A stretch of DNA of 64,000 nucleotides from Prochlorococcus sp. AG-402-I21 (GTDB lineage: Bacteria > Cyanobacteriota > Cyanobacteriia > PCC-6307 > Cyanobiaceae). How positions within the stretch are numbered: the stretch's first letter is position 1; every line of letters starts with the position of its first letter. The stretch spans positions 62,001-126,000 of the forward strand of contig QCHZ01000001.1 in NCBI GenBank assembly GCA_003216955.1. Direction: 5' to 3'. The notes under the pieces were generated by a model that was not told the DNA's origin, made no database searches, and saw nothing but the letters and a program-made list of their open reading frames with translations. This document shows, one piece after another, positions 1 to 64,000 of this stretch. A program made the translations under genes and the position numbers.

Positions 1-1045
1 TATGCTTTCTAGCAGCATAAATTGCTGCCTCATTAAGAAGATTTTGTAAATCTGCACCGGAAAAACCAGGTGTCTTAGTTGCCCAGTTAGAAAGATTCAC
101 AGAATCGCATAGAGGTTTTGTTCTTGCATGCACTGACAATATTTTATGTCTCGCTTTTCTATCAGGAAGAGAAATGGCAATTTGTCGATCAAATCTTCCT
201 GGGCGTGTTAAAGCCCGGTCAAGGACATCACCCCTATTGGTGGCTGCAATTACTATCACCCCATTATTAGGTTCGAATCCATCCATCTCAGTTAGAAGTT
301 GGTTAAGCGTTTGCTCTCTTTCATCATTACCACCACCTATTCCAGCTCCCCTTTGACGACCAATTGAGTCAATTTCATCTATGAAAACTATACAAGGAGA
401 TTTTGATTTAGCACTTTTGAATAAATCCCGAACACGACTAGCTCCAACACCAACAAACATTTCAACAAATTCCGATGCTGAAATAGAAAAAAAAGGAACA
501 TCTGCTTCACCGGCAATAGCTCGTGCTAATAAAGTCTTTCCGGTTCCAGGAGGACCCACAAGCAAAATCCCCTTTGGTGTTTTGGCACCAAGATCAATCA
601 AAATCTGTGGATTTTTTAAAAAAGTTACTATTTCTTTTAATTCACCAGATTCTTGATTTAAGCCAGCAACATCATCGAACGTATATTTTCTAATATCATC
701 TTCTTTTACTTGAGAGGAACGGCCAGAAAAATTCTGCATATTGCTTAACAACTTTGACGATCTTCTAATCAAAAATGAAAGAGATAAAACAAATATTAAT
801 GTAAGTCCAAAACCAGTAATGAAATTAGCAAATCGCTGTTCTGATCTAATATCTCTAACAGTAAGAGGAACATTATATTCTTCAGATATTCGTAGAATTT
901 TTTGATCATTATAAAATATTGGAATTAATTTTTTTTCTCCATTAATAAATTCAACTAAAACCTCTCTTCTATTTGGGATTAAAATAATAGAAATAATTTC
1001 TCCACTTTCAATATCCCTTAATAATTGACTATAACTTTTATTCAT
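1..1045 (-). CDS. ftsH: ATP-dependent zinc metalloprotease FtsH, 3' end outside window
   Basis: Membrane-anchored AAA+ protease that degrades damaged thylakoid and membrane proteins. The visible 348 codons hold one membrane helix (about residues 76-92, followed by RRSS), then the AAA domain with Walker A GPPGTGKT, Walker [10 protein letters not shown], and the second region of homology around [20 protein letters not shown]. The zinc-protease domain lies beyond the left edge. The start is the ATG at 1045 (MNKSYSQLL); an in-frame TGA lies 18 nt upstream, so the first membrane helix usual in FtsH is absent. The N-terminal region resembles the FtsH3-type branch of cyanobacteria, but I cannot fix the paralogue. 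Confidence 0.95.
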
Positions 1046-1217
1046 TTGATAATTAAATCAACTAATTCAAAAGAATTTATAAATAAACTATAGTCAAAAT
1101 GTTTACTAACTTGACTTTATATAGAAAAAGAGACAAGAAGTGAGATTTCCTCAAAGGGTTTTTGATAAATTGGTACATGACGTTATAAGATAAAAAATAT
1201 ATAAATGAACAGAAAAA

Positions 1218-1397
1218 ATGGCGGTACCCAAGAAAAAAACCTCCAAAGGGAAGAGAAATCAGAGGCATGCCACATGGAAAGGTAAAGCTGCTATTGCAGC
1301 AGAAAAAGCTTTATCTATAGGGAAATCAGTACTTACTGGAAAAGCTCAGGGATTTGTATACCCAATGAATGAGACATCGGAAGAAGAATCTGATTAG
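1218..1397 (+). CDS. rpmF: 50S ribosomal protein L32
   Basis: A 59-residue basic protein beginning [20 protein letters not shown], the usual start of cyanobacterial and plastid L32. It is a component of the large ribosomal subunit. The cysteine zinc motif of some bacterial L32 proteins is absent, as is common in cyanobacteria. It is divergent from ftsH and ends 7 nt before the convergent ycf20-like gene. It is too short for many ORF cut-offs but unmistakable. Confidence 0.95.
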
Positions 1398-1403
1398 TGA
1401 AAA

Positions 1404-1733
1404 TTAAGAGCCAAGTTTAAAGGCTTCAAGAATTAGGGCATATGTAGAGCCGATTCTAAAATTATTTATTGATATTACAAAAATTGAAAATTTAGAAGAA
1501 TTAGATAATAACGATGAATGGATTGATAATTCCATGATTAATAATATTATAATTGCAAGAAAAATCGTATTAATAGATTTATCTAATAAAAATGAAAGTA
1601 AACTATTAGTAAAATAGAATCCGAATAGTAAAGAAAATAATATAATACTTCTTTTACTCCAAGAATCAGAGATAAATGGATTGATAATTCCTATTAGAGA
1701 TTCAATAAATTTTCTGAATTTAGTTTTCTGCAT
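1404..1733 (-). CDS. ycf20: Ycf20-like DUF565 membrane protein
   Basis: A 109-residue protein with two hydrophobic segments (about 30-50 and 55-70) and the C-terminal block NNFRIGSTYALILEAFKLGS, the hallmark of the DUF565/Ycf20 family of cyanobacteria and plastids. In plants and algae Ycf20 homologues are linked to non-photochemical quenching; the bacterial role is unknown. The gene starts 3 nt downstream of the HAD gene on the same strand, so co-transcription is likely. Confidence 0.8.
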   Translation of the reverse strand: MQKTKFRKFIESLIGIINPFISDSWSKRSIILFSLLFGFYFTNSLLSFLLDKSINTIFLAIIILLIMELSIHSSLLSNSSKFSIFVISINNFRIGSTYALILEAFKLGS

Positions 1734-1736
1734 TTA

Positions 1737-2483
1737 TCAATTAATTATTCTAGTTAAATATTCAACATCTACATTATTAGTAATTAATTTTTTACCATAA
1801 ATTAAATTTATTGGATTAAGATTATTTCCAAGACTGGTAACACATGCATTTGCTTTTCTGGTGATGTTTTGAATAGATTGTTCCCATGGAGGCAAAGTCA
1901 AGAGACAGTTGAGATTTGCCCCCCTTGCCGCCTCGACACCTATCGTCGAGTCCTCAATAGCTAAACAATTAACTTCTGATTTCTTACTTAATTTAACTGC
2001 TAACTGATATGCATCAGGAAACGGTTTGTGTTTACTTACATCTTCATAAGTGATTATTCTTGAAAAATAATGTAAATGAGAACTCAATGATGAATTTATA
2101 AAAGGATCCAAAGAATCTCTTCCACTAGTAGTAACAATAAATTGATCAATATCAAAACAAGAAAGTTCATTAATTAGCCTAAGAACACCATCTCTCAGAT
2201 TGATTTTTCCTGATTGAATTAAATTTCTGTAATGATGACGCTTTCTCGATTGGATCTTGGAACATTTGCTATCACTAAGTCCACTATGTAATTTGTTTCG
2301 ATAATGGATGATACGGTTTAGACCTCCAGATATTTTTAAAAGATCCAAATATTGGTGCTCAGTCCAGTGCCAATCCAGATTAAAGTCTTCAAAAGCTAAA
2401 TTAAATGCGACCCTATGCCCACACATTTCTGTGTCAGCGATGGTTCCATCAACATCCCAAAAAACTGCTTGTAATTTATGCAT
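1737..2483 (-). CDS. HAD-superfamily phosphatase, CbbY/phosphoglycolate-phosphatase type
   Basis: 248 residues with the four HAD motifs: WDVDGTIADTE near the N-terminus (nucleophile Asp), a Thr/Ser motif in FIVTTSGRDSLDPF, Lys in KHKPFPDAY, and the acidic motif LAIEDSTIGVEAA. The helical cap between motifs I and II is that of the CbbY/beta-phosphoglucomutase group. The likely substrate is a small sugar or organic phosphate, possibly a Calvin-cycle by-product. It is divergent from recJ and just upstream of ycf20. Confidence 0.85.
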   Translation of the reverse strand: MHKLQAVFWDVDGTIADTEMCGHRVAFNLAFEDFNLDWHWTEHQYLDLLKISGGLNRIIHYRNKLHSGLSDSKCSKIQSRKRHHYRNLIQSGKINLRDGVLRLINELSCFDIDQFIVTTSGRDSLDPFINSSLSSHLHYFSRIITYEDVSKHKPFPDAYQLAVKLSKKSEVNCLAIEDSTIGVEAARGANLNCLLTLPPWEQSIQNITRKANACVTSLGNNLNPINLIYGKKLITNNVDVEYLTRIIN

Positions 2484-2543
2484 GATTTTTATTATAAAAC
2501 AAATATAATTCTGAAAACATAGAAATCAATCTAGGATAAGCTT

Positions 2544-4433
2544 TTGAAAACAGATAATAATCAGATAGAGAAATGGATATTACCTAAACCTATAAATGGT
2601 GATGAAATTTATAATTGCAATTTAAACATCACATTACAGAAAGTCTTAATTAGAAGAGGAATAGATATAAGTAATGAACTGGATGAATATTTAAATCCAT
2701 CACAGCTTCCAAATCCTGAAGAACATTTTAATGAATTAAGTATTTCAACGAATAGAATAATAGAAGCCTGTGAAAGAAATGAACAGATAGCTATTTGTGG
2801 CGATTACGATGCAGATGGTATTACAAGCACAGTTCTTTTAGTTGAACTTTTATCAATTCTTGGGGCAAAAGTAAAGCCATATATACCATCAAGACAGGAC
2901 GAGGGATATGGACTTAATATTAATATGATAAATGAAATAAATGATAATAAAGATAGCCTTATAATAACTGTAGATAATGGTATTTCAGCATTTGATGCTA
3001 TTAGCAAAGCAAATGAATATGGTATAGATTTGATTATAACTGATCATCATAAAATACCTAATAGAAATCTAGAAATCTTTTCACTAATACATCCTGAAAG
3101 AACACCTAATAATTCTCCATATAAATATTTAGCAGGTGTTGGAATTGCATATCTATTGGCAAGAAATATTTGTTATAAAAAAAAATATGATATTAACAAA
3201 TCTACCGCAAATGAATTATTTTGTATTGGGACTGTGGCTGATATGGCTCCTTTAAGAGGGGCGAATAGAAAGTGGCTAAAAGAGTTTCTGCCACAGCTAA
3301 ATTCAACGACTAATAAAGGAATTTTATCTATTTTAAAAAAACTATCACTTGATAATATTGCTATATCATCAGATGATATTGGTTATAAAATTGCTCCAAT
3401 AATTAATGCTGTTGGTAGAATTGGTAATCCAGAACATATAATTGATCTTCTAACCAATGATTCAATTTCGACAATAGATAAACTCACTAAAGAATGCTTT
3501 GCCATAAATAGAGAAAGAAAAAGAATTACAACAGTAATTGAACAAGAAGCTTTAGAAATAGCACTAACTGAATATAGAAGTAATAAACAGTTTCTAGTAC
3601 TAACAAATAAAGATTGGCATCCTGGTATAATTGGAATTGTAGCTGCTAGAATGGTTGATAAGTTTAATTTACCTACAGCAATACTTGCAGAAGCAAATGA
3701 TGGTAACTTCAGAGGATCAATTAGATCAAATACTAAGTTAAAGGTTAATCTTGCTTTAGAAGAGTGTAATGATCTTCTCTTGGCTTATGGAGGGCATTCA
3801 GCTGCTGCTGGGTTTTCAATTAAAAAGAAAAATATTCCGATGCTTAAGGAAAGGTTGAATGTAATTGCCCATAGAGAATTTAGAAATATTGATTTAATTA
3901 AATCAATAAAACCTGATGCATACATAAGTCTTATAGATATTAATCTTGATTTCTATAAGGAGCTATGTTTAATAGGTCCATTTGGAATAATGAATCCAAC
4001 ACCGATATTTTGGACGAGAAAATGTAAAATTTTAAATATTTACAAACTAAAAGGTGATCACCTAAAAATAATACTTAATGATGGTACTACTTCAATAGAG
4101 GCAATTAAGTGGAATGGATCTATAGAATTAAAGACAAATGATTTAATTGATGTTGCATATTTCATAGAATTAAATACTTGGAAAAATAGCAAAAAAATTC
4201 AATTAAATATATTAGATATTAAAAAACATAATAAAATAGTAGATTTAAAAATTCATAAGAAGATATATCAATGCCAATTAGATGACAATAGAAATATATT
4301 AATAACAAACGCTAATGGCCAGTGTATTAGTTCAGATCAATATAAAACTTCTAAAAACCTAAGCTCAAGACAAATGTTATTTGCAAAAAAGATTCTTACT
4401 TTTGCAGAGATTGCTCTGGGTAAGGTTGCTTAG
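2544..4433 (+). CDS. recJ: single-stranded-DNA-specific exonuclease RecJ
   Basis: A 5'-3' ssDNA exonuclease of the DHH family acting in recombination and mismatch or base-excision repair. It has 629 residues with the phosphoesterase motifs AICGDYDADGITST (about 90), ITDHHKIP (about 165) and the DHHA1 motif GGHSAAAGFSI (about 415), followed by an OB-like C-terminal domain. The start is TTG; no in-frame ATG precedes the DHH domain. The C-terminus is rich in Lys and Asn, in keeping with local base composition. Confidence 0.93.
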   Translation: MKTDNNQIEKWILPKPINGDEIYNCNLNITLQKVLIRRGIDISNELDEYLNPSQLPNPEEHFNELSISTNRIIEACERNEQIAICGDYDADGITSTVLLVELLSILGAKVKPYIPSRQDEGYGLNINMINEINDNKDSLIITVDNGISAFDAISKANEYGIDLIITDHHKIPNRNLEIFSLIHPERTPNNSPYKYLAGVGIAYLLARNICYKKKYDINKSTANELFCIGTVADMAPLRGANRKWLKEFLPQLNSTTNKGILSILKKLSLDNIAISSDDIGYKIAPIINAVGRIGNPEHIIDLLTNDSISTIDKLTKECFAINRERKRITTVIEQEALEIALTEYRSNKQFLVLTNKDWHPGIIGIVAARMVDKFNLPTAILAEANDGNFRGSIRSNTKLKVNLALEECNDLLLAYGGHSAAAGFSIKKKNIPMLKERLNVIAHREFRNIDLIKSIKPDAYISLIDINLDFYKELCLIGPFGIMNPTPIFWTRKCKILNIYKLKGDHLKIILNDGTTSIEAIKWNGSIELKTNDLIDVAYFIELNTWKNSKKIQLNILDIKKHNKIVDLKIHKKIYQCQLDDNRNILITNANGQCISSDQYKTSKNLSSRQMLFAKKILTFAEIALGKVA

Positions 4434-4436
4434 GGT

Positions 4437-4520
4437 TTAAACGCCCCTTCTGTAGAAGATCAAAGCAATGATTGCTGGTCCTGCAAGAAAGACTGCTACT
4501 AGAGGCAATAGGTTTCCCAT
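4437..4520 (-). CDS. psb30: photosystem II protein Psb30/Ycf12-like
   Basis: A 27-residue single-helix peptide: MGNLLPLVAVFLAGPAIIAL followed by IFYRRGV. The AGPAII core and the positively charged C-terminal tail match Psb30 (Ycf12), a small PSII core subunit near PsbJ and cytochrome b559. It is a few residues shorter at the N-terminus than most Psb30 proteins. It is convergent with recJ, 3 nt from its stop. Another small thylakoid peptide is possible. Confidence 0.6.
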   Translation of the reverse strand: MGNLLPLVAVFLAGPAIIALIFYRRGV

Positions 4521-4828
4521 GTTGATTTAAAAACTAATGCTATCTTACTAAACAATTGGCATTCCTAGGCAATAAGTAAAATAATTTGATGTTCAATCAT
4601 CATCTATGTCGATTTATAGATTAGGTGTTTACTTCTTCAACAACCTTAAATTTGGCATTATGCAAATGAAATTGTTTATTTTTTCTTTAGATAGTTAAAG
4701 TTCTGACATTGATTAAAATCGTTTAAAAATAGATGTTTTGTTGAAACTTGATCATATAGACGTTTTATATATACAATACAAAAGATGTATAAACCTAAAA
4801 AAAGAATAAGATCACTTAATTGAAAGTA
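4521..4828. other. AT-rich spacer without a convincing gene
   Basis: This stretch separates psb30 from the divergent transporter pair. The only ATG-initiated frame longer than 25 codons (start about 4606, plus strand, 30 residues) has no ribosome-binding site and no recognisable features. It probably carries the promoters for the two flanking transcripts. Confidence 0.5.
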
Positions 4829-5182
4829 ATGGGAGTACCTAAATCAAATTCTAAATCAGAAGATAGTGACTCAAAGGATTCTACTCCTTTTTTTAATATA
4901 TTAATTACAACATTTAGTACAATCTTTTTAGCTGAGTTAGGAGATAAGACTCAACTTGCTACATTAATGCTTTCGGCCCAATCCGGGAGACCACTCATTA
5001 TCTTCATAGGTGCTGCACTAGCTCTTATATCGACTAGCCTTCTTGGAGTACTAATCGGTAGATGGATAGCAAATAATTTACCAAGACAAAGGTTTACAGT
5101 CGTTTCTGGAATAATTATGTTAAGTTTAGGAATATACCTGGTGACACAGGGGTTTATAGAATATATGAAAATTAGAATTTGA
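4829..5182 (+). CDS. GDT1/UPF0016 (TMEM165) transporter half, first copy
   Basis: A three-helix half-size member of the UPF0016 family, which exports Mn2+ or exchanges Ca2+/Mn2+ for H+ across cyanobacterial and chloroplast membranes. The signature E-L-G-D-K-T lies in FLAELGDKTQLATL, at about residues 37-50 of the ATG form. The ATG at 4829 is preferred over a TTG three codons upstream. The N-terminus is a charged, disordered tail. It precedes the second half-size copy by 9 nt, so the pair probably forms a heterodimeric carrier. Confidence 0.85.
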   Translation: MGVPKSNSKSEDSDSKDSTPFFNILITTFSTIFLAELGDKTQLATLMLSAQSGRPLIIFIGAALALISTSLLGVLIGRWIANNLPRQRFTVVSGIIMLSLGIYLVTQGFIEYMKIRI

Positions 5183-5191
5183 ACTAAATTA

Positions 5192-5485
5192 ATGATTCTA
5201 ACTCTACTTTTTACAACTTTTGTTACGGTATTTCTTGCTGAAATGGGGGATAAAACCCAGTTAACGACTATAACTTTAAGTAGTACAACTAACAAACCCT
5301 TAGCAGTATTTCTTGGGTCGTCCGCAGCTCTTATTTTAGCTACGCTTTTGGGAGCTTTAGCAGGTGGTTCTATTGCTAATCTAATCCCTGCATTCTTACT
5401 TAAACTGCTTTCTGGAATAGTATTCTTAATTATAGGAATTAACCTTTTAGCTCAAAGCCTAAAAGACTCTAAAAGTGATAGCTAG
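5192..5485 (+). CDS. GDT1/UPF0016 (TMEM165) transporter half, second copy
   Basis: 97 residues, three hydrophobic segments, and the family signature FLAEMGDKTQLTTI at about residues 13-26. Single-chain members carry two such repeats; here each repeat is its own gene, so the protein likely pairs with the preceding product to give the two acidic motifs of the ion site. A perfect AT-rich stem-loop follows 6 nt after the stop. Confidence 0.85.
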   Translation: MILTLLFTTFVTVFLAEMGDKTQLTTITLSSTTNKPLAVFLGSSAALILATLLGALAGGSIANLIPAFLLKLLSGIVFLIIGINLLAQSLKDSKSDS

Positions 5486-5490
5486 TAAAC

Positions 5491-5520
5491 AAAGATTATT
5501 TTAAATCAAAATAATCTTTT
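5491..5520 (+). terminator. stem-loop after the UPF0016 pair
   Basis: A perfect 12-bp inverted repeat: AAAGATTATTTT at 5491-5502, a 5-nt loop, and AAAATAATCTTT at 5508-5519. It ends in T-rich sequence just after the second transporter gene. The stem is weak because it is AT-rich, so it may be a terminator or an RNA-end stabiliser. Confidence 0.55.
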
Positions 5521-5569
5521 ATTTAAAAGCTTAAATCCAATGAAATTAAATTAATTTACCCTCATTGTT

Positions 5570-7864
5570 ATGACATCAGTTTTAAAAATACTAGAAAGTC
5601 TTGAAACAGAGGATGGATTAGAAGTATCAAAACTCGAGAAGAGCTTAAAACTCACTAAAAAGCTCGATAGAGATAAATTAAATATAGCGATTCAAGCCCT
5701 TACAAAGCTTGGTATTATTCAAAGTTTTGATAATAAGAAACTATGCATTAATAATGACAAAAATTATATACAAGGTAGGATTCGTTGTAGCAGTAAGGGT
5801 TATTGTTTTGTTGTAAGAGAAGATCAAGGAGAAGATATTTACATTAGAGAAGCTAATTTAAATAATGCATGGCATGGTGATTCAGTAATTGTATTAATCA
5901 CAAAAGAAGGTGTAAAAAGGAGAGCTCCTGAAGGGTCTATACAATGTGTATTAGAAAGGTACAATGATAAGTTACTTGCAAGGGTTGAATTAGACAAATT
6001 AAGTGGAGAAATTAAGGCTCACCCATTGGATGACAGGATACCAGTTGTGATTGAACTAGAAAAAGATGAATCTAATAATATAAATTTATCAAATAATTCA
6101 CTAATTTATGAAATTAAAATTAGAAAATATCCCATTGGTCAATTTAATGCAGAAGGTTCAATAATTAGAGAGTTACCAACCAATGCTGGGGTAGCAGCTG
6201 ACATTGATTTATTACTTTCAAAGAACTACATATCAAGAAATATTGATCCGCCAAAAGTGGCTCCAAAAAAAATTCCATTAAAAGGCAGGGAGGATTTAAC
6301 TACTCAACCTTCATTGTTATTTGAAAGCTGGGAATCTAAAAACTCACCATCATTACCTGCACTATTTGCACAACCATATGAAGGTGGTAGCAGGATATGG
6401 ATTCATGCTCCAACCATTTCTGAAAGAATTAATTTTGGTAGTAAATTAGACAAATATCTTAAAGAAAAAGGAGAAGTTATTTGTTTGGGAAATGACTGGA
6501 TTGAATTCCTTAATGAACCACTTAAAAAAGCATCTCAATTCAAACTTGACGAAGAAAAAGAAGCAGTTTCGCTAATGATAGATATGAGTAGCGATGGTAA
6601 TGTAACTGACTGGAAATTTACAACCAGTATCATTAAGCCAGTAAAATTAATTACACCAAAACATCTTAAAGCTATTAACAATAGAAAAGCAACATCCAAG
6701 TCCGTTCCAATAGCCCTTAAATCTATAAAAGAGAATCTAGAAGTAATTTATACTATTTTACACGCAACAAAGCTAATTCATAATAATGATGCATCAATTA
6801 AATTAGATGAACACATACCTAATTTAGAGAGGTTAAGTGAATTACAAAAAGCTTTTCCAGCTAGAGATTTTAATGGCTGGAAAAAAACATATGATTGTTG
6901 TGATTCTCAATCGGTACTAGATGTATTCATTAGGCTTTCAGGCAATATTCTTGCGAAGCATCTAATTCAATATAATCTACCATTTATTTATAAAGAACAT
7001 GAGGAAGTTGATCCAGCTTTTATTAACGAACTAACTAAATCAGCATTAGCCTTGGATAATAAAATAGATGTAAATATTGATGGTTCTGTTACTATTCAGG
7101 AACTAATAAAGATTTATGAATCAAGCCCAGAAAAGAAAATACTTCATAAACTTGTAAAGCATATAATTCCTGGAATTCATTTAAAACTTTACAAAATCAG
7201 ATCCAATGTAGAAAATGAATCTATAAATAGTGAAATTCAAACAAACAACATTGAATCTCCTTGGTGTTGTCCAACATTAAACTATTGGAATATATTCAAT
7301 CAATTCATACTAACTTCTCTTTTAATTGATGGCAAAAGTAAGTCATCAAGTCGTAGCAAAGAAAATATACATTTGGGTACAAAAGATAGCTGGATAAATG
7401 TTAGTTGGGATACTTTTTCATCTAAAGTAGAAGAAAACATTGATAATATCGCAAAGTTACGATTAGTTCAAAATTTAAATGACATTCGAAAAAAGTCTAA
7501 ATCATTTAGGAATAATATAATCTCTATTGCTCAAGGTAGAGAGGCCCAGAATATAGTAGGAAATGAAGTAAAAGCTATTATTACTGGAGTTCAAAGTTAT
7601 GGTTTTTTTGCTGAAATAGAAGATTTAACAGCTGAAGGGTTAGTTCATGTAAGTACCCTTGGGGATGATTGGTATGAATATAGGTCTAGACAAAATCTAT
7701 TAATTGGTAGAAAAAATAAAAGAACTTATCAACTTGCACAAAAAGTAAATGTTAGGGTTTTAAAAGTAGACATCATAAAAAATCAAATAGACTTAGAGCT
7801 TGTAAAAGAAACTGATCATGAATCAACAAATAGTATCGACATTGATTCAGATACCAAAAAATAA
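5570..7864 (+). CDS. RNase II/RNase R-like protein with degenerate RNB domain
   Basis: 764 residues arranged like a VacB/RNase II enzyme: an N-terminal winged-helix-like segment (1-60), cold-shock-like RNA-binding domains (about 65-190), an RNB-like central region and a C-terminal S1 domain (about 660-750; VKAIITGVQSYGFFAEIEDL). Where active enzymes have the aspartate cluster of the DLDDA type and a HIAD motif, this protein has LPALFAQPYEGGSRIWIHAP, so the metal ligands are not evident. I recall similar degenerate proteins in marine Synechococcus, which would suggest a conserved RNA-binding rather than hydrolytic role. It directly abuts ubiX. Confidence 0.75.
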   Translation: MTSVLKILESLETEDGLEVSKLEKSLKLTKKLDRDKLNIAIQALTKLGIIQSFDNKKLCINNDKNYIQGRIRCSSKGYCFVVREDQGEDIYIREANLNNAWHGDSVIVLITKEGVKRRAPEGSIQCVLERYNDKLLARVELDKLSGEIKAHPLDDRIPVVIELEKDESNNINLSNNSLIYEIKIRKYPIGQFNAEGSIIRELPTNAGVAADIDLLLSKNYISRNIDPPKVAPKKIPLKGREDLTTQPSLLFESWESKNSPSLPALFAQPYEGGSRIWIHAPTISERINFGSKLDKYLKEKGEVICLGNDWIEFLNEPLKKASQFKLDEEKEAVSLMIDMSSDGNVTDWKFTTSIIKPVKLITPKHLKAINNRKATSKSVPIALKSIKENLEVIYTILHATKLIHNNDASIKLDEHIPNLERLSELQKAFPARDFNGWKKTYDCCDSQSVLDVFIRLSGNILAKHLIQYNLPFIYKEHEEVDPAFINELTKSALALDNKIDVNIDGSVTIQELIKIYESSPEKKILHKLVKHIIPGIHLKLYKIRSNVENESINSEIQTNNIESPWCCPTLNYWNIFNQFILTSLLIDGKSKSSSRSKENIHLGTKDSWINVSWDTFSSKVEENIDNIAKLRLVQNLNDIRKKSKSFRNNIISIAQGREAQNIVGNEVKAIITGVQSYGFFAEIEDLTAEGLVHVSTLGDDWYEYRSRQNLLIGRKNKRTYQLAQKVNVRVLKVDIIKNQIDLELVKETDHESTNSIDIDSDTKK

Positions 7865-8473
7865 ATGAATAGCATTGTTATTGCAATTACAGGTGCCTCT
7901 GCTATGCAAATTGGTGAGCGATCAATACAGGTACTGCTAGAAAATAATAGATCTGTAGATTTAATACTCAGTAAAGGTGCATATGAAGTAGCCAAAAGTG
8001 AACGTAATATCAATATTCCAGTTGAACCAAACGCACAATGTGATTTTTGGAGAACTAAATTAGGAGTTAAATTAGGGAAATTAACTTGTTATAGATGGAA
8101 TGATAATTCAGCATCAATTGCAAGCGGAAGCCATAAAACAAAAGGAATGGTAATTGTTCCATGTTCAATGGGAACACTTGGAAGAATTGCTTCTGGCTTT
8201 TCACTAGATTTAATAGAAAGATGTGCAGATGTTCATTTAAAAGAAAATAGACCGTTAATAATTTCACCAAGGGAATCACCCTTAAATCTCATTCATATAG
8301 AAAACATAAAGCGTTTAGCAACTGCAGGTGCTTTAATCGTTCCTCCCATTCCTGCTTGGTACACTAACCCACAAACAATTGATGATTTGATAGATTTTAT
8401 AGTAGTTAGATTGTTTGATTCATTGGGTGAGAATTTAAACAATATTAAAAGATGGGATGGTCCAAATAAATGA
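7865..8473 (+). CDS. ubiX: flavin prenyltransferase UbiX
   Basis: Makes prenylated FMN, the cofactor of UbiD-type decarboxylases, here presumably for plastoquinone synthesis. 202 residues, Rossmann-like start IAITGASAMQIGERSIQVL, then VPCSMGTLGRIASG and the conserved segment PLIISPRESPLNLIHIENI; most homologues have PRET where this has PRES. It starts 1 nt after the preceding stop and overlaps the next gene by 4 nt (ATGA), an operon-like arrangement. Confidence 0.9.
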   Translation: MNSIVIAITGASAMQIGERSIQVLLENNRSVDLILSKGAYEVAKSERNINIPVEPNAQCDFWRTKLGVKLGKLTCYRWNDNSASIASGSHKTKGMVIVPCSMGTLGRIASGFSLDLIERCADVHLKENRPLIISPRESPLNLIHIENIKRLATAGALIVPPIPAWYTNPQTIDDLIDFIVVRLFDSLGENLNNIKRWDGPNK

Positions 8474-9021
8474 AAGACAAATTTTTAATAAAAACTATAC
8501 CGTTCTTAACCACATTATTATTAATAATCTTTCTACTGATAAGTAATCAAAAAGAAAATACTAGATTAAAAATACTTATATGGAATACTCCATCATTTTC
8601 ATTAGGAACATATCTTGCAATTTCAACATCAGCAGGCTTTTTAATTTCATACTTAGCAACAAGCAATTTTGCAAATTCTAATCGTATAAGATTAAAAACG
8701 TCTATTAAATATAAGGCTAGTAAAATTAATGATAATGTAAATAATATGAATAATTTAAATACGAACACTTCTTTTGAGAAAACTTTAATAGAGAGGGATA
8801 TTAGAGAACCATCCCCTACAGTAAATGCTAGTTTTAGAGTAATAGGAAATAATGTAAGAAGTAATTCAGGTTTTAAAAATTATAGTAATACTAATATTCA
8901 CTATGATGAGCCAGATCGATTCGATGAAAACATGAATAAACCTAATGATCATAATGAATCTTCTAATCAAGTAAATACCATTTCAACAGACTGGAATGAT
9001 GAATCATTTTTAAACTGGTAA
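8470..9021 (+). CDS. two-helix membrane protein of unknown function
   Basis: 183 residues. Hydrophobic helices lie at about 8-25 and 38-58 (LGTYLAISTSAGFLISYLAT). The rest is a long Asn/Ser-rich, probably disordered cytosolic tail ending ESFLNW. The N-terminal topology recalls LapA/DUF1049-type proteins, but I do not recognise a family signature. It overlaps ubiX by 4 nt, so it is translationally coupled. Confidence 0.7.
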   Translation: MKDKFLIKTIPFLTTLLLIIFLLISNQKENTRLKILIWNTPSFSLGTYLAISTSAGFLISYLATSNFANSNRIRLKTSIKYKASKINDNVNNMNNLNTNTSFEKTLIERDIREPSPTVNASFRVIGNNVRSNSGFKNYSNTNIHYDEPDRFDENMNKPNDHNESSNQVNTISTDWNDESFLNW

Positions 9022-9065
9022 AAATAACATAACAACCTTCATAATAAATTTGCTAAAATTTAGAC

Positions 9066-9656
9066 ATGGAAAATCCAAACCCCTCAAAAGGAATTGATTC
9101 TATCAATAAAGTAACTAATGATGCTTCTACTCCCTTAGATATGGAAGAATTTTCACCAGATAAACAAAATGAGTCAGGCGAATCAACTAAACCAAATACA
9201 GAACCCATTTTAAAAGATAAAACTTTAAACCTAAATAAAACTGATTCAGTTTCAGATTCCAATGCTGATAAACCTAAGAAGCCTGTAAAGCCACCTAAAA
9301 TTGAAGATAAACCTTTTCTAGAATTTATTGATAAACACTTCATTCCTGGACTAAAGTCTTCAATCGAAAATAAAGGTGTATTAGTTAAAGATATTAAATT
9401 AATTGATGGCATTAGACCAGTTGTTGGAGGAAAATGTTGGATTGTTTACTGCGAAATTTCTCAACAAAGAAGATTTTGGCTATGCTTTAATAATGACATA
9501 ATCTCTTCAGATAAAACTATATTATTAGCCGAGTCAAATTCAGAACCAAGTATTGTCGAATCATTTCTAATTGATGAGAAAAAGACTACATTACCTTTAT
9601 TAATTTCTAGAGTACTTCAAAGATTAAATGGTCAAAAATGGATTGGTGTAAACTGA
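9066..9656 (+). CDS. DUF2996 cyanobacterial protein
   Basis: 196 residues: about 75 charged, Pro/Lys/Asp-rich residues followed by a compact domain with FLEFIDKHFIPGLKSSI, PVVGGKCWIVYCEIS, and the C-terminal block LLISRVLQRLNGQKWIGVN. These match DUF2996, known from cyanobacteria and of unknown function. No membrane helix or signal peptide. It stands alone between the ubiX cluster and tldD. Confidence 0.8.
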   Translation: MENPNPSKGIDSINKVTNDASTPLDMEEFSPDKQNESGESTKPNTEPILKDKTLNLNKTDSVSDSNADKPKKPVKPPKIEDKPFLEFIDKHFIPGLKSSIENKGVLVKDIKLIDGIRPVVGGKCWIVYCEISQQRRFWLCFNNDIISSDKTILLAESNSEPSIVESFLIDEKKTTLPLLISRVLQRLNGQKWIGVN

Positions 9657-9790
9657 ATATCATTTACTTAATAGTTATCACATAAATCATTTTAAATTTC
9701 TCATTATTAAATAGTAACAATAAATATTATTTTTTTTATATACAAATACGCAGTTAACCCATTCAAATGCCATAATAAAAAAAAAAAAAA

Positions 9791-11233
9791 TTGACTCTTT
9801 TACAAACTAAGCAAGGTGAGAATTTGTTATTTCATACTTTTGATGACACATTAAGAACTCAAATTGAAGAATTATTAGCCCTTGGCAAATCAGCCGGAGC
9901 TGACCTTGTAGAGATTTTTCTTGAAAAATCAGACAATATCTCCCTTCTAGCTGAGCAAGATGACATATCAAATGTGAGTCCATCTTTTGGAGTTGGAGCC
10001 GGAATTCGGGTATTTCTCGGCAAAAAAGATGGTTTTGTAAGTACAAATGATTTATCTATTGCAGGACTTTTATTCGCTCTTAACCAAGCGTTAGATATGT
10101 TAGGTCTAGTTATTGGATCAAATAAAAATCACAAATTTGATGGCTTAGCAAATTTTAAAGATTTTGGAAGTAAAAAGAATGATTGGTTAGATCATTCACC
10201 AGATCTGGATGAATCGACTACAAAATTATTGGATGCTACTAGATCACTCGGAAATAAAAATAAAAATCTACAAGTAAGAAGGGCTAGTTATTCTCGAAAC
10301 TGGCAAGAGGTTTTGGTTGCGGCAACTGATGGCGTTTTCGCTAGAGACATACGTCTTCATCAAACAGTTGGTATTAATGTAATTGCTCAAAAAGATAAAA
10401 ACAGATCAACCTCTGCTAGAAGATATGGTAGTTCTGGTAATCCAGATGATTTAAGAAACTGGGATATTGAGAAAAGTTCTGTTGAATTAAATGAAAGTGC
10501 TCAAAAGATGCTTTTCGCAGAATTTGTTGAAGCAGGTCAAATGCCTGTTGTTCTTGCTAATAAATTTGGAGGTGTCATATTTCACGAAGCTTGTGGTCAT
10601 CTCCTTGAAACTACTCAATTAGAAAGAGGTACATCACCATTTCATGACTCTATAAACAAACAAATTGCACACAGAGCTGTAAGTGCAGTGGACGAAGGAC
10701 TCTCGAATCATGCTTTTGGTTCGATATCTATGGATGATGAAGGAATGGAACCTCAAAATACATTACTAATTGAAAACGGTATATTAAAAAAATTCCTTTC
10801 GGATAGAGCAGGCTCTTTAAGAACAGGTCATCCAAGAACAGGTAGTGGAAGGAGGCAAAATTTCTCATTCGCTGCAGCAAGTCGCATGCGAAATACATAC
10901 ATTAAACAGGGAAAATTCTCCCCTGAAGAATTAATTAAAAGCATTGATAATGGCCTATATTGCAAATCAATGGGTGGAGGAAGTGTAGGTCCCACTGGCC
11001 AATTTAATTTCTCAGTTGAGGAAGGTTATCTAATAAAGAATGGTAAACTAGATAAACCAGTTAAGGGTGCAACATTAATTGGTGAAGCAAAAGAAATACT
11101 ACCAAGAATCTCTATGTGTGCAAACGATCTTGATCTTGCAGCTGGTTTTTGTGGTTCTGTAAGTGGGAGTGTTAACGTTACTGTAGGTCAACCACATATA
11201 AAAGTTGATTCAATAACAGTTGGAGGCAGATAA
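9791..11233 (+). CDS. tldD: metalloprotease subunit TldD
   Basis: TldD forms a heterodimeric zinc metallopeptidase with TldE that acts on unfolded or modified peptides, such as microcin maturation. 480 residues, the metal motif FHEACGH at about residue 265 (HExxxH), and the C-terminal glycine-rich block GFCGSVSGSVNVTVGQP. The start is TTG directly after a run of 14 A residues (9777-9790), with no Shine-Dalgarno sequence. It is followed at once by tldE. Confidence 0.92.
   Translation: MTLLQTKQGENLLFHTFDDTLRTQIEELLALGKSAGADLVEIFLEKSDNISLLAEQDDISNVSPSFGVGAGIRVFLGKKDGFVSTNDLSIAGLLFALNQALDMLGLVIGSNKNHKFDGLANFKDFGSKKNDWLDHSPDLDESTTKLLDATRSLGNKNKNLQVRRASYSRNWQEVLVAATDGVFARDIRLHQTVGINVIAQKDKNRSTSARRYGSSGNPDDLRNWDIEKSSVELNESAQKMLFAEFVEAGQMPVVLANKFGGVIFHEACGHLLETTQLERGTSPFHDSINKQIAHRAVSAVDEGLSNHAFGSISMDDEGMEPQNTLLIENGILKKFLSDRAGSLRTGHPRTGSGRRQNFSFAAASRMRNTYIKQGKFSPEELIKSIDNGLYCKSMGGGSVGPTGQFNFSVEEGYLIKNGKLDKPVKGATLIGEAKEILPRISMCANDLDLAAGFCGSVSGSVNVTVGQPHIKVDSITVGGR
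11221..11225 (+). promoter_or_regulatory. strong ribosome-binding site for tldE
   Basis: GGAGG inside the last codons of tldD, 9 nt upstream of the tldE ATG. Few genes in this window have such a clear Shine-Dalgarno sequence, and it decides the tldE start. Confidence 0.7.
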
Positions 11234-11234
11234 A

Positions 11235-12623
11235 ATGAATAATGAAATTACAAATAAAAAAATAGGTGTATTAGATCCAAAAGTATTGAATGATCTTTTA
11301 ATAAAATATAGTACACAATCAGAAATTCATAAATGGGATATGGGCGCATCTTCCAGTAGGGATATATCTGTTCAAGTTCAGCAAGGAAATGCTAAACAAT
11401 TAAAAGGTTCTCAAAGAAATTCCATGACCTTGAGAGTATGGAATAAATACAATCAAGTAGGAATTACGAGTACATCCGATCTAACAAGTGAAGGTATCAA
11501 AAAAGCAATGAAAGGAGCAATTGAAGCTAGCCTTTTTGGTAATGAAAAGGAGTCTCCTGAGTTCTCCTCATTGGCAAAAGCAGAATTAGAAGAAATTAAT
11601 CCTGAAATTTCAAATTCTCATACAATTGATCAATTACTTAGTATTTTAAAAAAGGCTGAAAAACAATTAATTAATACTCATAAGTCAATAGATTCTGTTC
11701 CTTACAATGGTTTAAATGAAAGTTATATGGAAAGAATATATATAAATAGTGAAGGTGCTAATAGACATATGAAATTATCACAATCTTCTATATATTTGTA
11801 TGCCAAGGCTGAGGAAGAAAATAAAAAACCTAGAAGTGCAGGGGGTATAAGAATAAACTCTAATTTAGATGAACTTGATATTGATTCTTGTATAAGTGAA
11901 ACATCTGATAAGTTAATAAGTCATTTAGATTATAAATCAATAGAAACCAGCAAGTATCTTGTTTGTTTTACTCCTGAGGCCTTTCTTCAACTAATAAGTG
12001 CATTTAGTTCAATGTTTAATGCACGATCTATTATTGATGGTCTAAGTTTAATGACCGAAGACTCAGTAGGTAATCAAATTTCGGTTCCAAATTTAAACAT
12101 AAGCGACGAAGGTCTTCATCCTAAAAATGTTGGAGCTTTTAGTTTTGATGGTGAAGGAACACCAACACAAAATATTCAATTGGTCAGTAATGGAATTTTG
12201 ACCAATCTTCTTCATTCAGAGGCAACTGCAAGAAAATTTGGTGTTAGACCAACAGGACATGCAGGTTTAGGAGCTAAGGTATCAGTCTCTCCTGATTGGC
12301 TAGTCGTAAGCAAAAGTAAATCGAAAATGGATAAAGACTCAAGCCTTAGCATCAAAGATACAATTAAAGAATACATATTAATAGATGAGCTATCTGCAAT
12401 CCATTCTGGAGTAAAAGCTAGTCAAGGTTCCTTCTCTTTGCCCTTTGATGGTTGGATAGTTAATGATGGGAAGAAGACATCAATTGAAGCAGCTACAGTT
12501 GCAGGTGATATTTTAAAAGTATTATCAAGTATTGTGAAAATAGAAAATGAACAAATAGTTACACATCAAGGAATCAGCCCCCATGTTTGGGTTGAAAACA
12601 TGTCAATAACTGGGGAAGCGTGA
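11235..12623 (+). CDS. tldE: metalloprotease accessory subunit TldE/PmbA
   Basis: The catalytically inactive partner of TldD; it lacks the HExxxH motif, as expected. The start is set by the sequence GGAGGCAGATAAAATG: a strong GGAGG at 11221-11225, inside the end of tldD, lies 9 nt before the ATG at 11235. An upstream in-frame TTG at 11220 is therefore rejected. The conserved [20 protein letters not shown] segment lies mid-protein. The stop overlaps the fmt start by 4 nt. Confidence 0.92.
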
Positions 12624-13630
12624 AGATTGTTTTTTGGGGAACACCTAAATATGCCGCAGATAATTTAAAAACCATCGTTAAGGCTGGCTATGAAGTTATA
12701 GCTGTAGTTACACAACCAGATAGAAAGCGCGGACGGGGCAAAAACTTATCACCATCTCCAGTAAAAGAATCTGCTGAAAATCTATCCATACCTGTCTATG
12801 CAACACAATCAATAAGCAAAGATCAAAAAACAAAGGAGATCCTCCTAAATTTGAAAGCTGATGTTTATCTAGTTGTTGCTTTTGGTCAAATTCTTCCAAA
12901 AGAAATATTAGATCAGCCAAAACTTGGATGCTGGAATAGCCACGCTTCTCTGCTTCCTGTATGGAGAGGAGCCGCTCCAATTCAGTGGAGCATAATTAAT
13001 GCTGATGCCAAGACAGGTATTTGTATTATGTCAATGGAAGAAGGCTTAGATACAGGACCAGTTATTGAACAAGAGTCAACAGTTATAAAAGATTCAGATA
13101 ATCTTGAGATACTTACTAATAGACTATCGATAATGTCCTCAAAACTTTTACTAAGATCACTTGAAAAAATTAAGCTAACCAAAGGGTTAAACAAATCATC
13201 AAGACTTAAACAATTGAATGCAATTGACCAGACAAATTTAGAAGGTATTCCAAGTTATGCAAGACAAATAACAAAAGATGACAATTTAATAGATTGGAAT
13301 CAAGATGCAAGAAAGATAATAAAAAAAATTCAGGGATTATACCCAAATGCCTATACATTTTATAATGCTAAAAGAATAAAGATTTTAGATGCAATCATAT
13401 CTTGTGATAATAATCAATCTAAAGAAAATTTAGATTTAAAAACTCAATCAATGACAAATAGAATACCTGGAAAAATAATTAATATAAATAAACAAATTGG
13501 TATAGAAATAATGACAAATGATTATCCTGTTCTTATTAAATATGCACAGTTAGAAGGCAAAAAAGCTACAGACAGTTATACGCTATCAATCCAGTCAAAT
13601 CTTAGCATCAATGATAAACTTGGAGTCTAA
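12620..13630 (+). CDS. fmt: methionyl-tRNA formyltransferase
   Basis: Transfers a formyl group from 10-formyl-THF to initiator Met-tRNA. 336 residues. The catalytic segment is [20 protein letters not shown] (Asn and His of the N-x-H motif), followed by [10 protein letters not shown] with the catalytic Asp. The [15 protein letters not shown] loop and the OB-fold C-terminal domain are present. GTG start overlapping tldE (GTGA). Its stop overlaps the convergent terC-like gene by 4 nt. Confidence 0.95.
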
Positions 13631-14349
13631 ACATTATCAATAGAACTATTCTTCCTTGAAAAGCCCCAAATGAAAAGAAATAACATTACCAAGAAAAATA
13701 AATATTCGGGTATAACTAATTTGTATAAAACTAATTGAATAATTAACTTTATTCCAATAAGTCCAACAGCAATATAACCAGCTTTTTCTAAATTAATATA
13801 TATCTCCAGCCATTTAATAAATAGTCCTGATGTGAAACGTAATGCGATAACTCCGATAATTGCTCCAGTAATAACTAAAAGGAATTGATCACTGATTGCG
13901 ACAGCTGCGGTAATACTATCTATAGAAAAGGCTAAATCAGTTACTGACAATAAAAGAATTACCTTAAATAATGAAATATTAGATTTTTCAATATTCTCGT
14001 TTATATTTTTATCAGAATCATTATTATTCAAAGATAAAAACTTTGAAATTGAAAGAGAAATCAAATAAATACCACCAATAAGCTTAACTGGCCAAAAGTT
14101 TAAGAAAAATTGAGCCGTAAGAATTACAAGTATTCTTAATAATAAAGCTATAAATATACCGATATTGAGTGCTTTTCTTTGCAGTTCAATATTATTCAGA
14201 TTCTTAGTTATTGAAGCAAGAGCCACTGCGTTATCAGCTGATAATACAAGCTCTAATGAAACGATAACAGGCAAAAGAGGAGCTAGTTCAACCCATCTAT
14301 CAATATCATCTAGTAATGGAGTTAATGATCTAAGAGATGCTGAATCCAT
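13627..14349 (-). CDS. TerC-family integral membrane protein
   Basis: 240 residues with seven probable helices and the family motif [13 protein letters not shown] near residue 32 plus a second acidic motif, [16 protein letters not shown], at about residue 136. TerC/Alx proteins are linked to metal efflux; the plant homologue is needed for thylakoid membrane insertion. Together with the UPF0016 pair it gives this region two manganese-type carriers, though that substrate is inference. Confidence 0.85.
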
Positions 14350-14435
14350 TAAATTAAAGAAAAAGAGCTATTAATATTTACTGTTTCGTATATGTTAACT
14401 CTAATTATTCAATTCAGTGCTAGGTCAAAAGGGTT

Positions 14436-15128
14436 ATGAGAATCGAATCAAAGCTTTGCCACATATCAGAAAATAAAGCTGTTGTTCAAGTAAATGGTTG
14501 GCTTAATGACAGAAATTTAGGAAGTGCTCTAGCAGAAGGGCCAACAGTAGAAGTAGCAGAAGATAAAGCTATATCAAGACTGAATGAAAGGATAAATGCA
14601 GTCACAAAAGATGTGTCGAGTATTAATACTAATAATGAACATAAAACCAAAACTCCATTTAGAATTGAACTTCCTAATAGTGAAAAGGTTGAATTACCAA
14701 AGAGAGAAAAGGTTGAAGATATTAATATCAATCAAGAGCCAAATGATTGGAGTAGCGAATTAACAGCGATAGATGCAGAAATTGAACGGCTAAAATGGTC
14801 CAGAGATGATGAAATAAATTTCCTAGAAAAAACATTAGGTTATAATAATCGAAATAAAATAACTAGCTATGCTGATATAGTGAACTATCTAAGTCTATTA
14901 AAAAAGACTGATATTCCAAATCAATTCAAAGTATCAAATGGGAATCTTAATACTTTAATAGAAGAGTCTGACATTATACTTAGGGATTTATCCTGGGATC
15001 ATAAACAGGGAAGAGAATTTCTACAAAAGGAGTTTAATGTTTTAACTAGAAAGGAACTTAGTGAAACACAATTAGTATCATTTGTTGAGAAGCTAAAATT
15101 GATTCGAAATGAATATCTAGCTCATTAA
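14436..15128 (+). CDS. conserved cyanobacterial protein of unknown function
   Basis: 230 residues in two parts. The N-terminal domain (1-60) is compact: CHISENKAVVQVNGWLNDRN, then a segment ending AEDKAISRLNERI. A charged linker follows, then a helical C-terminal half (100-228) with repeated Trp-Arg/Lys-Asp motifs (KWSRDDEINFLEKTLG and SWDHKQGREFLQKEFN) that look like two copies of one helical repeat. No family name can be assigned. It precedes mfd by 63 nt. Confidence 0.7.
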   Translation: MRIESKLCHISENKAVVQVNGWLNDRNLGSALAEGPTVEVAEDKAISRLNERINAVTKDVSSINTNNEHKTKTPFRIELPNSEKVELPKREKVEDININQEPNDWSSELTAIDAEIERLKWSRDDEINFLEKTLGYNNRNKITSYADIVNYLSLLKKTDIPNQFKVSNGNLNTLIEESDIILRDLSWDHKQGREFLQKEFNVLTRKELSETQLVSFVEKLKLIRNEYLAH

Positions 15129-15191
15129 GCCTTCTCAACAAGACTATTAAAATGTTATGGTTAATTAGATAAAAATAAGTAAAAAAGAATA

Positions 15192-18100
15192 GTGTCCTTA
15201 GAGTCAATTGCAAAGTATTTAGAAAAGCATCATTTAACAACTGAGTTGATTGAACGAACAAATAGAGAAGAAAGATTAATATTAACAGGAGCATCACGGA
15301 CAGCAAAGGCATTAATAACAACCTCTCTTGCTAAAAATGAATCCAATAGATTATTAGTAATTGTCCCAACATTAGAAGATGCTACTAGATGGTACCCCCT
15401 TGTAAAAGACTGCGGTTGGACTAAGACATGTTTATATCCAACAAGTGAAGTCTCACCATATGAAACTACGCAGGTTACTTCAGAAATCATTTGGGGTCAA
15501 TTACAAGTACTAAGCGATATATTGGAATTAAAAGATGATGAGAATATCGCAATAATTGCAACAGAAAGATCTTTACAACCACATCTGCCCCCATTTGAAT
15601 ACCTTAAAGAAAAGTGTATTAAATTAAACGTAGGTGATGAAATAAATCTAAGTGATTTATCTTTAAAACTGAGTGAAAGTGGATATATCAAGTCTAATAA
15701 TATAGATCAAGAAGGAACATGGACAAGACGTGGAGATATTATTGATATTTACCCTGTTAGTAGTGAACTTCCAATTAGATTAGAGTTATTTGGTGATCTA
15801 TTAGATAAGATTAAAGAATTTGATCCAATTTCACAAAGATCATTAGATCAAATCAACAATGTATGCATAACACCCACAGGTTTTGATCCACTAATCATTA
15901 ATAAGCTTATATCAACTGACAACAAGGATATATCGAGTTTATTTACTAATGATGAGTTCTCTGAGTTAGTAAATTCAAATAAATTGGATTCAGCAAAGAA
16001 ATATTTAGGAGTTGCATTTGATAAGCCTTCATCATTATTAGATTACTTAGATGATAAGACATTTATTGTGGTTGATGAGAGGCTTCAAGGTATATCTCAT
16101 GGAAAAGCTTGGTATAACATCGTTAATGAAAATTATACAGATGTAATTACTACTATAAAAGGTAGTGAAGCAATAAAGAATATATTTAAACCAAATCTTC
16201 ATAAAGACATTAATGATATATATGATTCTCTAAATAATTATAAAGGTATTGATATAACAGATTTAGAAGACACTACAAAGAAAACGAATGTTTTTAGTAT
16301 TTCAAGCAAAGTTCATAATTGGCTACCTAATCAATACGGCAAAATAAGTTTATCTTTAAAAGATTACATTAAGAATAAATATTATATTTGGATAATTTCA
16401 GCACAACCTAGTCGTGCAGTTTCTTTGTTAGAAGAACATGAATGTATCTCAAAGTTTATACCTAATAATACGGATCTTAATGGTATTAAAAATATTATTG
16501 ATGACAATATTCCTGTAGCTATTAAAAATAAAAATGAAGGTGAAATTGAAGGATTTTATCTTCCTGCATGGAAAATTGCACTATTAACGGATAAGGAGTT
16601 TTTCGGTCAACAAAATATTTCTACGACTGGTTATGTAAGAAGAAGAAAACAATCTCAAAGTAAAAAGATAGATCCTAATAAGATGAAACCAGGCGATTAT
16701 GTTGTTCATAGAAATCATGGAATTGGTTTATTTCAGAAAATTGAAAAATTAAATATTAATGGTGAGTCAAGAGATTATTTGGTAATAAAATATATGGATG
16801 GAAAGCTAAGTGTTGCTGCAGATCAACTTGGAAGTTTAGGTAGGTATAGAAGTTCAAATGCAAAGAATCCTACAATTAGTAAATTAGGAGGAGCTAATTG
16901 GAACAAAATAAAGGAAAAGGCAAAGAAATCCGTTAAAAAAGTTGCTATTGATTTAATTAAGTTATATGCAGAAAGAAGTAAAGAAAAAGGGTATAAATTT
17001 CCCTGTGATGGACCATGGCAAAACGAATTAGAAGACTCATTTCCATACGCACTTACACCTGATCAAGCAACAGCTACATCTCAAGTTAAATCTGATATGG
17101 AAAGTGAAAAGCCTATGGATAGATTAGTATGCGGCGATGTTGGATTTGGGAAAACAGAAGTTGCTATACGAGCAATATTTAAGGCTATTACCTCAGGAAA
17201 ACAAATAGCTTTATTAGCACCAACGACTGTATTATCTCAACAACATTGGAGAACTATTTCTGATCGTTTTGCTCCTTATCCTATAAAAGTTTCATTACTC
17301 AATAGATTTAAAACAAATAGTGAAAAAAAACATATAGTTAGTGGCCTGAAAGATGGACAAATTGATGCAGTTGTTGGTACACATCAGCTCTTGAACAAAA
17401 AATTAGTTTATAAGGACTTGGGACTTCTAGTTATAGATGAAGAACAACGTTTTGGAGTTAATCAAAAAGAGAAAATAAAGGAGTTAAAAAAAAGTGTAGA
17501 TGTGTTAACCCTTTCAGCGACTCCAATTCCAAGAACACTCTATATGAGTCTTTCTGGTGTCCGTGAAATGAGTTTAATAACAACACCGCCTCCCCTCCGA
17601 AGGCCAATTAAAACACACTTAGCACCCCTCGATAATGAAATAATAAGAAGTGCAATTTCACAAGAGATCGATAGAGGTGGCCAAATATTTTATATTGTTC
17701 CTCGAATAAAAGGAATAGAAGATGTAGCAGAGAAATTAAAAATTATGATCCCAAATGTGAAATTATTGATTGCACATGGTCAAATGGAGGAGGGAGCATT
17801 AGAGAATGCAATGCTTGCATTTAATGCAGGAGAAGCCGATATTTTGCTTTGTACAACTATTGTAGAAAGTGGATTAGATATTCCTAGAGTAAATACTATT
17901 TTAATTGAAGATTCTCACAAGTTTGGTTTATCTCAACTTTACCAATTGAGAGGCAGAGTAGGCCGAAGTGGAGTACAAGCACATGCTTGGTTATTTTATC
18001 CAAGCGATGAGAAATTAAATGAGACCTCAAGGCAACGTTTAAAGGCTATAAAAGAATTTAGTGATTTGGGCAGTGGTTATCAGTTAGCCATGAGGGACAT

Positions 18101-18695
18101 GGAAATTAGAGGCGTTGGAAATATCTTAGGTATTGAACAAAGCGGACAAATGGAAACAATAGGATTTGATTTGTATATGGAATTATTGCAGGAAACTATT
18201 GCCGAAATACAGGGGCAAGACATTCCTAGTGTTGACGATACTCAAATAGATCTACCTGTTACAGCTTTTATACCGGGAGATTGGATAACTGATCCAGATG
18301 AAAAAATAAATGCATATAGGTTAGCCACACAATGCGAAAACAATGATTCATTAGTTCAATTTGCTAGCAACATGGTTGATAGATATGGAACATTACCAAA
18401 AGCAGTTGAATCATTAATAGAAGTAATGAAATTAAAAATAATCGCTAAAAAGTGTGGCTTCTCAAGAATCAAGTTATCCAAACCAAATGTTGAGCTTGAG
18501 ACAATGATGGATGAGCCAGCATTCAAGTTACTTAGGAAAGGTTTGGCTAATCATCTTCATGGAAGATTTATTTACAAGAAAGGGGATAGGTGTTCAACGG
18601 TGACTATTCGAGGACTAGGAATCTTGGATAGCGATAAACTTCTAGATCAATTAACAGAATGGCTAAAACTTATGAATTCAGAAATAAACGCTTAA
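15192..18695 (+). CDS. mfd: transcription-repair coupling factor Mfd
   Basis: Superfamily 2 DNA translocase that displaces stalled RNA polymerase and recruits UvrA. 1167 residues: UvrB-like N-terminal domain, CarD-like RNA-polymerase interaction domain (KPGDYVVHRNHGIGLFQKIE, about 497-560), RecG-like motor with Walker A GDVGFGKTE and DEEQ box LVIDEEQRFGV, motif VI QLRGRVGRSGVQAHAW, and the C-terminal TRCF domain. The start is GTG at 15192. Confidence 0.95.
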   Translation: MSLESIAKYLEKHHLTTELIERTNREERLILTGASRTAKALITTSLAKNESNRLLVIVPTLEDATRWYPLVKDCGWTKTCLYPTSEVSPYETTQVTSEIIWGQLQVLSDILELKDDENIAIIATERSLQPHLPPFEYLKEKCIKLNVGDEINLSDLSLKLSESGYIKSNNIDQEGTWTRRGDIIDIYPVSSELPIRLELFGDLLDKIKEFDPISQRSLDQINNVCITPTGFDPLIINKLISTDNKDISSLFTNDEFSELVNSNKLDSAKKYLGVAFDKPSSLLDYLDDKTFIVVDERLQGISHGKAWYNIVNENYTDVITTIKGSEAIKNIFKPNLHKDINDIYDSLNNYKGIDITDLEDTTKKTNVFSISSKVHNWLPNQYGKISLSLKDYIKNKYYIWIISAQPSRAVSLLEEHECISKFIPNNTDLNGIKNIIDDNIPVAIKNKNEGEIEGFYLPAWKIALLTDKEFFGQQNISTTGYVRRRKQSQSKKIDPNKMKPGDYVVHRNHGIGLFQKIEKLNINGESRDYLVIKYMDGKLSVAADQLGSLGRYRSSNAKNPTISKLGGANWNKIKEKAKKSVKKVAIDLIKLYAERSKEKGYKFPCDGPWQNELEDSFPYALTPDQATATSQVKSDMESEKPMDRLVCGDVGFGKTEVAIRAIFKAITSGKQIALLAPTTVLSQQHWRTISDRFAPYPIKVSLLNRFKTNSEKKHIVSGLKDGQIDAVVGTHQLLNKKLVYKDLGLLVIDEEQRFGVNQKEKIKELKKSVDVLTLSATPIPRTLYMSLSGVREMSLITTPPPLRRPIKTHLAPLDNEIIRSAISQEIDRGGQIFYIVPRIKGIEDVAEKLKIMIPNVKLLIAHGQMEEGALENAMLAFNAGEADILLCTTIVESGLDIPRVNTILIEDSHKFGLSQLYQLRGRVGRSGVQAHAWLFYPSDEKLNETSRQRLKAIKEFSDLGSGYQLAMRDMEIRGVGNILGIEQSGQMETIGFDLYMELLQETIAEIQGQDIPSVDDTQIDLPVTAFIPGDWITDPDEKINAYRLATQCENNDSLVQFASNMVDRYGTLPKAVESLIEVMKLKIIAKKCGFSRIKLSKPNVELETMMDEPAFKLLRKGLANHLHGRFIYKKGDRCSTVTIRGLGILDSDKLLDQLTEWLKLMNSEINA

Positions 18696-18868
18696 TAAAT
18701 CTAATTCTCAATTCAGACAAATAGGATAAGAAGTCAATTAATCAATTGGTTGAACAAAAAGCTTTAAAAGTAAAAGATTGCTATAGTCACCGAAATTTGA
18801 GTATTTTTACCTTGGGTGAAGTAATAGAAATTAGTTCAAACCAATATGGACTCAGCCTTTTTAGCGGA

Positions 18869-18979
18869 ATGATAAGTCTTTTAGCTTTAGGGGTGTATAC
18901 GCTTTTGACTGTAGACGCCGGAAACGACGATGATGATTCTGACTCTGGAAGTGGTGGCTTGATGCAACCAGTCAATTAA
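18869..18979 (+). CDS. small single-helix protein with acidic tail
   Basis: From the ATG at 18869 the peptide is MISLLALGVYTLLTV (one helix), an Asp/Ser stretch (DDDDSDSGSGG) and LMQPVN. This layout of a short helix, a poly-Asp/Gly linker and a terminal LMQP is familiar from picocyanobacterial small proteins of unknown role. A longer reading from a TTG at 18746 adds 41 residues of doubtful character. Confidence 0.55.
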   Translation: MISLLALGVYTLLTVDAGNDDDDSDSGSGGLMQPVN

Positions 18980-18986
18980 TTGAAGA

Positions 18987-19295
18987 TCAATTAGATATTA
19001 GGTTTGAAAGTCTCTCTCTAAAATCACCCTTAGCAATACCACCTTTAAGCTCACCAATAATCTCAAAGTCTCCCTCCGGATCATTAACTAATAGATAAGT
19101 AGGCCAGCCCATACCTTCTTTTGTAGGATATTGCTTTAATAATATTGGTCTATATTTTCTATAAACCACTGTATCTTGTAGTTTTACGCTAATAAATTCT
19201 ATACCTAATTCGGTCGCAACTTTAGAATCAAAGAAGCTCATCCTGTGACAAGTTCCACAATCCTCAGAACTAAATTTAATTAGAGAACAGGACAT
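18987..19295 (-). CDS. thioredoxin-fold protein
   Basis: 102 residues. Active-site motif CGTCHRM at about residues 13-19 (CxxC) after the beta strand LIKFSSEDC, and the cis-Pro segment GWPTYLLVND later. A small soluble thiol-disulfide exchange protein; the target is unknown. It is convergent with the small acidic-tail gene. Confidence 0.8.
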   Translation of the reverse strand: MSCSLIKFSSEDCGTCHRMSFFDSKVATELGIEFISVKLQDTVVYRKYRPILLKQYPTKEGMGWPTYLLVNDPEGDFEIIGELKGGIAKGDFRERLSNLISN

Positions 19296-19348
19296 AAAAA
19301 AAAACTATTATGAACTTATACTAAATACAAGTATTAATAAAAAGTAGA

Positions 19349-19999
19349 TCAGTAATTAGACTTATTGTTTCTTGCAATCACTGAAAAAAAAGGATCACTC
19401 TCTGATGAGTACAAACCAAAAAGCTTTTTATCTTGAGTTTTCTCATTTAATATTTTTTCTATCCTCCATCCATTACAAGTAAGGACACTAGTTACATATT
19501 CAATTCTTTTTTCCTCTGACGAATATGTCCAGATGTTTGGAGCTTTTGTCCAGAATGCTCGATTAGTGAAGGAGATTATCAATAATGAATCAGATTTGAT
19601 AACCCTTGATAATTCTAAAGAAACTTTTTCAGGATATTGAAGATATTGCCATCCTGCAACGATTAATCCAACATCAATAAAAGAATCTTCTATTGGCATG
19701 TTTTGTGTCTTATTTAAATTTTGGACCCAGAACTTATCTAGTCTTTCATTAGAACTTAACTCAGCTTCATTCATTCCATGTCCAATCACTTCTTTAAATT
19801 TGATATTAGATGGCAAATGGCTTACCCAACTACTCATCAAATCTAGAATAATATGATGACTGAATAGATACTTGGAGTACAAGTTTGTAAGACGAGTTCT
19901 GAATGAAGCACTAAGATGATGAACATATCTTGGCTGCTGATAAAAAATTTGATCATCAGCAAAATCTAATTTTTCTCTATCTTTAATTGAAAGTTTCAT
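19349..19999 (-). CDS. SAM-dependent methyltransferase-like protein
   Basis: 216 residues from the ATG at 19999 (a TTG one codon upstream is less likely). The pattern HHIILDLMSSWVSHLP, VIGHGMNEAELSSNERLDKF, FIDVGLIVAGWQYLQYPEKV and SLLIISFTNRAFWTKAPNIW is that of a type-11 methyltransferase Rossmann fold in which the usual glycine-rich loop is replaced by DLMSSW. This subgroup is conserved in cyanobacteria and in plants; the substrate is unknown. Confidence 0.7.
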   Translation of the reverse strand: MKLSIKDREKLDFADDQIFYQQPRYVHHLSASFRTRLTNLYSKYLFSHHIILDLMSSWVSHLPSNIKFKEVIGHGMNEAELSSNERLDKFWVQNLNKTQNMPIEDSFIDVGLIVAGWQYLQYPEKVSLELSRVIKSDSLLIISFTNRAFWTKAPNIWTYSSEEKRIEYVTSVLTCNGWRIEKILNEKTQDKKLFGLYSSESDPFFSVIARNNKSNY

Positions 20000-20135
20000 C
20001 AAATTATTTTTTAATTAATTGTAAATGATTTTTAGTTTATTTGAGAATATTAAAGAGATATAGAATATATCATGTAAAAAGAGAATTGAATAAAAAAGTA
20101 CTTTAGAATGAAGTGAAGTATGTAAAATTATAAAA

Positions 20136-20735
20136 TTAATTCCTATAATTTTGAGAAATATTAGTAGTATCTCTTATCTCATACTTATTGTTTGTAGGAA
20201 TAAGTATTAAAATAGTACTAATAAATAGAAATAAAATTAAAGAATAAAAGAAATTATTATTATTCCTAGATTTTGAAACATTATTAAGGATATATTTCTT
20301 ACTGTAAGGTCTTTCTGGTTTGATATCCCAACTTATATTAAATCTGGGATCAAATCTTAAAAGATCTAGACATCTAGTTAAATCAGATAATTCAGAGTCA
20401 TCTAAAATAATTTCCAAGGGATTAACTCCCTTTTTTGTGCTATTCAGTAATAATTTATGACTACAACCGAAAGGAGATATTGTGACAATATTCTTTTTTG
20501 ATATAAATGTTTTACGAATACCCGATATGTAAGATCTTGAATATTGGAGAATTACATTCATCAAATTATCAAGATGTTCTTTTTCTCCCTCCAATGGAGG
20601 TGAACCAATGATTTGCAAAGTCCATGAAGATAAGATGCCAATAGTATCCTGTGAGTCTCCATTAGAAACATCTGGGACACCTTCAAGTTCTAGGGAAGAA
20701 GAGTTTTGATCAAATCTATAAGATAAATTAATCAT
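20136..20735 (-). CDS. DUF4335 cyanobacterial protein
   Basis: 199 residues. The N-terminal part has SYRFDQNSSSLELEGVPDVS and a segment ending SWTLQIIGSPPLEGEKEHLD; the middle holds LEIILDDSELSDLTRCLDLL and DPRFNISWDIKPERP; a single C-terminal helix covers about 165-182. This fits DUF4335, which in cyanobacteria typically sits beside DUF3038, as here (9 nt apart). The function is unknown. Confidence 0.75.
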   Translation of the reverse strand: MINLSYRFDQNSSSLELEGVPDVSNGDSQDTIGILSSWTLQIIGSPPLEGEKEHLDNLMNVILQYSRSYISGIRKTFISKKNIVTISPFGCSHKLLLNSTKKGVNPLEIILDDSELSDLTRCLDLLRFDPRFNISWDIKPERPYSKKYILNNVSKSRNNNNFFYSLILFLFISTILILIPTNNKYEIRDTTNISQNYRN

Positions 20736-20744
20736 TTTAATATC

Positions 20745-21413
20745 CTATGGTTGATTATATAAAGAGGCTTTTAAGCGACAAGCACCAGCCTTACCACAAG
20801 ACAGTGAGAGAATAACTAACAATTCTCTAAAAAATTCATTTTTATCGTCACTTAATAAGGAGGCTATGTAACTGCGCTGGGTATTCATCCTTTCACGAAT
20901 AAGAGACTTTAGACGTGAACTAAAAAAAGTCCATCTCTCTTGATTAAGTGTATTTGATTCTTTTGAGGATAATAACTGCCTAATCAAAGGATAAAGATTT
21001 TCTGCCATGGAGGCAATAAGTTCAACAAGGGAATCAATCTGTTCAGATGAGAGTGCTGAAAAAGTATGAGTTTTCCTCAATGGATTAGAACATCTCATTT
21101 TCCAGAGGTGAACCCTACTCGAAAAATGATCAGAAAGGCCATAATTTTTTGCCTTTAATAGAAGTGTATCTGTCGCATTGATTTGAAGCGTCTCAATAAC
21201 TAGTATCAAAAAATCTAGTTTTCTTGATGCATCACTAGCAATAGAACAATTTAGATAAATATTGTCATCATTGGTATTACCAAATATTGAACGATTATTA
21301 ATGTCTTTACGATTAGTACCAATTAAATTAGATGTTTTCATAGACTCAATAATGACAGGAGATAGATGATTCGCTAGCTTTAATGTTGGTTTTATAAAAT
21401 CGCACACCTCCAA
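20745..21413 (-). CDS. DUF3038 cyanobacterial protein
   Basis: 222 residues, mostly helical, with SNPLRKTHTFSALSSEQIDS in the centre and the C-terminal SCGKAGACRLKASLYNQP, both close to the DUF3038 consensus. It is soluble and probably acts with the DUF4335 membrane protein encoded next in the same transcript. It is divergent from apt with only 12 nt between the starts, so promoters overlap. Confidence 0.8.
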   Translation of the reverse strand: MEVCDFIKPTLKLANHLSPVIIESMKTSNLIGTNRKDINNRSIFGNTNDDNIYLNCSIASDASRKLDFLILVIETLQINATDTLLLKAKNYGLSDHFSSRVHLWKMRCSNPLRKTHTFSALSSEQIDSLVELIASMAENLYPLIRQLLSSKESNTLNQERWTFFSSRLKSLIRERMNTQRSYIASLLSDDKNEFFRELLVILSLSCGKAGACRLKASLYNQP

Positions 21414-21425
21414 TATATTTACTTA

Positions 21426-21944
21426 ATGGAACACATAAAGAAATACATATCAGAAATAAAAGATTATCCAAAGGAAGGAATCGTTTTCAAAGACATCAAT
21501 CCAATTTATAAGCAGCCCAAACTATGGAACCAATTAATGTTGCCGTTAGAAAAGCTAATATCTGAGGCAAAGCCAAATTACATAGCTGGCATAGAATCGA
21601 GAGGTTTTATCTCTGCATCAGCTTTAGCATTTAAACTCGAGTTAGGTTTTATACCTATTAGAAAACCTAATAAATTACCAGGAAAAGTAATAGGTGTTAA
21701 TTATAAGCTTGAGTATGGTGAAGACAGATTAGAAATCCAGCAGAATTTAATTGAAAGAAATAGTAAAGTCATTATTTTGGATGATTTGCTTGCAACAGGT
21801 GGAACTGCTAACGCCGCAGGCAATTTGATCAAAGAGGCAGGAGCTAATTTAATTGGATATGCTTTTCTTGTGGAGCTTACTGCACTTGAAGGAAGAAACA
21901 AATTAGATTCTAATTTATTAATTGAAAGTCTTATAAAGTATTAA
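21426..21944 (+). CDS. apt: adenine phosphoribosyltransferase
   Basis: Salvages adenine with PRPP to AMP. 172 residues, with FKDINPIYKQPKLWNQLMLP, AGIESRGFISASALAFKL and the PRPP-binding loop VIILDDLLATGGTANAAG. The length is typical. The stop overlaps the convergent DUF2949 gene by 4 nt. Confidence 0.95.
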   Translation: MEHIKKYISEIKDYPKEGIVFKDINPIYKQPKLWNQLMLPLEKLISEAKPNYIAGIESRGFISASALAFKLELGFIPIRKPNKLPGKVIGVNYKLEYGEDRLEIQQNLIERNSKVIILDDLLATGGTANAAGNLIKEAGANLIGYAFLVELTALEGRNKLDSNLLIESLIKY

Positions 21945-22150
21945 TTATCATTTAACCACAAAAGTATAATTTTTAGTTGAGAGAGAGATATCAATCCGTA
22001 ACTCCACATGACAATAGGTAATGGAGCATTTTCTAATAAACATCTTTTGACTCCTAATTCCAATGCATTTTTACTTATCCCAAGTTTATCAACAATAAAA
22101 TTGCACAATGCATCAGAAGGGGGATTAATTGAATTACAGGAACTAATCAT
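21941..22150 (-). CDS. DUF2949 small protein
   Basis: 69 residues. The core NALELGVKRCLLENAPLPIV followed by MWSYGLISLSQLKIILLWL matches DUF2949, a cyanobacterial family of unknown function. It is soluble and helical. It lies 11 nt after the monooxygenase gene on the same strand. Confidence 0.8.
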   Translation of the reverse strand: MISSCNSINPPSDALCNFIVDKLGISKNALELGVKRCLLENAPLPIVMWSYGLISLSQLKIILLWLNDN

Positions 22151-22161
22151 AACTATAAAAT

Positions 22162-23274
22162 CTATATTCCATTTGTCATTACATTAAGAAGGATCTTTCT
22201 AAAAATAGCTGATTTCTTTAAAATAAAGAAAGTTAAGAATCTAGGGAATTTAAACAAATTAAAGTTACTTCTGGAATATCTTACTAAAAAGTCAGTTAAA
22301 ATAGTAATTGATAAAACATCGATAAGTCTTGATAATGAATAAACAAAAGGTATTAAAAAATAATTAGTTTTTAAAAAGGATATGGAGATTAATTTAGATA
22401 GGCAATCAACATCTCTCCAGCATAGATTCAAACCTTGGCCTCCAACAGGATGACATTTATGTGCAGTTTCGCCTAGATAAATATATTTACCAGAAAAAAA
22501 TGAATAGTTAAGAATAAAGTTTATTGGATAAGAGCTTGGATGATTAATAATAGTATCAGGCTCAATACCGTATGGAAGAATTGTTGAAAAATAATCCAAT
22601 AATAGTGACTTTGACAAGTTCATATTATAAGTACCCTGTTCTATGGATTGACTACATATAATTTGAAACAAATCTCCTCCAAGTGGTAACACTGCAAATG
22701 GACCCTCAGAGGTTAATATTTCAAAAGCTTCATTTGAATTCACTCCCCTTAATAGCACTTTGGCTGTTATACAAATTTGATCATAATTAAAATTAAAAGA
22801 ACGAGTTTTAAGTTTTTTCTTAGTGTTTGAATTTGAACCATCAGCTGCCAAAACTAAATCATAATTATTTGTGTTAGGTATAACTGATGTAGGTATTTTA
22901 TTAATATTTTCTATTTGTGAAATAAATTCTAATATTGATATCATTAAATATTTATGATCTGCAATCCATCCTACGGCACAATACCTTTGGTCTGAGATTC
23001 CTAAATCATTAATTAGAAATTGGAACTTTTTATTTAATTCATAATCAATAACATTAAGATATTGAAAAGGAACAAAATTTGGTACTAAATTAGACCAAAT
23101 ACCAAGATTTTCTAATATTTTTCTTGAGGAATGTGTGATAGCGTATGTTCTATCTCTATTAATAAGTTCTTCATCAGATAATCTTTCATATAGATCAACT
23201 CTACAGCCAGCTTTTGCTAATGATATCGCTGCCAATGATCCAGTTAATCCGGAACCAATAATTGCTATATTCAT
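22162..23274 (-). CDS. FAD-dependent monooxygenase, UbiH/VisC type
   Basis: 370 residues. N-terminal Rossmann dinucleotide motif IIGSGLTGSLAAISLAKAG, DG-type motif DLVLAADGSN around residue 135, and the FAD ribityl motif YLGETAHKCHPVGGQGLNLC near residue 265. Such aromatic-ring hydroxylases act in ubiquinone or plastoquinone synthesis. Without phylogeny the substrate is open. Part of a minus-strand run with DUF2949. Confidence 0.85.
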   Translation of the reverse strand: MNIAIIGSGLTGSLAAISLAKAGCRVDLYERLSDEELINRDRTYAITHSSRKILENLGIWSNLVPNFVPFQYLNVIDYELNKKFQFLINDLGISDQRYCAVGWIADHKYLMISILEFISQIENINKIPTSVIPNTNNYDLVLAADGSNSNTKKKLKTRSFNFNYDQICITAKVLLRGVNSNEAFEILTSEGPFAVLPLGGDLFQIICSQSIEQGTYNMNLSKSLLLDYFSTILPYGIEPDTIINHPSSYPINFILNYSFFSGKYIYLGETAHKCHPVGGQGLNLCWRDVDCLSKLISISFLKTNYFLIPFVYSLSRLIDVLSITILTDFLVRYSRSNFNLFKFPRFLTFFILKKSAIFRKILLNVMTNGI

Positions 23275-23307
23275 AAGCCCTATTATATCATTTATTACAT
23301 TAACTAT

Positions 23308-23955
23308 TTAATTTATAATTCTCATATTTACAAATTCTTCAAATGCAGGACGAAGTAGAAATGGATAAGAACCTACCCATAAATTAATCTCTGGACACCA
23401 GGCATCACTAATAGCTTGAATCCTGTCAAAATCTCTTCTATTACTAAAAACTACACAGTTAATTCTCATTCCTTTTCTAAGTATATTGAACTTATTTTGT
23501 AATGGAAAACTTATATTACCTATAAAGCCGTCTTCATCTTCTATATCCAAAACCACCCATGTTCTCTTCTTCTCTAGCACCTCTAGCTTCCCATCTTTAT
23601 TTGCTTGTTCCTGTTGATTTTCTACCCTGTCTTCAACATAAACGTCCGAAATGTAACCATCAACTAATGCTGAAAAAGAGAAACTTTTAAACTTAGAATT
23701 TTTTCTACTAGCTTCAAGTATTGGTCCCCATAAAATATATAAAAGAAAGATAACACCTAATACCAACCATAAAGAATAAAATTGACTTGTTACTTGACTT
23801 TGGCTTATGAGCAAAGTTATTACACCACCAATAGATGAAATCATAATCCGTTGAAAAATCTTCTGAGGATTTCCCAAGGCTGAATTAAATTGTTTCCCTG
23901 TTGCAACAGAAGGGATTAATTTATTTATCTCATTTTGCTTAATAGGAAATAACAT
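23308..23955 (-). CDS. conserved cyanobacterial/plastid membrane protein
   Basis: 215 residues with two helices (about 38-52 and 61-78, LWLVLGVIFLLYILWGPILEA), then a soluble domain that includes EKKRTWVVLDIEDEDGFIGN, SNRRDFDRIQAISDAWCPEI and LWVGSYPFLLRPAFEEF. Homologues in cyanobacteria are often misnamed phosphate ABC transporter permease; there is no permease signature. The function is unknown. Confidence 0.65.
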   Translation of the reverse strand: MLFPIKQNEINKLIPSVATGKQFNSALGNPQKIFQRIMISSIGGVITLLISQSQVTSQFYSLWLVLGVIFLLYILWGPILEASRKNSKFKSFSFSALVDGYISDVYVEDRVENQQEQANKDGKLEVLEKKRTWVVLDIEDEDGFIGNISFPLQNKFNILRKGMRINCVVFSNRRDFDRIQAISDAWCPEINLWVGSYPFLLRPAFEEFVNMRIIN

Positions 23956-23967
23956 TTGAATTAATAA

Positions 23968-24816
23968 CTAAAGGATTTTCTCTAACCCATAAATCAATTT
24001 ATTAAATGATCGAATTTTTTTAACGACTAATAGTACTCCAGGCATGTATGCAGAACGATCAATAGTATTGTGAGCTAACTCGTAAGTTTCTCCATTGGAA
24101 CCAAACATTACTTGCTGATGAGCAACAAGTCCGGGTAATCGAACCGAATGAAGTCTCAAACCACTAGAACGCGATCCACCTCGAGATCCTTCAATTGATT
24201 CGTCTTCGTTTACTAAAGGTTTATTAAACGTAGAGCGTTGCTCTTCTATCAATTCTGCTGTTTTAATACACGTACCACTTGGGGCATCAGCTTTTTTGTT
24301 GTGATGCATTTCTGTTAATTCAGCGAATTCATAAAAACGAGCTGCCGCAGCGGCAGCTTGCTGTAGCAAAACCATACCTACAGAAAAGTTAGGAATAATA
24401 GCTGAACCAAGAGAAGCCTTTTCTGCAAATTTAGAAAGATCATCTAATTGATCTGTTGTTATTCCTGTTGTACCAATAACTGGATGCACTCCATATGCAA
24501 TTGATGTACGGGTATGTTTATAAGCAACTTTGGGATGAGTAAAATCAACTAGAACAGCACCATTATTTAAACCATCTTTAGGAACACTCTGACTTGCAGC
24601 ACACAAAGTGCCTTCAAAATCGTTTGACAGGAATACATTTAGTGGCCCTAAACCCAGTAATGATCCTACGTCTTGACCTTCTTTTTCCGACTGACTATCA
24701 ATTGCTCCAACAAGTTGGTAATCTTTTGATGAATTAATTGCTTTTATAACTTCAGATCCCATTCGACCTAAAGCCCCTGCGACTAAAACTGGTATTGATT
24801 GATTAGCAGAACTCAT
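23968..24816 (-). CDS. dapB: 4-hydroxy-tetrahydrodipicolinate reductase
   Basis: Second committed step of lysine/diaminopimelate synthesis, NAD(P)H-dependent. Rossmann motif VLVAGALGRMGSEV, VIGTTGITTDQL, and the catalytic block ELTEMHHNKKADAPSGT. The start is placed at the ATG at 24816 (MSSANQSIPV) because family members begin about 8 residues before the Rossmann strand; an ATG at 24864 would add 16 unconserved residues. Confidence 0.92.
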   Translation of the reverse strand: MSSANQSIPVLVAGALGRMGSEVIKAINSSKDYQLVGAIDSQSEKEGQDVGSLLGLGPLNVFLSNDFEGTLCAASQSVPKDGLNNGAVLVDFTHPKVAYKHTRTSIAYGVHPVIGTTGITTDQLDDLSKFAEKASLGSAIIPNFSVGMVLLQQAAAAAARFYEFAELTEMHHNKKADAPSGTCIKTAELIEEQRSTFNKPLVNEDESIEGSRGGSRSSGLRLHSVRLPGLVAHQQVMFGSNGETYELAHNTIDRSAYMPGVLLVVKKIRSFNKLIYGLEKIL

Positions 24817-24929
24817 TGAATTTGTTTTTTTAGAATCATATTTGATATCCCTTGTAACACGCATTAACTAAATAACACACTAAAGGGCCACTGAACACTA
24901 GGCTTGGTCGAATTCCGATAGAAGAAAAG

Positions 24930-27900
24930 ATGTTTACACAGGTTCGCTCAGCCAATCGCAGAGTTTCACCTGTCGAGAATCACAGCCATAAAGCCGTGAT
25001 GAAGGCTGTTTATGTAGTTCTTGAACCTCAATATCAAAATGCTCTTACGCAGGCTGCAAACTCACTAAATTCGCAAAATGGTCCTATTGGTATTGAACTT
25101 AATGGATATTTAATTGAAGAGTTAAGAGATTCAGCTAACTATGAAAGCTTTAAAAAAGATATTAAAAATGCTGATTTATTCGTAGCTTCATTGATTTTCA
25201 TCGAAGATTTGGCTCAAAAGGTTGTTGAAGCAGTCGAACCACATAAGGAAAATCTAAAAGCGTCAGTGGTATTTCCATCAATGCCAGAAGTGATGCGTTT
25301 GAACAAATTGGGTACTTTTTCTATGGCCCAGTTAGGCCAAAGTAAAAGTATTATTGGCGATTTTATGAAGAAGAGGAAAGAGGCTGGCGGTGCTGGCTTT
25401 CAAGATTCAATGTTGAAACTACTGAATACTCTTCCCTCAATTCTTAAGTATCTACCTGTAGACAAGGCTCAAGATGCTCGTAGTTTTATGCTTAGTTTCC
25501 AATATTGGTTAGGAGGGACTCCTGAGAATCTAAGAAACTTCCTATTAATGCTTGGAGACAAATATGTATTTCCTGAATTAAGCATTGAAGAAGAAAAAAT
25601 TGAGGTTGCAGAGCCAGAAGTTTTTCCAGACTTAGGAATTTGGCACCCTTTAGCCCCAAATATGTTTGAAGATAAAAAAGAATATTTAAATTGGACTGCA
25701 TCTAGAAATGACCTATCAAATAAGTCAAAAGAAGGACCAGTAATTGGTCTTGTACTTCAAAGAAGTCACATTGTTACTGGAGATGATGCGCACTACGTCG
25801 CAGTAATTCAAGAACTCGAATATCGGGGAGCGACAGTCATACCTATTTTTTGTGGAGGATTAGATTTTTCTAAACCAGTCAATGAATTCTATTACGATCC
25901 AATCAACCCTGACAAACCAATTGTAGACGGCGTTGTCTCACTTACAGGTTTTGCACTTGTTGGAGGTCCAGCAAGACAAGATCATCCCAAAGCAGTTGAA
26001 GCCTTAAAGAAACTCAATCGCCCCTATATGGTTGCTTTACCACTAGTATTCCAAACCACACAAGAATGGGAAGGAAGTGATCTGGGTCTTCATCCTGTTC
26101 AAGTTGCTCTTCAGATTGCAATTCCTGAGTTAGATGGTGCTATTGAGCCAATAGTTTTGTCTGGTCGAGATGATGCCACTGGGAAAGCTCATACACTTCA
26201 AGACAGAGTAGACGCAATAGCTGAAAGAGCTATTAGATGGTCATCACTAAGAATTAAAAGACGTGAAGAGAAGAAATTGGCTATTACTGTATTTAGTTTT
26301 CCACCTGATAAAGGGAATGTTGGGACAGCAGCTTACTTAGATGTCTTTGGCTCTATTTACAGGGTTTTAGAAGAAATGAAGCAAAAAGGTTATGACATAA
26401 AAGACTTACCTAGGAGTCCAAAAGAACTCATGGAGAAGTTAATAAACGATCCCGAAGCTTTACAAGGTTCACCAGAACTATCAATAGCTCATCGAATGAG
26501 CGTAAAAGAATATGAAAAACTAACTCCATATTCTGAGAGGCTAGAAGAAAACTGGGGGAAACCTCCGGGAAATTTAAATAGTGACGGACAAAATCTTCTT
26601 ATATACGGAAAAGAATTTGGGAATGTATTTGTTGGAGTCCAACCAACTTTTGGATATGAAGGTGATCCTATGAGATTACTTTATTCAAGAAGTGCTAGTC
26701 CCCATCATGGTTTTGCAGCTTATTACACTTATTTAGAAAAGGTTTGGAAGGCGGACGCAGTTCTTCATTTTGGAACTCACGGATCGCTTGAATTCATGCC
26801 TGGTAAACAAATGGGTATGAGTGAGACTTGTTATCCCGATTCATTAATTGGAGGCTTACCTAATCTTTATTACTATGCTGCAAATAATCCTTCGGAAGCA
26901 ACAATTGCAAAAAGGAGAGGGTACGCATCAACAATTAGTTATTTAACCCCCCCTGCAGAAAATGCTGGTCTATATAAAGGCTTAAAAGAACTTGGCGAGT
27001 TAGTTGGCTCATATCAACAATTACGAGAAAGTGGAAGAGGTATTCAAATTGTTAACGCAATAGTTGAAACATCAAAAAAATGTAATCTTGATGAAGATGT
27101 AAACCTACCTGAAAAAGATGCCTCAGAATTAGAAATAGATGAAAGAGATTTGGTAGTAGGGAATGTTTATAAACAATTAATGGAAATTGAAAGTCGATTA
27201 TTACCTTGTGGACTACATACTATTGGAAAACCAGCAACGGCAGAAGAAGCAATTGCAACTTTAGTAAGTATCGCATCAATAGAAAGAGAGGATGACGGAA
27301 TCAGATCTTTACCAGGGTTATTAGCTGAATCTAAGGGAAAAACAATTGAGGAAGTCTATGAGGGTAATAACAAGGGAAAATTAGAAGATGTTGAACTTAA
27401 TAAATTAATCACAGAAACATCAAGAGAAGCTGTTGCTTCAATGGTTAAGTCTTTAACAGGAAGAGATGGGAGGGTAAATATGAAGAAGAATATTTGGACC
27501 CTAATTATTGAGTTCTTGAGAGGAATTGGTTTCTCAATACCTTCGCCTTGGCAAGCCTCGGCTAAGAAAGCAGGTTTTGAAAATGTAAATGCTAGTTCAT
27601 TAGACAAATTGTTTGACTATTTAAGATTTTGCTTAGAACAAATCTGTGCAGATAAAGAAATGGAGAGCCTTTTAAAAGCTCTTGATGGAGATTATGTTAT
27701 TCCTGGCCCTGGTGGTGATCCTATAAGGAACCCTGGAGTGTTACCAAGTGGTAAAAATATTCATGCATTAGATCCCCAATCAATACCAACAGTAGCTGCT
27801 GTGGCTTCAGCCAAAGGTGTTGTAGATAAGCTTATTGAAAGACAAAAAGAGGAGCAAGGTACCTGGCCTGAAACTATTGCTTGCGTCCTTTGGGGTACAG

Positions 27901-28943
27901 ACAACATTAAAACGTACGGAGAATCATTAGCTCAAATACTTTGGTTTGTAGGAGTCAAACCAAAACCTGACTCAGTTGGAAGAGTAAATAAATTAGAACT
28001 TCTTTCTCTTGAGGAACTAGGTAGACCAAGAATTGATGTTGTAGTTAACTGCTCGGGTGTATTTAGAGATTTGTTTATTAATCAAATGGCGTTGATTGAC
28101 CAAGCAGTAAAAATGGCTGCTGAGGCAGATGAACCACTCGATCAAAATTTCGTAAGAAAACATGCCCTAGAGCAGGCAGAAAAGGAAGGGAAAAGTATTA
28201 GGGAATCAGCAAGCAGAGTGTTCTCAAATGCAAGTGGAAGTTATAGCTCGAATGTCAATTTGGCAGTAGAGAATTCAACATGGGAAGAAGAAAATGAATT
28301 ACAGGAAATGTACCTTTCTAGAAAAACATATGCATTCAATGCGGATAATCCTGGTGAAATGAATCAGAACAGAGACGTTTTTGAATCAGTTATGAAAACT
28401 GCCGATGTTACATTCCAAAATCTTGATTCTTCAGAAATATCTTTAACAGATGTAAGTCATTACTTTGACTCGGACCCAACAAATTTAATTAAAAATCTTA
28501 GAGACGATGGGAAAGCACCAAGTAGTTATATAGCCGACACAACCACCGCCAATGCTCAGGTTAGATCATTAAGTGAAACGATTAGACTAGATTCAAGAAC
28601 AAAATTACTTAACCCAAAATGGTATGAAGGGATGCTGAAGTCTGGATATGAGGGTGTAAGGGAAGTCTCTAATAGACTTAATTACACATTAGGTTGGAGT
28701 GCAACTAGTGGACAAGTTGATAATTTTGTATATGAAGAATCAAATGAAACATTTATAAATGATCCAGAAATGAGGAAAAGGTTGATGGAATTAAACCCTC
28801 ATAGTTTTAGAAGAATAGTAGGTACATTATTAGAAGTAAATGGTAGAGGATATTGGGAAACATCCGATGAAAATATTGAACAATTAAAAGAGCTATATCA
28901 AGAAGTTGAAGATAGAATCGAAGGAGTTAATACCGAAGATTAG
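24930..28943 (+). CDS. chlH: magnesium chelatase subunit H
   Basis: Large porphyrin-binding subunit that inserts Mg2+ into protoporphyrin IX with ChlI and ChlD, the entry to chlorophyll synthesis. 1337 residues, the normal length. CobN/Mg-chelatase features include [20 protein letters not shown]-like text at about 605-625 ([16 protein letters not shown]), [20 protein letters not shown], and the [15 protein letters not shown] block near the C-terminus. It is divergent from dapB and monocistronic by appearance. Base composition is less AT-rich than its neighbours, as in highly expressed genes. Confidence 0.97.
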
Positions 28944-28949
28944 TTTAAA

Positions 28950-29804
28950 TTAAATAATTGACTTAGTCATCTTTATAACTTGGGAAATCTCTTTAACATC
29001 GTGAATTCTTAATATATCAACACCTGCAATCACACATCTTGAAGATACTGCAGCTGTTCCAAATATTCTTTTAGTAGGGTCAGGTTCATCAATAACTGAG
29101 CCAATAAATCTTTTTCTAGATGCTCCTATTAATACTGGATAATTCATAGTGACAAATTCTTCTATATTCCTCAGCAAAGTTAAGTTTTGATCTACATTTT
29201 TTGCAAAACCAATACCAGGATCGATAATAATTTGTTCATTTTTTATACCTTTAGATAATGCTAAATCAATTTGATTTGTTAATTCATTTTTAACCTCTTT
29301 AACAACATTTGTATATTTAGCGAAAGAATCCATTGTCTTACTATTTCCACGACTATGAGTCAAAACATAAGTTGAACCTTTATCAGCAATAACATTAAAG
29401 ATATCAGGATCATGTCGACCACCACTAACATCATTAACCCAATCAGCACCAATATTTAATACTTTCTCAGCGACAGAATGATGAAATGTGTCTACTGAAA
29501 TTGGAATGTCAGGATATAATGATTTTAATTCCTTTATTAACGGAATTAATCTTTTTATCTCAATTTCGGCGCCAACCTCAGATGCACCAGGGCGTGTGCT
29601 CTGAGCACCAATATCTAAAATATGTGCTCCTTGTTTAATGCATAATGATGCGTGGTTAATTGCAGATGGTAAATCAATATAAAGTCCTCCATCACTAAAT
29701 GAATCTTCAGTAATGTTCACTATTGCCATTAAATGGGTTTCACTTCCCCAATGTTTTGGCAGATAATTATTATTATTTTGTTTTGTAGTTAGCAATTCTC
29801 GCAA
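28950..29804 (-). CDS. folP: dihydropteroate synthase
   Basis: Condenses p-aminobenzoate with the pterin pyrophosphate in folate synthesis. 284 residues: [15 protein letters not shown] (pterin loop 1), [40 protein letters not shown], and GASRKRFIG. The start at 29804 overlaps the tpiA end by 32 nt; a later Met (inside MAIVN) would truncate the first strand. Confidence 0.93.
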
Positions 29805-30528
29805 AATTAATAGGATCTAAAGAGGCACCACCAACTAATACACCATCAATATCTGACATAGACATAATCTCATCAATATTATTTGATTTAACGGATCCAC
29901 CGTATTGAACAATGACGTCGTCGTAACCAGTCCATTTACGAATCAATCCACAAATTCTATTAGCCTCATTTGCTTCACATGTTTTACCAGTACCTATTGC
30001 CCAAATTGGTTCATAGGCGACTATGAGACGTTTTACATCGATGCCTTCAAGACCCTGATCAATTTGCCTTCTAATAACCCTTTCTGCTTCACCCAACTCT
30101 CTTTGTTCAATAGTTTCACCAACACAAACAATTGGAATTAATTGATGATCTTGAGCAGATTGGGCTCTCTTATTTATTTGTTCATCACTTTCACTAAAAT
30201 ATTTTCTTGGCTCACTATGGCCAACAATTGCACATCTAACAGAAAGCTCGTTAAGCATGAGAGGTGAAACCTCGGCTGTATAGGCTCCACTATCCTCCCA
30301 ATGAACATTTTGACTAGACAAAGAAAGATACTCACCTTTGTCCTTAATGAACTCAGAGAGAGGGTATAGGGCTGTAAATGGGGGTGCAATAACAACTTCT
30401 CTATCTTTTTTTGGTATATCTTTCAATAATGGGAACAATACACTCATGTACTCAATCGCCTCAGTACACGTCATGTTCATCTTCCAATTGCCTGCGATGA
30501 CCGATTTACGCACGCTAGAGCTCCTCAC
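29773..30528 (-). CDS. tpiA: triosephosphate isomerase
   Basis: Interconverts DHAP and glyceraldehyde-3-phosphate. 251 residues, AGNWKMN (Lys), catalytic His in [11 protein letters not shown] (most bacteria have HSERR), catalytic Glu in [12 protein letters not shown], and the phosphate loop [10 protein letters not shown]. The ATG overlaps the stop of the S4 gene by 4 nt; the 3' end overlaps folP. The three genes look like one transcript. Confidence 0.95.
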
Positions 30529-30743
30529 TTTTCGCTTCTTGCCAACTTACGGCCTAGAGGATCAGAATTCGGCACAATGTATGTTTCATTTGCAAAAATA
30601 ATTTGATCTCCATCAATTAATTTTCTACCTCTTCTGTATTCCACTATGCCATTAACTAATATTTTCCCTGACTTAATGAGAAATTTTGCCTCTCCTCCAG
30701 TCTGAACGATCCCTATAAATTTTAGAAATTGATCTAATTTCAT
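30525..30743 (-). CDS. S4-domain RNA-binding protein
   Basis: 72 residues forming a lone S4 fold: [40 protein letters not shown]. This is the YbcJ/RlbA-type small S4 protein, expected to bind structured RNA or ribosomes. It is the first gene of the minus-strand S4-tpiA-folP unit and divergent from the ABC exporter. Confidence 0.85.
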
Positions 30744-30781
30744 TTATGAGCTTTTAAATTAAACATGGATAGTTTGATGGA

Positions 30782-32515
30782 ATGAAACAAAAAAACAAAA
30801 TAAATTTCAGTTACCTGATAAGGAAACTGAGGGGACATTTGCCAATCTTGCTTCTAGGTGGAATAAGCATGTTTGTATACGTGATATGTTGGCCAATACT
30901 CGCGTGGTTATCTGGAAAGTTAATACCTGCGATTGGTCAAGGAAATACAAAACTAGTTTTAACCGTAATTTTACAAGCCCTAGTTATTTTTATAATTCAA
31001 AAAACAGCGCAATATTTGCAGGATAGTCTCCTGGCAAAACCAGCGTTAGCACTAAGCCAAGATCTTCGAACAACACTTTTTAGAAAACTTCAAAAAAGTA
31101 ATATTCTTTTCATAGAAAAACTCTCGTCAGGAGATATTGCGTACAGACTTACAGAGGATGTTGATCGGGTAGGGGAAGTTATTTATAAATCTATTCAAGA
31201 CACTACACCATCGATATTTCAATTATTAGCGGTATTTGGTTATATGATAATTATTGACTGGAATTTATCACTTGCAACAATCCTATTAGCACCCTTAATT
31301 GCACTATTAGTTAGTGATTTTGGAGGAAGAGTTTTAAAAGCATCTGAAAAAAGTCAAAACAAAATCAGCTCATTAGCAGGTTTACTTTCAGAGGCTATAC
31401 AAGGACTACCAATGGTTAAAGCATTTGCGGTAGAAGACTGGTTGCAAAATGATTTTGACAAACAAGTCAAATTACATAAAGAAGCCAAATTTAATATGCT
31501 TAAACTTGTAGCCCTTCAACATCCAATAGTTGGATTAATAGAAATAATAGGTATTTTAAGTATTCTCGCAATTGGAACTTATAGAATTCAAACGGGAGGC
31601 ATGTCTAACGAAGAATTTGGAAGTTATTTTACAGCATTAATAATGTTAATTGATCCAATAAGCCATATAACTACGAACTACAACGAATTAAAGCAAGGTC
31701 AAGCATCACTAAGAAGATTAAATGAAATAACTACTAATCCACAAGAGATATCTACAACGGATAATGGTATTACTCCTGACAAAATAGAAGGGAAGATAGC
31801 ATTCAAAAATGTTTTCTTTTCGTATAGTCATGATAATGACGTAATAGAAGATATAAGTTTAGATATAGATAGCGGTAAAATACTCGCATTGATTGGACCA
31901 TCGGGAGCAGGCAAAAGTACAATATTTTCATTAATATTAAAATTCATAGAACCTAATAAAGGATCAATTTATATTGACAAATATAATTTAAATCAAGTAA
32001 ATACCAACTCTTTAAGAAGATTAATAGGCATAGTTCCACAAAAAACATTTATATTTTCAGGGACTATTGCTGATGCGATAAGATTTGGAAGGCCTACAAA
32101 AAGAGAAAATATTGTAAAAGCTGCAAAAATTGCTAATGCTCACGATTTTATTGAACAATTACCAAATGGCTATGAAACATTTATAGAAGAAAGAGGAACA
32201 AATCTTTCTGGTGGTCAACTACAGAGAATATCAATTGCAAGGGCGTTACTAGGAAATCCAACGATTTTATTATTAGATGAAGCTACCAGTGCTTTGGATG
32301 CGGAAGCAGAAGAATCTGTTCAAAAAGGTCTTAAACAAGCTATGCATAGTCGGACAGTTTTGGTTATAGCTCATAGATTATCAACAATACAAAAAGCAGA
32401 CAAAATTGTGGTGATTGATAAAGGAAAAATATGTGAAGTAGGAAACCATAATGAATTAATTAATAGACAAGGAAGATATAAAGAGTTTTGCGATAAACAA
32501 TTAATTAATAGCTAA
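30782..32515 (+). CDS. ABC exporter, MsbA/multidrug type, fused permease-ATPase
   Basis: 577 residues: six-helix transmembrane domain (about 20-300) and C-terminal ATPase with Walker A GPSGAGKST, Q-loop VPQKTFIFSG, signature NLSGGQLQRISIARAL, Walker B TILLLDEATSALD and H-loop IAHRLSTI. A half-transporter that works as a homodimer; lipid, glycolipid or drug export is likely, with no evidence to choose the substrate. Confidence 0.9.
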   Translation: MKQKNKINFSYLIRKLRGHLPILLLGGISMFVYVICWPILAWLSGKLIPAIGQGNTKLVLTVILQALVIFIIQKTAQYLQDSLLAKPALALSQDLRTTLFRKLQKSNILFIEKLSSGDIAYRLTEDVDRVGEVIYKSIQDTTPSIFQLLAVFGYMIIIDWNLSLATILLAPLIALLVSDFGGRVLKASEKSQNKISSLAGLLSEAIQGLPMVKAFAVEDWLQNDFDKQVKLHKEAKFNMLKLVALQHPIVGLIEIIGILSILAIGTYRIQTGGMSNEEFGSYFTALIMLIDPISHITTNYNELKQGQASLRRLNEITTNPQEISTTDNGITPDKIEGKIAFKNVFFSYSHDNDVIEDISLDIDSGKILALIGPSGAGKSTIFSLILKFIEPNKGSIYIDKYNLNQVNTNSLRRLIGIVPQKTFIFSGTIADAIRFGRPTKRENIVKAAKIANAHDFIEQLPNGYETFIEERGTNLSGGQLQRISIARALLGNPTILLLDEATSALDAEAEESVQKGLKQAMHSRTVLVIAHRLSTIQKADKIVVIDKGKICEVGNHNELINRQGRYKEFCDKQLINS

Positions 32516-32563
32516 TGATAATGCAATCAATGCTATATTAAACATCGAATATATTTTAAATGA

Positions 32564-32791
32564 ATGTCAAATAGCACATCAAATGAGAGAGAAGCAGTTC
32601 TAACATTTGAAGATAAAAAATATGATCTTAAAAACTTGCCCAAGGAAATTCAGGAACTTGTTAAAGGTATGCAAGTTGCTGATGCACAACTAAGGATGCA
32701 TGAAGACACGCTTAAAGTACTAGCAGTCGGTAGACAACATCTTGCGATGCAGCTAAAAGAGAAACTTGAAAAAATAAATCCAATTAATTAA
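32564..32791 (+). CDS. small DUF6447-like protein
   Basis: 75 residues. It opens with a short beta-rich part, LTFEDKKYDLKNLPKEIQEL, then one long helix (VKGMQVADAQLRMHEDTLKV and onward). The layout, FxDKxYDLxxLPxEIQEL plus a coiled helix, resembles the DUF6447 family of marine cyanobacteria and phages. Cytosolic; function unknown. Confidence 0.6.
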   Translation: MSNSTSNEREAVLTFEDKKYDLKNLPKEIQELVKGMQVADAQLRMHEDTLKVLAVGRQHLAMQLKEKLEKINPIN

Positions 32792-32985
32792 TCATTTAAA
32801 ATAAAACAACAAAGAATCTAATCTAAAGATATATCTATATTGATAGATTTTCTAAATTTATCAATTTGAATGTTATTTGCCACAAAGAATGGTAAATATA
32901 CTTATAAAATATAAACATTAAAGAATTTCCATTATCGAACCAAACATGTCGGATGCATGAGAGAATCTAAAGAAAAAATAAAGGG

Positions 32986-33276
32986 ATGGGAACCAAAGGC
33001 TATTGGCTTAAACAGGCCAAAATTGAAAGCACCGCACAATTCATAGAATATGTAAAAACCGTGGTTCCATGGCTTAGATCTGTTGGTGGAACAATAATTG
33101 CTAAAGATGTAAATCAAAATTCAGATTTAAACGAATGGGATGGTGGACAATTAGGGGTAATAGTTGAATTTGAGTCTAAAGCCGCTGCTCAAAAGGCATT
33201 TAACTCATCAGAATTTCAAGAATATATTAAATATAGTGGAATAGAAAATCAATTATCCCTATCAATAATTGGATAA
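32986..33276 (+). CDS. DUF1330 family protein
   Basis: 96 residues, ferredoxin-like dimeric alpha-beta barrel fold predicted from GYWLKQAKIESTAQFIEYVK, GGTIIAKDVNQNSDLNEWDG and VIVEFESKAAAQKAFNSSEF. These match DUF1330. Members are small cytosolic proteins of unknown function. Spaced 38 nt before petP. Confidence 0.8.
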   Translation: MGTKGYWLKQAKIESTAQFIEYVKTVVPWLRSVGGTIIAKDVNQNSDLNEWDGGQLGVIVEFESKAAAQKAFNSSEFQEYIKYSGIENQLSLSIIG

Positions 33277-33314
33277 GTGAATTATTCTAATAGCTGATAA
33301 ATAGAAAATTAATT

Positions 33315-33542
33315 ATGATAAGAGACTCCACAACTCTTAAAAAGGGTCAAAAGTTAAGAGTAGAAATTAATGAGGTAAAAGATCGACTTCCACACAATAT
33401 TTTAGAAATAATAAGAGAGGAGCCTGTAGTCGAACTAGTTGGATATAAAATGGTAGATGGCAATCAATTTGGTTTGGTAGTTAAACTTATGAATGGTGAA
33501 ATAAATTGGTTTTTCGAAAAGGAATTATCTGAAATAATGTAA
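33315..33542 (+). CDS. petP: PetP-like cytochrome b6f peptide (DUF2862)
   Basis: 75 residues. The C-terminal half, ELVGYKMVDGNQFGLVVKLM followed by NWFFEKELSEI, closely follows the PetP pattern (GxxxDYKMTDGxGxGxVVxF...WFFExEL). PetP is a peripheral cytosolic subunit of the cyanobacterial b6f complex that tunes linear electron flow. The N-terminal half (KKGQKLRVEINEVKDRLPHN) fits an SH3-like strand start. Identification rests on motif recall. Confidence 0.65.
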   Translation: MIRDSTTLKKGQKLRVEINEVKDRLPHNILEIIREEPVVELVGYKMVDGNQFGLVVKLMNGEINWFFEKELSEIM

Positions 33543-33639
33543 TTTATACCTAAATAGAATTTTAGTATATGACTAAAAGCTACATATTAAGATTACAAAT
33601 GATTAATAACGTATATTGATAATAACAATTGAAAAGATT

Positions 33640-33780
33640 ATGCCTTACAACCAAATCACTGTGGTGCTGGGAGGACTTATGCATATTCCTGTAATAATAA
33701 TAGTTCTAAGATTTATTGAAAACAGATTTAATAATAGAAACTGGACTACCGAAGAACTTAATTATAAAGAAACAGCCTGA
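33640..33780 (+). CDS. small membrane peptide
   Basis: 46 residues: MPYNQITVVLGGLMHIPVII, then IVLRFIENRFNNRNWTTEEL. One helix (about 8-25) followed by a charged tail. ATG at 33640. No family recognised. The frame is open and has the codon habit of the surrounding genes, but the support is limited to that. Confidence 0.45.
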   Translation: MPYNQITVVLGGLMHIPVIIIVLRFIENRFNNRNWTTEELNYKETA

Positions 33781-33841
33781 ACCTTTATCATTAAGATAAA
33801 ATTCATAATTAGACTATAAAAATTAAAGAATAAAGTAAATA

Positions 33842-34453
33842 ATGAAAATTATAGTAATCACAGGAGCATCAGGCTCTGGAAAGTCTTATTTAAGCAGTAG
33901 ATTATCTAAATTATTTTGTGATTCAATAGTAATAAAAACTGATTCATATTATAGAGATAATTTATTAATCAAATTTTTATCAATATTTCTATATGATATT
34001 TATGACAGACCTTTTAGTATCAAGAAAAACAAATTAGATAATATACTTAGATCGATAGTAAATAAGGATAAAATAATCTCATTTTATGAATATGATTTTA
34101 AGAGAAAACATTCATCCCAATCAAATAAAATAATGAAGTATGAAGGAAACAAGAAATTTATAATATTAGAAGGAATATTTGCTCATAGATTAAATTTAAA
34201 TTATAATGAGACTATAAATATTGTATGTGAAGAAAAAAAAGACAATTGTTTTAAAAGAAGACTTAAAAGAGATCAATTAGAAAGAGCTAGAAGTAGCAGA
34301 GAAGTCACTAAAAGATTTAATAAGTCATGGTATTTATTTTATAAAAATGTCCAAAACTTTCTAAATAAAAATAAATTTATAGAATTAAATCTAGTTGATA
34401 AGAATTCCTATGAAAAATTAGTCTTTTACTTACAAAACATAAAAAGCAACTAA
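33842..34453 (+). CDS. uridine-kinase-like P-loop kinase
   Basis: 203 residues. Walker A ITGASGSGKSYLSSRL at the N-terminus; TDSYYRDN matches the D-D/S-YY segment of uridine kinase/phosphoribulokinase enzymes; ILEGIFAH is the usual EGI motif; a lid Arg region KRDQLERARSSREVTKRFNK follows. The substrate is probably a nucleoside or related hydroxyl, unproven. Very AT-rich compared with the backbone genes, and it begins the accessory half of the window. Confidence 0.8.
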   Translation: MKIIVITGASGSGKSYLSSRLSKLFCDSIVIKTDSYYRDNLLIKFLSIFLYDIYDRPFSIKKNKLDNILRSIVNKDKIISFYEYDFKRKHSSQSNKIMKYEGNKKFIILEGIFAHRLNLNYNETINIVCEEKKDNCFKRRLKRDQLERARSSREVTKRFNKSWYLFYKNVQNFLNKNKFIELNLVDKNSYEKLVFYLQNIKSN

Positions 34454-34489
34454 GAGCAATAGTTAATTTATTACTCTTAGTTGGTTTTT
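34448..34489 (+). terminator. intrinsic terminator after the kinase gene
   Basis: Near-perfect 14-bp stem (AACTAAGAGCAATA at 34448-34461, TATTACTCTTAGTT at 34469-34482) with a 7-nt loop, followed by GGTTTTT. It overlaps the end of the kinase gene. Confidence 0.75.
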
Positions 34490-34510
34490 AAATATTGAAA
34501 TTTATTGAAT

Positions 34511-34660
34511 CTATTTTTTCACCTCTGGAGCATTCATTCCATCATAGTCAGGACCTACCATTAATCCCACGATTGCAAATAAGGCAATTGACGCAACTCC
34601 AACTAGTACTGCCGTTGGGGCTGGAGTACTAGTAAGGCCAGCGAATAACAAATTTCCCAT
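34511..34660 (-). CDS. small single-helix protein, paralogue A of a tandem pair
   Basis: 49 residues: MGNLLFAGLTSTPAPTAVLV, GVASIALFAIVGLMVGPDYD, then GMNAPEVKK. It shares the layout L-L-F-A-G-L-x-STPAPTA, one helix, and VGPxYDGxN with the product of 34950-35099, so the two are diverged tandem copies. The Pro-rich start and hydrophobic core suggest a small thylakoid peptide. Family unknown. Confidence 0.7.
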   Translation of the reverse strand: MGNLLFAGLTSTPAPTAVLVGVASIALFAIVGLMVGPDYDGMNAPEVKK

Positions 34661-34894
34661 AAAAGATAAATAAAGCTAGTTATAAATAGCAGAAAAAGGA
34701 AAAAATTAATTAATTAGTAACTTGTTTTGAACCAAAATAGTCAAAACAGACATTTTGATACACATATAAGAGACTATTGTTTAAAAGCCAGTAAATATTC
34801 TATACATATTTAATTATTATACGTACACATAAAAAACTATTGGATAATGGGAAATAATTATTTATTTAATATGTGATGCTTTTAAACGCAAAAA

Positions 34895-34929
34895 AAGTGG
34901 GTAAACATGCATAACATATCAACCCACTT
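34895..34929 (-). terminator. intrinsic terminator downstream of paralogue B
   Basis: Read on the minus strand, AAGTGGGT pairs with ACCCACTT across an 19-nt loop and is followed by TTTTT. It lies 21 nt after the stop of the 34950-35099 gene, so the two paralogues are separately transcribed. Confidence 0.7.
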
Positions 34930-34949
34930 AATTTAGCTAGATAAACTAA

Positions 34950-35099
34950 TTATTTAGAGGTATTTGGATCGTTAAAACCATCGTAATTAGGGCCAACAAC
35001 GACAGCCATAATTCCAAATAGGGCCATAAACGCGATACCTATGATTGGTGCAGTAGGAGCTGGAGTACTTAGTAGTCCAGCGAATGTTAAAGGAAGCAT
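34950..35099 (-). CDS. small single-helix protein, paralogue B of a tandem pair
   Basis: 49 residues: MLPLTFAGLLSTPAPTAPII, GIAFMALFGIMAVVVGPNYD, then GFNDPNTSK. The ATG at 35099 is chosen because it aligns exactly with the start of paralogue A; an upstream extension to 35171 has no counterpart there. The C-terminal VGPNYDGFNDP motif would lie outside the membrane. Confidence 0.7.
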   Translation of the reverse strand: MLPLTFAGLLSTPAPTAPIIGIAFMALFGIMAVVVGPNYDGFNDPNTSK

Positions 35100-35369
35100 G
35101 TTCTTTAGTAAGACCCAATATAAATACCAGTCATCAGGGAATATGACCATTGATATTTTAATTTGTAACATTTAACTCAAGCCAAAGTAAGCTATGACTG
35201 GGTTTAAAAAGGGAATCATGAAGAAAAGTCAGAGATTCTCAAATTCAAGATAGATGAACAATCTGCTGATTATCAAAGAGGTTGATTGTTTCAATACAAA
35301 AAAAGATAAAAGTAGAAAAATATAATTTAATGGTGTATTAATTTCAAAATTAATATAATAAAAGTACAT

Positions 35370-35816
35370 GTGTTTGGTAACATAAGAAAATATAAGAAAA
35401 CTGAAAGTGTTGAAGTGATTAGAAACTTACGTCCAATTACACCTGTCGAAGAATTTGAAGAAGCATGTATAAAAGCTAATTTAAATAATAAAGAACAAAA
35501 GATTATTGATCACATTAGATATGTTGGTGTATTTACTCAACCTTCACTTACAAAAGAACTCCGACTAGATTCAAAGCCACCAATACTTTCTGTGCTATGT
35601 GATATTTGCAGAAAGATAGGGAATTATATGCCTGAGCACTTTAGTAAAGTCAGAAAGTGGTCTAAGGAAATTAATGAACATAAAGTAAAATGGGATGGAG
35701 ATCTTGTTTGTTCATTGGCATGGAATAAAGACGGAGAACGATTATCGCCAGAAAACGGGACTTGTTTATACCATACATTTGTAGTGCACAAAGAATTATT
35801 CCAAGGACTAGATTAA
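35370..35816 (+). CDS. conserved hypothetical protein
   Basis: 148 residues, GTG start. The middle, NKEQKIIDHIRYVGVFTQPS and LTKELRLDSKPPILSVLCDI, has the spacing of a winged-helix segment. The C-terminus carries VCSLAWNKDGERLSPENGTC, a hairpin-like wing. A DNA- or RNA-binding role is conceivable but unproven. No family name recognised. Confidence 0.65.
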   Translation: MFGNIRKYKKTESVEVIRNLRPITPVEEFEEACIKANLNNKEQKIIDHIRYVGVFTQPSLTKELRLDSKPPILSVLCDICRKIGNYMPEHFSKVRKWSKEINEHKVKWDGDLVCSLAWNKDGERLSPENGTCLYHTFVVHKELFQGLD

Positions 35817-35836
35817 AATTCTAATTTGACTAACGG

Positions 35837-36037
35837 TTATCCCTGACTTAGATACTCAAACAACACATTATTAAAACCTAACTCTTCGGCTGAATATTCA
35901 AGCATCAGGTTGTCAGATTCAATCTGAGAGCGGAATGATCTAATTTCATCGGATTCATCTTCTGATGGAGCAATACCGTCGACAACATCAAAAATAATGT
36001 TTTGTCGATCAATATCCGCAAGAACTTCATTTGCCAT
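35837..36037 (-). CDS. small acidic hypothetical protein
   Basis: 66 residues from the ATG at 36037 (MANEVLADIDRQ); a TTG three codons upstream is possible. Strongly acidic, rich in Asp/Glu/Ser (PSEDESDEIRSFRSQIESDN), with no membrane helix. Converges with the 35370 gene. No recognised family. Confidence 0.55.
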   Translation of the reverse strand: MANEVLADIDRQNIIFDVVDGIAPSEDESDEIRSFRSQIESDNLMLEYSAEELGFNNVLFEYLSQG

Positions 36038-36206
36038 AATGACCAAACTTAGTACTTATAAATACATAGCTAATATTTTCAATCTATAAAAGCAAATAAA
36101 ACATTCCTTTACGAAAGCTCAAACTAGAGGACCTGACATCTAGGGATTAGCACAAACAACATTAGTCAGCCAATCACAAATAACTTTCGGCTAGGAATGC
36201 AGCGCA

Positions 36207-36236
36207 GCTTTACATAAATTCACTTATGCTTTACAT
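36207..36236 (+). promoter_or_regulatory. HLR1/RpaB-like direct repeat upstream of the NmrA gene
   Basis: GCTTTACAT occurs at 36207-36215 and again at 36228-36236, 21 bp apart (two helical turns), ending 24 nt before the ATG of the NmrA-like gene. Between the copies lies a weaker TTCACTTA. The unit matches the half-site (G/T)TTACA(T/A)(T/A) of HLR1, bound by the response regulator RpaB. The same arrangement lies upstream of the hli array. Confidence 0.45.
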
Positions 36237-36260
36237 TCCTTAGTCGATAGGTTGTAAATC

Positions 36261-37283
36261 GTGCTTGAACAAGGAGAAATTATCGAGTCAAGTATAAACA
36301 AGAAGGCAGTCATAGCAGTAACTATGGCTACAGGCAGGCAAGGTACCGGGGTTGTTAAAGAACTAAGTAAAACAAATAAATATCAAATACGTGCAATCAC
36401 AAGAAATTTAAAAAGCTCTAAAGCATTTGAGCTTGGAAAACTAAAGAATGTTGAACTAGTTAAAGGGGATTTAATGGATCCTGAAAGCCTCAATAGAGCT
36501 TTTGATGGTGTAGACGTGATTTTTGGTAATACAACTCCTACAAAAGGTTGGAAATTATTTAGAGGAAGTATTGTTAGGTCATATGAAATGGAACAAGGTT
36601 TTAACCTGATAAATCAAGTTAAAATTGCATTTGAAAAAGGTAAGCTAAATCATTTTATATTTAGCTCAATAAGCAAAGGGAAAGATCCACTAAAAAATGA
36701 TTTGGCTCCAGGACATTTTACGAGTAAATGGGATATAGAGGAATATATCGATAAATTAGAACTTAAAACGATAACTACAATATTAAGGCCAGTTAGTTAC
36801 TTTGAAAACTTCGAAAATAAATTACCCGGCTTCACTATTTCGAAGAAAATATTCCCTGGAATAGTTGGGAAGCATTTTAAGTGGCAAACCATCGCGGTAG
36901 AGGATATAGGTAAATGGGTAAGAGGTGTTTTATCAAAACCAGAAAAATATAAGAATCAATCTATCAATATTGCTGGTGAAGAGCTGACAGGGCTAGAAAT
37001 GGCTATGACTCTCCAAAGAATAGTTTCTGCAGAAGGAATTCAAACCAATTATTTTATGATGCCAAGAGCAGCAATTAAGCTATTGGAACACGACATAGGA
37101 GTGATGGCAGATTGGATTGAAAGATCAGGATATGGTGCTGATATGGTTAAATTGAAAATGATTCAGAAAGAATTAAAGATTGTTCCAACATCTCTTAGAG
37201 ATTGGTTAAAAGCAAAACTTAAAAATGAGAATAAGACTCAAAATTTATGGACAAGACAATGGAAACTACAGTGGGATAAGTAA
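36261..37283 (+). CDS. NmrA-like NAD(P)-binding protein
   Basis: 340 residues. N-terminal Rossmann motif VIAVTMATGRQGTGVVKELS (GxxGxxG), then GDLMDPESLNRAFDGVDVIF and the region IFSSISKGKDP. NmrA-type atypical short-chain reductases act as redox sensors or isoflavone-reductase-like enzymes. The final 90 residues form a helical extension. Preceded by an RpaB-like direct repeat, which suggests control by light or redox state. Confidence 0.8.
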   Translation: MLEQGEIIESSINKKAVIAVTMATGRQGTGVVKELSKTNKYQIRAITRNLKSSKAFELGKLKNVELVKGDLMDPESLNRAFDGVDVIFGNTTPTKGWKLFRGSIVRSYEMEQGFNLINQVKIAFEKGKLNHFIFSSISKGKDPLKNDLAPGHFTSKWDIEEYIDKLELKTITTILRPVSYFENFENKLPGFTISKKIFPGIVGKHFKWQTIAVEDIGKWVRGVLSKPEKYKNQSINIAGEELTGLEMAMTLQRIVSAEGIQTNYFMMPRAAIKLLEHDIGVMADWIERSGYGADMVKLKMIQKELKIVPTSLRDWLKAKLKNENKTQNLWTRQWKLQWDK

Positions 37284-37313
37284 TAAAGTTTATTTAACTC
37301 TATATCTATAAAC

Positions 37314-37484
37314 TTATAAGCCATTAACCTCAATTGATTTTGCTATTGATCTGAGCAGTTCAACTATTTCAGAGTCATTGCAGGAGGTATCCTCCTTAAG
37401 CTCAAAACAAAGATCTCTAATAGAAACATTAGTAGACCACCAAATTCCTGATGTTTCAGTATCATCAAAACTAAACTTCGACAT
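37314..37484 (-). CDS. small hypothetical protein
   Basis: 56 residues: MSKFSFDDTETSGIWWSTNV, SIRDLCFELKEDTSCNDSEI, then a short amphipathic helix ending IEVNGL. Two Cys, two Trp, no membrane helix. ATG at 37484. It converges with the NmrA gene. Good coding character but no recognised family. Confidence 0.5.
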   Translation of the reverse strand: MSKFSFDDTETSGIWWSTNVSIRDLCFELKEDTSCNDSEIVELLRSIAKSIEVNGL

Positions 37485-37505
37485 TAGATTCTAATTAATT
37501 ACAGA

Positions 37506-37712
37506 CTATGAGAATTTTTGAGGATCAGTAGGCGAACTATCTAAAGCTTTCAATTCATCTGGCAAATCCATATCTAAACTCTCTAATAAATTTTTTAAAA
37601 CGATTTTATTGTTTATTTGATTCTTGCCAGATCTAAAATTGAAAAACAAGTAAATGAGAGAACAAATGCCAAATAATATAAAAAAGGAATATAAATAAGT
37701 ACTGTTGAACAT
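37506..37712 (-). CDS. small membrane-anchored hypothetical protein
   Basis: 68 residues. Helix at about 6-25 (YLYSFFILFGICSLIYLFFN), then a basic stretch and an acidic C-terminus (LLESLDMDLPDELKALDSSP). Probably anchored with the tail in the cytosol. It lies 21 nt upstream of the 37314 gene on the same strand. Confidence 0.5.
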   Translation of the reverse strand: MFNSTYLYSFFILFGICSLIYLFFNFRSGKNQINNKIVLKNLLESLDMDLPDELKALDSSPTDPQKFS

Positions 37713-38027
37713 TCAAAAATATAATAACTTTTTTATATTCATACCAAATCGGATAAAAATCAATAGAAGTTAAAAAATTATAAAAAACATGGTTGAACAA
37801 ACACAATAAGAAAATAAAAAATAATAAGTATTTATAACTAGCTAGTGTGAATTGGTATGCGCGACATGTTAACCGAGAGAATCTATAGAATTAGTTAAAA
37901 ACCATAAAAGTAAAAAGAATAAAAGATAGTTAATTTATTAAAATTTAAGAAAATAATTGACTATTTGTATATAAACAGAAAAAATATCAAATAACATCAT
38001 AATATATTTTTGAATTTTTTAAGATTT
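37713..38027. other. AT-rich spacer without a supported gene
   Basis: Runs of AAAAATAAAA-type sequence with stops in all frames. It presumably holds promoters for the two divergent small membrane genes. I see no stem-loop or repeat in it. Confidence 0.5.
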
Positions 38028-38198
38028 ATGATTACAAACATAAGTTATATATTTTTAATCTCAGTGCTATTAATTTTTGGTGGGTGGGCTTTTAAAGCAT
38101 TGATCTCATTAGCTCAAGGAAAACCTATAGAAATAAATTTCAAAAACCCTCTAAATTTAAAAGCAAGATGGCCAAAAGAAACTAAAGAGAAAAAATAA
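38028..38198 (+). CDS. small membrane peptide
   Basis: 56 residues from the ATG at 38028: MITNISYIFLISVLLIFGGW, then AFKALISLAQGKPIEINFKN and a Lys-rich tail. One N-terminal helix and a basic cytosolic end. A TTG at 38010 would add six residues. No family recognised. Confidence 0.5.
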   Translation: MITNISYIFLISVLLIFGGWAFKALISLAQGKPIEINFKNPLNLKARWPKETKEKK

Positions 38199-38295
38199 TT
38201 ATCAAAGAACTAAAACATATAGTTTCCATAACGTTATAAAGGCTTTTGTTCAATTATCATAATTACAGTATTTAGTTAGTTTAATCCAAATAGAA

Positions 38296-38454
38296 ATGCT
38301 TGAATCCTTAGACCCATTCCAACAACTAATAGTAGGAGTATCTAGTATTGGTTTAGTAATGATAGTTTTAGTAATTTTCCTTACAGCAAGTCCTAACTTT
38401 GAAAATACAGATAGATTAAAAAAGATCCTAGACTTGTTTGAAAAAAAGAATTAA
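38296..38454 (+). CDS. small membrane peptide
   Basis: 52 residues: MLESLDPFQQLIVGVSSIGL, VMIVLVIFLTASPNFENTDR, LKKILDLFEKKN. A single helix at about 10-31 and an amphipathic basic C-terminal helix. ATG at 38296. Coding character is good for its length; no family name. Confidence 0.5.
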   Translation: MLESLDPFQQLIVGVSSIGLVMIVLVIFLTASPNFENTDRLKKILDLFEKKN

Positions 38455-38601
38455 AACCTTTATCAAGGAAGAACGTAAACACTAACAAATTTATTTATTT
38501 AAAATTAAATTGACGAAGTAGCTAATATTTTCAAAGGATAACTTAATGAGATCAATTTCTAAATCATAAGTAATGTTGATAATAAATTATCATTTCTAGA
38601 G

Positions 38602-38853
38602 ATGCTGAAGCAATTATTCGACAATAACAAATACATGATCTGTGCAGGGTTGAGTACTCTATCTCTCATATTCACTTCATTCTCAATTATTTCCGTTTCT
38701 AAATCCGTTAAGGAGATATCAACAGATTTACAACCAATTTCAGCATGGGCTGACTCACAAAATGAATGCATAACAAAAACATTTCGCATCGACGGGAAGA
38801 ATACACAAGGAATGCCCTCTAAAGTTTGGAGTTGTAATGGAGGAGGACAGTAA
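38602..38853 (+). CDS. small membrane-anchored hypothetical protein
   Basis: 83 residues. Helix at about 12-30 (MICAGLSTLSLIFTSFSIIS), followed by an extracytoplasmic-type domain with two Cys (NECITKTFRIDG and VWSCNGGGQ) that could form a disulfide. It may be exported via an uncleaved anchor. Converges with the Nif11-like gene. Confidence 0.6.
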   Translation: MLKQLFDNNKYMICAGLSTLSLIFTSFSIISVSKSVKEISTDLQPISAWADSQNECITKTFRIDGKNTQGMPSKVWSCNGGGQ

Positions 38854-38875
38854 CTTTCTGCTTTAATTAGATGGG

Positions 38876-39058
38876 CTAGGACTCTCCCCACCTCTTTCCA
38901 ATTTCATATCCCCAGTGCTTTGCAAGTTGCACTACATCTCCATGTGTTTTACAACTAACAAATAATTTATACTTTTCAGGAGAATTATTAATTAATTCAA
39001 TTAATTGATTTAATTGATCAATTTTGAACAGGAACTTTTCATAATCTTTTTTGGACAT
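38876..39058 (-). CDS. Nif11-domain-like small protein
   Basis: 60 residues: MSKKDYEKFLFKIDQLNQLI, ELINNSPEKYKLFVSCKTHG, DVVQLAKHWGYEIGKRWGES. The pattern (S-x-x-x-x-x-x-F-L-x-K, then a short helix, then D-V-V-x-L-A-K-x-x-G-Y-x-I) is that of the Nif11 domain, used as leader in nitrile-hydratase-type and prochlorosin precursors. There is no double-glycine and no core peptide after the domain, so it is not an evident RiPP precursor. Confidence 0.6.
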   Translation of the reverse strand: MSKKDYEKFLFKIDQLNQLIELINNSPEKYKLFVSCKTHGDVVQLAKHWGYEIGKRWGES

Positions 39059-39099
39059 TTTAATTTAATATTTAAATACTCAAAATATAGTGTTGATAA

Positions 39100-40317
39100 T
39101 TAAGAATGATAGTGTTTAGGTTGTTTCCATACATATCTGTCAATAGTATAATCCTTCTCTACTGCAACACAATTTGTAGCTATATGCCAAAGAGACTTGT
39201 GAATTGGAGTGGGATTATATAGGTATACTTTAGGGAATTTATTTTTTAATATTCTCGTAGCAAGTTTTGCATGATAGTGAGGTACTGTTGGTTCAATATG
39301 ATGAATAGCGTGAGTAGAGCCTATTGAGTGATGAAGAAAATCTAATATTCTTCCATAGGGTCGATCGATTGATAAGAATGCCCCTCTCATATAGGAAAAT
39401 TGACTAGCACCGAGATGTGGAACATCAGTATCGGTGTGGTGAAGCCATGTATAAATCACTAACCAAATGTTGACAACAATTAGAGGTCCTAAATAGAGAC
39501 TAATCATTGAATTAAGTCCATAAATTAAAGACCAAGAGGTCAATAGAAGCAACATAAAACCTATTCCCCAATCTGATATCCATACCTTTCGAGCCCATAC
39601 GGAAGGCCAAAGTTTTTTAGAGAAGGGGGATGTTGGCCAGAAATGATTACTTGTTCCATATCGAGGTCCACCTGTTTTACCAAGAAGTAAATATGCTGGC
39701 CATCCAAGAATCAAGTGAAGGAATAATTGGTTCAAGCCATAAAGAATCTTCCCAAAGAATAATGATGACTTTATTTCATTTTCACCACCTTTTTTTTCAA
39801 TTTGACCATCGCCGGAGATCACCACAGGAACATGTGTCTCTCCATCGGTTATGTGATTGGTAAAAGCATGATGAACAGCATGCGACCTCTGCCATGAAAA
39901 GTATGGAACCAGTAAAAAGGAATGAAGACAATATCCGACAAATGTTTCTAATTTACGATTGTCAGAAAATGCACCATGTCCGCATTCATGAGCTAAAACC
40001 CAAAGCCCCATTGACGTTGTACCAGATAGTATTGCATATATAAACCAAATGGGAATCATCTCTTTTGTAAGAGGAATAGAAAGACCTAACAAAACAACGA
40101 AAATCTGAATTACTAATGTTCTAGAGAGATAAAAAAGAGATTTATTCGTCTGGCGAGTAAAACAGTGCTTGGGTATTGCTTCTCTAACTTCTTTTCTAGA
40201 TGGGATGTCGTCCAGTGAAATTTCTAATGCTTTCCCATTTAAACCAGAAGGGAGAAAAGTCCTATTAATATTTTCGTTATTGATTCTCTCGAAATTAGAA
40301 AGCAGGCTTTTTTTCAA
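39100..40317 (-). CDS. desA: fatty acid desaturase, delta-12 DesA type
   Basis: Membrane di-iron acyl-lipid desaturase that introduces a second double bond and adjusts membrane fluidity. 405 residues with the three histidine boxes HECGHGAF, the HAVHHAFTNH region and THAIHHIEPTVPHYHA, plus the extra motif HHTDTDVPHLG typical of delta-12 and omega-3 forms. Four hydrophobic stretches. The choice of delta-12 over omega-3 is inference from overall resemblance. Confidence 0.85.
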   Translation of the reverse strand: MKKSLLSNFERINNENINRTFLPSGLNGKALEISLDDIPSRKEVREAIPKHCFTRQTNKSLFYLSRTLVIQIFVVLLGLSIPLTKEMIPIWFIYAILSGTTSMGLWVLAHECGHGAFSDNRKLETFVGYCLHSFLLVPYFSWQRSHAVHHAFTNHITDGETHVPVVISGDGQIEKKGGENEIKSSLFFGKILYGLNQLFLHLILGWPAYLLLGKTGGPRYGTSNHFWPTSPFSKKLWPSVWARKVWISDWGIGFMLLLLTSWSLIYGLNSMISLYLGPLIVVNIWLVIYTWLHHTDTDVPHLGASQFSYMRGAFLSIDRPYGRILDFLHHSIGSTHAIHHIEPTVPHYHAKLATRILKNKFPKVYLYNPTPIHKSLWHIATNCVAVEKDYTIDRYVWKQPKHYHS

Positions 40318-40511
40318 TTTTTACAACATGATTAAGGTTCACATAAGACGTTACTCTTCAAGAGTGCTATGAGGCTATAGGAATTTCTAACTTTCACAAA
40401 AGGAAGATCCCTAGTGAAAAATCAAATCTAATTAAATTCCATTTATTACTCCAGATTATCAACGATTAGAGGGGGTTGAAAATCGATAACAAATACTAAT
40501 ATGTTTACAAT

Positions 40512-40718
40512 TTAGTTATTCCTACTTTCTGGATACTCCACTGTACCATCCGCCTTCCTAACGGGTTTGGAATATAGAACTCTTAATAAACCTTTAGTAT
40601 CCATATTAGGACTTGTTATAAAAAAACTAACAAGAAATAAACCACCAAAGATAAATAATAAAAATACAATTGGGAAACTTAGACCCATCTCTGAAAATGA
40701 CAATAAGAATAAATACAT
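40512..40718 (-). CDS. small membrane protein
   Basis: 68 residues. Two closely spaced hydrophobic stretches (YLFLLSFSEMGLSFPIVFLL and IFGGLFLVSFFI) followed by a soluble tail SKPVRKADGTVEYPESRNN. ATG at 40718. No recognised family; it lies alone between desA and the peptidase gene. Confidence 0.55.
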   Translation of the reverse strand: MYLFLLSFSEMGLSFPIVFLLFIFGGLFLVSFFITSPNMDTKGLLRVLYSKPVRKADGTVEYPESRNN

Positions 40719-40804
40719 TAAAGGTACTACTAAATAAATAGAATATTTTTAATATTAATAGATTTCATAAGTAGAGAAACAAATGTAAATGATTACAAAA
40801 TAAT

Positions 40805-41497
40805 CTATAATTGAATTTTATCGAAAGGACGCTCAACTATATCATTTTTATCGATAAATACGTTATATGTATTTTTATTATTTTTAAAACTAATATTTTT
40901 AAATGGTTTTCCATCAATAAAGTGCATAGCGGATCCACCTTCAATAGAAATACAACTATTTACTTTTTTTTCATGCAGTATTTTTTTAACATAAGGAATA
41001 CGAGAAGGTTCCTCATCATAATGAGGACAACAAGTCCCACTAATTAAATCTAAACAAGGTAAGATTCTTAATTCATTTTCCCATGAGTCTGTAATACCAC
41101 TTGTAAACCAACAAATCGCTCCTGCACTTACTCCGCTCATAACAACTCCTTCATTGTAGGCGTCGTTAAGTAAATCACCCATTCCCCAGTCATCCCAAAT
41201 CGCAAGCATGCTCTTAGTATTTCCACCGCCAACAAATACAACATCTTGATCCATAATATGATTTTTTATATTTGTAGTTCTTTTAAAAAATTCAATATGA
41301 CTTGGTTTACAATTGAACTTGTTAAAAAGTGAATAAAAACGAACTATATAGGTATCATCATCTCCAGTTGCGGTTGGAAGAAAACAAATTTTAGGGCTAG
41401 TTTTTCCTGAAAGGTTAAGTATATATTTTTCTATTAAACAAGAAGTATTACTTCTTCCAAACCCACCTCCACCTATTGCTATTATATGCTTTTTCAA
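40805..41497 (-). CDS. peptidase E-like (family S51) protein
   Basis: 230 residues. IIAIGGGGFGRSNTSCLIEK at the start, FLPTATGDDDTYIVRFYSLF, QDVVFVGGGNTKSML, and the nucleophile elbow VMSGVSAGAICWF with the Ser of the Ser-His-Glu triad. This is the aspartyl-dipeptidase/cyanophycinase superfamily; the short length fits dipeptidase E rather than cyanophycinase. Confidence 0.85.
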   Translation of the reverse strand: MKKHIIAIGGGGFGRSNTSCLIEKYILNLSGKTSPKICFLPTATGDDDTYIVRFYSLFNKFNCKPSHIEFFKRTTNIKNHIMDQDVVFVGGGNTKSMLAIWDDWGMGDLLNDAYNEGVVMSGVSAGAICWFTSGITDSWENELRILPCLDLISGTCCPHYDEEPSRIPYVKKILHEKKVNSCISIEGGSAMHFIDGKPFKNISFKNNKNTYNVFIDKNDIVERPFDKIQL

Positions 41498-41602
41498 ATA
41501 AGTAGGGTAACGCTTTTAATATAATACGACTTGAGAATAGAAAAAACACGATTAATAATAAAATTTAGAAATAGAAAGATTATATGTAATCTTATCAAAT
41601 AA

Positions 41603-42322
41603 TCACCATGGAATAATACTTTTATCCCATGCTAAAAACTTACCAGAATCAGATGGCTTTTGCTCAGAAATAATTTTAATTAAATATTCTGACGATTGTA
41701 AAGGAGTAAACAGTTTGTCCTTAGGAACATTTGACTGAAAAGGTTTTGATAATTTTGTATCGCAAGTACCCGGATGCAAAATAGATACAATTGACAATGG
41801 AAATTTCCTACGCCATTCAATACTAAGGGTTTTTAAGAATTGATTTTGAGCAGCTTTAGAAGCTCTATATGAATACCAACCACCAAGCCTATTATCACCA
41901 ATACTACCAACTCTGGCACTTAAACTTGCAAAAGAGAAGGGAAGTTCTGGTCTAATAAATTTTTCAATACATTTAGCAATAAGAATGGGAGCAATAGCAT
42001 TAATCGAGAAATTTTTAATGATATTAGAACGATTTATATGCGAAAGTCTCTTTTCAGGTTTTATAAGTTTTGAATGTAGAAATCCACTTGTATTGAAAAC
42101 TAGACGAAGTGGCTTTTTACAAAGGGAAATTTGGTTTTCAAAAGAAGTAATTGAATGCTCATTCTCTAAATCTAAATAAATATCATTTTTATTAGTGAGA
42201 TTTCGACCACAGATAATAACATCCAAATGTGGTGATAGAGTTTTCAAATAGTCTGAAATACATATACCAATATCACCAGGACCAATAATTAGCGCAACTC
42301 CTTCCCAATCTCGAATAGTCAT
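41603..42322 (-). CDS. short-chain dehydrogenase/reductase
   Basis: 239 residues. Cofactor motif ALIIGPGDIGICISDYL, catalytic SLSARVGSIGDN (Ser) and WYSYRASKAAQNQF (YxxxK), and LHPGTCDTKLSKPF. A classical SDR fold; glycine motif is GPGDIG. The substrate is unknown. Similar SDRs of the CsgA group are common in cyanobacteria. Confidence 0.85.
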   Translation of the reverse strand: MTIRDWEGVALIIGPGDIGICISDYLKTLSPHLDVIICGRNLTNKNDIYLDLENEHSITSFENQISLCKKPLRLVFNTSGFLHSKLIKPEKRLSHINRSNIIKNFSINAIAPILIAKCIEKFIRPELPFSFASLSARVGSIGDNRLGGWYSYRASKAAQNQFLKTLSIEWRRKFPLSIVSILHPGTCDTKLSKPFQSNVPKDKLFTPLQSSEYLIKIISEQKPSDSGKFLAWDKSIIPW

Positions 42323-42453
42323 GATATTTAGAGATATAATTACATACTAGTGAAATATTTTCTTAAGCGAGAGATTCAAAAAAATGAAATAAATCGATAT
42401 CCCTGACTAATGTGTAAGTTGAAAGTATATAATAAAATAAAAGAATTGATAGC

Positions 42454-42558
42454 ATGGAAAATGATTGGTTGTATGAATTTCAAAAATATATTAAAAAATT
42501 TGCATATATAATAATTTTTGCTTTTATTATATTAATAATCATTTTAGTGATATATTAA
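42454..42558 (+). CDS. possible very small membrane peptide
   Basis: 34 residues: MENDWLYEFQKYIKKFAYII followed by IFAFIILIIILVIY. An amphipathic start and one strong helix. ATG at 42454. The peptide is plausible but its composition is what AT-rich DNA gives by chance, so support is weak. Confidence 0.35.
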   Translation: MENDWLYEFQKYIKKFAYIIIFAFIILIIILVIY

Positions 42559-42630
42559 TATCACTAACCAATCAAGACTTACCAATAATCCACCATATTA
42601 ATTAACAATAGTTATATTAATAGAAAACTC

Positions 42631-43368
42631 ATGACAATTAAAGCGACTTATTACGGAGCGAATGGTTGGCTTATTGAAATAGACAAAACTAGAATTTTGA
42701 TTGATCCTTGGTTGAATGGCGACTTGACATTCCCTCCTGGAGACTGGCTAATAAAAGGGAAATTGGGTAAAGAAATCAAGGTACCTCTAGGCATTGATTT
42801 TTTATTACTAACTCAAGGCCAACCCGATCATGCCCATCCTCCGACACTAGAAAAAATAGATAAAAGTATCCCAGTAATTGCTTCGCAAGCAGCTAGCAAA
42901 GTTGTGAGCCAGATTGGTTTTACAAAAATAAACACACTAAAACCAGGAGAAATCTTTAAAAATAACAACCTCAAAATTCAAGCCACAGCTGGTGCATCAG
43001 TACCAAGTATTGAAAATGGCTATATTATTGATTCCGAATTAGGCTTTGGTTCAATTTATATTGAGCCACATGGCTTTCTTGATAAACAAATAAAACCTAG
43101 GAATATAGATTTATTAATTACACCAGTAATAGATTTTTCTTTACCACTTGCAGGTAAATTTATTAAAGGGAAAACTGTATTACCTCAATTATTAAAGTTA
43201 TTTAATCCATCTAAAATTTTTGCAAGTACAACAGGGGGAGATATTACATTTACAGGAATAATAAATAGATTAATCAAAATGGATGGATCAGTTGAAGATA
43301 TTAGTTTGTTTAAAGGTACTAGTACTAGTTTAATAAATCCTGAACAATTTAAAGAATACAGAATTTGA
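42631..43368 (+). CDS. MBL-fold protein with altered metal motif
   Basis: 245 residues resembling UlaG-type metallo-beta-lactamase hydrolases: TYYGANGWLIEIDKTRILID and PWLNGDLTFPPGDWL in the first strands. The usual HxHxDH is LLTQGQPDHAHPP, with both early His replaced by Gln while D and H remain, so at least one metal site is altered. The C-terminal half is regular. The same substitution may be clade-wide in picocyanobacteria. Confidence 0.8.
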   Translation: MTIKATYYGANGWLIEIDKTRILIDPWLNGDLTFPPGDWLIKGKLGKEIKVPLGIDFLLLTQGQPDHAHPPTLEKIDKSIPVIASQAASKVVSQIGFTKINTLKPGEIFKNNNLKIQATAGASVPSIENGYIIDSELGFGSIYIEPHGFLDKQIKPRNIDLLITPVIDFSLPLAGKFIKGKTVLPQLLKLFNPSKIFASTTGGDITFTGIINRLIKMDGSVEDISLFKGTSTSLINPEQFKEYRI

Positions 43369-43390
43369 AAATAAAAAAAGTATCAAGTAT

Positions 43391-43573
43391 TTATGTTTTA
43401 TTTTTTTCATCTTGCGTAATATAAAATTGAGATACTTCGTTTAACATTTTAATAACAACACCGTTTCCACACTTTGTTCTTTCTTGAAGTCTCATACATG
43501 CTTCTTTTATATTTACAAAGGCATCTTCTCTCATTTCAGACAGTTGATCTTCAGTATATTCAGCTTTACTCAT
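43391..43573 (-). CDS. small hypothetical protein
   Basis: 60 residues: MSKAEYTEDQLSEMREDAFV, NIKEACMRLQERTKCGNGVV, IKMLNEVSQFYITQDEKNKT. Helical, soluble, two Cys. Its form resembles the 45560 product (an amphipathic repeat of Glu/Asp/Leu), though not enough to call them paralogues. Confidence 0.5.
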   Translation of the reverse strand: MSKAEYTEDQLSEMREDAFVNIKEACMRLQERTKCGNGVVIKMLNEVSQFYITQDEKNKT

Positions 43574-43634
43574 AGTGACCTATATAATTGTTTTGATATT
43601 AGTATATCCAGTACGATAAAAAATGGAATTTAAC

Positions 43635-43967
43635 CTAAGTATTAATCAAATCAGATAATGACTTAAGTTGTTTTCTATATTTTACAAGGGTCTTTAAATC
43701 TGGGAAACCTTCTGTTGTTACTTTGGATAAAAATGTTTTGTCAAACCCTAGTATTTGCTGAGAAGAACCTTTCTCAGTATCTGGACTAAATAAAGGCTTT
43801 GTATCGTTATATAGTTTTTGATATAAGTCTAAATCCGATTGGCTATCAAAAATTGAACCGTCATCTGCTATAAATGATTTTTTATTAATACTTTTAAACA
43901 AAAATAGTGAAAGAAATACTATTGCTATCAAGATAAAAATAGCTATAGCTATTAATGTGATATCCAT
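43635..43967 (-). CDS. membrane-anchored hypothetical protein
   Basis: 110 residues. Helix at about 3-25 (ITLIAIAIFILIAIVFLSLF), basic flank, then a soluble part with DDGSIFDSQSDLDLYQKLYN and ends in a helical KYRKQLKSLSDLINT. Single-pass topology with the tail in the cytosol. No recognised family. Confidence 0.6.
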   Translation of the reverse strand: MDITLIAIAIFILIAIVFLSLFLFKSINKKSFIADDGSIFDSQSDLDLYQKLYNDTKPLFSPDTEKGSSQQILGFDKTFLSKVTTEGFPDLKTLVKYRKQLKSLSDLINT

Positions 43968-44140
43968 AAATTTAGTAATAATTGCATTATATCTTAGTTG
44001 AAAATGATTAGAAATGGGTAGCTATTATAGAAAAAATGAGTATCATGGCTTAATGTCAATAAAAATCAATATGAGATAGAGGTAGATCATTGATATTATA
44101 TAAATAACAATATAATAAAAAAGTATATAAATCAATTAAA

Positions 44141-44287
44141 ATGAATTTTATTTTTATACTAGTTATAATATTAGTACTAACTATTTACTTATTATACTAT
44201 TTAATCTATAGGCGAAGAAGAGAAACTTTTCTTAAAGCTGGTAAAAAGTGGGATGGTGTAGTCAAAGAGCTAAGTAAAAGAAAATAG
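44141..44287 (+). CDS. small membrane peptide
   Basis: 48 residues: MNFIFILVIILVLTIYLLYY then LIYRRRRETFLKAGKKWDGV and VKELSKRK. One helix followed by a strongly basic tail (positive-inside, N-out). It ends 6 nt before the convergent Nif11 gene. Confidence 0.5.
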   Translation: MNFIFILVIILVLTIYLLYYLIYRRRRETFLKAGKKWDGVVKELSKRK

Positions 44288-44292
44288 ACTAT

Positions 44293-44508
44293 TTAATTAT
44301 ATTCACCTGGCACATCGTTCTTTTGAACCGTAACCCTACCAACTTTTTTTCCTGAAAATCTGAGCAATTCATCTCCTGAGAATTCATAACCCTTTCTTAG
44401 TGCAATCAGGGCGACGTCATCTGCCGTTGAAGAAGAAAGGACTTCATCTTTTAAAGAGTCATCATTCTGCATTTCCTTTAAAAATTTTCTTAGTTGATCT
44501 AGTGACAT
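44293..44508 (-). CDS. Nif11-domain protein
   Basis: 71 residues. MSLDQLRKFLKEMQNDDSLK, then DEVLSSSTADDVALIALRKG and YEFSGDELLRFSGKK give a textbook Nif11 domain (SxxQLxxFLxxxxxDxxL...DxxxLAxxxGYxFSxxEL). In related strains Nif11 peptides serve as leaders for lanthipeptide prochlorosins, but here the tail after the domain is only VGRVTVQKNDVPGEYN, with no Cys and no GG site. A free-standing Nif11 protein of unknown role. Confidence 0.75.
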   Translation of the reverse strand: MSLDQLRKFLKEMQNDDSLKDEVLSSSTADDVALIALRKGYEFSGDELLRFSGKKVGRVTVQKNDVPGEYN

Positions 44509-44666
44509 TTATGAAAAGCCAATTAGTATCTTATAATTATTACTTTAGATTATCAAAGACCTAATAATTTAATTATGAATAAAATAACAACAAAGCATAA
44601 ACTATTCAATTTGATAATTATCTCAAATGAAAATAATTGTATAATTAGTTTATTACTTTAAAATCA

Positions 44667-44903
44667 ATGAAGGCAATTCTAATTATATCTATATTAATTC
44701 TTTCTTTTGCGAGAACAGCTTATTCATATCCTCAAAGTCAAATGGATGACTGCGTTTCAAGTGCATTAGAAAACCCAGCAACCAAATCGATTTCTAAAAT
44801 CGCCATAACAAATTATTGCGATTGTGCCCTCAAATCAATTATTGATGAAGATAAAGATATTAGAGAATCAGGTTATGAGTGTGCTCAAAAAAACTTTAAT
44901 TAA
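44667..44903 (+). CDS. small secreted protein
   Basis: 78 residues with a clear signal peptide: MKAILIISILILSFARTAYS, likely cut after AYS. The mature part holds four Cys (DDCVSSALENPATK, NYCDCALKSIIDE, YECAQKNFN), suggesting two disulfides in the periplasm or lumen. No family recognised. Confidence 0.65.
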   Translation: MKAILIISILILSFARTAYSYPQSQMDDCVSSALENPATKSISKIAITNYCDCALKSIIDEDKDIRESGYECAQKNFN

Positions 44904-44956
44904 AACGCTATAAATAAGAAATCTACAGAGATTTAAATTTATTGTTTTGCAAAAAA

Positions 44957-45154
44957 CTAATAAAAGCTCGCATCAGACTTACCCCAATTATTAGGCAATG
45001 CCAAAACCCAATCATCAATAGATGTTCCTAACCATTCTTTATATTCTTGAAATATGGCCCTTCTAACATTTGCATCTGATTCAGCTTCCATTCTCAACAC
45101 CGCATATGAAACAACCTTGTGTAGCGTTACCTTCAAATCATTATCATCATTCAT
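44957..45154 (-). CDS. small hypothetical protein
   Basis: 65 residues: MNDDNDLKVTLHKVVSYAVL, RMEAESDANVRRAIFQEYKE, then WLGTSIDDWVLALPNNWG. Soluble, helical, with a Trp-rich end. I think similar proteins occur in other picocyanobacteria but cannot name the family. Confidence 0.55.
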   Translation of the reverse strand: MNDDNDLKVTLHKVVSYAVLRMEAESDANVRRAIFQEYKEWLGTSIDDWVLALPNNWGKSDASFY

Positions 45155-45240
45155 TTAATCATTTTCAAATCTGTTACTTCAACACATAGCAATAAAATAA
45201 AAAAAAACACACGTAGATCTTTATATGATAATGAAGAACA

Positions 45241-45432
45241 ATGATTTTTAATTTGGCTAGATTGAGAGTAAAAGAACTCGCTGAAGCTCTAGGCGTTGAC
45301 TCGCCAGAGATAATTGCAACATGCGCACTTCTAAAAATACCTGCTTCATCACCTCTAACATCATTATCAATAGAACAGAGCAAAGAGATAATTGACTATA
45401 TTCAACAAATAAACAGTAAGCAAAATGAATAA
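45241..45432 (+). CDS. stand-alone IF2 N-terminal-domain protein
   Basis: 63 residues. LARLRVKELAEALGVDSPEI, then IATCALLKIPASSPLTSLSI, has the IF2-N pattern (RVxELAKELxxxxxxIIxxLxxLGIxxxSxxSxLxxE). In full IF-2 this helix-rich domain precedes the G domain; here the gene ends just after it, before any GTPase part. It may bind ribosomes or RNA on its own. The ATG at 45241 is preferred. Confidence 0.7.
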   Translation: MIFNLARLRVKELAEALGVDSPEIIATCALLKIPASSPLTSLSIEQSKEIIDYIQQINSKQNE

Positions 45433-45559
45433 GAGATATAATAATTAAAACACATATAACTTATAGCAATAAGGAAAAAGTTATTTTCTCATAAATTAAA
45501 AAAATGATATGGTAGTACTCGGTATATAAAATGCTAAAAAATATAAAATAAGAATATAT

Positions 45560-45781
45560 TTACAAATCATTAGCTTCTCTAAACAAAGCATCTTGATAAT
45601 CTGATTCTTTTTTCAAATTCTCCATTTTAATTGGATCAAAATGATCTATCAGGGACTTGCCAAACTCAAAAATTTCTAAATCAGATAAACCCTGATCGCG
45701 TAAACCTGCAAGAACAGCTGAAATGTCTTGAAAAGCATCCTTACATAATTCTTTTTTGTCTTCAGATGTAAGAGATTGCAT
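45560..45781 (-). CDS. small hypothetical protein
   Basis: 73 residues: MQSLTSEDKKELCKDAFQDI, SAVLAGLRDQGLSDLEIFEF, then GKSLIDHFDPIKMENLKKES. Soluble, acidic, helical. Similar in flavour to the 43391 product. No recognised family. Confidence 0.5.
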   Translation of the reverse strand: MQSLTSEDKKELCKDAFQDISAVLAGLRDQGLSDLEIFEFGKSLIDHFDPIKMENLKKESDYQDALFREANDL

Positions 45782-45938
45782 ATTAGATAATTACTAAAAC
45801 TATTAATTAAATCATACTATAAATAATGTATGAAGACGATTGATTAAATAACAAGTGAGATTTATACCTATTAAAAAAACGAATAAATATTTAATTCAAT
45901 CATCACTATACTGTAAAAATTAAGACTAATGAGTCAAA

Positions 45939-46979
45939 TTGAATCTGATAAAAACCAATAAATTTAAAGGCTACATAAAAGTCTGGGCAGCTCCAATAAC
46001 ATTACTCGTATTCTTATTTTTATTCGGTGCCTTAGGTTATCGAATTACTGAAGGATGGGATTGGGGAGATTGTTTATGGATGGTACTGATAACGATTACA
46101 ACAATAGGTTTTGGTGAAGTAGAAGTTTTGAGTTCGGCAGGTCGAATAATAACTTTTTTAATCATCGGAGGGGGATTATTTGTAGTTCAATTAACTCTTC
46201 AAAGGTTTATACAATTGTCTGAACTAGGATATTTCATAAAATTAGAAGAGCTACGATTAAAGAGGTTAATAAGAAGAATGAAAAATCATGTAATCATTTG
46301 TGGTTATGGACGTACAGGGAAAGAAATTGCTGATCAATTAAAGTCTGAGAAAATATATACCCTAATAATTGAAATAGACACATCTAGAAAAACCGAAGCC
46401 GAAGAAAAAGGATTCAACGTACTTTTAGCAGATGCCACAATGGACGAAACCTTGTTACAAGCAGGTATAAAAAATTGTCGGAGTTTAGTGGTTACCCTTC
46501 CAAGTGACGCCGCAAATTTATATGTTGTTCTTAGTGCAAAAGCCTTAAATAATACATGTAGATTAATCGCCAGGGCTGCGAACGAGGAGGCTGCTAATAA
46601 ATTAAAACTAGCTGGAGCTGATGCTGTAGTCAGCCCTTATGTTGCAGCAGGAAGAACAATGGCTGCTTCTGCTTTAAGACCAATTGCTGTAGATTTTATA
46701 GATTTACTTGCAGGCTCTAATTGCGAAATAGAAGAATTTAAGCTCACCAATAATATTGATAAAATAGACATTTTTAAAAGTCAAACTGAAAATAATTTAG
46801 ACTTATCAAAACCTGGAGAAGCCGTACTATTAGCAGCAAAAGTCTCAGGTAAATTAATTGGTAATCCTAAAGATAAGCTATCTATCTCTCCAGGTATGAT
46901 TTTGATTTTCCTTGGAAGTCAGGAGCAATTAAAAAGGATTAGATTTCGCTTAAGAGAAGTGTTAATAAAAACCACATAG
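45939..46979 (+). CDS. TrkA-type potassium channel protein
   Basis: 346 residues, MthK-like layout: two helices (about 16-35 and 69-90) around a pore loop with selectivity filter TTIGFGE, then a TrkA-N Rossmann domain (VIICGYGRTGKEIADQLKSE) and a TrkA-C-like domain ending LKRIRFRLREVLIKTT. The filter differs from the canonical TVGYG by V to I and Y to F, substitutions seen in many prokaryotic K+ channels. TTG start; no ATG precedes the first helix. Confidence 0.85.
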   Translation: MNLIKTNKFKGYIKVWAAPITLLVFLFLFGALGYRITEGWDWGDCLWMVLITITTIGFGEVEVLSSAGRIITFLIIGGGLFVVQLTLQRFIQLSELGYFIKLEELRLKRLIRRMKNHVIICGYGRTGKEIADQLKSEKIYTLIIEIDTSRKTEAEEKGFNVLLADATMDETLLQAGIKNCRSLVVTLPSDAANLYVVLSAKALNNTCRLIARAANEEAANKLKLAGADAVVSPYVAAGRTMAASALRPIAVDFIDLLAGSNCEIEEFKLTNNIDKIDIFKSQTENNLDLSKPGEAVLLAAKVSGKLIGNPKDKLSISPGMILIFLGSQEQLKRIRFRLREVLIKTT

Positions 46980-47077
46980 TAATCCTTGAGATATCACCAA
47001 CGTGGGTTAACACTACAAGAAACAATTAACACATTAAAAAAAATCTGACTAGAACAGCTTAAGTAGATTTTCAATAG

Positions 47078-47329
47078 ATGTCACTTCATACGAAAAATGG
47101 GGTATCAGCTCAATCAAAGACAAGTATCATAGGTTCAAAAATTAATGAGAGTCTATTTTCAAAAGACTACGTAGATTTCCTGAACGATGCTGGGTGGAGA
47201 TTAGAAAAAAAATTTCCATCAAACAGTAATAATTATTCGGATCTGCTAGAAGACACCGAATGGAAATCAATTTATAATGATTATGGATCTCTAAAACATT
47301 ACAGAAGAGATCTTGATGCTTTGAGTTGA
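47078..47329 (+). CDS. small hypothetical protein
   Basis: 83 residues: soluble, with FSKDYVDFLNDAGWRLEKKF and LEDTEWKSIYNDYGSLKHYR. Trp/Tyr-rich C-terminal half. No family recognised. It follows the K+ channel by 98 nt. Confidence 0.55.
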   Translation: MSLHTKNGVSAQSKTSIIGSKINESLFSKDYVDFLNDAGWRLEKKFPSNSNNYSDLLEDTEWKSIYNDYGSLKHYRRDLDALS

Positions 47330-47406
47330 TACTTTTAGTATGTAGCTAAAGCAAAATTTGTTTATAAATCTCATCATGAGATATACAAGTACAAATTTAC
47401 AAAAAG

Positions 47407-47535
47407 ATGGACTCACAAAATCAATCTTGGAAGTTATGGTTTTTTGTTTTTTGCCTCAACATACTTGCCATTGGAGGTGCAGTTTACCTTAAATCAATTG
47501 GCATCGATCTTTATGCATTTAGAGGTTCGACCTAA
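47407..47535 (+). CDS. small membrane peptide
   Basis: 42 residues: MDSQNQSWKLWFFVFCLNIL, AIGGAVYLKSIGIDLYAFRG, ST. A single helix at about 9-28. ATG at 47407; it ends 12 nt before the next ORF on the same strand. Confidence 0.5.
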   Translation: MDSQNQSWKLWFFVFCLNILAIGGAVYLKSIGIDLYAFRGST

Positions 47536-47547
47536 ATTATTGTAGAC

Positions 47548-47838
47548 ATGTCAGTTTTAATAATAGAACCTAAACTTTTGAAAATAATGACAAAAAAAAT
47601 CGAAAATAAATGGAAGAAAGGACTTGATAATATATTAATTTATAATCTTTATGTTTTAATCATTGGGTCTTTATTCCTTGGCATCAGCTTTACATTAAGT
47701 GTTAATGGGAACTCTGATTTATATATTTTATTCCAAAAGCTATGGTATCCAGTATTTATTCCTTCATTAAGTCTATTTTTTACAGCAATATTAGTCGAAG
47801 CAATATTTAATAAAATTACAGATCGAGATAACAGATAA
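47548..47838 (+). CDS. two-helix membrane protein
   Basis: 96 residues. Helices at about 30-50 (IYNLYVLIIGSLFLGISFTL) and 67-88 (WYPVFIPSLSLFFTAILVEA). ATG at 47548; another ATG at 47587 gives a more compact start (MTKKIENKWKKG). No recognised family. Confidence 0.6.
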   Translation: MSVLIIEPKLLKIMTKKIENKWKKGLDNILIYNLYVLIIGSLFLGISFTLSVNGNSDLYILFQKLWYPVFIPSLSLFFTAILVEAIFNKITDRDNR

Positions 47839-47921
47839 AATTATCAATTGTCAAACTTTCAACATTTAAGACAGACCAATTGTTTTTAGAATTAATTGGC
47901 ATAAAATAAAAAAAATATTTA

Positions 47922-48074
47922 ATGAAGATGAGATTTAAAATTTCCATGATTAACGATCTAGGCAATCCTCACGAAGAGACAATTATTGCCAATAATGAAA
48001 AGAAGGCAAGAAGAACTGTGCAGAAATCCAATCCTAAATCAAAAGTCTTAGAAACGAACTGGGTCTATAAATAG
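47922..48074 (+). CDS. small basic hypothetical protein
   Basis: 50 residues: MKMRFKISMINDLGNPHEET, IIANNEKKARRTVQKSNPKS, KVLETNWVYK. The layout (short beta strand, charged NEKKAxRTVQxxNPxSKVxExxWVYK) is reminiscent of small conserved Prochlorococcus proteins. No function known. Confidence 0.6.
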   Translation: MKMRFKISMINDLGNPHEETIIANNEKKARRTVQKSNPKSKVLETNWVYK

Positions 48075-48092
48075 TATCCAATCATAAATAAA

Positions 48093-48446
48093 ATGGAAGA
48101 ACTTACTTTTAAGGATCTTAGCGAAACCGAATTAGACACTCTTAAAGATTTGTATATATCAAGTCGAGTTAACACTATGACTGAAAGTGATCTTAGGAAA
48201 TTTGTAAAGGAAATCTTCATCGATCAAATCAAAGGAACTGTTGGAAATCTTGAAGAGAAGGAAGCATGGGAAGAAATAAAAGATCATTTTTCAGAGGACT
48301 TAAGTCAAAAAATTCTTGAAGTTAAAGAAAAATGCAATAAAAATCATAACCTTGAACAAAAAAGTCCAGAAGAGATTGAATTTGACAAAAGACTTGATCT
48401 TCTAAAGCAGAATGAGGAAGGGAAATCCAGCAAGGACATGTGGTAG
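48093..48446 (+). CDS. conserved hypothetical protein
   Basis: 117 residues, highly charged and helical: LTFKDLSETELDTLKDLYIS, MTESDLRKFVKEIFIDQIKG, NLEEKEAWEEIKDHFSEDLS, ending with an acidic linker and SSKDMW. Cytosolic. No family name, but the composition is strongly coding. It lies 18 nt after the preceding small gene. Confidence 0.65.
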   Translation: MEELTFKDLSETELDTLKDLYISSRVNTMTESDLRKFVKEIFIDQIKGTVGNLEEKEAWEEIKDHFSEDLSQKILEVKEKCNKNHNLEQKSPEEIEFDKRLDLLKQNEEGKSSKDMW

Positions 48447-48503
48447 AAAGATATCTATTTAAACATTGAAGAGACAAGTCATAAAACTAAATTTGATTAT
48501 ATT

Positions 48504-49046
48504 TTATTGTAAAAAGATTGGAATGATCCTAAAGAAGAATGCAAATAGAATAAAAACAATTGATCTTGATAATCTAAATTTTAATTCACTTAAAAAGCAT
48601 AAGTGTTTGCGTGAATTTAGGAATAAAGAAAGAAATGAGTATCCAAATAAAATTCTATCCATCAATCCAAATGACTTAGAAAGTATAATATCGAAATCAT
48701 TAACATTTAAAGATATAAAAATGAATATTAGACAAAATATTAATATTATAAATAATAGGGATTGGATAAAAATACCTATTAATACACTCTTAGACAAATC
48801 AATTTTGGATAGTATTTGATTTATCTCATTAACATGAGAATCTTCTAATCGAAAATACTCTGTTTGAGGGATTCTAACTTTTTTGTATCGAATATGTAAC
48901 TCTCTTTCTAATTTCAAATAATCTCTTGTATACAATTTAGCAACAACATTATCTGGCTTTAGTTGTCGCATCCTTTTATCAAAGTTTTTTGTTATTCCAA
49001 TCTTATATAAATCTTGATTTCTGATTAAATAAAGCCACCCACTCAT
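48504..49046 (-). CDS. GIY-YIG nuclease-like protein with membrane tail
   Basis: 180 residues. The N-terminal 90 follow the GIY-YIG pattern: GWLYLIRNQDLYKIGITKNF (GIY and YIG strands), DKRMRQLK (Arg), and LERELHIRYKKVRI with the acidic metal ligand region, ending EYFRL. This subtype resembles the T5orf172/MUG113 group. Residues about 93-115 form a strong helix (IGIFIQSLLFIILIFCLIFI), with further hydrophobic stretches after it, an unusual addition. It lies 40 nt downstream of the DUF2130 gene on the same strand. Confidence 0.65.
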   Translation of the reverse strand: MSGWLYLIRNQDLYKIGITKNFDKRMRQLKPDNVVAKLYTRDYLKLERELHIRYKKVRIPQTEYFRLEDSHVNEINQILSKIDLSKSVLIGIFIQSLLFIILIFCLIFIFISLNVNDFDIILSKSFGLMDRILFGYSFLSLFLNSRKHLCFLSELKFRLSRSIVFILFAFFFRIIPIFLQ

Positions 49047-49086
49047 ATTAATTAAACATGATAACTATTAAACTTTAATTAATGAA

Positions 49087-50379
49087 TCATGCTGCTTCAT
49101 TTTTTCTTATAGAGTTAAATTTTTCTCTCATCGTAGGATTGTTTCTGGTTAATCTTTTAACAGAAACTTCTTGGGCTTTGTCATTCGCCAACCTGAGATT
49201 CCTATCAGCACCTAGTAAGGCATCTTTTGTTTTTTGCAAATGATTTATAGACTTATCAATCTCCAATATTGCTGTTTCGAAACGTTTGGAGGCTAGCGTA
49301 TAATTTTTACCAAATGAATCCTTAAATAGTTCAAGACTATTTTCAAAATTAGTGATGTCAATATTCTGCTCTTTAACTGCAGCTAGTTCTGATTTATACT
49401 CAAGAGCCTTAAGTGAAGCATTCCTTAGTAAAGAAATTATTGGTAAAAAACATTGTGGTCGAACAACATACATTTTTGGATAACGATATGAGAAGTCAAC
49501 AATACCAGAATTAAATAAATCATTATCAGATTCTAATAAAGAAACTAAAACAGCATATTCGCAATTCTTTTCTATACGATCTTTATTTAACTCTCTTAGA
49601 AAATCCTCATTTTTCTTCTTATTAGAAGTCCTATCACATTCGTTTTTCATTTCGAACATAATAGATACGATTTCGTTTCCTTCCTTATCATAATCTCGGA
49701 AAATATAATCACCTTTACTACCAAAACTAACATCATTATCTTTGTCAAAATAAGCATTAGGAAAGGCTGTTGCCCTTAAGCGATTAAATTCATTTTCACA
49801 ATGTTTTTCCAGAGACTCACCAACCATTTTTGTGGACAATTTAATCTTCATATCACGAAGTCTCTCAATTAAAACATCTCGTTCATTCAATTGAGTTTCA
49901 TATTTCATTTTAATAGATCTTTCAGATAATTCCTTTTGAAGTTGAACTTTATCTAAATTGTTTTTTATTTTTTCATACCCTTCTTTTAATTCAGTAATTG
50001 CATTAGAAACTGCAAGCTTTTTATCATATTCACTCTTTTCCCTTGTCTTTTCCAATAAATATGAGAGTGAGTCTCTCTCTTTTTCGAAAGTGTGCTTAAT
50101 TTTATTTACAGCAATAGTTTTTTCAGCCTGAGCGGCTATCAACTGAGATTGAAGCCCTTGGATTTTTTTTTCATTTATAAACGACGCTTCTTGCATTTGT
50201 AATCGAATATCTTGAATAGCAAGATCAACTGACTTCTGTTTATCCTTTTCAAGAAGTTCAAGTCTTTTGCTCATTTCATCCTCAAACTCCTTATCTCTGA
50301 CCTGCTTAATAATATTTGAGTAATTATCTTCATCAATGCTGATCGTACTACCACATTCAGGACATTTAATTTCATTCAT
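49087..50379 (-). CDS. DUF2130 protein with zinc ribbon and coiled coil
   Basis: 430 residues from the ATG at 50379 ([10 protein letters not shown]); a TTG at 50403 would add eight residues. N-terminal half-ribbon [13 protein letters not shown], long coiled coil (about 20-170), then the conserved core with [20 protein letters not shown] and [20 protein letters not shown]. The D...ExK pattern suggests a PD-(D/E)xK nuclease fold, an inference from the motif. The family is widespread but uncharacterised. The gene looks acquired relative to its small neighbours. Confidence 0.8.
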
Positions 50380-50516
50380 ATCTGAATTAAAGAAACAAAC
50401 CAACTATTTTCTCTTTTTATCTGTTTTAGCCTTGAGAAGCAAGAATTATTTCAATCTCAAAAACCAACTAAGAACTAAGAACCATGTCAACTCAAGATAT
50501 TGCTAGAAAACTGAGT

Positions 50517-50876
50517 TTATAAATTATTTTTTTTTGATGTTGGATAAATTCCAGACAAATCTGCTTTATTTGCCTTAATAGCCGAAGCTTTCCATTTGTA
50601 CCATTTTTTGTTTCTTGAATAATCTTCCTGTTCCCAAATCTGATTTTGAAATATCAGGATCCCACAGAGTATAAAAAAGATGAGCGCTCCCAGAAAAATA
50701 TGCCAATCAAACATTATTGAAGCATTTGAATAGCGAACATAGGCAAAGTCTTTGAATATTATGTCACTTATCAACAAATGCATACAAAAGAAAAGTAGAT
50801 TGTAGATAATAGAGCTATTTTTAGAAATTTGAGGCTTTCGACCAAGACTGATTAAAACGTTAAATATGAATGACAT
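50517..50876 (-). CDS. hypothetical membrane protein
   Basis: 119 residues with a hydrophobic segment at about 26-40 and a stronger helix at about 58-76 (HIFLGALIFFILCGILIFQN), followed by a basic Trp/Lys tail (SRNKKWYKWKASAIKANKAD). No family recognised. ATG at 50876. Confidence 0.55.
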   Translation of the reverse strand: MSFIFNVLISLGRKPQISKNSSIIYNLLFFCMHLLISDIIFKDFAYVRYSNASIMFDWHIFLGALIFFILCGILIFQNQIWEQEDYSRNKKWYKWKASAIKANKADLSGIYPTSKKNNL

Positions 50877-50992
50877 ATTAAATCATAACCAATAATAGTA
50901 AAAACGCATTTGTTTGAGCAATAATTTTTACTACATAATATATATTTTCATACAAAATAAAATAAAATAAAATACATTATGAACACAACAAA

Positions 50993-51160
50993 ATGTCATT
51001 ACTAAACTTTGCTCTTTCGCACTCAGAACTAGGTATAAGCCATTTCACTACGGATTTGATCCTTGTACTTTCATTCGCAGTAGTAACTGCACTTCCAATG
51101 TCTTTATTACGACCTCAGATTCAAGAAGAGAATGTAAAGAGCAATATTTTCAAGCGTTAA
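50993..51160 (+). CDS. small membrane peptide
   Basis: 55 residues: MSLLNFALSHSELGISHFTT, DLILVLSFAVVTALPMSLLR, then PQIQEENVKSNIFKR. One helix with a charged C-terminal tail. ATG at 50993. Codon use suggests a real gene. Confidence 0.5.
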   Translation: MSLLNFALSHSELGISHFTTDLILVLSFAVVTALPMSLLRPQIQEENVKSNIFKR

Positions 51161-51448
51161 AGAAAAAAAATAATCCAGTTATAAATATTCAAAATTTATC
51201 AAATAAAGTATAAGCTAAAATGATTAAATGTATTTATATACTAATTTCAAGACTAACTTACTAGTTTTAGAAAATTTTATTTTCTCTTATATCTATCAAG
51301 CTCAATAGACCATTTACTGCAATGTAGAGAAAGAGCTATATTATTACGAAAAATGTTTTTGATTTGTTAATCAAACTTTCTATTTTTAGCATTAATTGAC
51401 ACGTTATCAGACAAATTGTATGTACAATAAACTCATTAAAAATTAATC

Positions 51449-51850
51449 ATGACAGATAAAAATTTATTTATATATGACGGGGATTGTCCATTCTGTAATC
51501 ACTTTGCGCAATTACTTGAATTAAAGAGCAGTCTTCCTGAACTCGAAATATTAGATGGAAGAAAAAATCTACCTCTATTATTTCAACTCTATGACCAAGG
51601 CTATGATTTGAACAAAGGAGCTATTCTCATAAGAAATGGACATATAATGCATGGTGCGGATGCTATTAATTGGATTTGCTCTGAAATCAATGAGCCAACC
51701 GATTCATTATTAGAGGTACTTCGACTTATTTTCATCTCTAACAAAAGGACTAAATTCTTATTCCCATTCCTTTTATGGGGTAGAAGATTATCACTGACAT
51801 TTAAAGGAAAGGTATGGCAACCAGTTAGCGAAAATAGCCAATTTTATTGA
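51449..51850 (+). CDS. DCC-family thiol-disulfide oxidoreductase-like protein
   Basis: 133 residues of the DUF393/DCC family, thioredoxin-like. The name-giving motif is FIYDGDCPFCNHFAQLL near the N-terminus, with LEILDGRKNLPLLFQLYDQG and LIRNGHIMHGADAINWICSE after it. Likely a cytosolic redox protein; the partner is unknown. Confidence 0.85.
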   Translation: MTDKNLFIYDGDCPFCNHFAQLLELKSSLPELEILDGRKNLPLLFQLYDQGYDLNKGAILIRNGHIMHGADAINWICSEINEPTDSLLEVLRLIFISNKRTKFLFPFLLWGRRLSLTFKGKVWQPVSENSQFY

Positions 51851-52187
51851 TCTTGACATTAAATCTTACTAAATGATTGTAAAAATATTTAGTAATTTCT
51901 AACATAACAATCTTAGATAAATTGAATTTAATAGGTTTGTCTTTGTTCAATCAAAAACTTATAAGGCTTGATTCGAATCAAGAATAGTATTTATAACTTG
52001 AAATCTTTCGCAGTTATTAATTACCAAAATGCAATCATTATTAATCCAAGACATTGTTAAAAACAACTCAATTTTTAAGAATATCTGTTTAATATTCAAT
52101 TTGTAACATCAGTTGATGAGAGGATAGTTCAAATGGATATTACGAGTTTAAATATGTAAAATAGGATTTTATATATCTTAGCTAAAT
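51851..52187. other. gene-poor spacer with a 16-bp palindrome
   Basis: No convincing frame; a 25-codon ATG frame at about 52030 has no support. It contains the perfect palindrome CTTGATTCGAATCAAG at 51967-51982 (see separate entry). Confidence 0.5.
51967..51982. promoter_or_regulatory. perfect 16-bp palindrome, possible operator
   Basis: CTTGATTCGAATCAAG reads the same on both strands. It lies between the DCC gene and the next small membrane gene, in sequence otherwise free of structure. No T-run follows on either side, so an operator is more likely than a terminator. Confidence 0.35.
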
Positions 52188-52286
52188 ATGCTTATAGAAA
52201 TCCTTGGTAATAGCAGTTCATTACTAGTTATTCTTTTGATTGGTCTATCAATATATTTCGGAATCCAAGCTAAAAAAAAATTATAA
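52188..52286 (+). CDS. possible very small membrane peptide
   Basis: 32 residues: MLIEILGNSSSLLVILLIGL followed by SIYFGIQAKKKL. Single helix with a Lys-rich end, the form of many picocyanobacterial thylakoid or plasma-membrane peptides. ATG at 52188. Confidence 0.4.
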   Translation: MLIEILGNSSSLLVILLIGLSIYFGIQAKKKL

Positions 52287-52367
52287 AATGAGCTTTAATT
52301 ATTTGAATAGTTTAAAAGGGAGCTAATCAACAAGTAAGGTTATCAAAAAAAAATAATTAAAATAAAC

Positions 52368-52583
52368 TTATTCCAGTATTTGCTTTTTAATTTCCTCGAG
52401 ACTACGCCCTCTCTCTCGATCAATACTTGAAAGAGGTATCCAACTCCACTCAACAAAGAGTGTAAGCATCGAAGCGACGAAAATGGACAATGGCAAAACA
52501 AGCTCATAAAAAAAATGCTTGACCATATAAACCATTAAGCCCGAATTATTAGTAACAATTTCTTCATAAAGCGGATCAAACAA
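52368..52583 (-). CDS. small membrane protein
   Basis: 71 residues. MFDPLYEEIVTNNSGLMVYM, a helix at about 26-45 (YELVLPLSIFVASMLTLFVE), then a charged tail DRERGRSLEEIKKQILE. ATG at 52583. No recognised family. Confidence 0.55.
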   Translation of the reverse strand: MFDPLYEEIVTNNSGLMVYMVKHFFYELVLPLSIFVASMLTLFVEWSWIPLSSIDRERGRSLEEIKKQILE

Positions 52584-52656
52584 GAATCCAAGATACGTAC
52601 AACCCTTTAATGATAACGAAATTAGATATCGGAATGTGAATATAAATAATTACTGA

Positions 52657-52827
52657 CAAGATAAGAAAGAGTATAAACCTGATCAATTAAAAGCGTTATT
52701 GCCCATAAAAGAGAAAGCTGGACAAGGGTTTATCTCAGGAGCAAACGATGTAGAAAAATTAAGAGCTAAGATTTTGTCAAGTCAAAAATGGACAAAAACA
52801 AAACGATCATACTTAAAAATTACATGA
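52657..52827 (+). pseudogene. coding-like remnant without a start codon
   Basis: An open frame of 56 sense codons between a TGA and a TGA with protein-like text (QDKKEYKPDQLKALLPIKEK, then AGQGFISGANDVEKLRAKIL, SSQKWTKTKRSYLKIT), but no ATG or GTG near the start; only an internal TTG. The composition is that of a real protein end. I read it as the 3' part of a decayed gene, with a TTG-initiated 45-residue gene as the alternative. Confidence 0.4.
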
Positions 52828-53062
52828 GCAAGAAACAAAAAATTATAAAAAAGGCTAATTCAAAAAGGTATATATAATTGTTTTTATAAGGGCCAAAAAC
52901 AAAATTCAATAAAACACAAAAAAAAAAGAGGAATAAAAATGAATAATCCTTTTAAGGAAAAATAGAAAACGCTATGAAAAAGAAAATAAAGATCTCGCTA
53001 GGTAAATAAAAGATAGATGAATAATCAGACAAATTTAACTAGGAAAAATAAGCAAATAAAAG

Positions 53063-53090
53063 AGCCGAGAGGCAGATATGCTTCTCGGCT
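53063..53090 (-). terminator. intrinsic terminator of the cyAbrB gene
   Basis: A 12-bp stem (AGCCGAGAGGCA at 53063-53074, TGCTTCTCGGCT at 53079-53090, one G-T pair) with a GATA loop. On the minus strand it is followed by CTTTTATTT, 34 nt past the cyAbrB stop. One of the strongest hairpins in the window. Confidence 0.85.
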
Positions 53091-53123
53091 AAATCTAAAG
53101 GTTTAGGTTCAGTTTTATAGGGA

Positions 53124-53480
53124 TTAACCTTCTCCTTCAGGAACCAAACGGAAGCCTTTGCGTCCCATCTTAATCTCAAAATTATCACCTGGCTTGAGAT
53201 CTAAAAGAGCTGTATAGGCCTTTCCTATCAATAGGTTTCCATTTCCTTGAACGGTAGCCACATAACTAAGCTTTCTTCCACCTTTACCAATTCCACCAGC
53301 ACTTTCAGCCGCCAGGTTAACACCTTTAGCCTCAAGAAGTGCTTCGTAAAAAGCAGTATAGTTAAGACGTTCTCCGCCTCCTTTCTTGGTGGAAACATAT
53401 CCACAAGCTTTAACAAGATCAGATTTTGAGACATCTCCCAAGTCTTTGACCTTGGCTAATAAATCCTTACCAGTGAGCAT
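53124..53480 (-). CDS. cyAbrB-type transcriptional regulator
   Basis: 118 residues. The C-terminal AbrB-like DNA-binding fold is clear: YVATVQGNGNLLIGKAYTAL and LDLKPGDNFEIKMGRKGFRL. The N-terminal part (LTGKDLLAKVKDLGDVSKSD, LVKACGYVSTKKGGGERLNY) is the cyanobacterium-specific extension. cyAbrB proteins are abundant, nucleoid-like regulators of carbon and nitrogen genes. Richer in GC than its surroundings. Confidence 0.92.
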   Translation of the reverse strand: MLTGKDLLAKVKDLGDVSKSDLVKACGYVSTKKGGGERLNYTAFYEALLEAKGVNLAAESAGGIGKGGRKLSYVATVQGNGNLLIGKAYTALLDLKPGDNFEIKMGRKGFRLVPEGEG

Positions 53481-54222
53481 GATAAATAAATGGTTGTACT
53501 TATAATACTAACTTATAATTAACAAACTTACAATATTTACATTAGTCCTAGACATTAAAGCTAAAAGTTATGGGAACAGAAGCAACTAGATTAAACTCAG
53601 GAATTCAAGGTTCTATTGAAAATTAATCACGGTTAAAGGCATTGATTTATAGGAAAGATCCTTTTTGCTATACCGTAAAATAAATGATTCGGCAGGTCAT
53701 TTATCTATTAGAAAACGCTCAATCGCCAGCAATAGCAAGGATAATTTATAAAATAAGGAAAAATCTATTGATGCTTTCAGACTGCCATGAGCAAATTAAA
53801 ACTTCACAAAGTTAAATCGTTTAATATTTAAAGCATTACTTTTGAATATTGGATAAGCGGTGAATCAGAATAAAATTACTTATTACAACAAAAAATTAAT
53901 TTCTCTAAAATTTGTCTGATTTGTGTTGCATCTATATTCATCCTTTAGTACTTGCTGAATTATATGGAACTCTATAAATTCCTAGTATCAATAAGAAAGA
54001 ATTACTTTCATCCAATCCTTTAGATCTATTATTCCCCTTTAATCTGGCTAAATTTATAGAAGGTAACTTCTTAAAAATGAAAAGGAATAAAATCTTCTAG
54101 AAATAAATGCTGACACTTTATGGCATATTCGTCTTGAATTTGGGATCAAATAAAGCGCCATTACATATCATCACTGATAATAATTCCTTACTCTCTTCAT
54201 TCATTTACTCAATAGCTTCTAC
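53481..54222. other. 742-bp region without a supported gene
   Basis: Stops are frequent in all frames. Short islands look protein-like (for example an 18-codon frame from the ATG near 53570) but none is longer than about 25 codons. It probably contains the cyAbrB promoter and decayed sequence. No repeats recognised. Confidence 0.5.
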
Positions 54223-54363
54223 TTAGTTCAGTGTGTATGATGTTTTTCTTAAGCATCGATTCCAAATTGAGGCTAGCCTTGAAATAGGGAAAAGTTGAAT
54301 AGAAAGTGTACTAAAGCCTACAACAACAAGTCCTAAGTAAATTTTAGAGGTAAAATCATTCAT
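54223..54363 (-). CDS. possible small membrane peptide
   Basis: 46 residues: MNDFTSKIYLGLVVVGFSTL, SIQLFPISRLASIWNRCLRK, TSYTLN. A helix at about 8-25 followed by a basic segment. ATG at 54363 on the minus strand. Better codon texture than its surroundings, but no homologue recalled. Confidence 0.4.
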   Translation of the reverse strand: MNDFTSKIYLGLVVVGFSTLSIQLFPISRLASIWNRCLRKTSYTLN

Positions 54364-54539
54364 TTTTCACTCATAAAAACATATTAATCAGAGCTATTCA
54401 AATATCTCTAGAGGAAACCTCAACTTACTATTTCCTTATAGAAAGTATAAAGTCAGATTTAGGTATAAAGATTAATGTTTAAGATTGACCCAATGAATAA
54501 TTTCAGATTTTGATAAAACCTATAAATAAGTATGCTCAC

Positions 54540-54716
54540 TCAATTTGAATCAGACCACTTACCAATTGCAAATTCAAGAAATCGATCCACATCATCATTA
54601 GGGCAGCCAGTCTTGCTTTTTAATTCCTTGCATGCACCTGTAATTTTTTCAAAGCATTCTTTGACATACTCGTTTGCCTCTATTGCTTCAAACATTTGCT
54701 TATCAGTAAATGTCAT
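54540..54716 (-). CDS. small CPN-motif protein, copy 1
   Basis: 58 residues: MTFTDKQMFEAIEANEYVKE, CFEKITGACKELKSKTGCPN, DDVDRFLEFAIGKWSDSN. It aligns with the product of 62185-62355 over the last 35 residues (FEKIxxAxKxLKxxTxCPN(D/E)...A...W.D), so the two are paralogues. Soluble and helical. The overlapping plus-strand frame lacks coding character. Confidence 0.65.
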   Translation of the reverse strand: MTFTDKQMFEAIEANEYVKECFEKITGACKELKSKTGCPNDDVDRFLEFAIGKWSDSN

Positions 54717-54853
54717 TTAAAGAAAAAGCCCAATTCAATAAAGAATATTTTCATTGAAGTTATTTGGCAATTTAAATAAGGGAAACTGAATTAAAACCAT
54801 TAAAAATCAAAAGGAGCTGTACGAATCGATAATTAGAATAGTTAATCAAACAA

Positions 54854-55486
54854 TTATCTAGTTAAAGCCAAAGCCCAATTTGGATAGGAAGGGCTAACAC
54901 CCAAGATATTCTTGGTCAAAGAAGAATTGCATTTAGCGACGATTCCATTGGTAGGAAGATTGGAAAACAATTCATTCTTGATCCATTGAGAATGCCATCT
55001 TTTGACCTGCTTAGGATCATCAGTTCTTAGAGTGATAGGTACCTCAAATCCCCAGTTTTGAAGTTGGGTCAAATCTGACAATTCATCACTGTCTGAGCAA
55101 AAGATTTGGAATGCTTTAAATAATAGGGAAGTACTATTATCAATTTTCGAGAATGAGTTAGATATCAATTGCTCTATAGAAATATTGGAATTAGAAGAAG
55201 GTGAATATAAAACGCCTTCCAATTCAACTTCAACTTTTAGAGAGTCATCAATGCTCAAAGGGATAGCATTAATATTCCTAATGTTTTCAATGATCTCGCT
55301 ATAATCTCGAGAATAGGCATCTACTAATTGGCCATATTTATATCTAAGTCCTATTGCGCAACCTTCAATTTTGGGCTGCACAACCATGGTTGATCCTTCT
55401 GGTAACTTTGACCACCAGTTAGAGAAACAATCTTTATCAAGTCCGAGTAACCTCATATATATATCAATAGGAAAATGTCGAGCCAA
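54854..55486 (-). CDS. stand-alone NAD+-DNA-ligase adenylation-core protein, copy 1
   Basis: 210 residues that follow the LigA adenylation domain in order: motif I VQPKIEGCAIGLRYKYGQLV (LigA KxDG; here KIEG, Lys kept), DAYSRDYSEIIENIRNINAI, motif III KVEVELEGVLYSP, LFKAFQI, LTQLQNWGFEVPITL, motif IV LPTNGIVAKCNS (Lys kept, D to N), and motif V YPNWALALTR, where LigA has WAxAFKF and its Lys is missing. The NAD-binding Ia segment and the OB, zinc, HhH and BRCT domains are absent. Probably cannot ligate. It is paralogous to 59590-60276. Confidence 0.75.
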   Translation of the reverse strand: MARHFPIDIYMRLLGLDKDCFSNWWSKLPEGSTMVVQPKIEGCAIGLRYKYGQLVDAYSRDYSEIIENIRNINAIPLSIDDSLKVEVELEGVLYSPSSNSNISIEQLISNSFSKIDNSTSLLFKAFQIFCSDSDELSDLTQLQNWGFEVPITLRTDDPKQVKRWHSQWIKNELFSNLPTNGIVAKCNSSLTKNILGVSPSYPNWALALTR

Positions 55487-55932
55487 GTCACTTCATTAAC
55501 TTTTTTTCTTAAGGAATCATAGGAAATAGAAAGGGGGTTATGGCATATCAACATCAAAAATGCAAAAAGTAAAAAGGCAAAATAACTAAAATATAAAATT
55601 TTGGATATTTCTCTAAAAAAAGAGATTGGAGTAAAAGCCTAATAAATTAAATAGCTTGGATAAAATAAATAATCGGTTTGGACGTGAGACAAATTTATTA
55701 CTAGTAGAGGTTCTTTAAATTATGAGCTAAAAAATGATATGAATACATTGAATAAATCAACATCAAATAGATATGATGTAAAAAAACAGTATATATTCTC
55801 ATCTCTACAATAATTTCATACCACAACTAATAAAAACATATCTTTTTGAATGACGACACCACAGTAATAACAGAAGCAATTCCATGGAATTTAACAACTA
55901 TCTATCAACATAAATAAAAATCAATTAAATGG
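55487..55932. other. gene-poor AT-rich spacer
   Basis: 446 bases with stops in every frame and several A-runs. No stem-loop, repeat or RNA gene recognised. It probably includes the promoter for the ligase-like gene. Confidence 0.5.
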
Positions 55933-56082
55933 ATGCTTTCCAAAGCAGACATCTTTTATACATTCACATGGAGTCGTATAGACGACAATTATATATACAT
56001 ACAAACGAATGATCGGAAAAGAAAGGCATATAAAGAATATGAAGCTAGATTTAGTTGCCAAAGTTTTTTTGACGAAGGATAA
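55933..56082 (+). CDS. possible small protein
   Basis: 49 residues: MLSKADIFYTFTWSRIDDNY, IYIQTNDRKRKAYKEYEARF, SCQSFFDEG. Charged and aromatic-rich; its texture is coding-like, but there is no ribosome-binding site and no recognised relative. Confidence 0.35.
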   Translation: MLSKADIFYTFTWSRIDDNYIYIQTNDRKRKAYKEYEARFSCQSFFDEG

Positions 56083-56170
56083 TCATTGGCAGCCATTTCC
56101 TGATTAAAAAACTATTTCTTGACGTTGAAGAGCATAAGTGTAGGCTTAAAGATATAGTCACTTTTAATAC

Positions 56171-56425
56171 ATGCCAAGGGTAAAAAGAGAAAAGTATCCA
56201 GAAAAGGCTCCATGGGATTTAGGACCATTATCTGAGCATAAATCTCAACCAAATTGGAGGCTAGTAAGAGGATCTGAAATTGTCATTTTTGCTAGAAAAG
56301 GTGAAGACAACCACTATTTCATTATGCAAAGAGACGATAAAGAGCCTATTGAGATCCTTGCATTTCAAGCAAGACTCACATATCAACAACTTTTAGACAA
56401 AGGTTTCAAACTCGAAGTCTCCTAA
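56171..56425 (+). CDS. small hypothetical protein
   Basis: 84 residues: MPRVKREKYPEKAPWDLGPL, EHKSQPNWRLVRGSEIVIFA and then RKGEDNHYFIMQRDDKEPIE. A compact, probably beta-rich domain with a basic N-terminus. ATG at 56171. No family recognised. Confidence 0.6.
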   Translation: MPRVKREKYPEKAPWDLGPLSEHKSQPNWRLVRGSEIVIFARKGEDNHYFIMQRDDKEPIEILAFQARLTYQQLLDKGFKLEVS

Positions 56426-56463
56426 ATTTATTTTTTTGAAAATATAATCCATGTTAAAAAATT

Positions 56464-56664
56464 ATGACTGAATTAGAAGAGCTAGAGGACATAGTTGGAA
56501 GTCTCGAAAACATAGAGCCATTCGGAATTGAGCCAGACTTTAGTTCTCTAGGTCTTGAACCAGCAGAGGTATTAGGATTCCAAACAAAAGAAGAATTGGA
56601 AAATGCTATTAAACTTTTAACAATGGACGTTAAACACAGTCATTTTCTCCTGATTGATATTTAA
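56464..56664 (+). CDS. small acidic hypothetical protein
   Basis: 66 residues: MTELEELEDIVGSLENIEPF, GIEPDFSSLGLEPAEVLGFQ, then TKEELENAIKLLTMDV. Acidic, helical. 38 nt downstream of the preceding gene on the same strand. Confidence 0.55.
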   Translation: MTELEELEDIVGSLENIEPFGIEPDFSSLGLEPAEVLGFQTKEELENAIKLLTMDVKHSHFLLIDI

Positions 56665-57195
56665 ATGATATATATAAATTAAATATTTAGTTATACTCAA
56701 CTTAGGTAATTAATAAATGAAAATTACTTAGAGCCCTATTTTTTCAATAAACAATATACCAGAATCAACTGATGGGCTAGACCAAATAGCCCTAAAGAAT
56801 AGATCATTTGAAGAGAATAATTAAGAAATGGATTAATCTGATCAACTTATCTAATAGTTAATTTTTATAATATTTAAAATATAAAAAGCTAGAAAACTTA
56901 CCTAAATAAAAAATTATTAGGCAAAGGAAATAGATTTTTGAGTGTTTAAACTAAAAGCTAGTCTATTATGTGTAAACGTTAATTAAGTATTAAGTCAAAA
57001 GAGTGCATCGTTAAATATGAACATAATTGAACTTAAAAATGGGGAAACCATGTAAATTAAGATCTTATGTTTGAGTTTTTCGAAGCACTGTTTCTAAATA
57101 ATCAAGCCTTAACTTATTTTCCAAGTTTAAGCTGACTTATTGTGCATAAATGACAACAAACTAATTATTTCTTCATTGTCAAATCTCTTTAATAC
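56665..57195. other. 531-bp spacer with one interrupted short frame
   Basis: Mostly AT-rich sequence with frequent stops. The one protein-like stretch (56717-56824) is interrupted by an in-frame TAG at codon 5. No RNA gene or repeat recognised. Confidence 0.5.
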
Positions 57196-57306
57196 TTATG
57201 CCCAGTCAGTATCTTCTAAAAGACATGAATAATCAGAACTATCAAAAAAAGTATCTTCATTGAGAAGATCATCGACTTCTGCACGAAGCCAGTAACTTAG
57301 AGCCAT
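57196..57306 (-). CDS. possible small protein downstream of the hli array
   Basis: 36 residues: MALSYWLRAEVDDLLNEDTF, FDSSDYSCLLEDTDWA. Acidic, soluble. ATG at 57306, 18 nt after the last hli stop, so it may be the last cistron of that transcript. Confidence 0.45.
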   Translation of the reverse strand: MALSYWLRAEVDDLLNEDTFFDSSDYSCLLEDTDWA

Positions 57307-57324
57307 TGTGATAAAAAAATAGGG

Positions 57325-57444
57325 TTAAACGAAACCTGGAATAATCCAGCCAGTAAATCCATAATTAACTACAGCTGCAAGAAGTCCCATCATCGCAAGA
57401 CGACCATTCATTATTTCAGCTGTCTTCCAGTAGCTTTTATCCAT
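57325..57444 (-). CDS. hli: high-light-inducible protein, array member 5
   Basis: 39 residues: MDKSYWKTAEIMNGRLAMMG, LLAAVVNYGFTGWIIPGFV. The chlorophyll-binding helix motif AEIMNGRLAMMG (ExxNGRxAM) and the C-terminal IIPG are present. Hli proteins protect photosystems by binding pigments. Its start overlaps the upstream hli stop by one base (TAATG). Confidence 0.9.
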   Translation of the reverse strand: MDKSYWKTAEIMNGRLAMMGLLAAVVNYGFTGWIIPGFV

Positions 57445-57590
57445 TAGACAAACCCTGGAATAATCTGACCAGTTGTCGCATATGCACCTATGAGAGCAAT
57501 ACAACCAAAAAGAGCTGCGTAGCCATTAAGCCTCTCAGCTGTAATTTTTTCTGGATCAATTTTTCTTGAAGTGTTGATTTGATTAGTCAT
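57444..57590 (-). CDS. hli: high-light-inducible protein, array member 4
   Basis: 48 residues: a charged start (MTNQINTSRKIDPEKITAER), then the helix LNGYAALFGCIALIGAYATT and GQIIPGFV. It shares a 54-nt identical block with member 3 at a 146-bp offset, so they are recent tandem duplicates. The ATG at 57590 overlaps the upstream stop by one base. NGY replaces the usual NGR. Confidence 0.92.
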   Translation of the reverse strand: MTNQINTSRKIDPEKITAERLNGYAALFGCIALIGAYATTGQIIPGFV

Positions 57591-57736
57591 TACACAACAC
57601 CTGGAATAATTTGACCTGTTGTTAGATATGCACCTATGAGAGCAATACAACCAAAAAGAGCTGCGTAGCCATTAAGCCTTTCGGCAATTACTTTGCCTTC
57701 TTCGACACGTGGAGTTTCTGTAGTTTGGTTTTTCAT
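57590..57736 (-). CDS. hli: high-light-inducible protein, array member 3
   Basis: 48 residues: MKNQTTETPRVEEGKVIAER, LNGYAALFGCIALIGAYLTT, GQIIPGVV. The TTGQIIPG ending is the mark of the multicopy, phage-associated hli class in Prochlorococcus. The start overlaps the upstream stop by one base. Confidence 0.92.
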   Translation of the reverse strand: MKNQTTETPRVEEGKVIAERLNGYAALFGCIALIGAYLTTGQIIPGVV

Positions 57737-57855
57737 TAAACGACACCTGGGATTAGTTGACCGGTTGATAGGTAGATACCTGTTAGTAGAACGAATGCCA
57801 TCATGGCTGGCCTGCCGATGCTTCTTTCTAGGATTGTTTTGTTAGATGGTTGCAT
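57736..57855 (-). CDS. hli: high-light-inducible protein, array member 2
   Basis: 39 residues: MQPSNKTILERSIGRPAMMA, FVLLTGIYLSTGQLIPGVV. Short Hli with ERSIGRPAMM motif and the TGQLIPG ending. ATG at 57855; 20 nt downstream of member 1. Confidence 0.92.
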   Translation of the reverse strand: MQPSNKTILERSIGRPAMMAFVLLTGIYLSTGQLIPGVV

Positions 57856-57875
57856 TGTGATGAATAAGTATTGGT

Positions 57876-57983
57876 TTAGAAAATTCCAGGAATGATTTGA
57901 CCTGTAGTTGCGTATGCGCCAAAGGCTGCTACGAAGCCAAGCATTGCTGCCCAACCGTTGAACTTTTCTGCTTCAGGAGTCAT
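57876..57983 (-). CDS. hli: high-light-inducible protein, array member 1
   Basis: 35 residues: MTPEAEKFNGWAAMLGFVAA, FGAYATTGQIIPGIF. First gene of the array; the AEKFNGWAAMLGF helix and TTGQIIPG ending are typical. The RpaB-like repeat lies 30-58 nt upstream of its ATG. Confidence 0.93.
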   Translation of the reverse strand: MTPEAEKFNGWAAMLGFVAAFGAYATTGQIIPGIF

Positions 57984-58012
57984 AATGAAATCCAAAATGT
58001 TTATATGAATAA

Positions 58013-58041
58013 ATGTAAAGCAAATATTAATCTATGTAAAG
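58013..58041 (-). promoter_or_regulatory. HLR1/RpaB-like direct repeat upstream of the hli array
   Basis: On the minus strand CTTTACAT occurs at 58041-58034 and 58020-58013, 21 bp apart, about 30 nt before the first hli ATG. Each is followed after 2 bases by a weaker half-site (TTAATATT and TTCATATA), as in HLR1, bound by RpaB at high-light genes. The spacing is the same as before the NmrA gene. Confidence 0.5.
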
Positions 58042-58238
58042 TCCAAGAAGTACGGCTTGCCTCATTAATATAGGATTTGGGTACAACAGTTACAAATTTA
58101 ACCTGTAATGACAGTAACTTTGGCTACACAAGATTGATTCTTACTCAAAAAATTATTTGATGAAAATATTAAAACACTAATCAAAAGTGTGACACTAGTG
58201 TGAAAGATTTCGAATACTAACTTTTCTTTTATAAGATT

Positions 58239-58532
58239 TCATTTATAAAAAAATTCAATTTCTTTAACTTTTAATCCATCCCAACCAGCTTTGATCAAAC
58301 GTGAATTAAGGGTGTCCTGATCATAGTGTTTGGCTCCCGTTTTAACTATGCGGTTTCGCATTGATTTCTTAACACCACTTCTTTTTCGTGCATTTTCTTT
58401 TTCCATGACCTCTCTATACAGGTCTAGCATTTCAGAAGGAATAGGACTTCCATCAAGATCTAAACCAGCTTTGATGGCGTTATCAATTGCATCTGGACCA
58501 GAAAAATCCACAACTAAAAAAAGAGTATTCAC
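58239..58532 (-). CDS. conserved hypothetical protein
   Basis: 97 residues from the GTG at 58532, chosen because GGAGAGGAG lies 6 nt upstream; a TTG at 58550 would run through that site. MNTLFLVVDFSGPDAIDNAI, then a basic helical middle (EKENARKRSGVKKSMRNRIV) and a C-terminal LIKAGWDGLKVKEIEFFYK. Possibly RNA-binding because of the basic patch. No family name. Confidence 0.6.
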   Translation of the reverse strand: MNTLFLVVDFSGPDAIDNAIKAGLDLDGSPIPSEMLDLYREVMEKENARKRSGVKKSMRNRIVKTGAKHYDQDTLNSRLIKAGWDGLKVKEIEFFYK

Positions 58533-58601
58533 TATATTCTCCTCTCCCAATAAGCAAAATTTTCTAGCTGTCTAGTAAAAAGAACAAAAATTATCGGAAA
58601 A

Positions 58602-59234
58602 TTAATCTAAGAGATAAATAACTGAAAGATTATTAGCTGGCATCGCAATCACCTTGTCTTGTCTAAATCCATTTTCTAGTGCAAGTTCATTAACTTCATC
58701 TAATTGGCGGAGACCCCAAAGTGGGTTCTGTAATTTTAAGGATTGATCAAAATTCAAGTTGCTTTGAGAGGTTTGGACTTGCTTTCTTAAGAATGGACCA
58801 TAGAGCATCAAAAAATTATTCTGATTTAAATGACTTTTTGATTCTTCAAACAAAGCTTGTGTACAAGTCCATGGGGAGATATGAATCATGTTTATACATA
58901 CAATTCCTTTAATCAGTGATCTAATCTGTTTAGTTATTGGCCAAGGACGCATTTCGACATCAAGATCAAGCGGTTCAGGCATTTTTGAAAAAAGCCCCTC
59001 ATGCTTAATCCATGAATTAATACTTTTTCTATGTACTAATTCAGGATCACTCGTTTGCCAGATAATTGATGGGAATATTTGTTGGAAGAATACTCCGTGT
59101 TCTCCACTACCACTAGCTATTTCTAAAAGCAAGCCGTTAGAAGAAATATAATTACTCAAAACTGCGGCAATGGAATCACGATTTCTTGTCGTCGCAGGGA
59201 AATTTAATCGATTGTCTAGATTTATATATTCCAT
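58602..59234 (-). CDS. DUF938 methyltransferase-like protein
   Basis: 210 residues. LNFPATTRNRDSIAAVLSNY, the SAM loop LLLEIASGSGEHGVFFQQIF, and SPWTCTQALFEESKSHLNQN fit DUF938, a class I methyltransferase family. The substrate is unknown. The start overlaps the preceding zinc-ribbon gene by 13 nt. Confidence 0.85.
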   Translation of the reverse strand: MEYINLDNRLNFPATTRNRDSIAAVLSNYISSNGLLLEIASGSGEHGVFFQQIFPSIIWQTSDPELVHRKSINSWIKHEGLFSKMPEPLDLDVEMRPWPITKQIRSLIKGIVCINMIHISPWTCTQALFEESKSHLNQNNFLMLYGPFLRKQVQTSQSNLNFDQSLKLQNPLWGLRQLDEVNELALENGFRQDKVIAMPANNLSVIYLLD

Positions 59235-59497
59235 GTTTTATCAATAGTTAATAGGACTAATGATTCAGAGTTGTTTGGATATTTATCCTTAGTAAAATCA
59301 TTAATAACAAAAATAATCATTATTAGTAAAGGAGCTAGAAATGCTGATGCGGCTAATACTCCAAAAATTCTTCTTGAATTTAGTAAAGGTTTTTTTATTA
59401 ATGGGTCTCCGCAAAGGCCACAAATCAAGACACCGTCACTCCTGGTTTTATGAAATTGATAACGAGAAGAGCAAAAAGGGCAATAATATCGACTCAT
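59222..59497 (-). CDS. zinc-ribbon membrane protein
   Basis: 91 residues. Four Cys in CPFCSSRYQFHKTRSDGVLI-CGLCGDP form a zinc ribbon, followed by one helix (FGVLAASAFLAPLLIMIIFV) and a short external tail. Similar small proteins are common in picocyanobacteria. It overlaps the DUF938 start, so the two are probably co-translated. Confidence 0.75.
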   Translation of the reverse strand: MSRYYCPFCSSRYQFHKTRSDGVLICGLCGDPLIKKPLLNSRRIFGVLAASAFLAPLLIMIIFVINDFTKDKYPNNSESLVLLTIDKTWNI

Positions 59498-59589
59498 TTC
59501 TGATCTTAAAAACCAAAATTAACTACGCTAAATATTCCTAGATAGGATTATGAAACGCAAACTAAATTGATTAAATGTAGGACTTAAGG

Positions 59590-60276
59590 ATGAGAAAAGA
59601 TACTCATGGATCAGATCATCTAATAAGGAATCTTCAGAGAATATCTCCTGAAAATTCTATCTTTAATGTCAATTCTGGAAGAAAAGCTTTCTTATCATTA
59701 GGGCAAGGTGAAATTCATGAATGGTTGGATTCACTTCTTCCAAATACAAGAATAATTTTAGAACCAAAAATAATTGGATCAGGTATTGGCATTCAATATT
59801 TCAACGGGAAAATAAACAAGGCAATAGATGAAAATAATCAAGACATAACAGAAAGCGTAAGGTCTCTAAAAAATATTCCTAAAATCATACGGATAAAAAA
59901 CAGAATGGAAATACGAGGGGTTATATACGATGAAAAAAATACATCAAATAAAAATATTTATACCGAATTAGTAGAAATTCAGAATTATAAACCACAGTTA
60001 ACAAGACTTAGATTCTGTGCTTTTCAAATATTTCATTGCAATATCAATCATTTTCAATCACTTAAAGAATTAAAAAAACTCAATTTTGAAATTCCTCAAA
60101 CTGAATTTACAAACTTTATTTCAGATATAGAAATCTATCTTAAATGTTGGAAAGAGGGTAAATTATTTAAAAGCTATCCAACAAACGGAATAGTATTGAA
60201 AATCAATTCAAGAAAATTGCAAAAGTATCTTGGAGAAAATAATCTAACTATTCATTGGGCATACGCCATAAATTAA
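59590..60276 (+). CDS. stand-alone NAD+-DNA-ligase adenylation-core protein, copy 2
   Basis: 228 residues. After a LigA-like lead-in (SGRKAFLSLGQGEIHEWLDS), motif I is ILEPKIIGSGIGIQYFNGKI (Lys kept, Asp to Ile), then NQDITESVRSLKNIPK, motif III NRMEIRGVIYDEKN, LRFCAFQIFH, LKELKKLNFEIPQ, motif IV YPTNGIVLKINSRKLQKYLG, and it ends at motif V TIHWAYAIN, before the LigA Lys. No other ligase domain is present. Paralogue of 54854-55486, with the same truncation points. It overlaps the next small gene by one base. Confidence 0.75.
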   Translation: MRKDTHGSDHLIRNLQRISPENSIFNVNSGRKAFLSLGQGEIHEWLDSLLPNTRIILEPKIIGSGIGIQYFNGKINKAIDENNQDITESVRSLKNIPKIIRIKNRMEIRGVIYDEKNTSNKNIYTELVEIQNYKPQLTRLRFCAFQIFHCNINHFQSLKELKKLNFEIPQTEFTNFISDIEIYLKCWKEGKLFKSYPTNGIVLKINSRKLQKYLGENNLTIHWAYAIN

Positions 60277-60422
60277 TGATTTTCTCTGTAATCCAAAAAA
60301 CATCGCAAGTCATGGGAGGAGTAGACATCCTTTCCCCAACGGGATTGACTATATTGACCATAGGAATAATATTTACAGTAGGTATACCCTTAATAATGAT
60401 TTTAAAAGGAAGGAAAGATTAA
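60276..60422 (+). CDS. small membrane peptide coupled to the ligase-like gene
   Basis: 48 residues: MIFSVIQKTSQVMGGVDILS, PTGLTILTIGIIFTVGIPLI, MILKGRKD. One helix and a basic end. Its ATG overlaps the ligase-like stop (TAATG), so it is translationally coupled and may be a functional partner. Confidence 0.6.
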   Translation: MIFSVIQKTSQVMGGVDILSPTGLTILTIGIIFTVGIPLIMILKGRKD

Positions 60423-60535
60423 ATTGTTTTACCTGACTATTTTATCGATAAATAAAATTGTGAGTCACTAAACAAACAACAACAAATTAGGGATTTAGAT
60501 TAAAATCGAATAAGAAACTTGTATACAAGAAATAT

Positions 60536-60973
60536 ATGAATAAAAATATTCAAAATTTAATTACAAATTTCAACAATTTAATAAACTCATTCAAACCGAA
60601 GAGATTTCGTTTCATATCTGTCTTGGTACCAGGAGTGCTCTTATTACCATTGCAACAAACCAGATCGGAAGAAATTTTTCTAAAATGTACTGGAAAATTT
60701 GAAATAAATAGAGGTGCTCTAATTAAACCAGATTGGGAAACCAGTTATCTAACAATTAATCTAGATGGATTAATATCTACTATTGACGAAAAAGGAATAA
60801 AAAAAGAAGGAAGGACTTTGATTAGACGAAATTCATACACCATTACTCACAGAGATAATAGAAACAGCATTAAAAATATCTACAAAATTAATGGACCTCA
60901 CAGGACATATACAGTTATATTTCCACAAAGGAATAGAACTTTGATAGGTACTTGTCAAAAAGGAAGAGGTTAA
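60536..60973 (+). CDS. hypothetical exported protein
   Basis: 145 residues. A long N-terminus with a hydrophobic stretch at about 27-40 (FISVLVPGVLLLPLQQTRSE), which may be a signal or anchor, then a basic beta-rich part with EIFLKCTGKFEINRG and YTVIFPQRNRTLIGTCQKG, with two Cys. No family recognised. Confidence 0.6.
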   Translation: MNKNIQNLITNFNNLINSFKPKRFRFISVLVPGVLLLPLQQTRSEEIFLKCTGKFEINRGALIKPDWETSYLTINLDGLISTIDEKGIKKEGRTLIRRNSYTITHRDNRNSIKNIYKINGPHRTYTVIFPQRNRTLIGTCQKGRG

Positions 60974-61026
60974 GAAGATTGATTCACAGAATATAAAAAT
61001 ACTCCTTCAAGTATTTACTAAATCAA

Positions 61027-61167
61027 TTATTTATCACTTTTTTGATTTTGATCAAGACCTTGAGCTGCGCGGTTTTTAGCAATACCGCCTACACCAAGCA
61101 CTAAAAAAATAATATAGAGAGTTGCAGTAGAAATAACTGTGATTATAACTATATTGGCAAAATTCAT
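61027..61167 (-). CDS. small membrane peptide
   Basis: 46 residues: MNFANIVIITVISTATLYII, FLVLGVGGIAKNRAAQGLDQ, NQKSDK. A single helix with a basic, Asn/Gln-rich tail. ATG at 61167. The tail has coding character. Confidence 0.55.
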   Translation of the reverse strand: MNFANIVIITVISTATLYIIFLVLGVGGIAKNRAAQGLDQNQKSDK

Positions 61168-61226
61168 TGAAGAATTATTGATATGACTGGTTGTCTTAAT
61201 CTAACAGGAAGTATGACTACAACCAC

Positions 61227-61313
61227 TTACGTAAAGACAACGCTAATACCGCTAATCAAAAGAGCGAATGTGATTATGAAAAATGGAAGAATCTGAATTT
61301 GATTGTTATCCAT
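61227..61313 (-). CDS. possible very small membrane peptide
   Basis: 28 residues: MDNNQIQILPFFIITFALLI then SGISVVFT. Typical of small thylakoid peptides in size and helix, but an antisense 37-codon frame (from 61183) overlaps it. The hydrophobic reading is preferred. Confidence 0.4.
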   Translation of the reverse strand: MDNNQIQILPFFIITFALLISGISVVFT

Positions 61314-61493
61314 AAATCTGATTTTTTATAGACCCTAGTAAATCCTCAGATAAGACGAGATAAATAACTGCGTAAAAACATGCGTAATAACCGACCTACA
61401 TAAAATTTTGGTTAAAAGCTATTAGTTAAGAAGACATAAACTGAAAAAATTAAAAGCTAGAATTTCAACAAATACTTTCGTTCTTAAGTTCAT

Positions 61494-61787
61494 ATGTGGG
61501 TAAGCATAGATCTTTGCTTGGTACCAATAGGAGCAGGTATCTCATTAACTCCATACATAAAGGCATGCTTATCGATTATTGAAGAACATAAGCTCGAGTA
61601 TGAACTGGGTCCAAATGGTACTGCCATTGAAGGGGAGTGGGATCTAGTTTTTGAATGTGTAAAAAATTGCCATGAGGTGGTTCATAGCAAAGGTGCACCT
61701 CGTATTTACACAACATTAAAAGTAAATACACGTTCAGATAAGAAGCAATTATTCAAAGAAAAACTGCAAAGTATAAGAGGCAAATAG
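61494..61787 (+). CDS. MTH1187/YqgV-family thiamine-binding-like protein
   Basis: 97 residues. VSIDLCLVPIGAGISLTPYI, EYELGPNGTAIEGEWDLVFE, and CHEVVHSKGAPRIYTTLKVN match the DUF77/MTH1187 ferredoxin-like family, whose members are proposed to bind thiamine-type ligands. The E-G-EWD and R-I-T-T-x-K positions are conserved. Cytosolic. Confidence 0.85.
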   Translation: MWVSIDLCLVPIGAGISLTPYIKACLSIIEEHKLEYELGPNGTAIEGEWDLVFECVKNCHEVVHSKGAPRIYTTLKVNTRSDKKQLFKEKLQSIRGK

Positions 61788-61857
61788 TAAAAGAATTTAA
61801 AAGCCTTCAGAAAAAGCTTAAAAACCTAAAATAAAAGAAAGATCCCAACAATTACCC

Positions 61858-62010
61858 ATGCATATTCTGAGAAGTACTGGTATAAAAAGGATACCAGCAC
61901 GGCACTTAATGACTATTTTTGCTCGTCTAAGCAGATCAGAAGTTATTCATGGAAGAGTAGCTATGTTTATCGTTGCTATCTGGTTATTCACTAACTATCT
62001 AATTCGCTAA
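61858..62010 (+). CDS. Hli-like small chlorophyll-binding protein
   Basis: 50 residues: MHILRSTGIKRIPARHLMTI, FARLSRSEVIHGRVAMFIVA, IWLFTNYLIR. SEVIHGRVAMF is the chlorophyll-binding ExxHGRxAM core of the LHC/Hli helix; it lacks TGQIIPG, so it belongs to a different Hli branch from the array. An ATG at 61909 could also be the start, leaving the hairpin at 61877-61897 in the leader. Confidence 0.7.
   Translation: MHILRSTGIKRIPARHLMTIFARLSRSEVIHGRVAMFIVAIWLFTNYLIR
61877..61897 (+). promoter_or_regulatory. stem-loop at the 5' end of the Hli-like gene
   Basis: CTGGTAT at 61877-61883 and ATACCAG at 61891-61897 form a 7-bp stem with a 7-nt purine-rich loop, 11 nt before the internal ATG at 61909. 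If that ATG is the start, the hairpin would sit where it could hide or shape ribosome entry. Confidence 0.3.
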
Positions 62011-62012
62011 GA

Positions 62013-62150
62013 ATGGCTAACCCTATTAAAAAGTGGTTTTTTGAATTAATCGAAGATGCAATAGGCAGTAAAGCTATGAAGCAATTCAAGAAAGAAGAAG
62101 AAGAAGACAAAAAGAAACTAGAATCAAATAGCAATCAAAAACAAAATTAA
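62013..62150 (+). CDS. small charged protein
   Basis: 45 residues: MANPIKKWFFELIEDAIGSK, AMKQFKKEEEEDKKKLESNS, NQKQN. Amphipathic start and acidic/basic helical tail. ATG 2 nt after the Hli-like stop, so it is likely in the same transcript. Confidence 0.6.
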   Translation: MANPIKKWFFELIEDAIGSKAMKQFKKEEEEDKKKLESNSNQKQN

Positions 62151-62184
62151 AAGTTAAAAACTCATAAATTTTCTGGCTACAGAA

Positions 62185-62355
62185 TCAATCCCATTCAGCC
62201 GCTACGGCTCTTAACCCACTAGCAATGATCTCGTTAGGACAATCAGTATCTTCTTTCAAGGCCTTGGCTGCAAGATGAACTTTCTCCCAAAATACTGACA
62301 CTGCTCCTGTTTTTTGATCCTCAGAGAATTTAAACTCCTCAAAAGCTTTTGGCAT
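62185..62355 (-). CDS. small CPN-motif protein, copy 2
   Basis: 56 residues: MPKAFEEFKFSEDQKTGAVS, VFWEKVHLAAKALKEDTDCP, NEIIASGLRAVAAEWD. Paralogue of the product of 54540-54716 (shared xEKVxxAAKxLKxxTxCPNE...A..W). Soluble and helical. Confidence 0.65.
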   Translation of the reverse strand: MPKAFEEFKFSEDQKTGAVSVFWEKVHLAAKALKEDTDCPNEIIASGLRAVAAEWD

Positions 62356-62386
62356 TTTTCTATTTTTTCATGTTCTAGCAAATAAT

Positions 62387-62539
62387 TTATTCATCAACTT
62401 TTATTTTCACGGCTTCAATGTAATTATCTTTTTTATTATCTAAAAAAAGTTTTCTGGAGATAAAAGCAACCAAGAATAGAAGAAATATAAAGCCAATACT
62501 TTGAATAAGATCTATATATGTTGCCAAAAGATGATTCAT
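62387..62539 (-). CDS. small membrane peptide
   Basis: 50 residues: MNHLLATYIDLIQSIGFIFL, LFLVAFISRKLFLDNKKDNY, IEAVKIKVDE. One helix and a charged tail. ATG at 62539. A single TTTACATT motif lies about 40 nt upstream on the same strand. Confidence 0.5.
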   Translation of the reverse strand: MNHLLATYIDLIQSIGFIFLLFLVAFISRKLFLDNKKDNYIEAVKIKVDE

Positions 62540-62618
62540 TAGAAACTTGAATTTTTACAAATGTAAAGGAAAAAAGGCAAATGACAAATTCAACAACACA
62601 ACCGCAATAAATAGAAAT

Positions 62619-62759
62619 CTAAGAATCTAATGAAGTTAAATAATTATCGCCCATTAGATTACCTGTACCTAAATCAAAAACATTATCCAGATCAGATAGG
62701 ATTTCTCTTAATTCTTCTCCACTAATTCTTTTAATTTCTTGGTAAGTTTCTGTAGACAT
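62619..62759 (-). CDS. small hypothetical protein
   Basis: 46 residues: MSTETYQEIKRISGEELREI, LSDLDNVFDLGTGNLMGDNY, LTSLDS. Acidic and soluble; coding character is good. No recognised family. Confidence 0.55.
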   Translation of the reverse strand: MSTETYQEIKRISGEELREILSDLDNVFDLGTGNLMGDNYLTSLDS

Positions 62760-63207
62760 TAAATAAAATAAAATCAGATGCAAATTTAACCACTCCTAAT
62801 TAGGGTTTGCGACCGTAAATACCGATAGGGGTAATTGCCTTCAGAATGATGAATTAAAAAATATAAACTTCCTACATAAAAAATTAAATTCAAATCGAGT
62901 AAAAAAAATTATGCCTAGAAAATTTAGATAATAAGTAATTATTCTTACACAGCTGATACTGGTTTGTTCTTATATTTTTGAAACTTCTCAGGACAACCTT
63001 CTTTTTATACTGAGCTTTAGAAGGTTGTTTCTTTGAATAAAAAACGTCAGTGCTCCCCCCCAGAAGCCAATCAATTGATGACCAATTCAATTGACTGCCT
63101 GACGTACATTTATCCTAAATTTTCCTTTTCTTCAATGCTTCTGTAGGACCGTACGTATTAGGTTGGGAAACCGTAGAAATATCAAATCTCTTTTAAATAG
63201 ACATTTA
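62760..63207. other. spacer with a disrupted frame and a possible RNA leader
   Basis: The minus strand has a 66-codon TTG frame (62890-63090) whose C-terminal half looks worse than the alternative frame after an A-run (see findings). The part from about 63120 leads into the strong terminator at 63208 and may be a small-RNA gene. Confidence 0.4.
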
Positions 63208-63235
63208 AAAAGGGCCCTAGGGGGCCCTTTTTCTT
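63208..63235 (+). terminator. strong bidirectional hairpin with T-run
   Basis: AAAAAGGGCCC, loop TAGG, GGGCCCTTTTT: a GC-rich stem flanked by A and T runs, hence an intrinsic terminator on both strands. No protein-coding gene ends just upstream, so it may end a non-coding RNA starting near 63120. Confidence 0.8.
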
Positions 63236-63351
63236 TACCGATTCTTTGGAAGCTTCTGGATATTGGTGGCCTGGGGCCAAGTGACTAGTAGAAAGGCTTT
63301 TGTACTCCGTTAGGGCACCTAAACGATGCAGAGGAGTTTCGACTGAATTGA

Positions 63352-63540
63352 CGCACCTATATCATTGATCCTTGTCGCATCAGACGAATAGCCTACTTAT
63401 TCATTGAGAATGTTGGAGCAGGAACCAGAATTCAGTTCGCTTCTCTTAAATACTCAGGTGGAGTGTCGACCATTAATGGTGCCTCTGAGCTCAACAAACG
63501 TATCTTTGCTCTATTCGCACCTCAACGCAATCAGCCTTAA
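63352..63540 (+). pseudogene. GC-richer open frame without start, probable gene remnant
   Basis: 62 sense codons after a TGA, with protein-like text: RTYIIDPCRIRRIAYLFIEN, VGAGTRIQFASLKYSGGVST, INGASELNKRIFALFAPQRN. Bases 63421-63480 have 28 G/C of 60, well above the neighbourhood. No ATG opens the frame; the preceding bases 63241-63350 are of similar composition but interrupted by stops. I read it as the tail of a decayed gene of unknown family. Confidence 0.4.
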
Positions 63541-63620
63541 TGCCCATTGCATTTCCACTTAACCTGTTCAAAAATAGTAAGTTTGGGGAATAGAATTTTA
63601 TCTCAAATCAAACCATCAAT

Positions 63621-63965
63621 ATGTCGAGGGAACAAACAAGCAAACAAGACCAAATAAGCATTTTCGGTGAAATAGCAAAAGGATGTAGATCTGATCATCA
63701 AAAAATTGAATTTTTCAATTCATCTAAGGAAGCATTTTTCACTGATGTAAATGAATCAACAAGCTCGGTTAATGAAGATATCCCTAAAGACTTAGACGAT
63801 GGGTTTTACGTATACGCAAATATGAAAAAACTTAGCGAAACGGAGCTTGAAGAGTTAAAAAGTCTGCCATGGAAAGAATACCCAGAAAACTTTAAGATAT
63901 TTTTATTCGATTTTTGCATCTTAAATGGTGATGCCTATTCAAAACACTTCCCCAATTCAAAGTAG
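63621..63965 (+). CDS. conserved hypothetical protein
   Basis: 114 residues, soluble and acidic: MSREQTSKQDQISIFGEIAK, then DLDDGFYVYANMKKLSETEL and EELKSLPWKEYPENFKIFLF. The C-terminus (DFCILNGDAYSKHFPNSK) is distinct. ATG at 63621; it ends 35 nt before the window edge. No family recognised. Confidence 0.6.
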   Translation: MSREQTSKQDQISIFGEIAKGCRSDHQKIEFFNSSKEAFFTDVNESTSSVNEDIPKDLDDGFYVYANMKKLSETELEELKSLPWKEYPENFKIFLFDFCILNGDAYSKHFPNSK

Positions 63966-64000
63966 TTTTAGCAATTTTCTAATACGATCCGCTTAACGAA

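Follow-up and report, generated by a model that had tools for sequence, protein, structure and literature searches.

Two LigA-like genes in a Prochlorococcus genome look like disarmed, preserved descendants of a mobile adenylation module

Two genes in the window (the whole 64,000-nucleotide stretch of Prochlorococcus sp. AG-402-I21 analyzed here) appear to descend from a small DNA-ligase-like protein, one that phages and mobile elements also carry, and to have been disarmed yet preserved; this suggests that a piece of DNA-sealing machinery has been put to another use. Both encode the adenylation (NTase) fold of the NAD+-dependent DNA ligase LigA, have lost most of its catalytic residues, and stay at the same chromosomal positions, where they evolve under purifying selection. 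We refer to them as copy 1 and copy 2 (Table 1).

Table 1. The two LigA-like copies and their neighbors, in window coordinates
Feature	Position	Strand	Remarks
118-aa neighbor of copy 1, synteny anchor; putatively AbrB-like	53124..53480	-	99-100% identity in 8/8 congeners compared
Copy 1, LigA-type NTase pseudo-domain	54854..55456	-	200 aa from conserved ATG
DUF938 (PF06080) gene beside copy 2	58602..59234	-	relative near intact mini-LigA in G052 (L102)
Copy 2, LigA-type NTase pseudo-domain with remnant of Ia end	59590..60276	+	228 aa
48-aa membrane peptide ORF	60276..60422	+	ATG overlaps copy 2 stop (TAATG)

Fold and family of the two copies

Both copies match PF01653 (E = 1.9e-15 and 1.8e-14), and in a sequence search of the PDB, DNA ligases account for 15 of the 17 sequences matched by copy 1 and for all 22 matched by copy 2. 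The AlphaFold model of copy 1 aligns with the LigA adenylation domain at Z = 23.6 and an rmsd of 2.0 over 198 aligned positions (residues 1-200) in a comparison (VIA-align) that covers the listed families only, and the model of copy 2 finds LigA adenylation domains in Foldseek (E = 2.3e-14). A sequence-only reading of this DNA had called both ORFs LigA adenylation homologs and proposed structure prediction as a check; the homology is borne out, and no different fold emerged. The place that it gave for copy 1 (54854-55486) also holds but the start does not, because the ATG at 55456 is Met in 14/14 aligned sequences and is, judged by this conservation, most likely used instead of the upstream TTG at 55486.

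The two copies share with the LigA adenylation domain (PDB 7k72, 1tae, 5tt5) the fold and the order of motifs I, III, IV and V, whereas the OB, Zn, HhH and BRCT domains are missing, as had been noted. Both frames stop at motif V; they do reach it, with Thr or Asn replacing the Lys, rather than ending just before it as had been claimed. An Ia segment with NAD+-binding residues is found in neither: copy 1 has no Ia at all, in agreement with the earlier claim, but copy 2 retains a remnant of its last part (44% identity over 34 aa with the intact mini-LigA L102).

This architecture places the two copies in a family of OB-less proteins, here called mini-LigA (Ia plus NTase, ending at motif V), which occurs in Cyanobiaceae and in viral contigs. 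From the window and the loci numbered L066 or higher (not the small loci L001-L065), we collected frames of at least 120 and under 420 aa that contain no X, which gave 174 distinct short frames. The frame ends no more than 10 residues from the motif V Lys column in 168 of the 174 and within 30 residues of motif V in 170; the other four (L251, L252, L260 and L287) extend 79-85 residues beyond motif V, so that the family comprises 170 distinct OB-less sequences, 33 of them from viral contigs. Many members retain the catalytic residues and the Ia segment. The matching truncation noted earlier in the two copies is real, but it does not set them apart, being the ground state of the family. With the family HMM the window copies score 188 and 201 bits, above the full-length LigA proteins listed (at most 110 bits among the collected loci, and 135 bits for the highest listed in the phylum), and full-length LigA was rejected as their nearest kin. 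The weakest short frames, at 52 bits, score within the range of LigA.

The family also turns up beside features of mobile elements. Around some intact members there are tRNA-Pro repeats (copies of the 3' end of tRNA-Pro) and integrase-like genes, and others sit in a phage replication module; an integrase-like ORF overlaps the start of one mini-LigA by ATGA, and a phage capsid gene shares a stretch with another (L095). Locus L097 may represent an intermediate: immediately ahead of its NTase domain, whose motifs are intact, there is an Ia segment in a different frame. Intact-type mobile copies are present in four of the nine other congeneric genomes (G130, G161, G173, where Ia is lost in frame, and G185); a search of the window's own genome recovered one full LigA (690-aa frame, C3) and the two window copies, and no intact-type mini-LigA.

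In a tree of 64 of the 174 short frames and seven LigA rows (quick method, after removal of sequences over 82% redundancy or under 185 aa), copy 1 falls among members of the tRNA-Pro type, and copy 2 on a different branch; the outgroup is not clean, one row (L251, from the drawing) being on the wrong side. Because of these different branches, one duplicated gene is the less likely source of both copies, even though a common origin of the two is not rejected by an AU test (P = 0.059). The presence of a relative of the DUF938 gene near the intact mini-LigA in G052 suggests that this site and that of copy 2 are a homologous locus. Known isolate phages were rejected as a direct source of copy 2: a search of 50,697 records gave 7 matches, with 23-27% identity, and the one cyanophage match inspected (H6) sits in a 669-aa ligase CDS. 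The viral mini-LigA L191 used as a query matches 722 records; the 40 listed include T5-type subunit A proteins, and the best bit score among them, 96 bits, is that of an NAD ligase from Pseudomonas phage D6.

A close known arrangement is the split NAD+ ligase of phages T5 and PR1 (PDB 9hu3, 9i5i), whose subunit A, like mini-LigA, is a separate Ia plus NTase gene (L191 shares 29.0% identity with subunit A of T5 and 31.4% with that of PR1). The existence of such ligases among the named phage relatives, together with the full LigA in the window genome, would fit the view that the two copies are accessory subunits pairing with the cell's LigA or with a separate OB/HhH/BRCT subunit. We regard this as rather unlikely, since T5 subunit A itself bears an OB domain (PF03120, 78 bits) before the subunit B gene follows, whereas mini-LigA and the window copies end at motif V and have no OB in the chain, the reason for which membership in the split ligases was rejected. 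An OB partner was not found in 12 viral records (fragments, searched only for the OB domain that T5 has on subunit A), and the OB domain is likewise missing from most genomes of another Prochlorococcus-type genus, g18.

In g18, the LigA OB domain is absent from 84 of 87 genomes, the three with LigA being G560, G561 and G578, yet PF01653 matches occur in 86, 83 of which show only mini-LigA-like scores. Because these matches persist where the OB domain is missing, the family seems to be independent of LigA. Matches to PF01068, the ATP-ligase type, were found in all 16 g18 genomes tested and in none of the window genome's sequences. PMC3940434 counts an ATP-dependent ligase of Synechococcus WH8102 among the early losses of Prochlorococcus, a statement not readily reconciled with the ATP ligases seen in g18. 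PMC3397958 uses a LigA of Prochlorococcus marinus, so some strains have LigA.

The small ATP ligases of PMC6698739 and PMC12133292, Lig W (Pmar-Lig) included, are likewise small DNA ligases of Prochlorococcus, but they are of the ATP type with an OB domain and represent a different family. PMC9503650, on the solo phage NLig-Ia, presents Ia without NTase, like mini-LigA a part of LigA living alone in phages, and describes separation of Ia from the ligase core as without precedent in cellular genomes; by comparison, copy 1 is the opposite half, and in a cell. The "NAD-dependent DNA ligase" genes that PMC11357015 and PMC3686209 mention in Prochlorococcus gene sets may be mini-LigA.

Active-site residues

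We surveyed catalytic residues in 33 sequences (14 of copy 1 and 19 of copy 2, window copies included). The motif I Lys and the motif IV Lys are present in all 33, extending what had been claimed of the latter for the two window copies; the motif III Glu is lost in all 33, and the motif IV Asp (Asn in both window copies) and the motif V Lys are each lost in 32. The window motifs are KIEG, LEGV (Glu lost), NGIVAK and WALALT in copy 1, and KIIG, RGVI (Glu lost), NGIVLK and WAYAIN in copy 2, so neither copy combines KxDG with the motif III Glu and the motif IV and V Lys. The sequence-only reading was correct on KIEG and KIIG and on the alignment of motif III, and missed the loss of its Glu. At position 3 of motif I, copy 1 varies among Asp (6/14), Glu and Val, and copy 2 has Ile in 19/19.

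Because the motif III Glu is gone throughout and the motif V Lys nearly so, both copies are probably catalytically dead, which speaks against the adenylation-like enzyme once proposed; the non-ligase role proposed alongside it is supported by inference. Residual chemistry in copy 1 stays formally conceivable, given the motif I Asp kept in 6/14. It is quite unlikely that the two copies are residual enzymes that take AMP from ATP or some other source and attach it to something other than DNA by means of the two lysines and another acid in place of the motif III Glu: the invariant motif I Lys, a Glu two residues ahead of the lost one in copy 1 (VELEG) and weak matches to RNA_ligase PF09414 in 9 of the 47 relatives in A4 would accommodate this, but the three lost residues, the lost or broken Ia and the substitutions at motif I position 3 all run against it.

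Retention and selection

Orthologs of both copies are present and syntenic in eight of the nine other congeneric genomes. The exception (G196) has neither copy and also lacks the DUF938 neighbor, which may reflect a gap or the deletion of the entire stretch. Across eight genomes, the median dN/dS is 0.139 for copy 1 and 0.384 for copy 2, close to, or slightly higher than, the values of four neighboring genes in the same genomes (0.082, 0.134, 0.188 and 0.322), the set being these six genes. The reading frame is open in 14/14 sequences of copy 1 and in 19/19 of copy 2, compared with a mean of 3.4 to 9.4 stops at 0.1 to 0.3 substitutions per site in a simple neutral simulation. Both copies thus hold their chromosomal positions under purifying selection and are not decaying, as had been supposed from the retention of two copies; the proposed search of relatives and dN/dS check came out the same way. 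The faster evolution of copy 2 is compatible with relaxed constraint. A promoter/terminator scan showed no excess over shuffles.

That the copies are slow neutral relics of integrated elements, retained by chance, appears very improbable: kin do lie near mobile-element features, some family members are broken (L103 has 9 stops in its G052 copy, L028 has 5 in its G135 copy) and the dN/dS of copy 2 is the higher, but neutral decay is disfavored by the synteny, dN/dS, open frames and simulation together.

The overlap of copy 2 with the 48-aa ORF, earlier read as translational coupling, is real. Similar peptides have matches in 13 of 59 same-family genomes outside the window's genus, and in three genomes that carry one (G012, G043 and G050) the sole listed match to copy 2 is full LigA. 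Since such peptides occur in genomes showing no mini-LigA, a functional link was rejected and the coupling is probably incidental.

A proposed non-catalytic role and its meaning

We consider it fairly probable that the two copies are remains of mobile elements bearing mini-LigA which, having lost catalysis, persisted because they bind phosphate or nucleic acid. The pair of lysines that never varies in the former pocket could then hold a nucleotide or the 5'-phosphate of a polynucleotide, so that the protein might occupy nicked or end DNA, or a partner of intact mini-LigA, without adenylating it. One plausible use, which we put forward as a proposal, would be to interfere with or regulate intact mini-LigA from incoming elements; as no intact-type copy was found in the window's own genome, such a role would lack a resident target there.

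More tentatively, and with a good deal less confidence, mini-LigA might be a mobile module that adenylylates with NAD+ and has no OB clamp, carried among marine picocyanobacteria by phages and by elements that integrate at tRNA-Pro, and that outlived the loss of LigA in one Prochlorococcus genus. In the window's genus two of its lineages would have been independently disarmed, and the host would have retained the resulting "two-lysine" binders as its own genes, perhaps to counter the source elements.

LigA is generally regarded as a single, essential multi-domain enzyme of bacteria. In abundant cyanobacteria of the ocean and in viral contigs, its catalytic half occurs by itself, both intact and disarmed. 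The function of an adenylation module that lacks OB thereby becomes open to testing, as does the idea that hosts disarm mobile-element genes and put them to new use.

Fold, extent and retention of the two copies

The sequence-only reading took the products of two ORFs (copies 1 and 2) for relatives of the adenylation domain of LigA, and both their PF01653 matches and AlphaFold models matching LigA bear this out.

LigA-related genes in the window
Feature	Position	Strand	Assignment
Copy 1	54854-55486	minus	LigA adenylation-domain relative (PF01653, E 1.9e-15)
Copy 2	59590-60276	plus	LigA adenylation-domain relative (PF01653, E 1.8e-14)

DNA ligases make up 15 of the 17 sequences matched by copy 1 and all 22 matched by copy 2 in a PDB sequence search. 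The models, built from 47-row alignments, have a mean pLDDT of 92.5 (copy 1) and 83.2 (copy 2, with values below 50 at residues 1-8 and parts of 120-135), and their best Foldseek E-values are 1.5e-15 and 2.3e-14, respectively. Residues 1-200 of the copy 1 model align with LigA adenylation domains (Z 23.6, rmsd 2.0), and its residue 1 corresponds to residues 74-87 of LigA chains. Copy 1 most likely begins not at 55486 but at an ATG at 55456, a conserved start where all 14 aligned sequences have Met. The genome also encodes one ordinary LigA, in a 690-aa frame.

Both copies are under selection, as had been supposed from their joint retention. Among 201 genomes of the window's family, orthologs of copy 1 (77-90% identity) and of copy 2 (65-83%) were each found in eight of the nine other genomes of the window's genus. 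Gene order around both copies is concordant in these eight congeners, although the copies sit on different contigs in genome G185; the ninth congener (G196) lacks copy 1, copy 2 and the DUF938 neighbor. Copy 1 has a median dN/dS (Nei-Gojobori, 28 pairs among 8 genomes) of 0.139 and copy 2 one of 0.384, and four neighboring genes have 0.082, 0.134, 0.188 and 0.322; over all close sequences the values for the two copies are 0.131 (n = 14) and 0.394 (n = 19). The frames are open in all of these 14 and 19 sequences, and a simple neutral simulation gives a mean of 3.4-9.4 stops at 0.1-0.3 substitutions per site.

The same part of the window holds a 118-aa protein (53124-53480) that shows 99-100% identity in 8/8 congeners, far above most surrounding genes. 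At 57325-57954, four small minus-strand ORFs lie in a row, partly overlapping in different frames, and end in GWIIPGFV or TGQ(I/L)IPG(F/V)V; we take them to resemble high-light-inducible proteins.

Catalytic residues and the mini-LigA family

Catalytic residues have been lost from both copies. In a family alignment of 14 copy 1 and 19 copy 2 sequences, all 33 keep the Lys of motif I and of motif IV, none has the motif III Glu, and only one each has the motif IV Asp and the motif V Lys. The third position of KxDG is Asp (6), Glu (6) or Val (2) in the 14 copy 1 sequences and Ile in all 19 of copy 2. The NAD+-binding segment Ia is missing from copy 1, and a remnant of its end is left in copy 2. 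Given what is established about ligase chemistry, a protein with such residue losses should not form the lysine-AMP intermediate, and both copies have very probably lost adenylation activity.

Their relatives include an OB-less family, here called mini-LigA, that consists of Ia and the adenylation domain (NTase). Frames shorter than 420 aa matching an HMM of intact members in the loci searched amount to 174 distinct sequences, 168 of which stop no more than 10 residues away from the column of the motif V Lys; setting aside four that extend 79-85 residues further leaves 170, 33 from IMG/VR viral contigs and 137 cellular. The motif I Lys and Asp, III Glu, IV Lys and V Lys are all present in 31 of the 33 viral members. 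The first four residues are kept by 80 of the 137 cellular members, 37 of which also have the motif V Lys. Among these four-residue keepers, the Ia Tyr and Asp stand at the expected places in 31/31 viral and 76/80 cellular sequences. Short frames are confined to the window's family among the matches listed from 386 genomes of the phylum.

Subunits A of the split ligases of T5 and PR1 are among the nearest named phage relatives of mini-LigA, with 29.0% and 31.4% identity, respectively, to the mini-LigA of viral contig L191, and the split-ligase structure 9hu3 is among the Foldseek matches of copy 1. However, T5 subunit A has an OB domain (78 bits in a control search) that mini-LigA lacks; the window copies and the family therefore fall outside the split-ligase definition. 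Solo Ia domains occur in 81 phages according to PMC9503650, which calls the separation one without cellular precedent. No description of mini-LigA was found in the mostly open-access literature searched.

Mobile elements and the origin of the two copies

Kin of the window copies lie near mobile elements. Further intact-type mini-LigA copies occur in the window's genus in G130 (two), G161, G173 and G185. Close to intact-type copies at loci L095 (two places), L097 and L098, stretches of 42-46 bp repeat the 3' end of tRNA-Pro(TGG), and the complete tRNA-Pro gene stands 36 bases away from the L096 copy and about 5 kb from the L083 copy. At L095, the stop of an integrase-like ORF (PF00589, E 5.9e-06, 26.6 bits versus a cut-off of 27.1) overlaps the start of a mini-LigA (ATGA), and the locus also has a phage capsid gene (PF05065). 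Together with its two mini-LigA, these genes give L095 (4329-4373 and 14051-14094) the look of tandem integrative elements at repeats of tRNA-Pro(TGG). In L083, the integrase has a match to phrog_1; the ORFs at its position in L095 (4540-5922) and L098 have no Pfam or PHROG match, and calling them integrases is therefore a guess. At L097, an Ia segment just upstream of an intact-motif NTase, in a different frame, is possibly a snapshot of Ia loss. Near the copy 2 locus, the related genome G052 (L102) carries an intact mini-LigA close to a DUF938 gene; a weak match to the integrase C-terminus (PF00589, 22.3 bits) lies between the two. Neighbors of the viral L191 mini-LigA are helicase, DNA methyltransferase, endonuclease, primase/helicase, exonuclease and minor tail protein genes. 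Elements bearing mini-LigA presumably resemble the tycheposons of Prochlorococcus.

In a 71-row tree made by a quick method, copy 1 clusters with L095 and L098 (SH-aLRT 96), and copy 2 belongs to a group of 35 rows (support 100) that also includes L102, L069 and types from g18, another Prochlorococcus-type genus. A tree in which the two copies form a single clade is worse by 47.8 log-likelihood units, yet its AU p is 0.059; these values favor an independent origin of the two without proving it. Within the g18-type branch, a viral mini-LigA (L245, 6188-6937; IMGVR_UViG_2716884731_000001) clusters with L190 and L192 and has exonuclease and minor tail genes close by; its placement and neighbors suggest virus-host exchange.

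LigA in g18 and the proposed role of the window copies

The two mini-LigA types of the genus g18 are also those of Prochlorococcus MIT 9107, MIT 9201 and MIT 9401, which we take to be high-light strains. PF01653 matches were found in 86 of 87 g18 genomes, each at least 90% complete; scores are LigA-like only in G560, G561 and G578, and the best E-values of the other 83 are 4e-23 or weaker. The LigA OB domain (PF03120) was not found in 84 of the 87, the exceptions being the same three. ATP-dependent ligase matches were found in 85 of the 87 (none in G578 and G586), and six genomes tested outside g18 have LigA and no PF01068 match. Judging from these domain searches, LigA may have been displaced in g18, and a gene annotated as an NAD-dependent ligase in such strains may be mini-LigA. 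According to PMC6698739, some strains have Pmar-Lig alongside the replicative NAD-dependent enzyme, and the literature searched on these ligases gave no statement that LigA is lost.

It is fairly probable that the window copies are domesticated pseudo-enzymes that derive from mobile mini-LigA and bind nucleotide or DNA 5'-phosphate. The two invariant lysines of motifs I and IV would hold the nucleotide or the DNA 5'-phosphate; such binding, and the role of the copies in the cell, are put forward as proposals.
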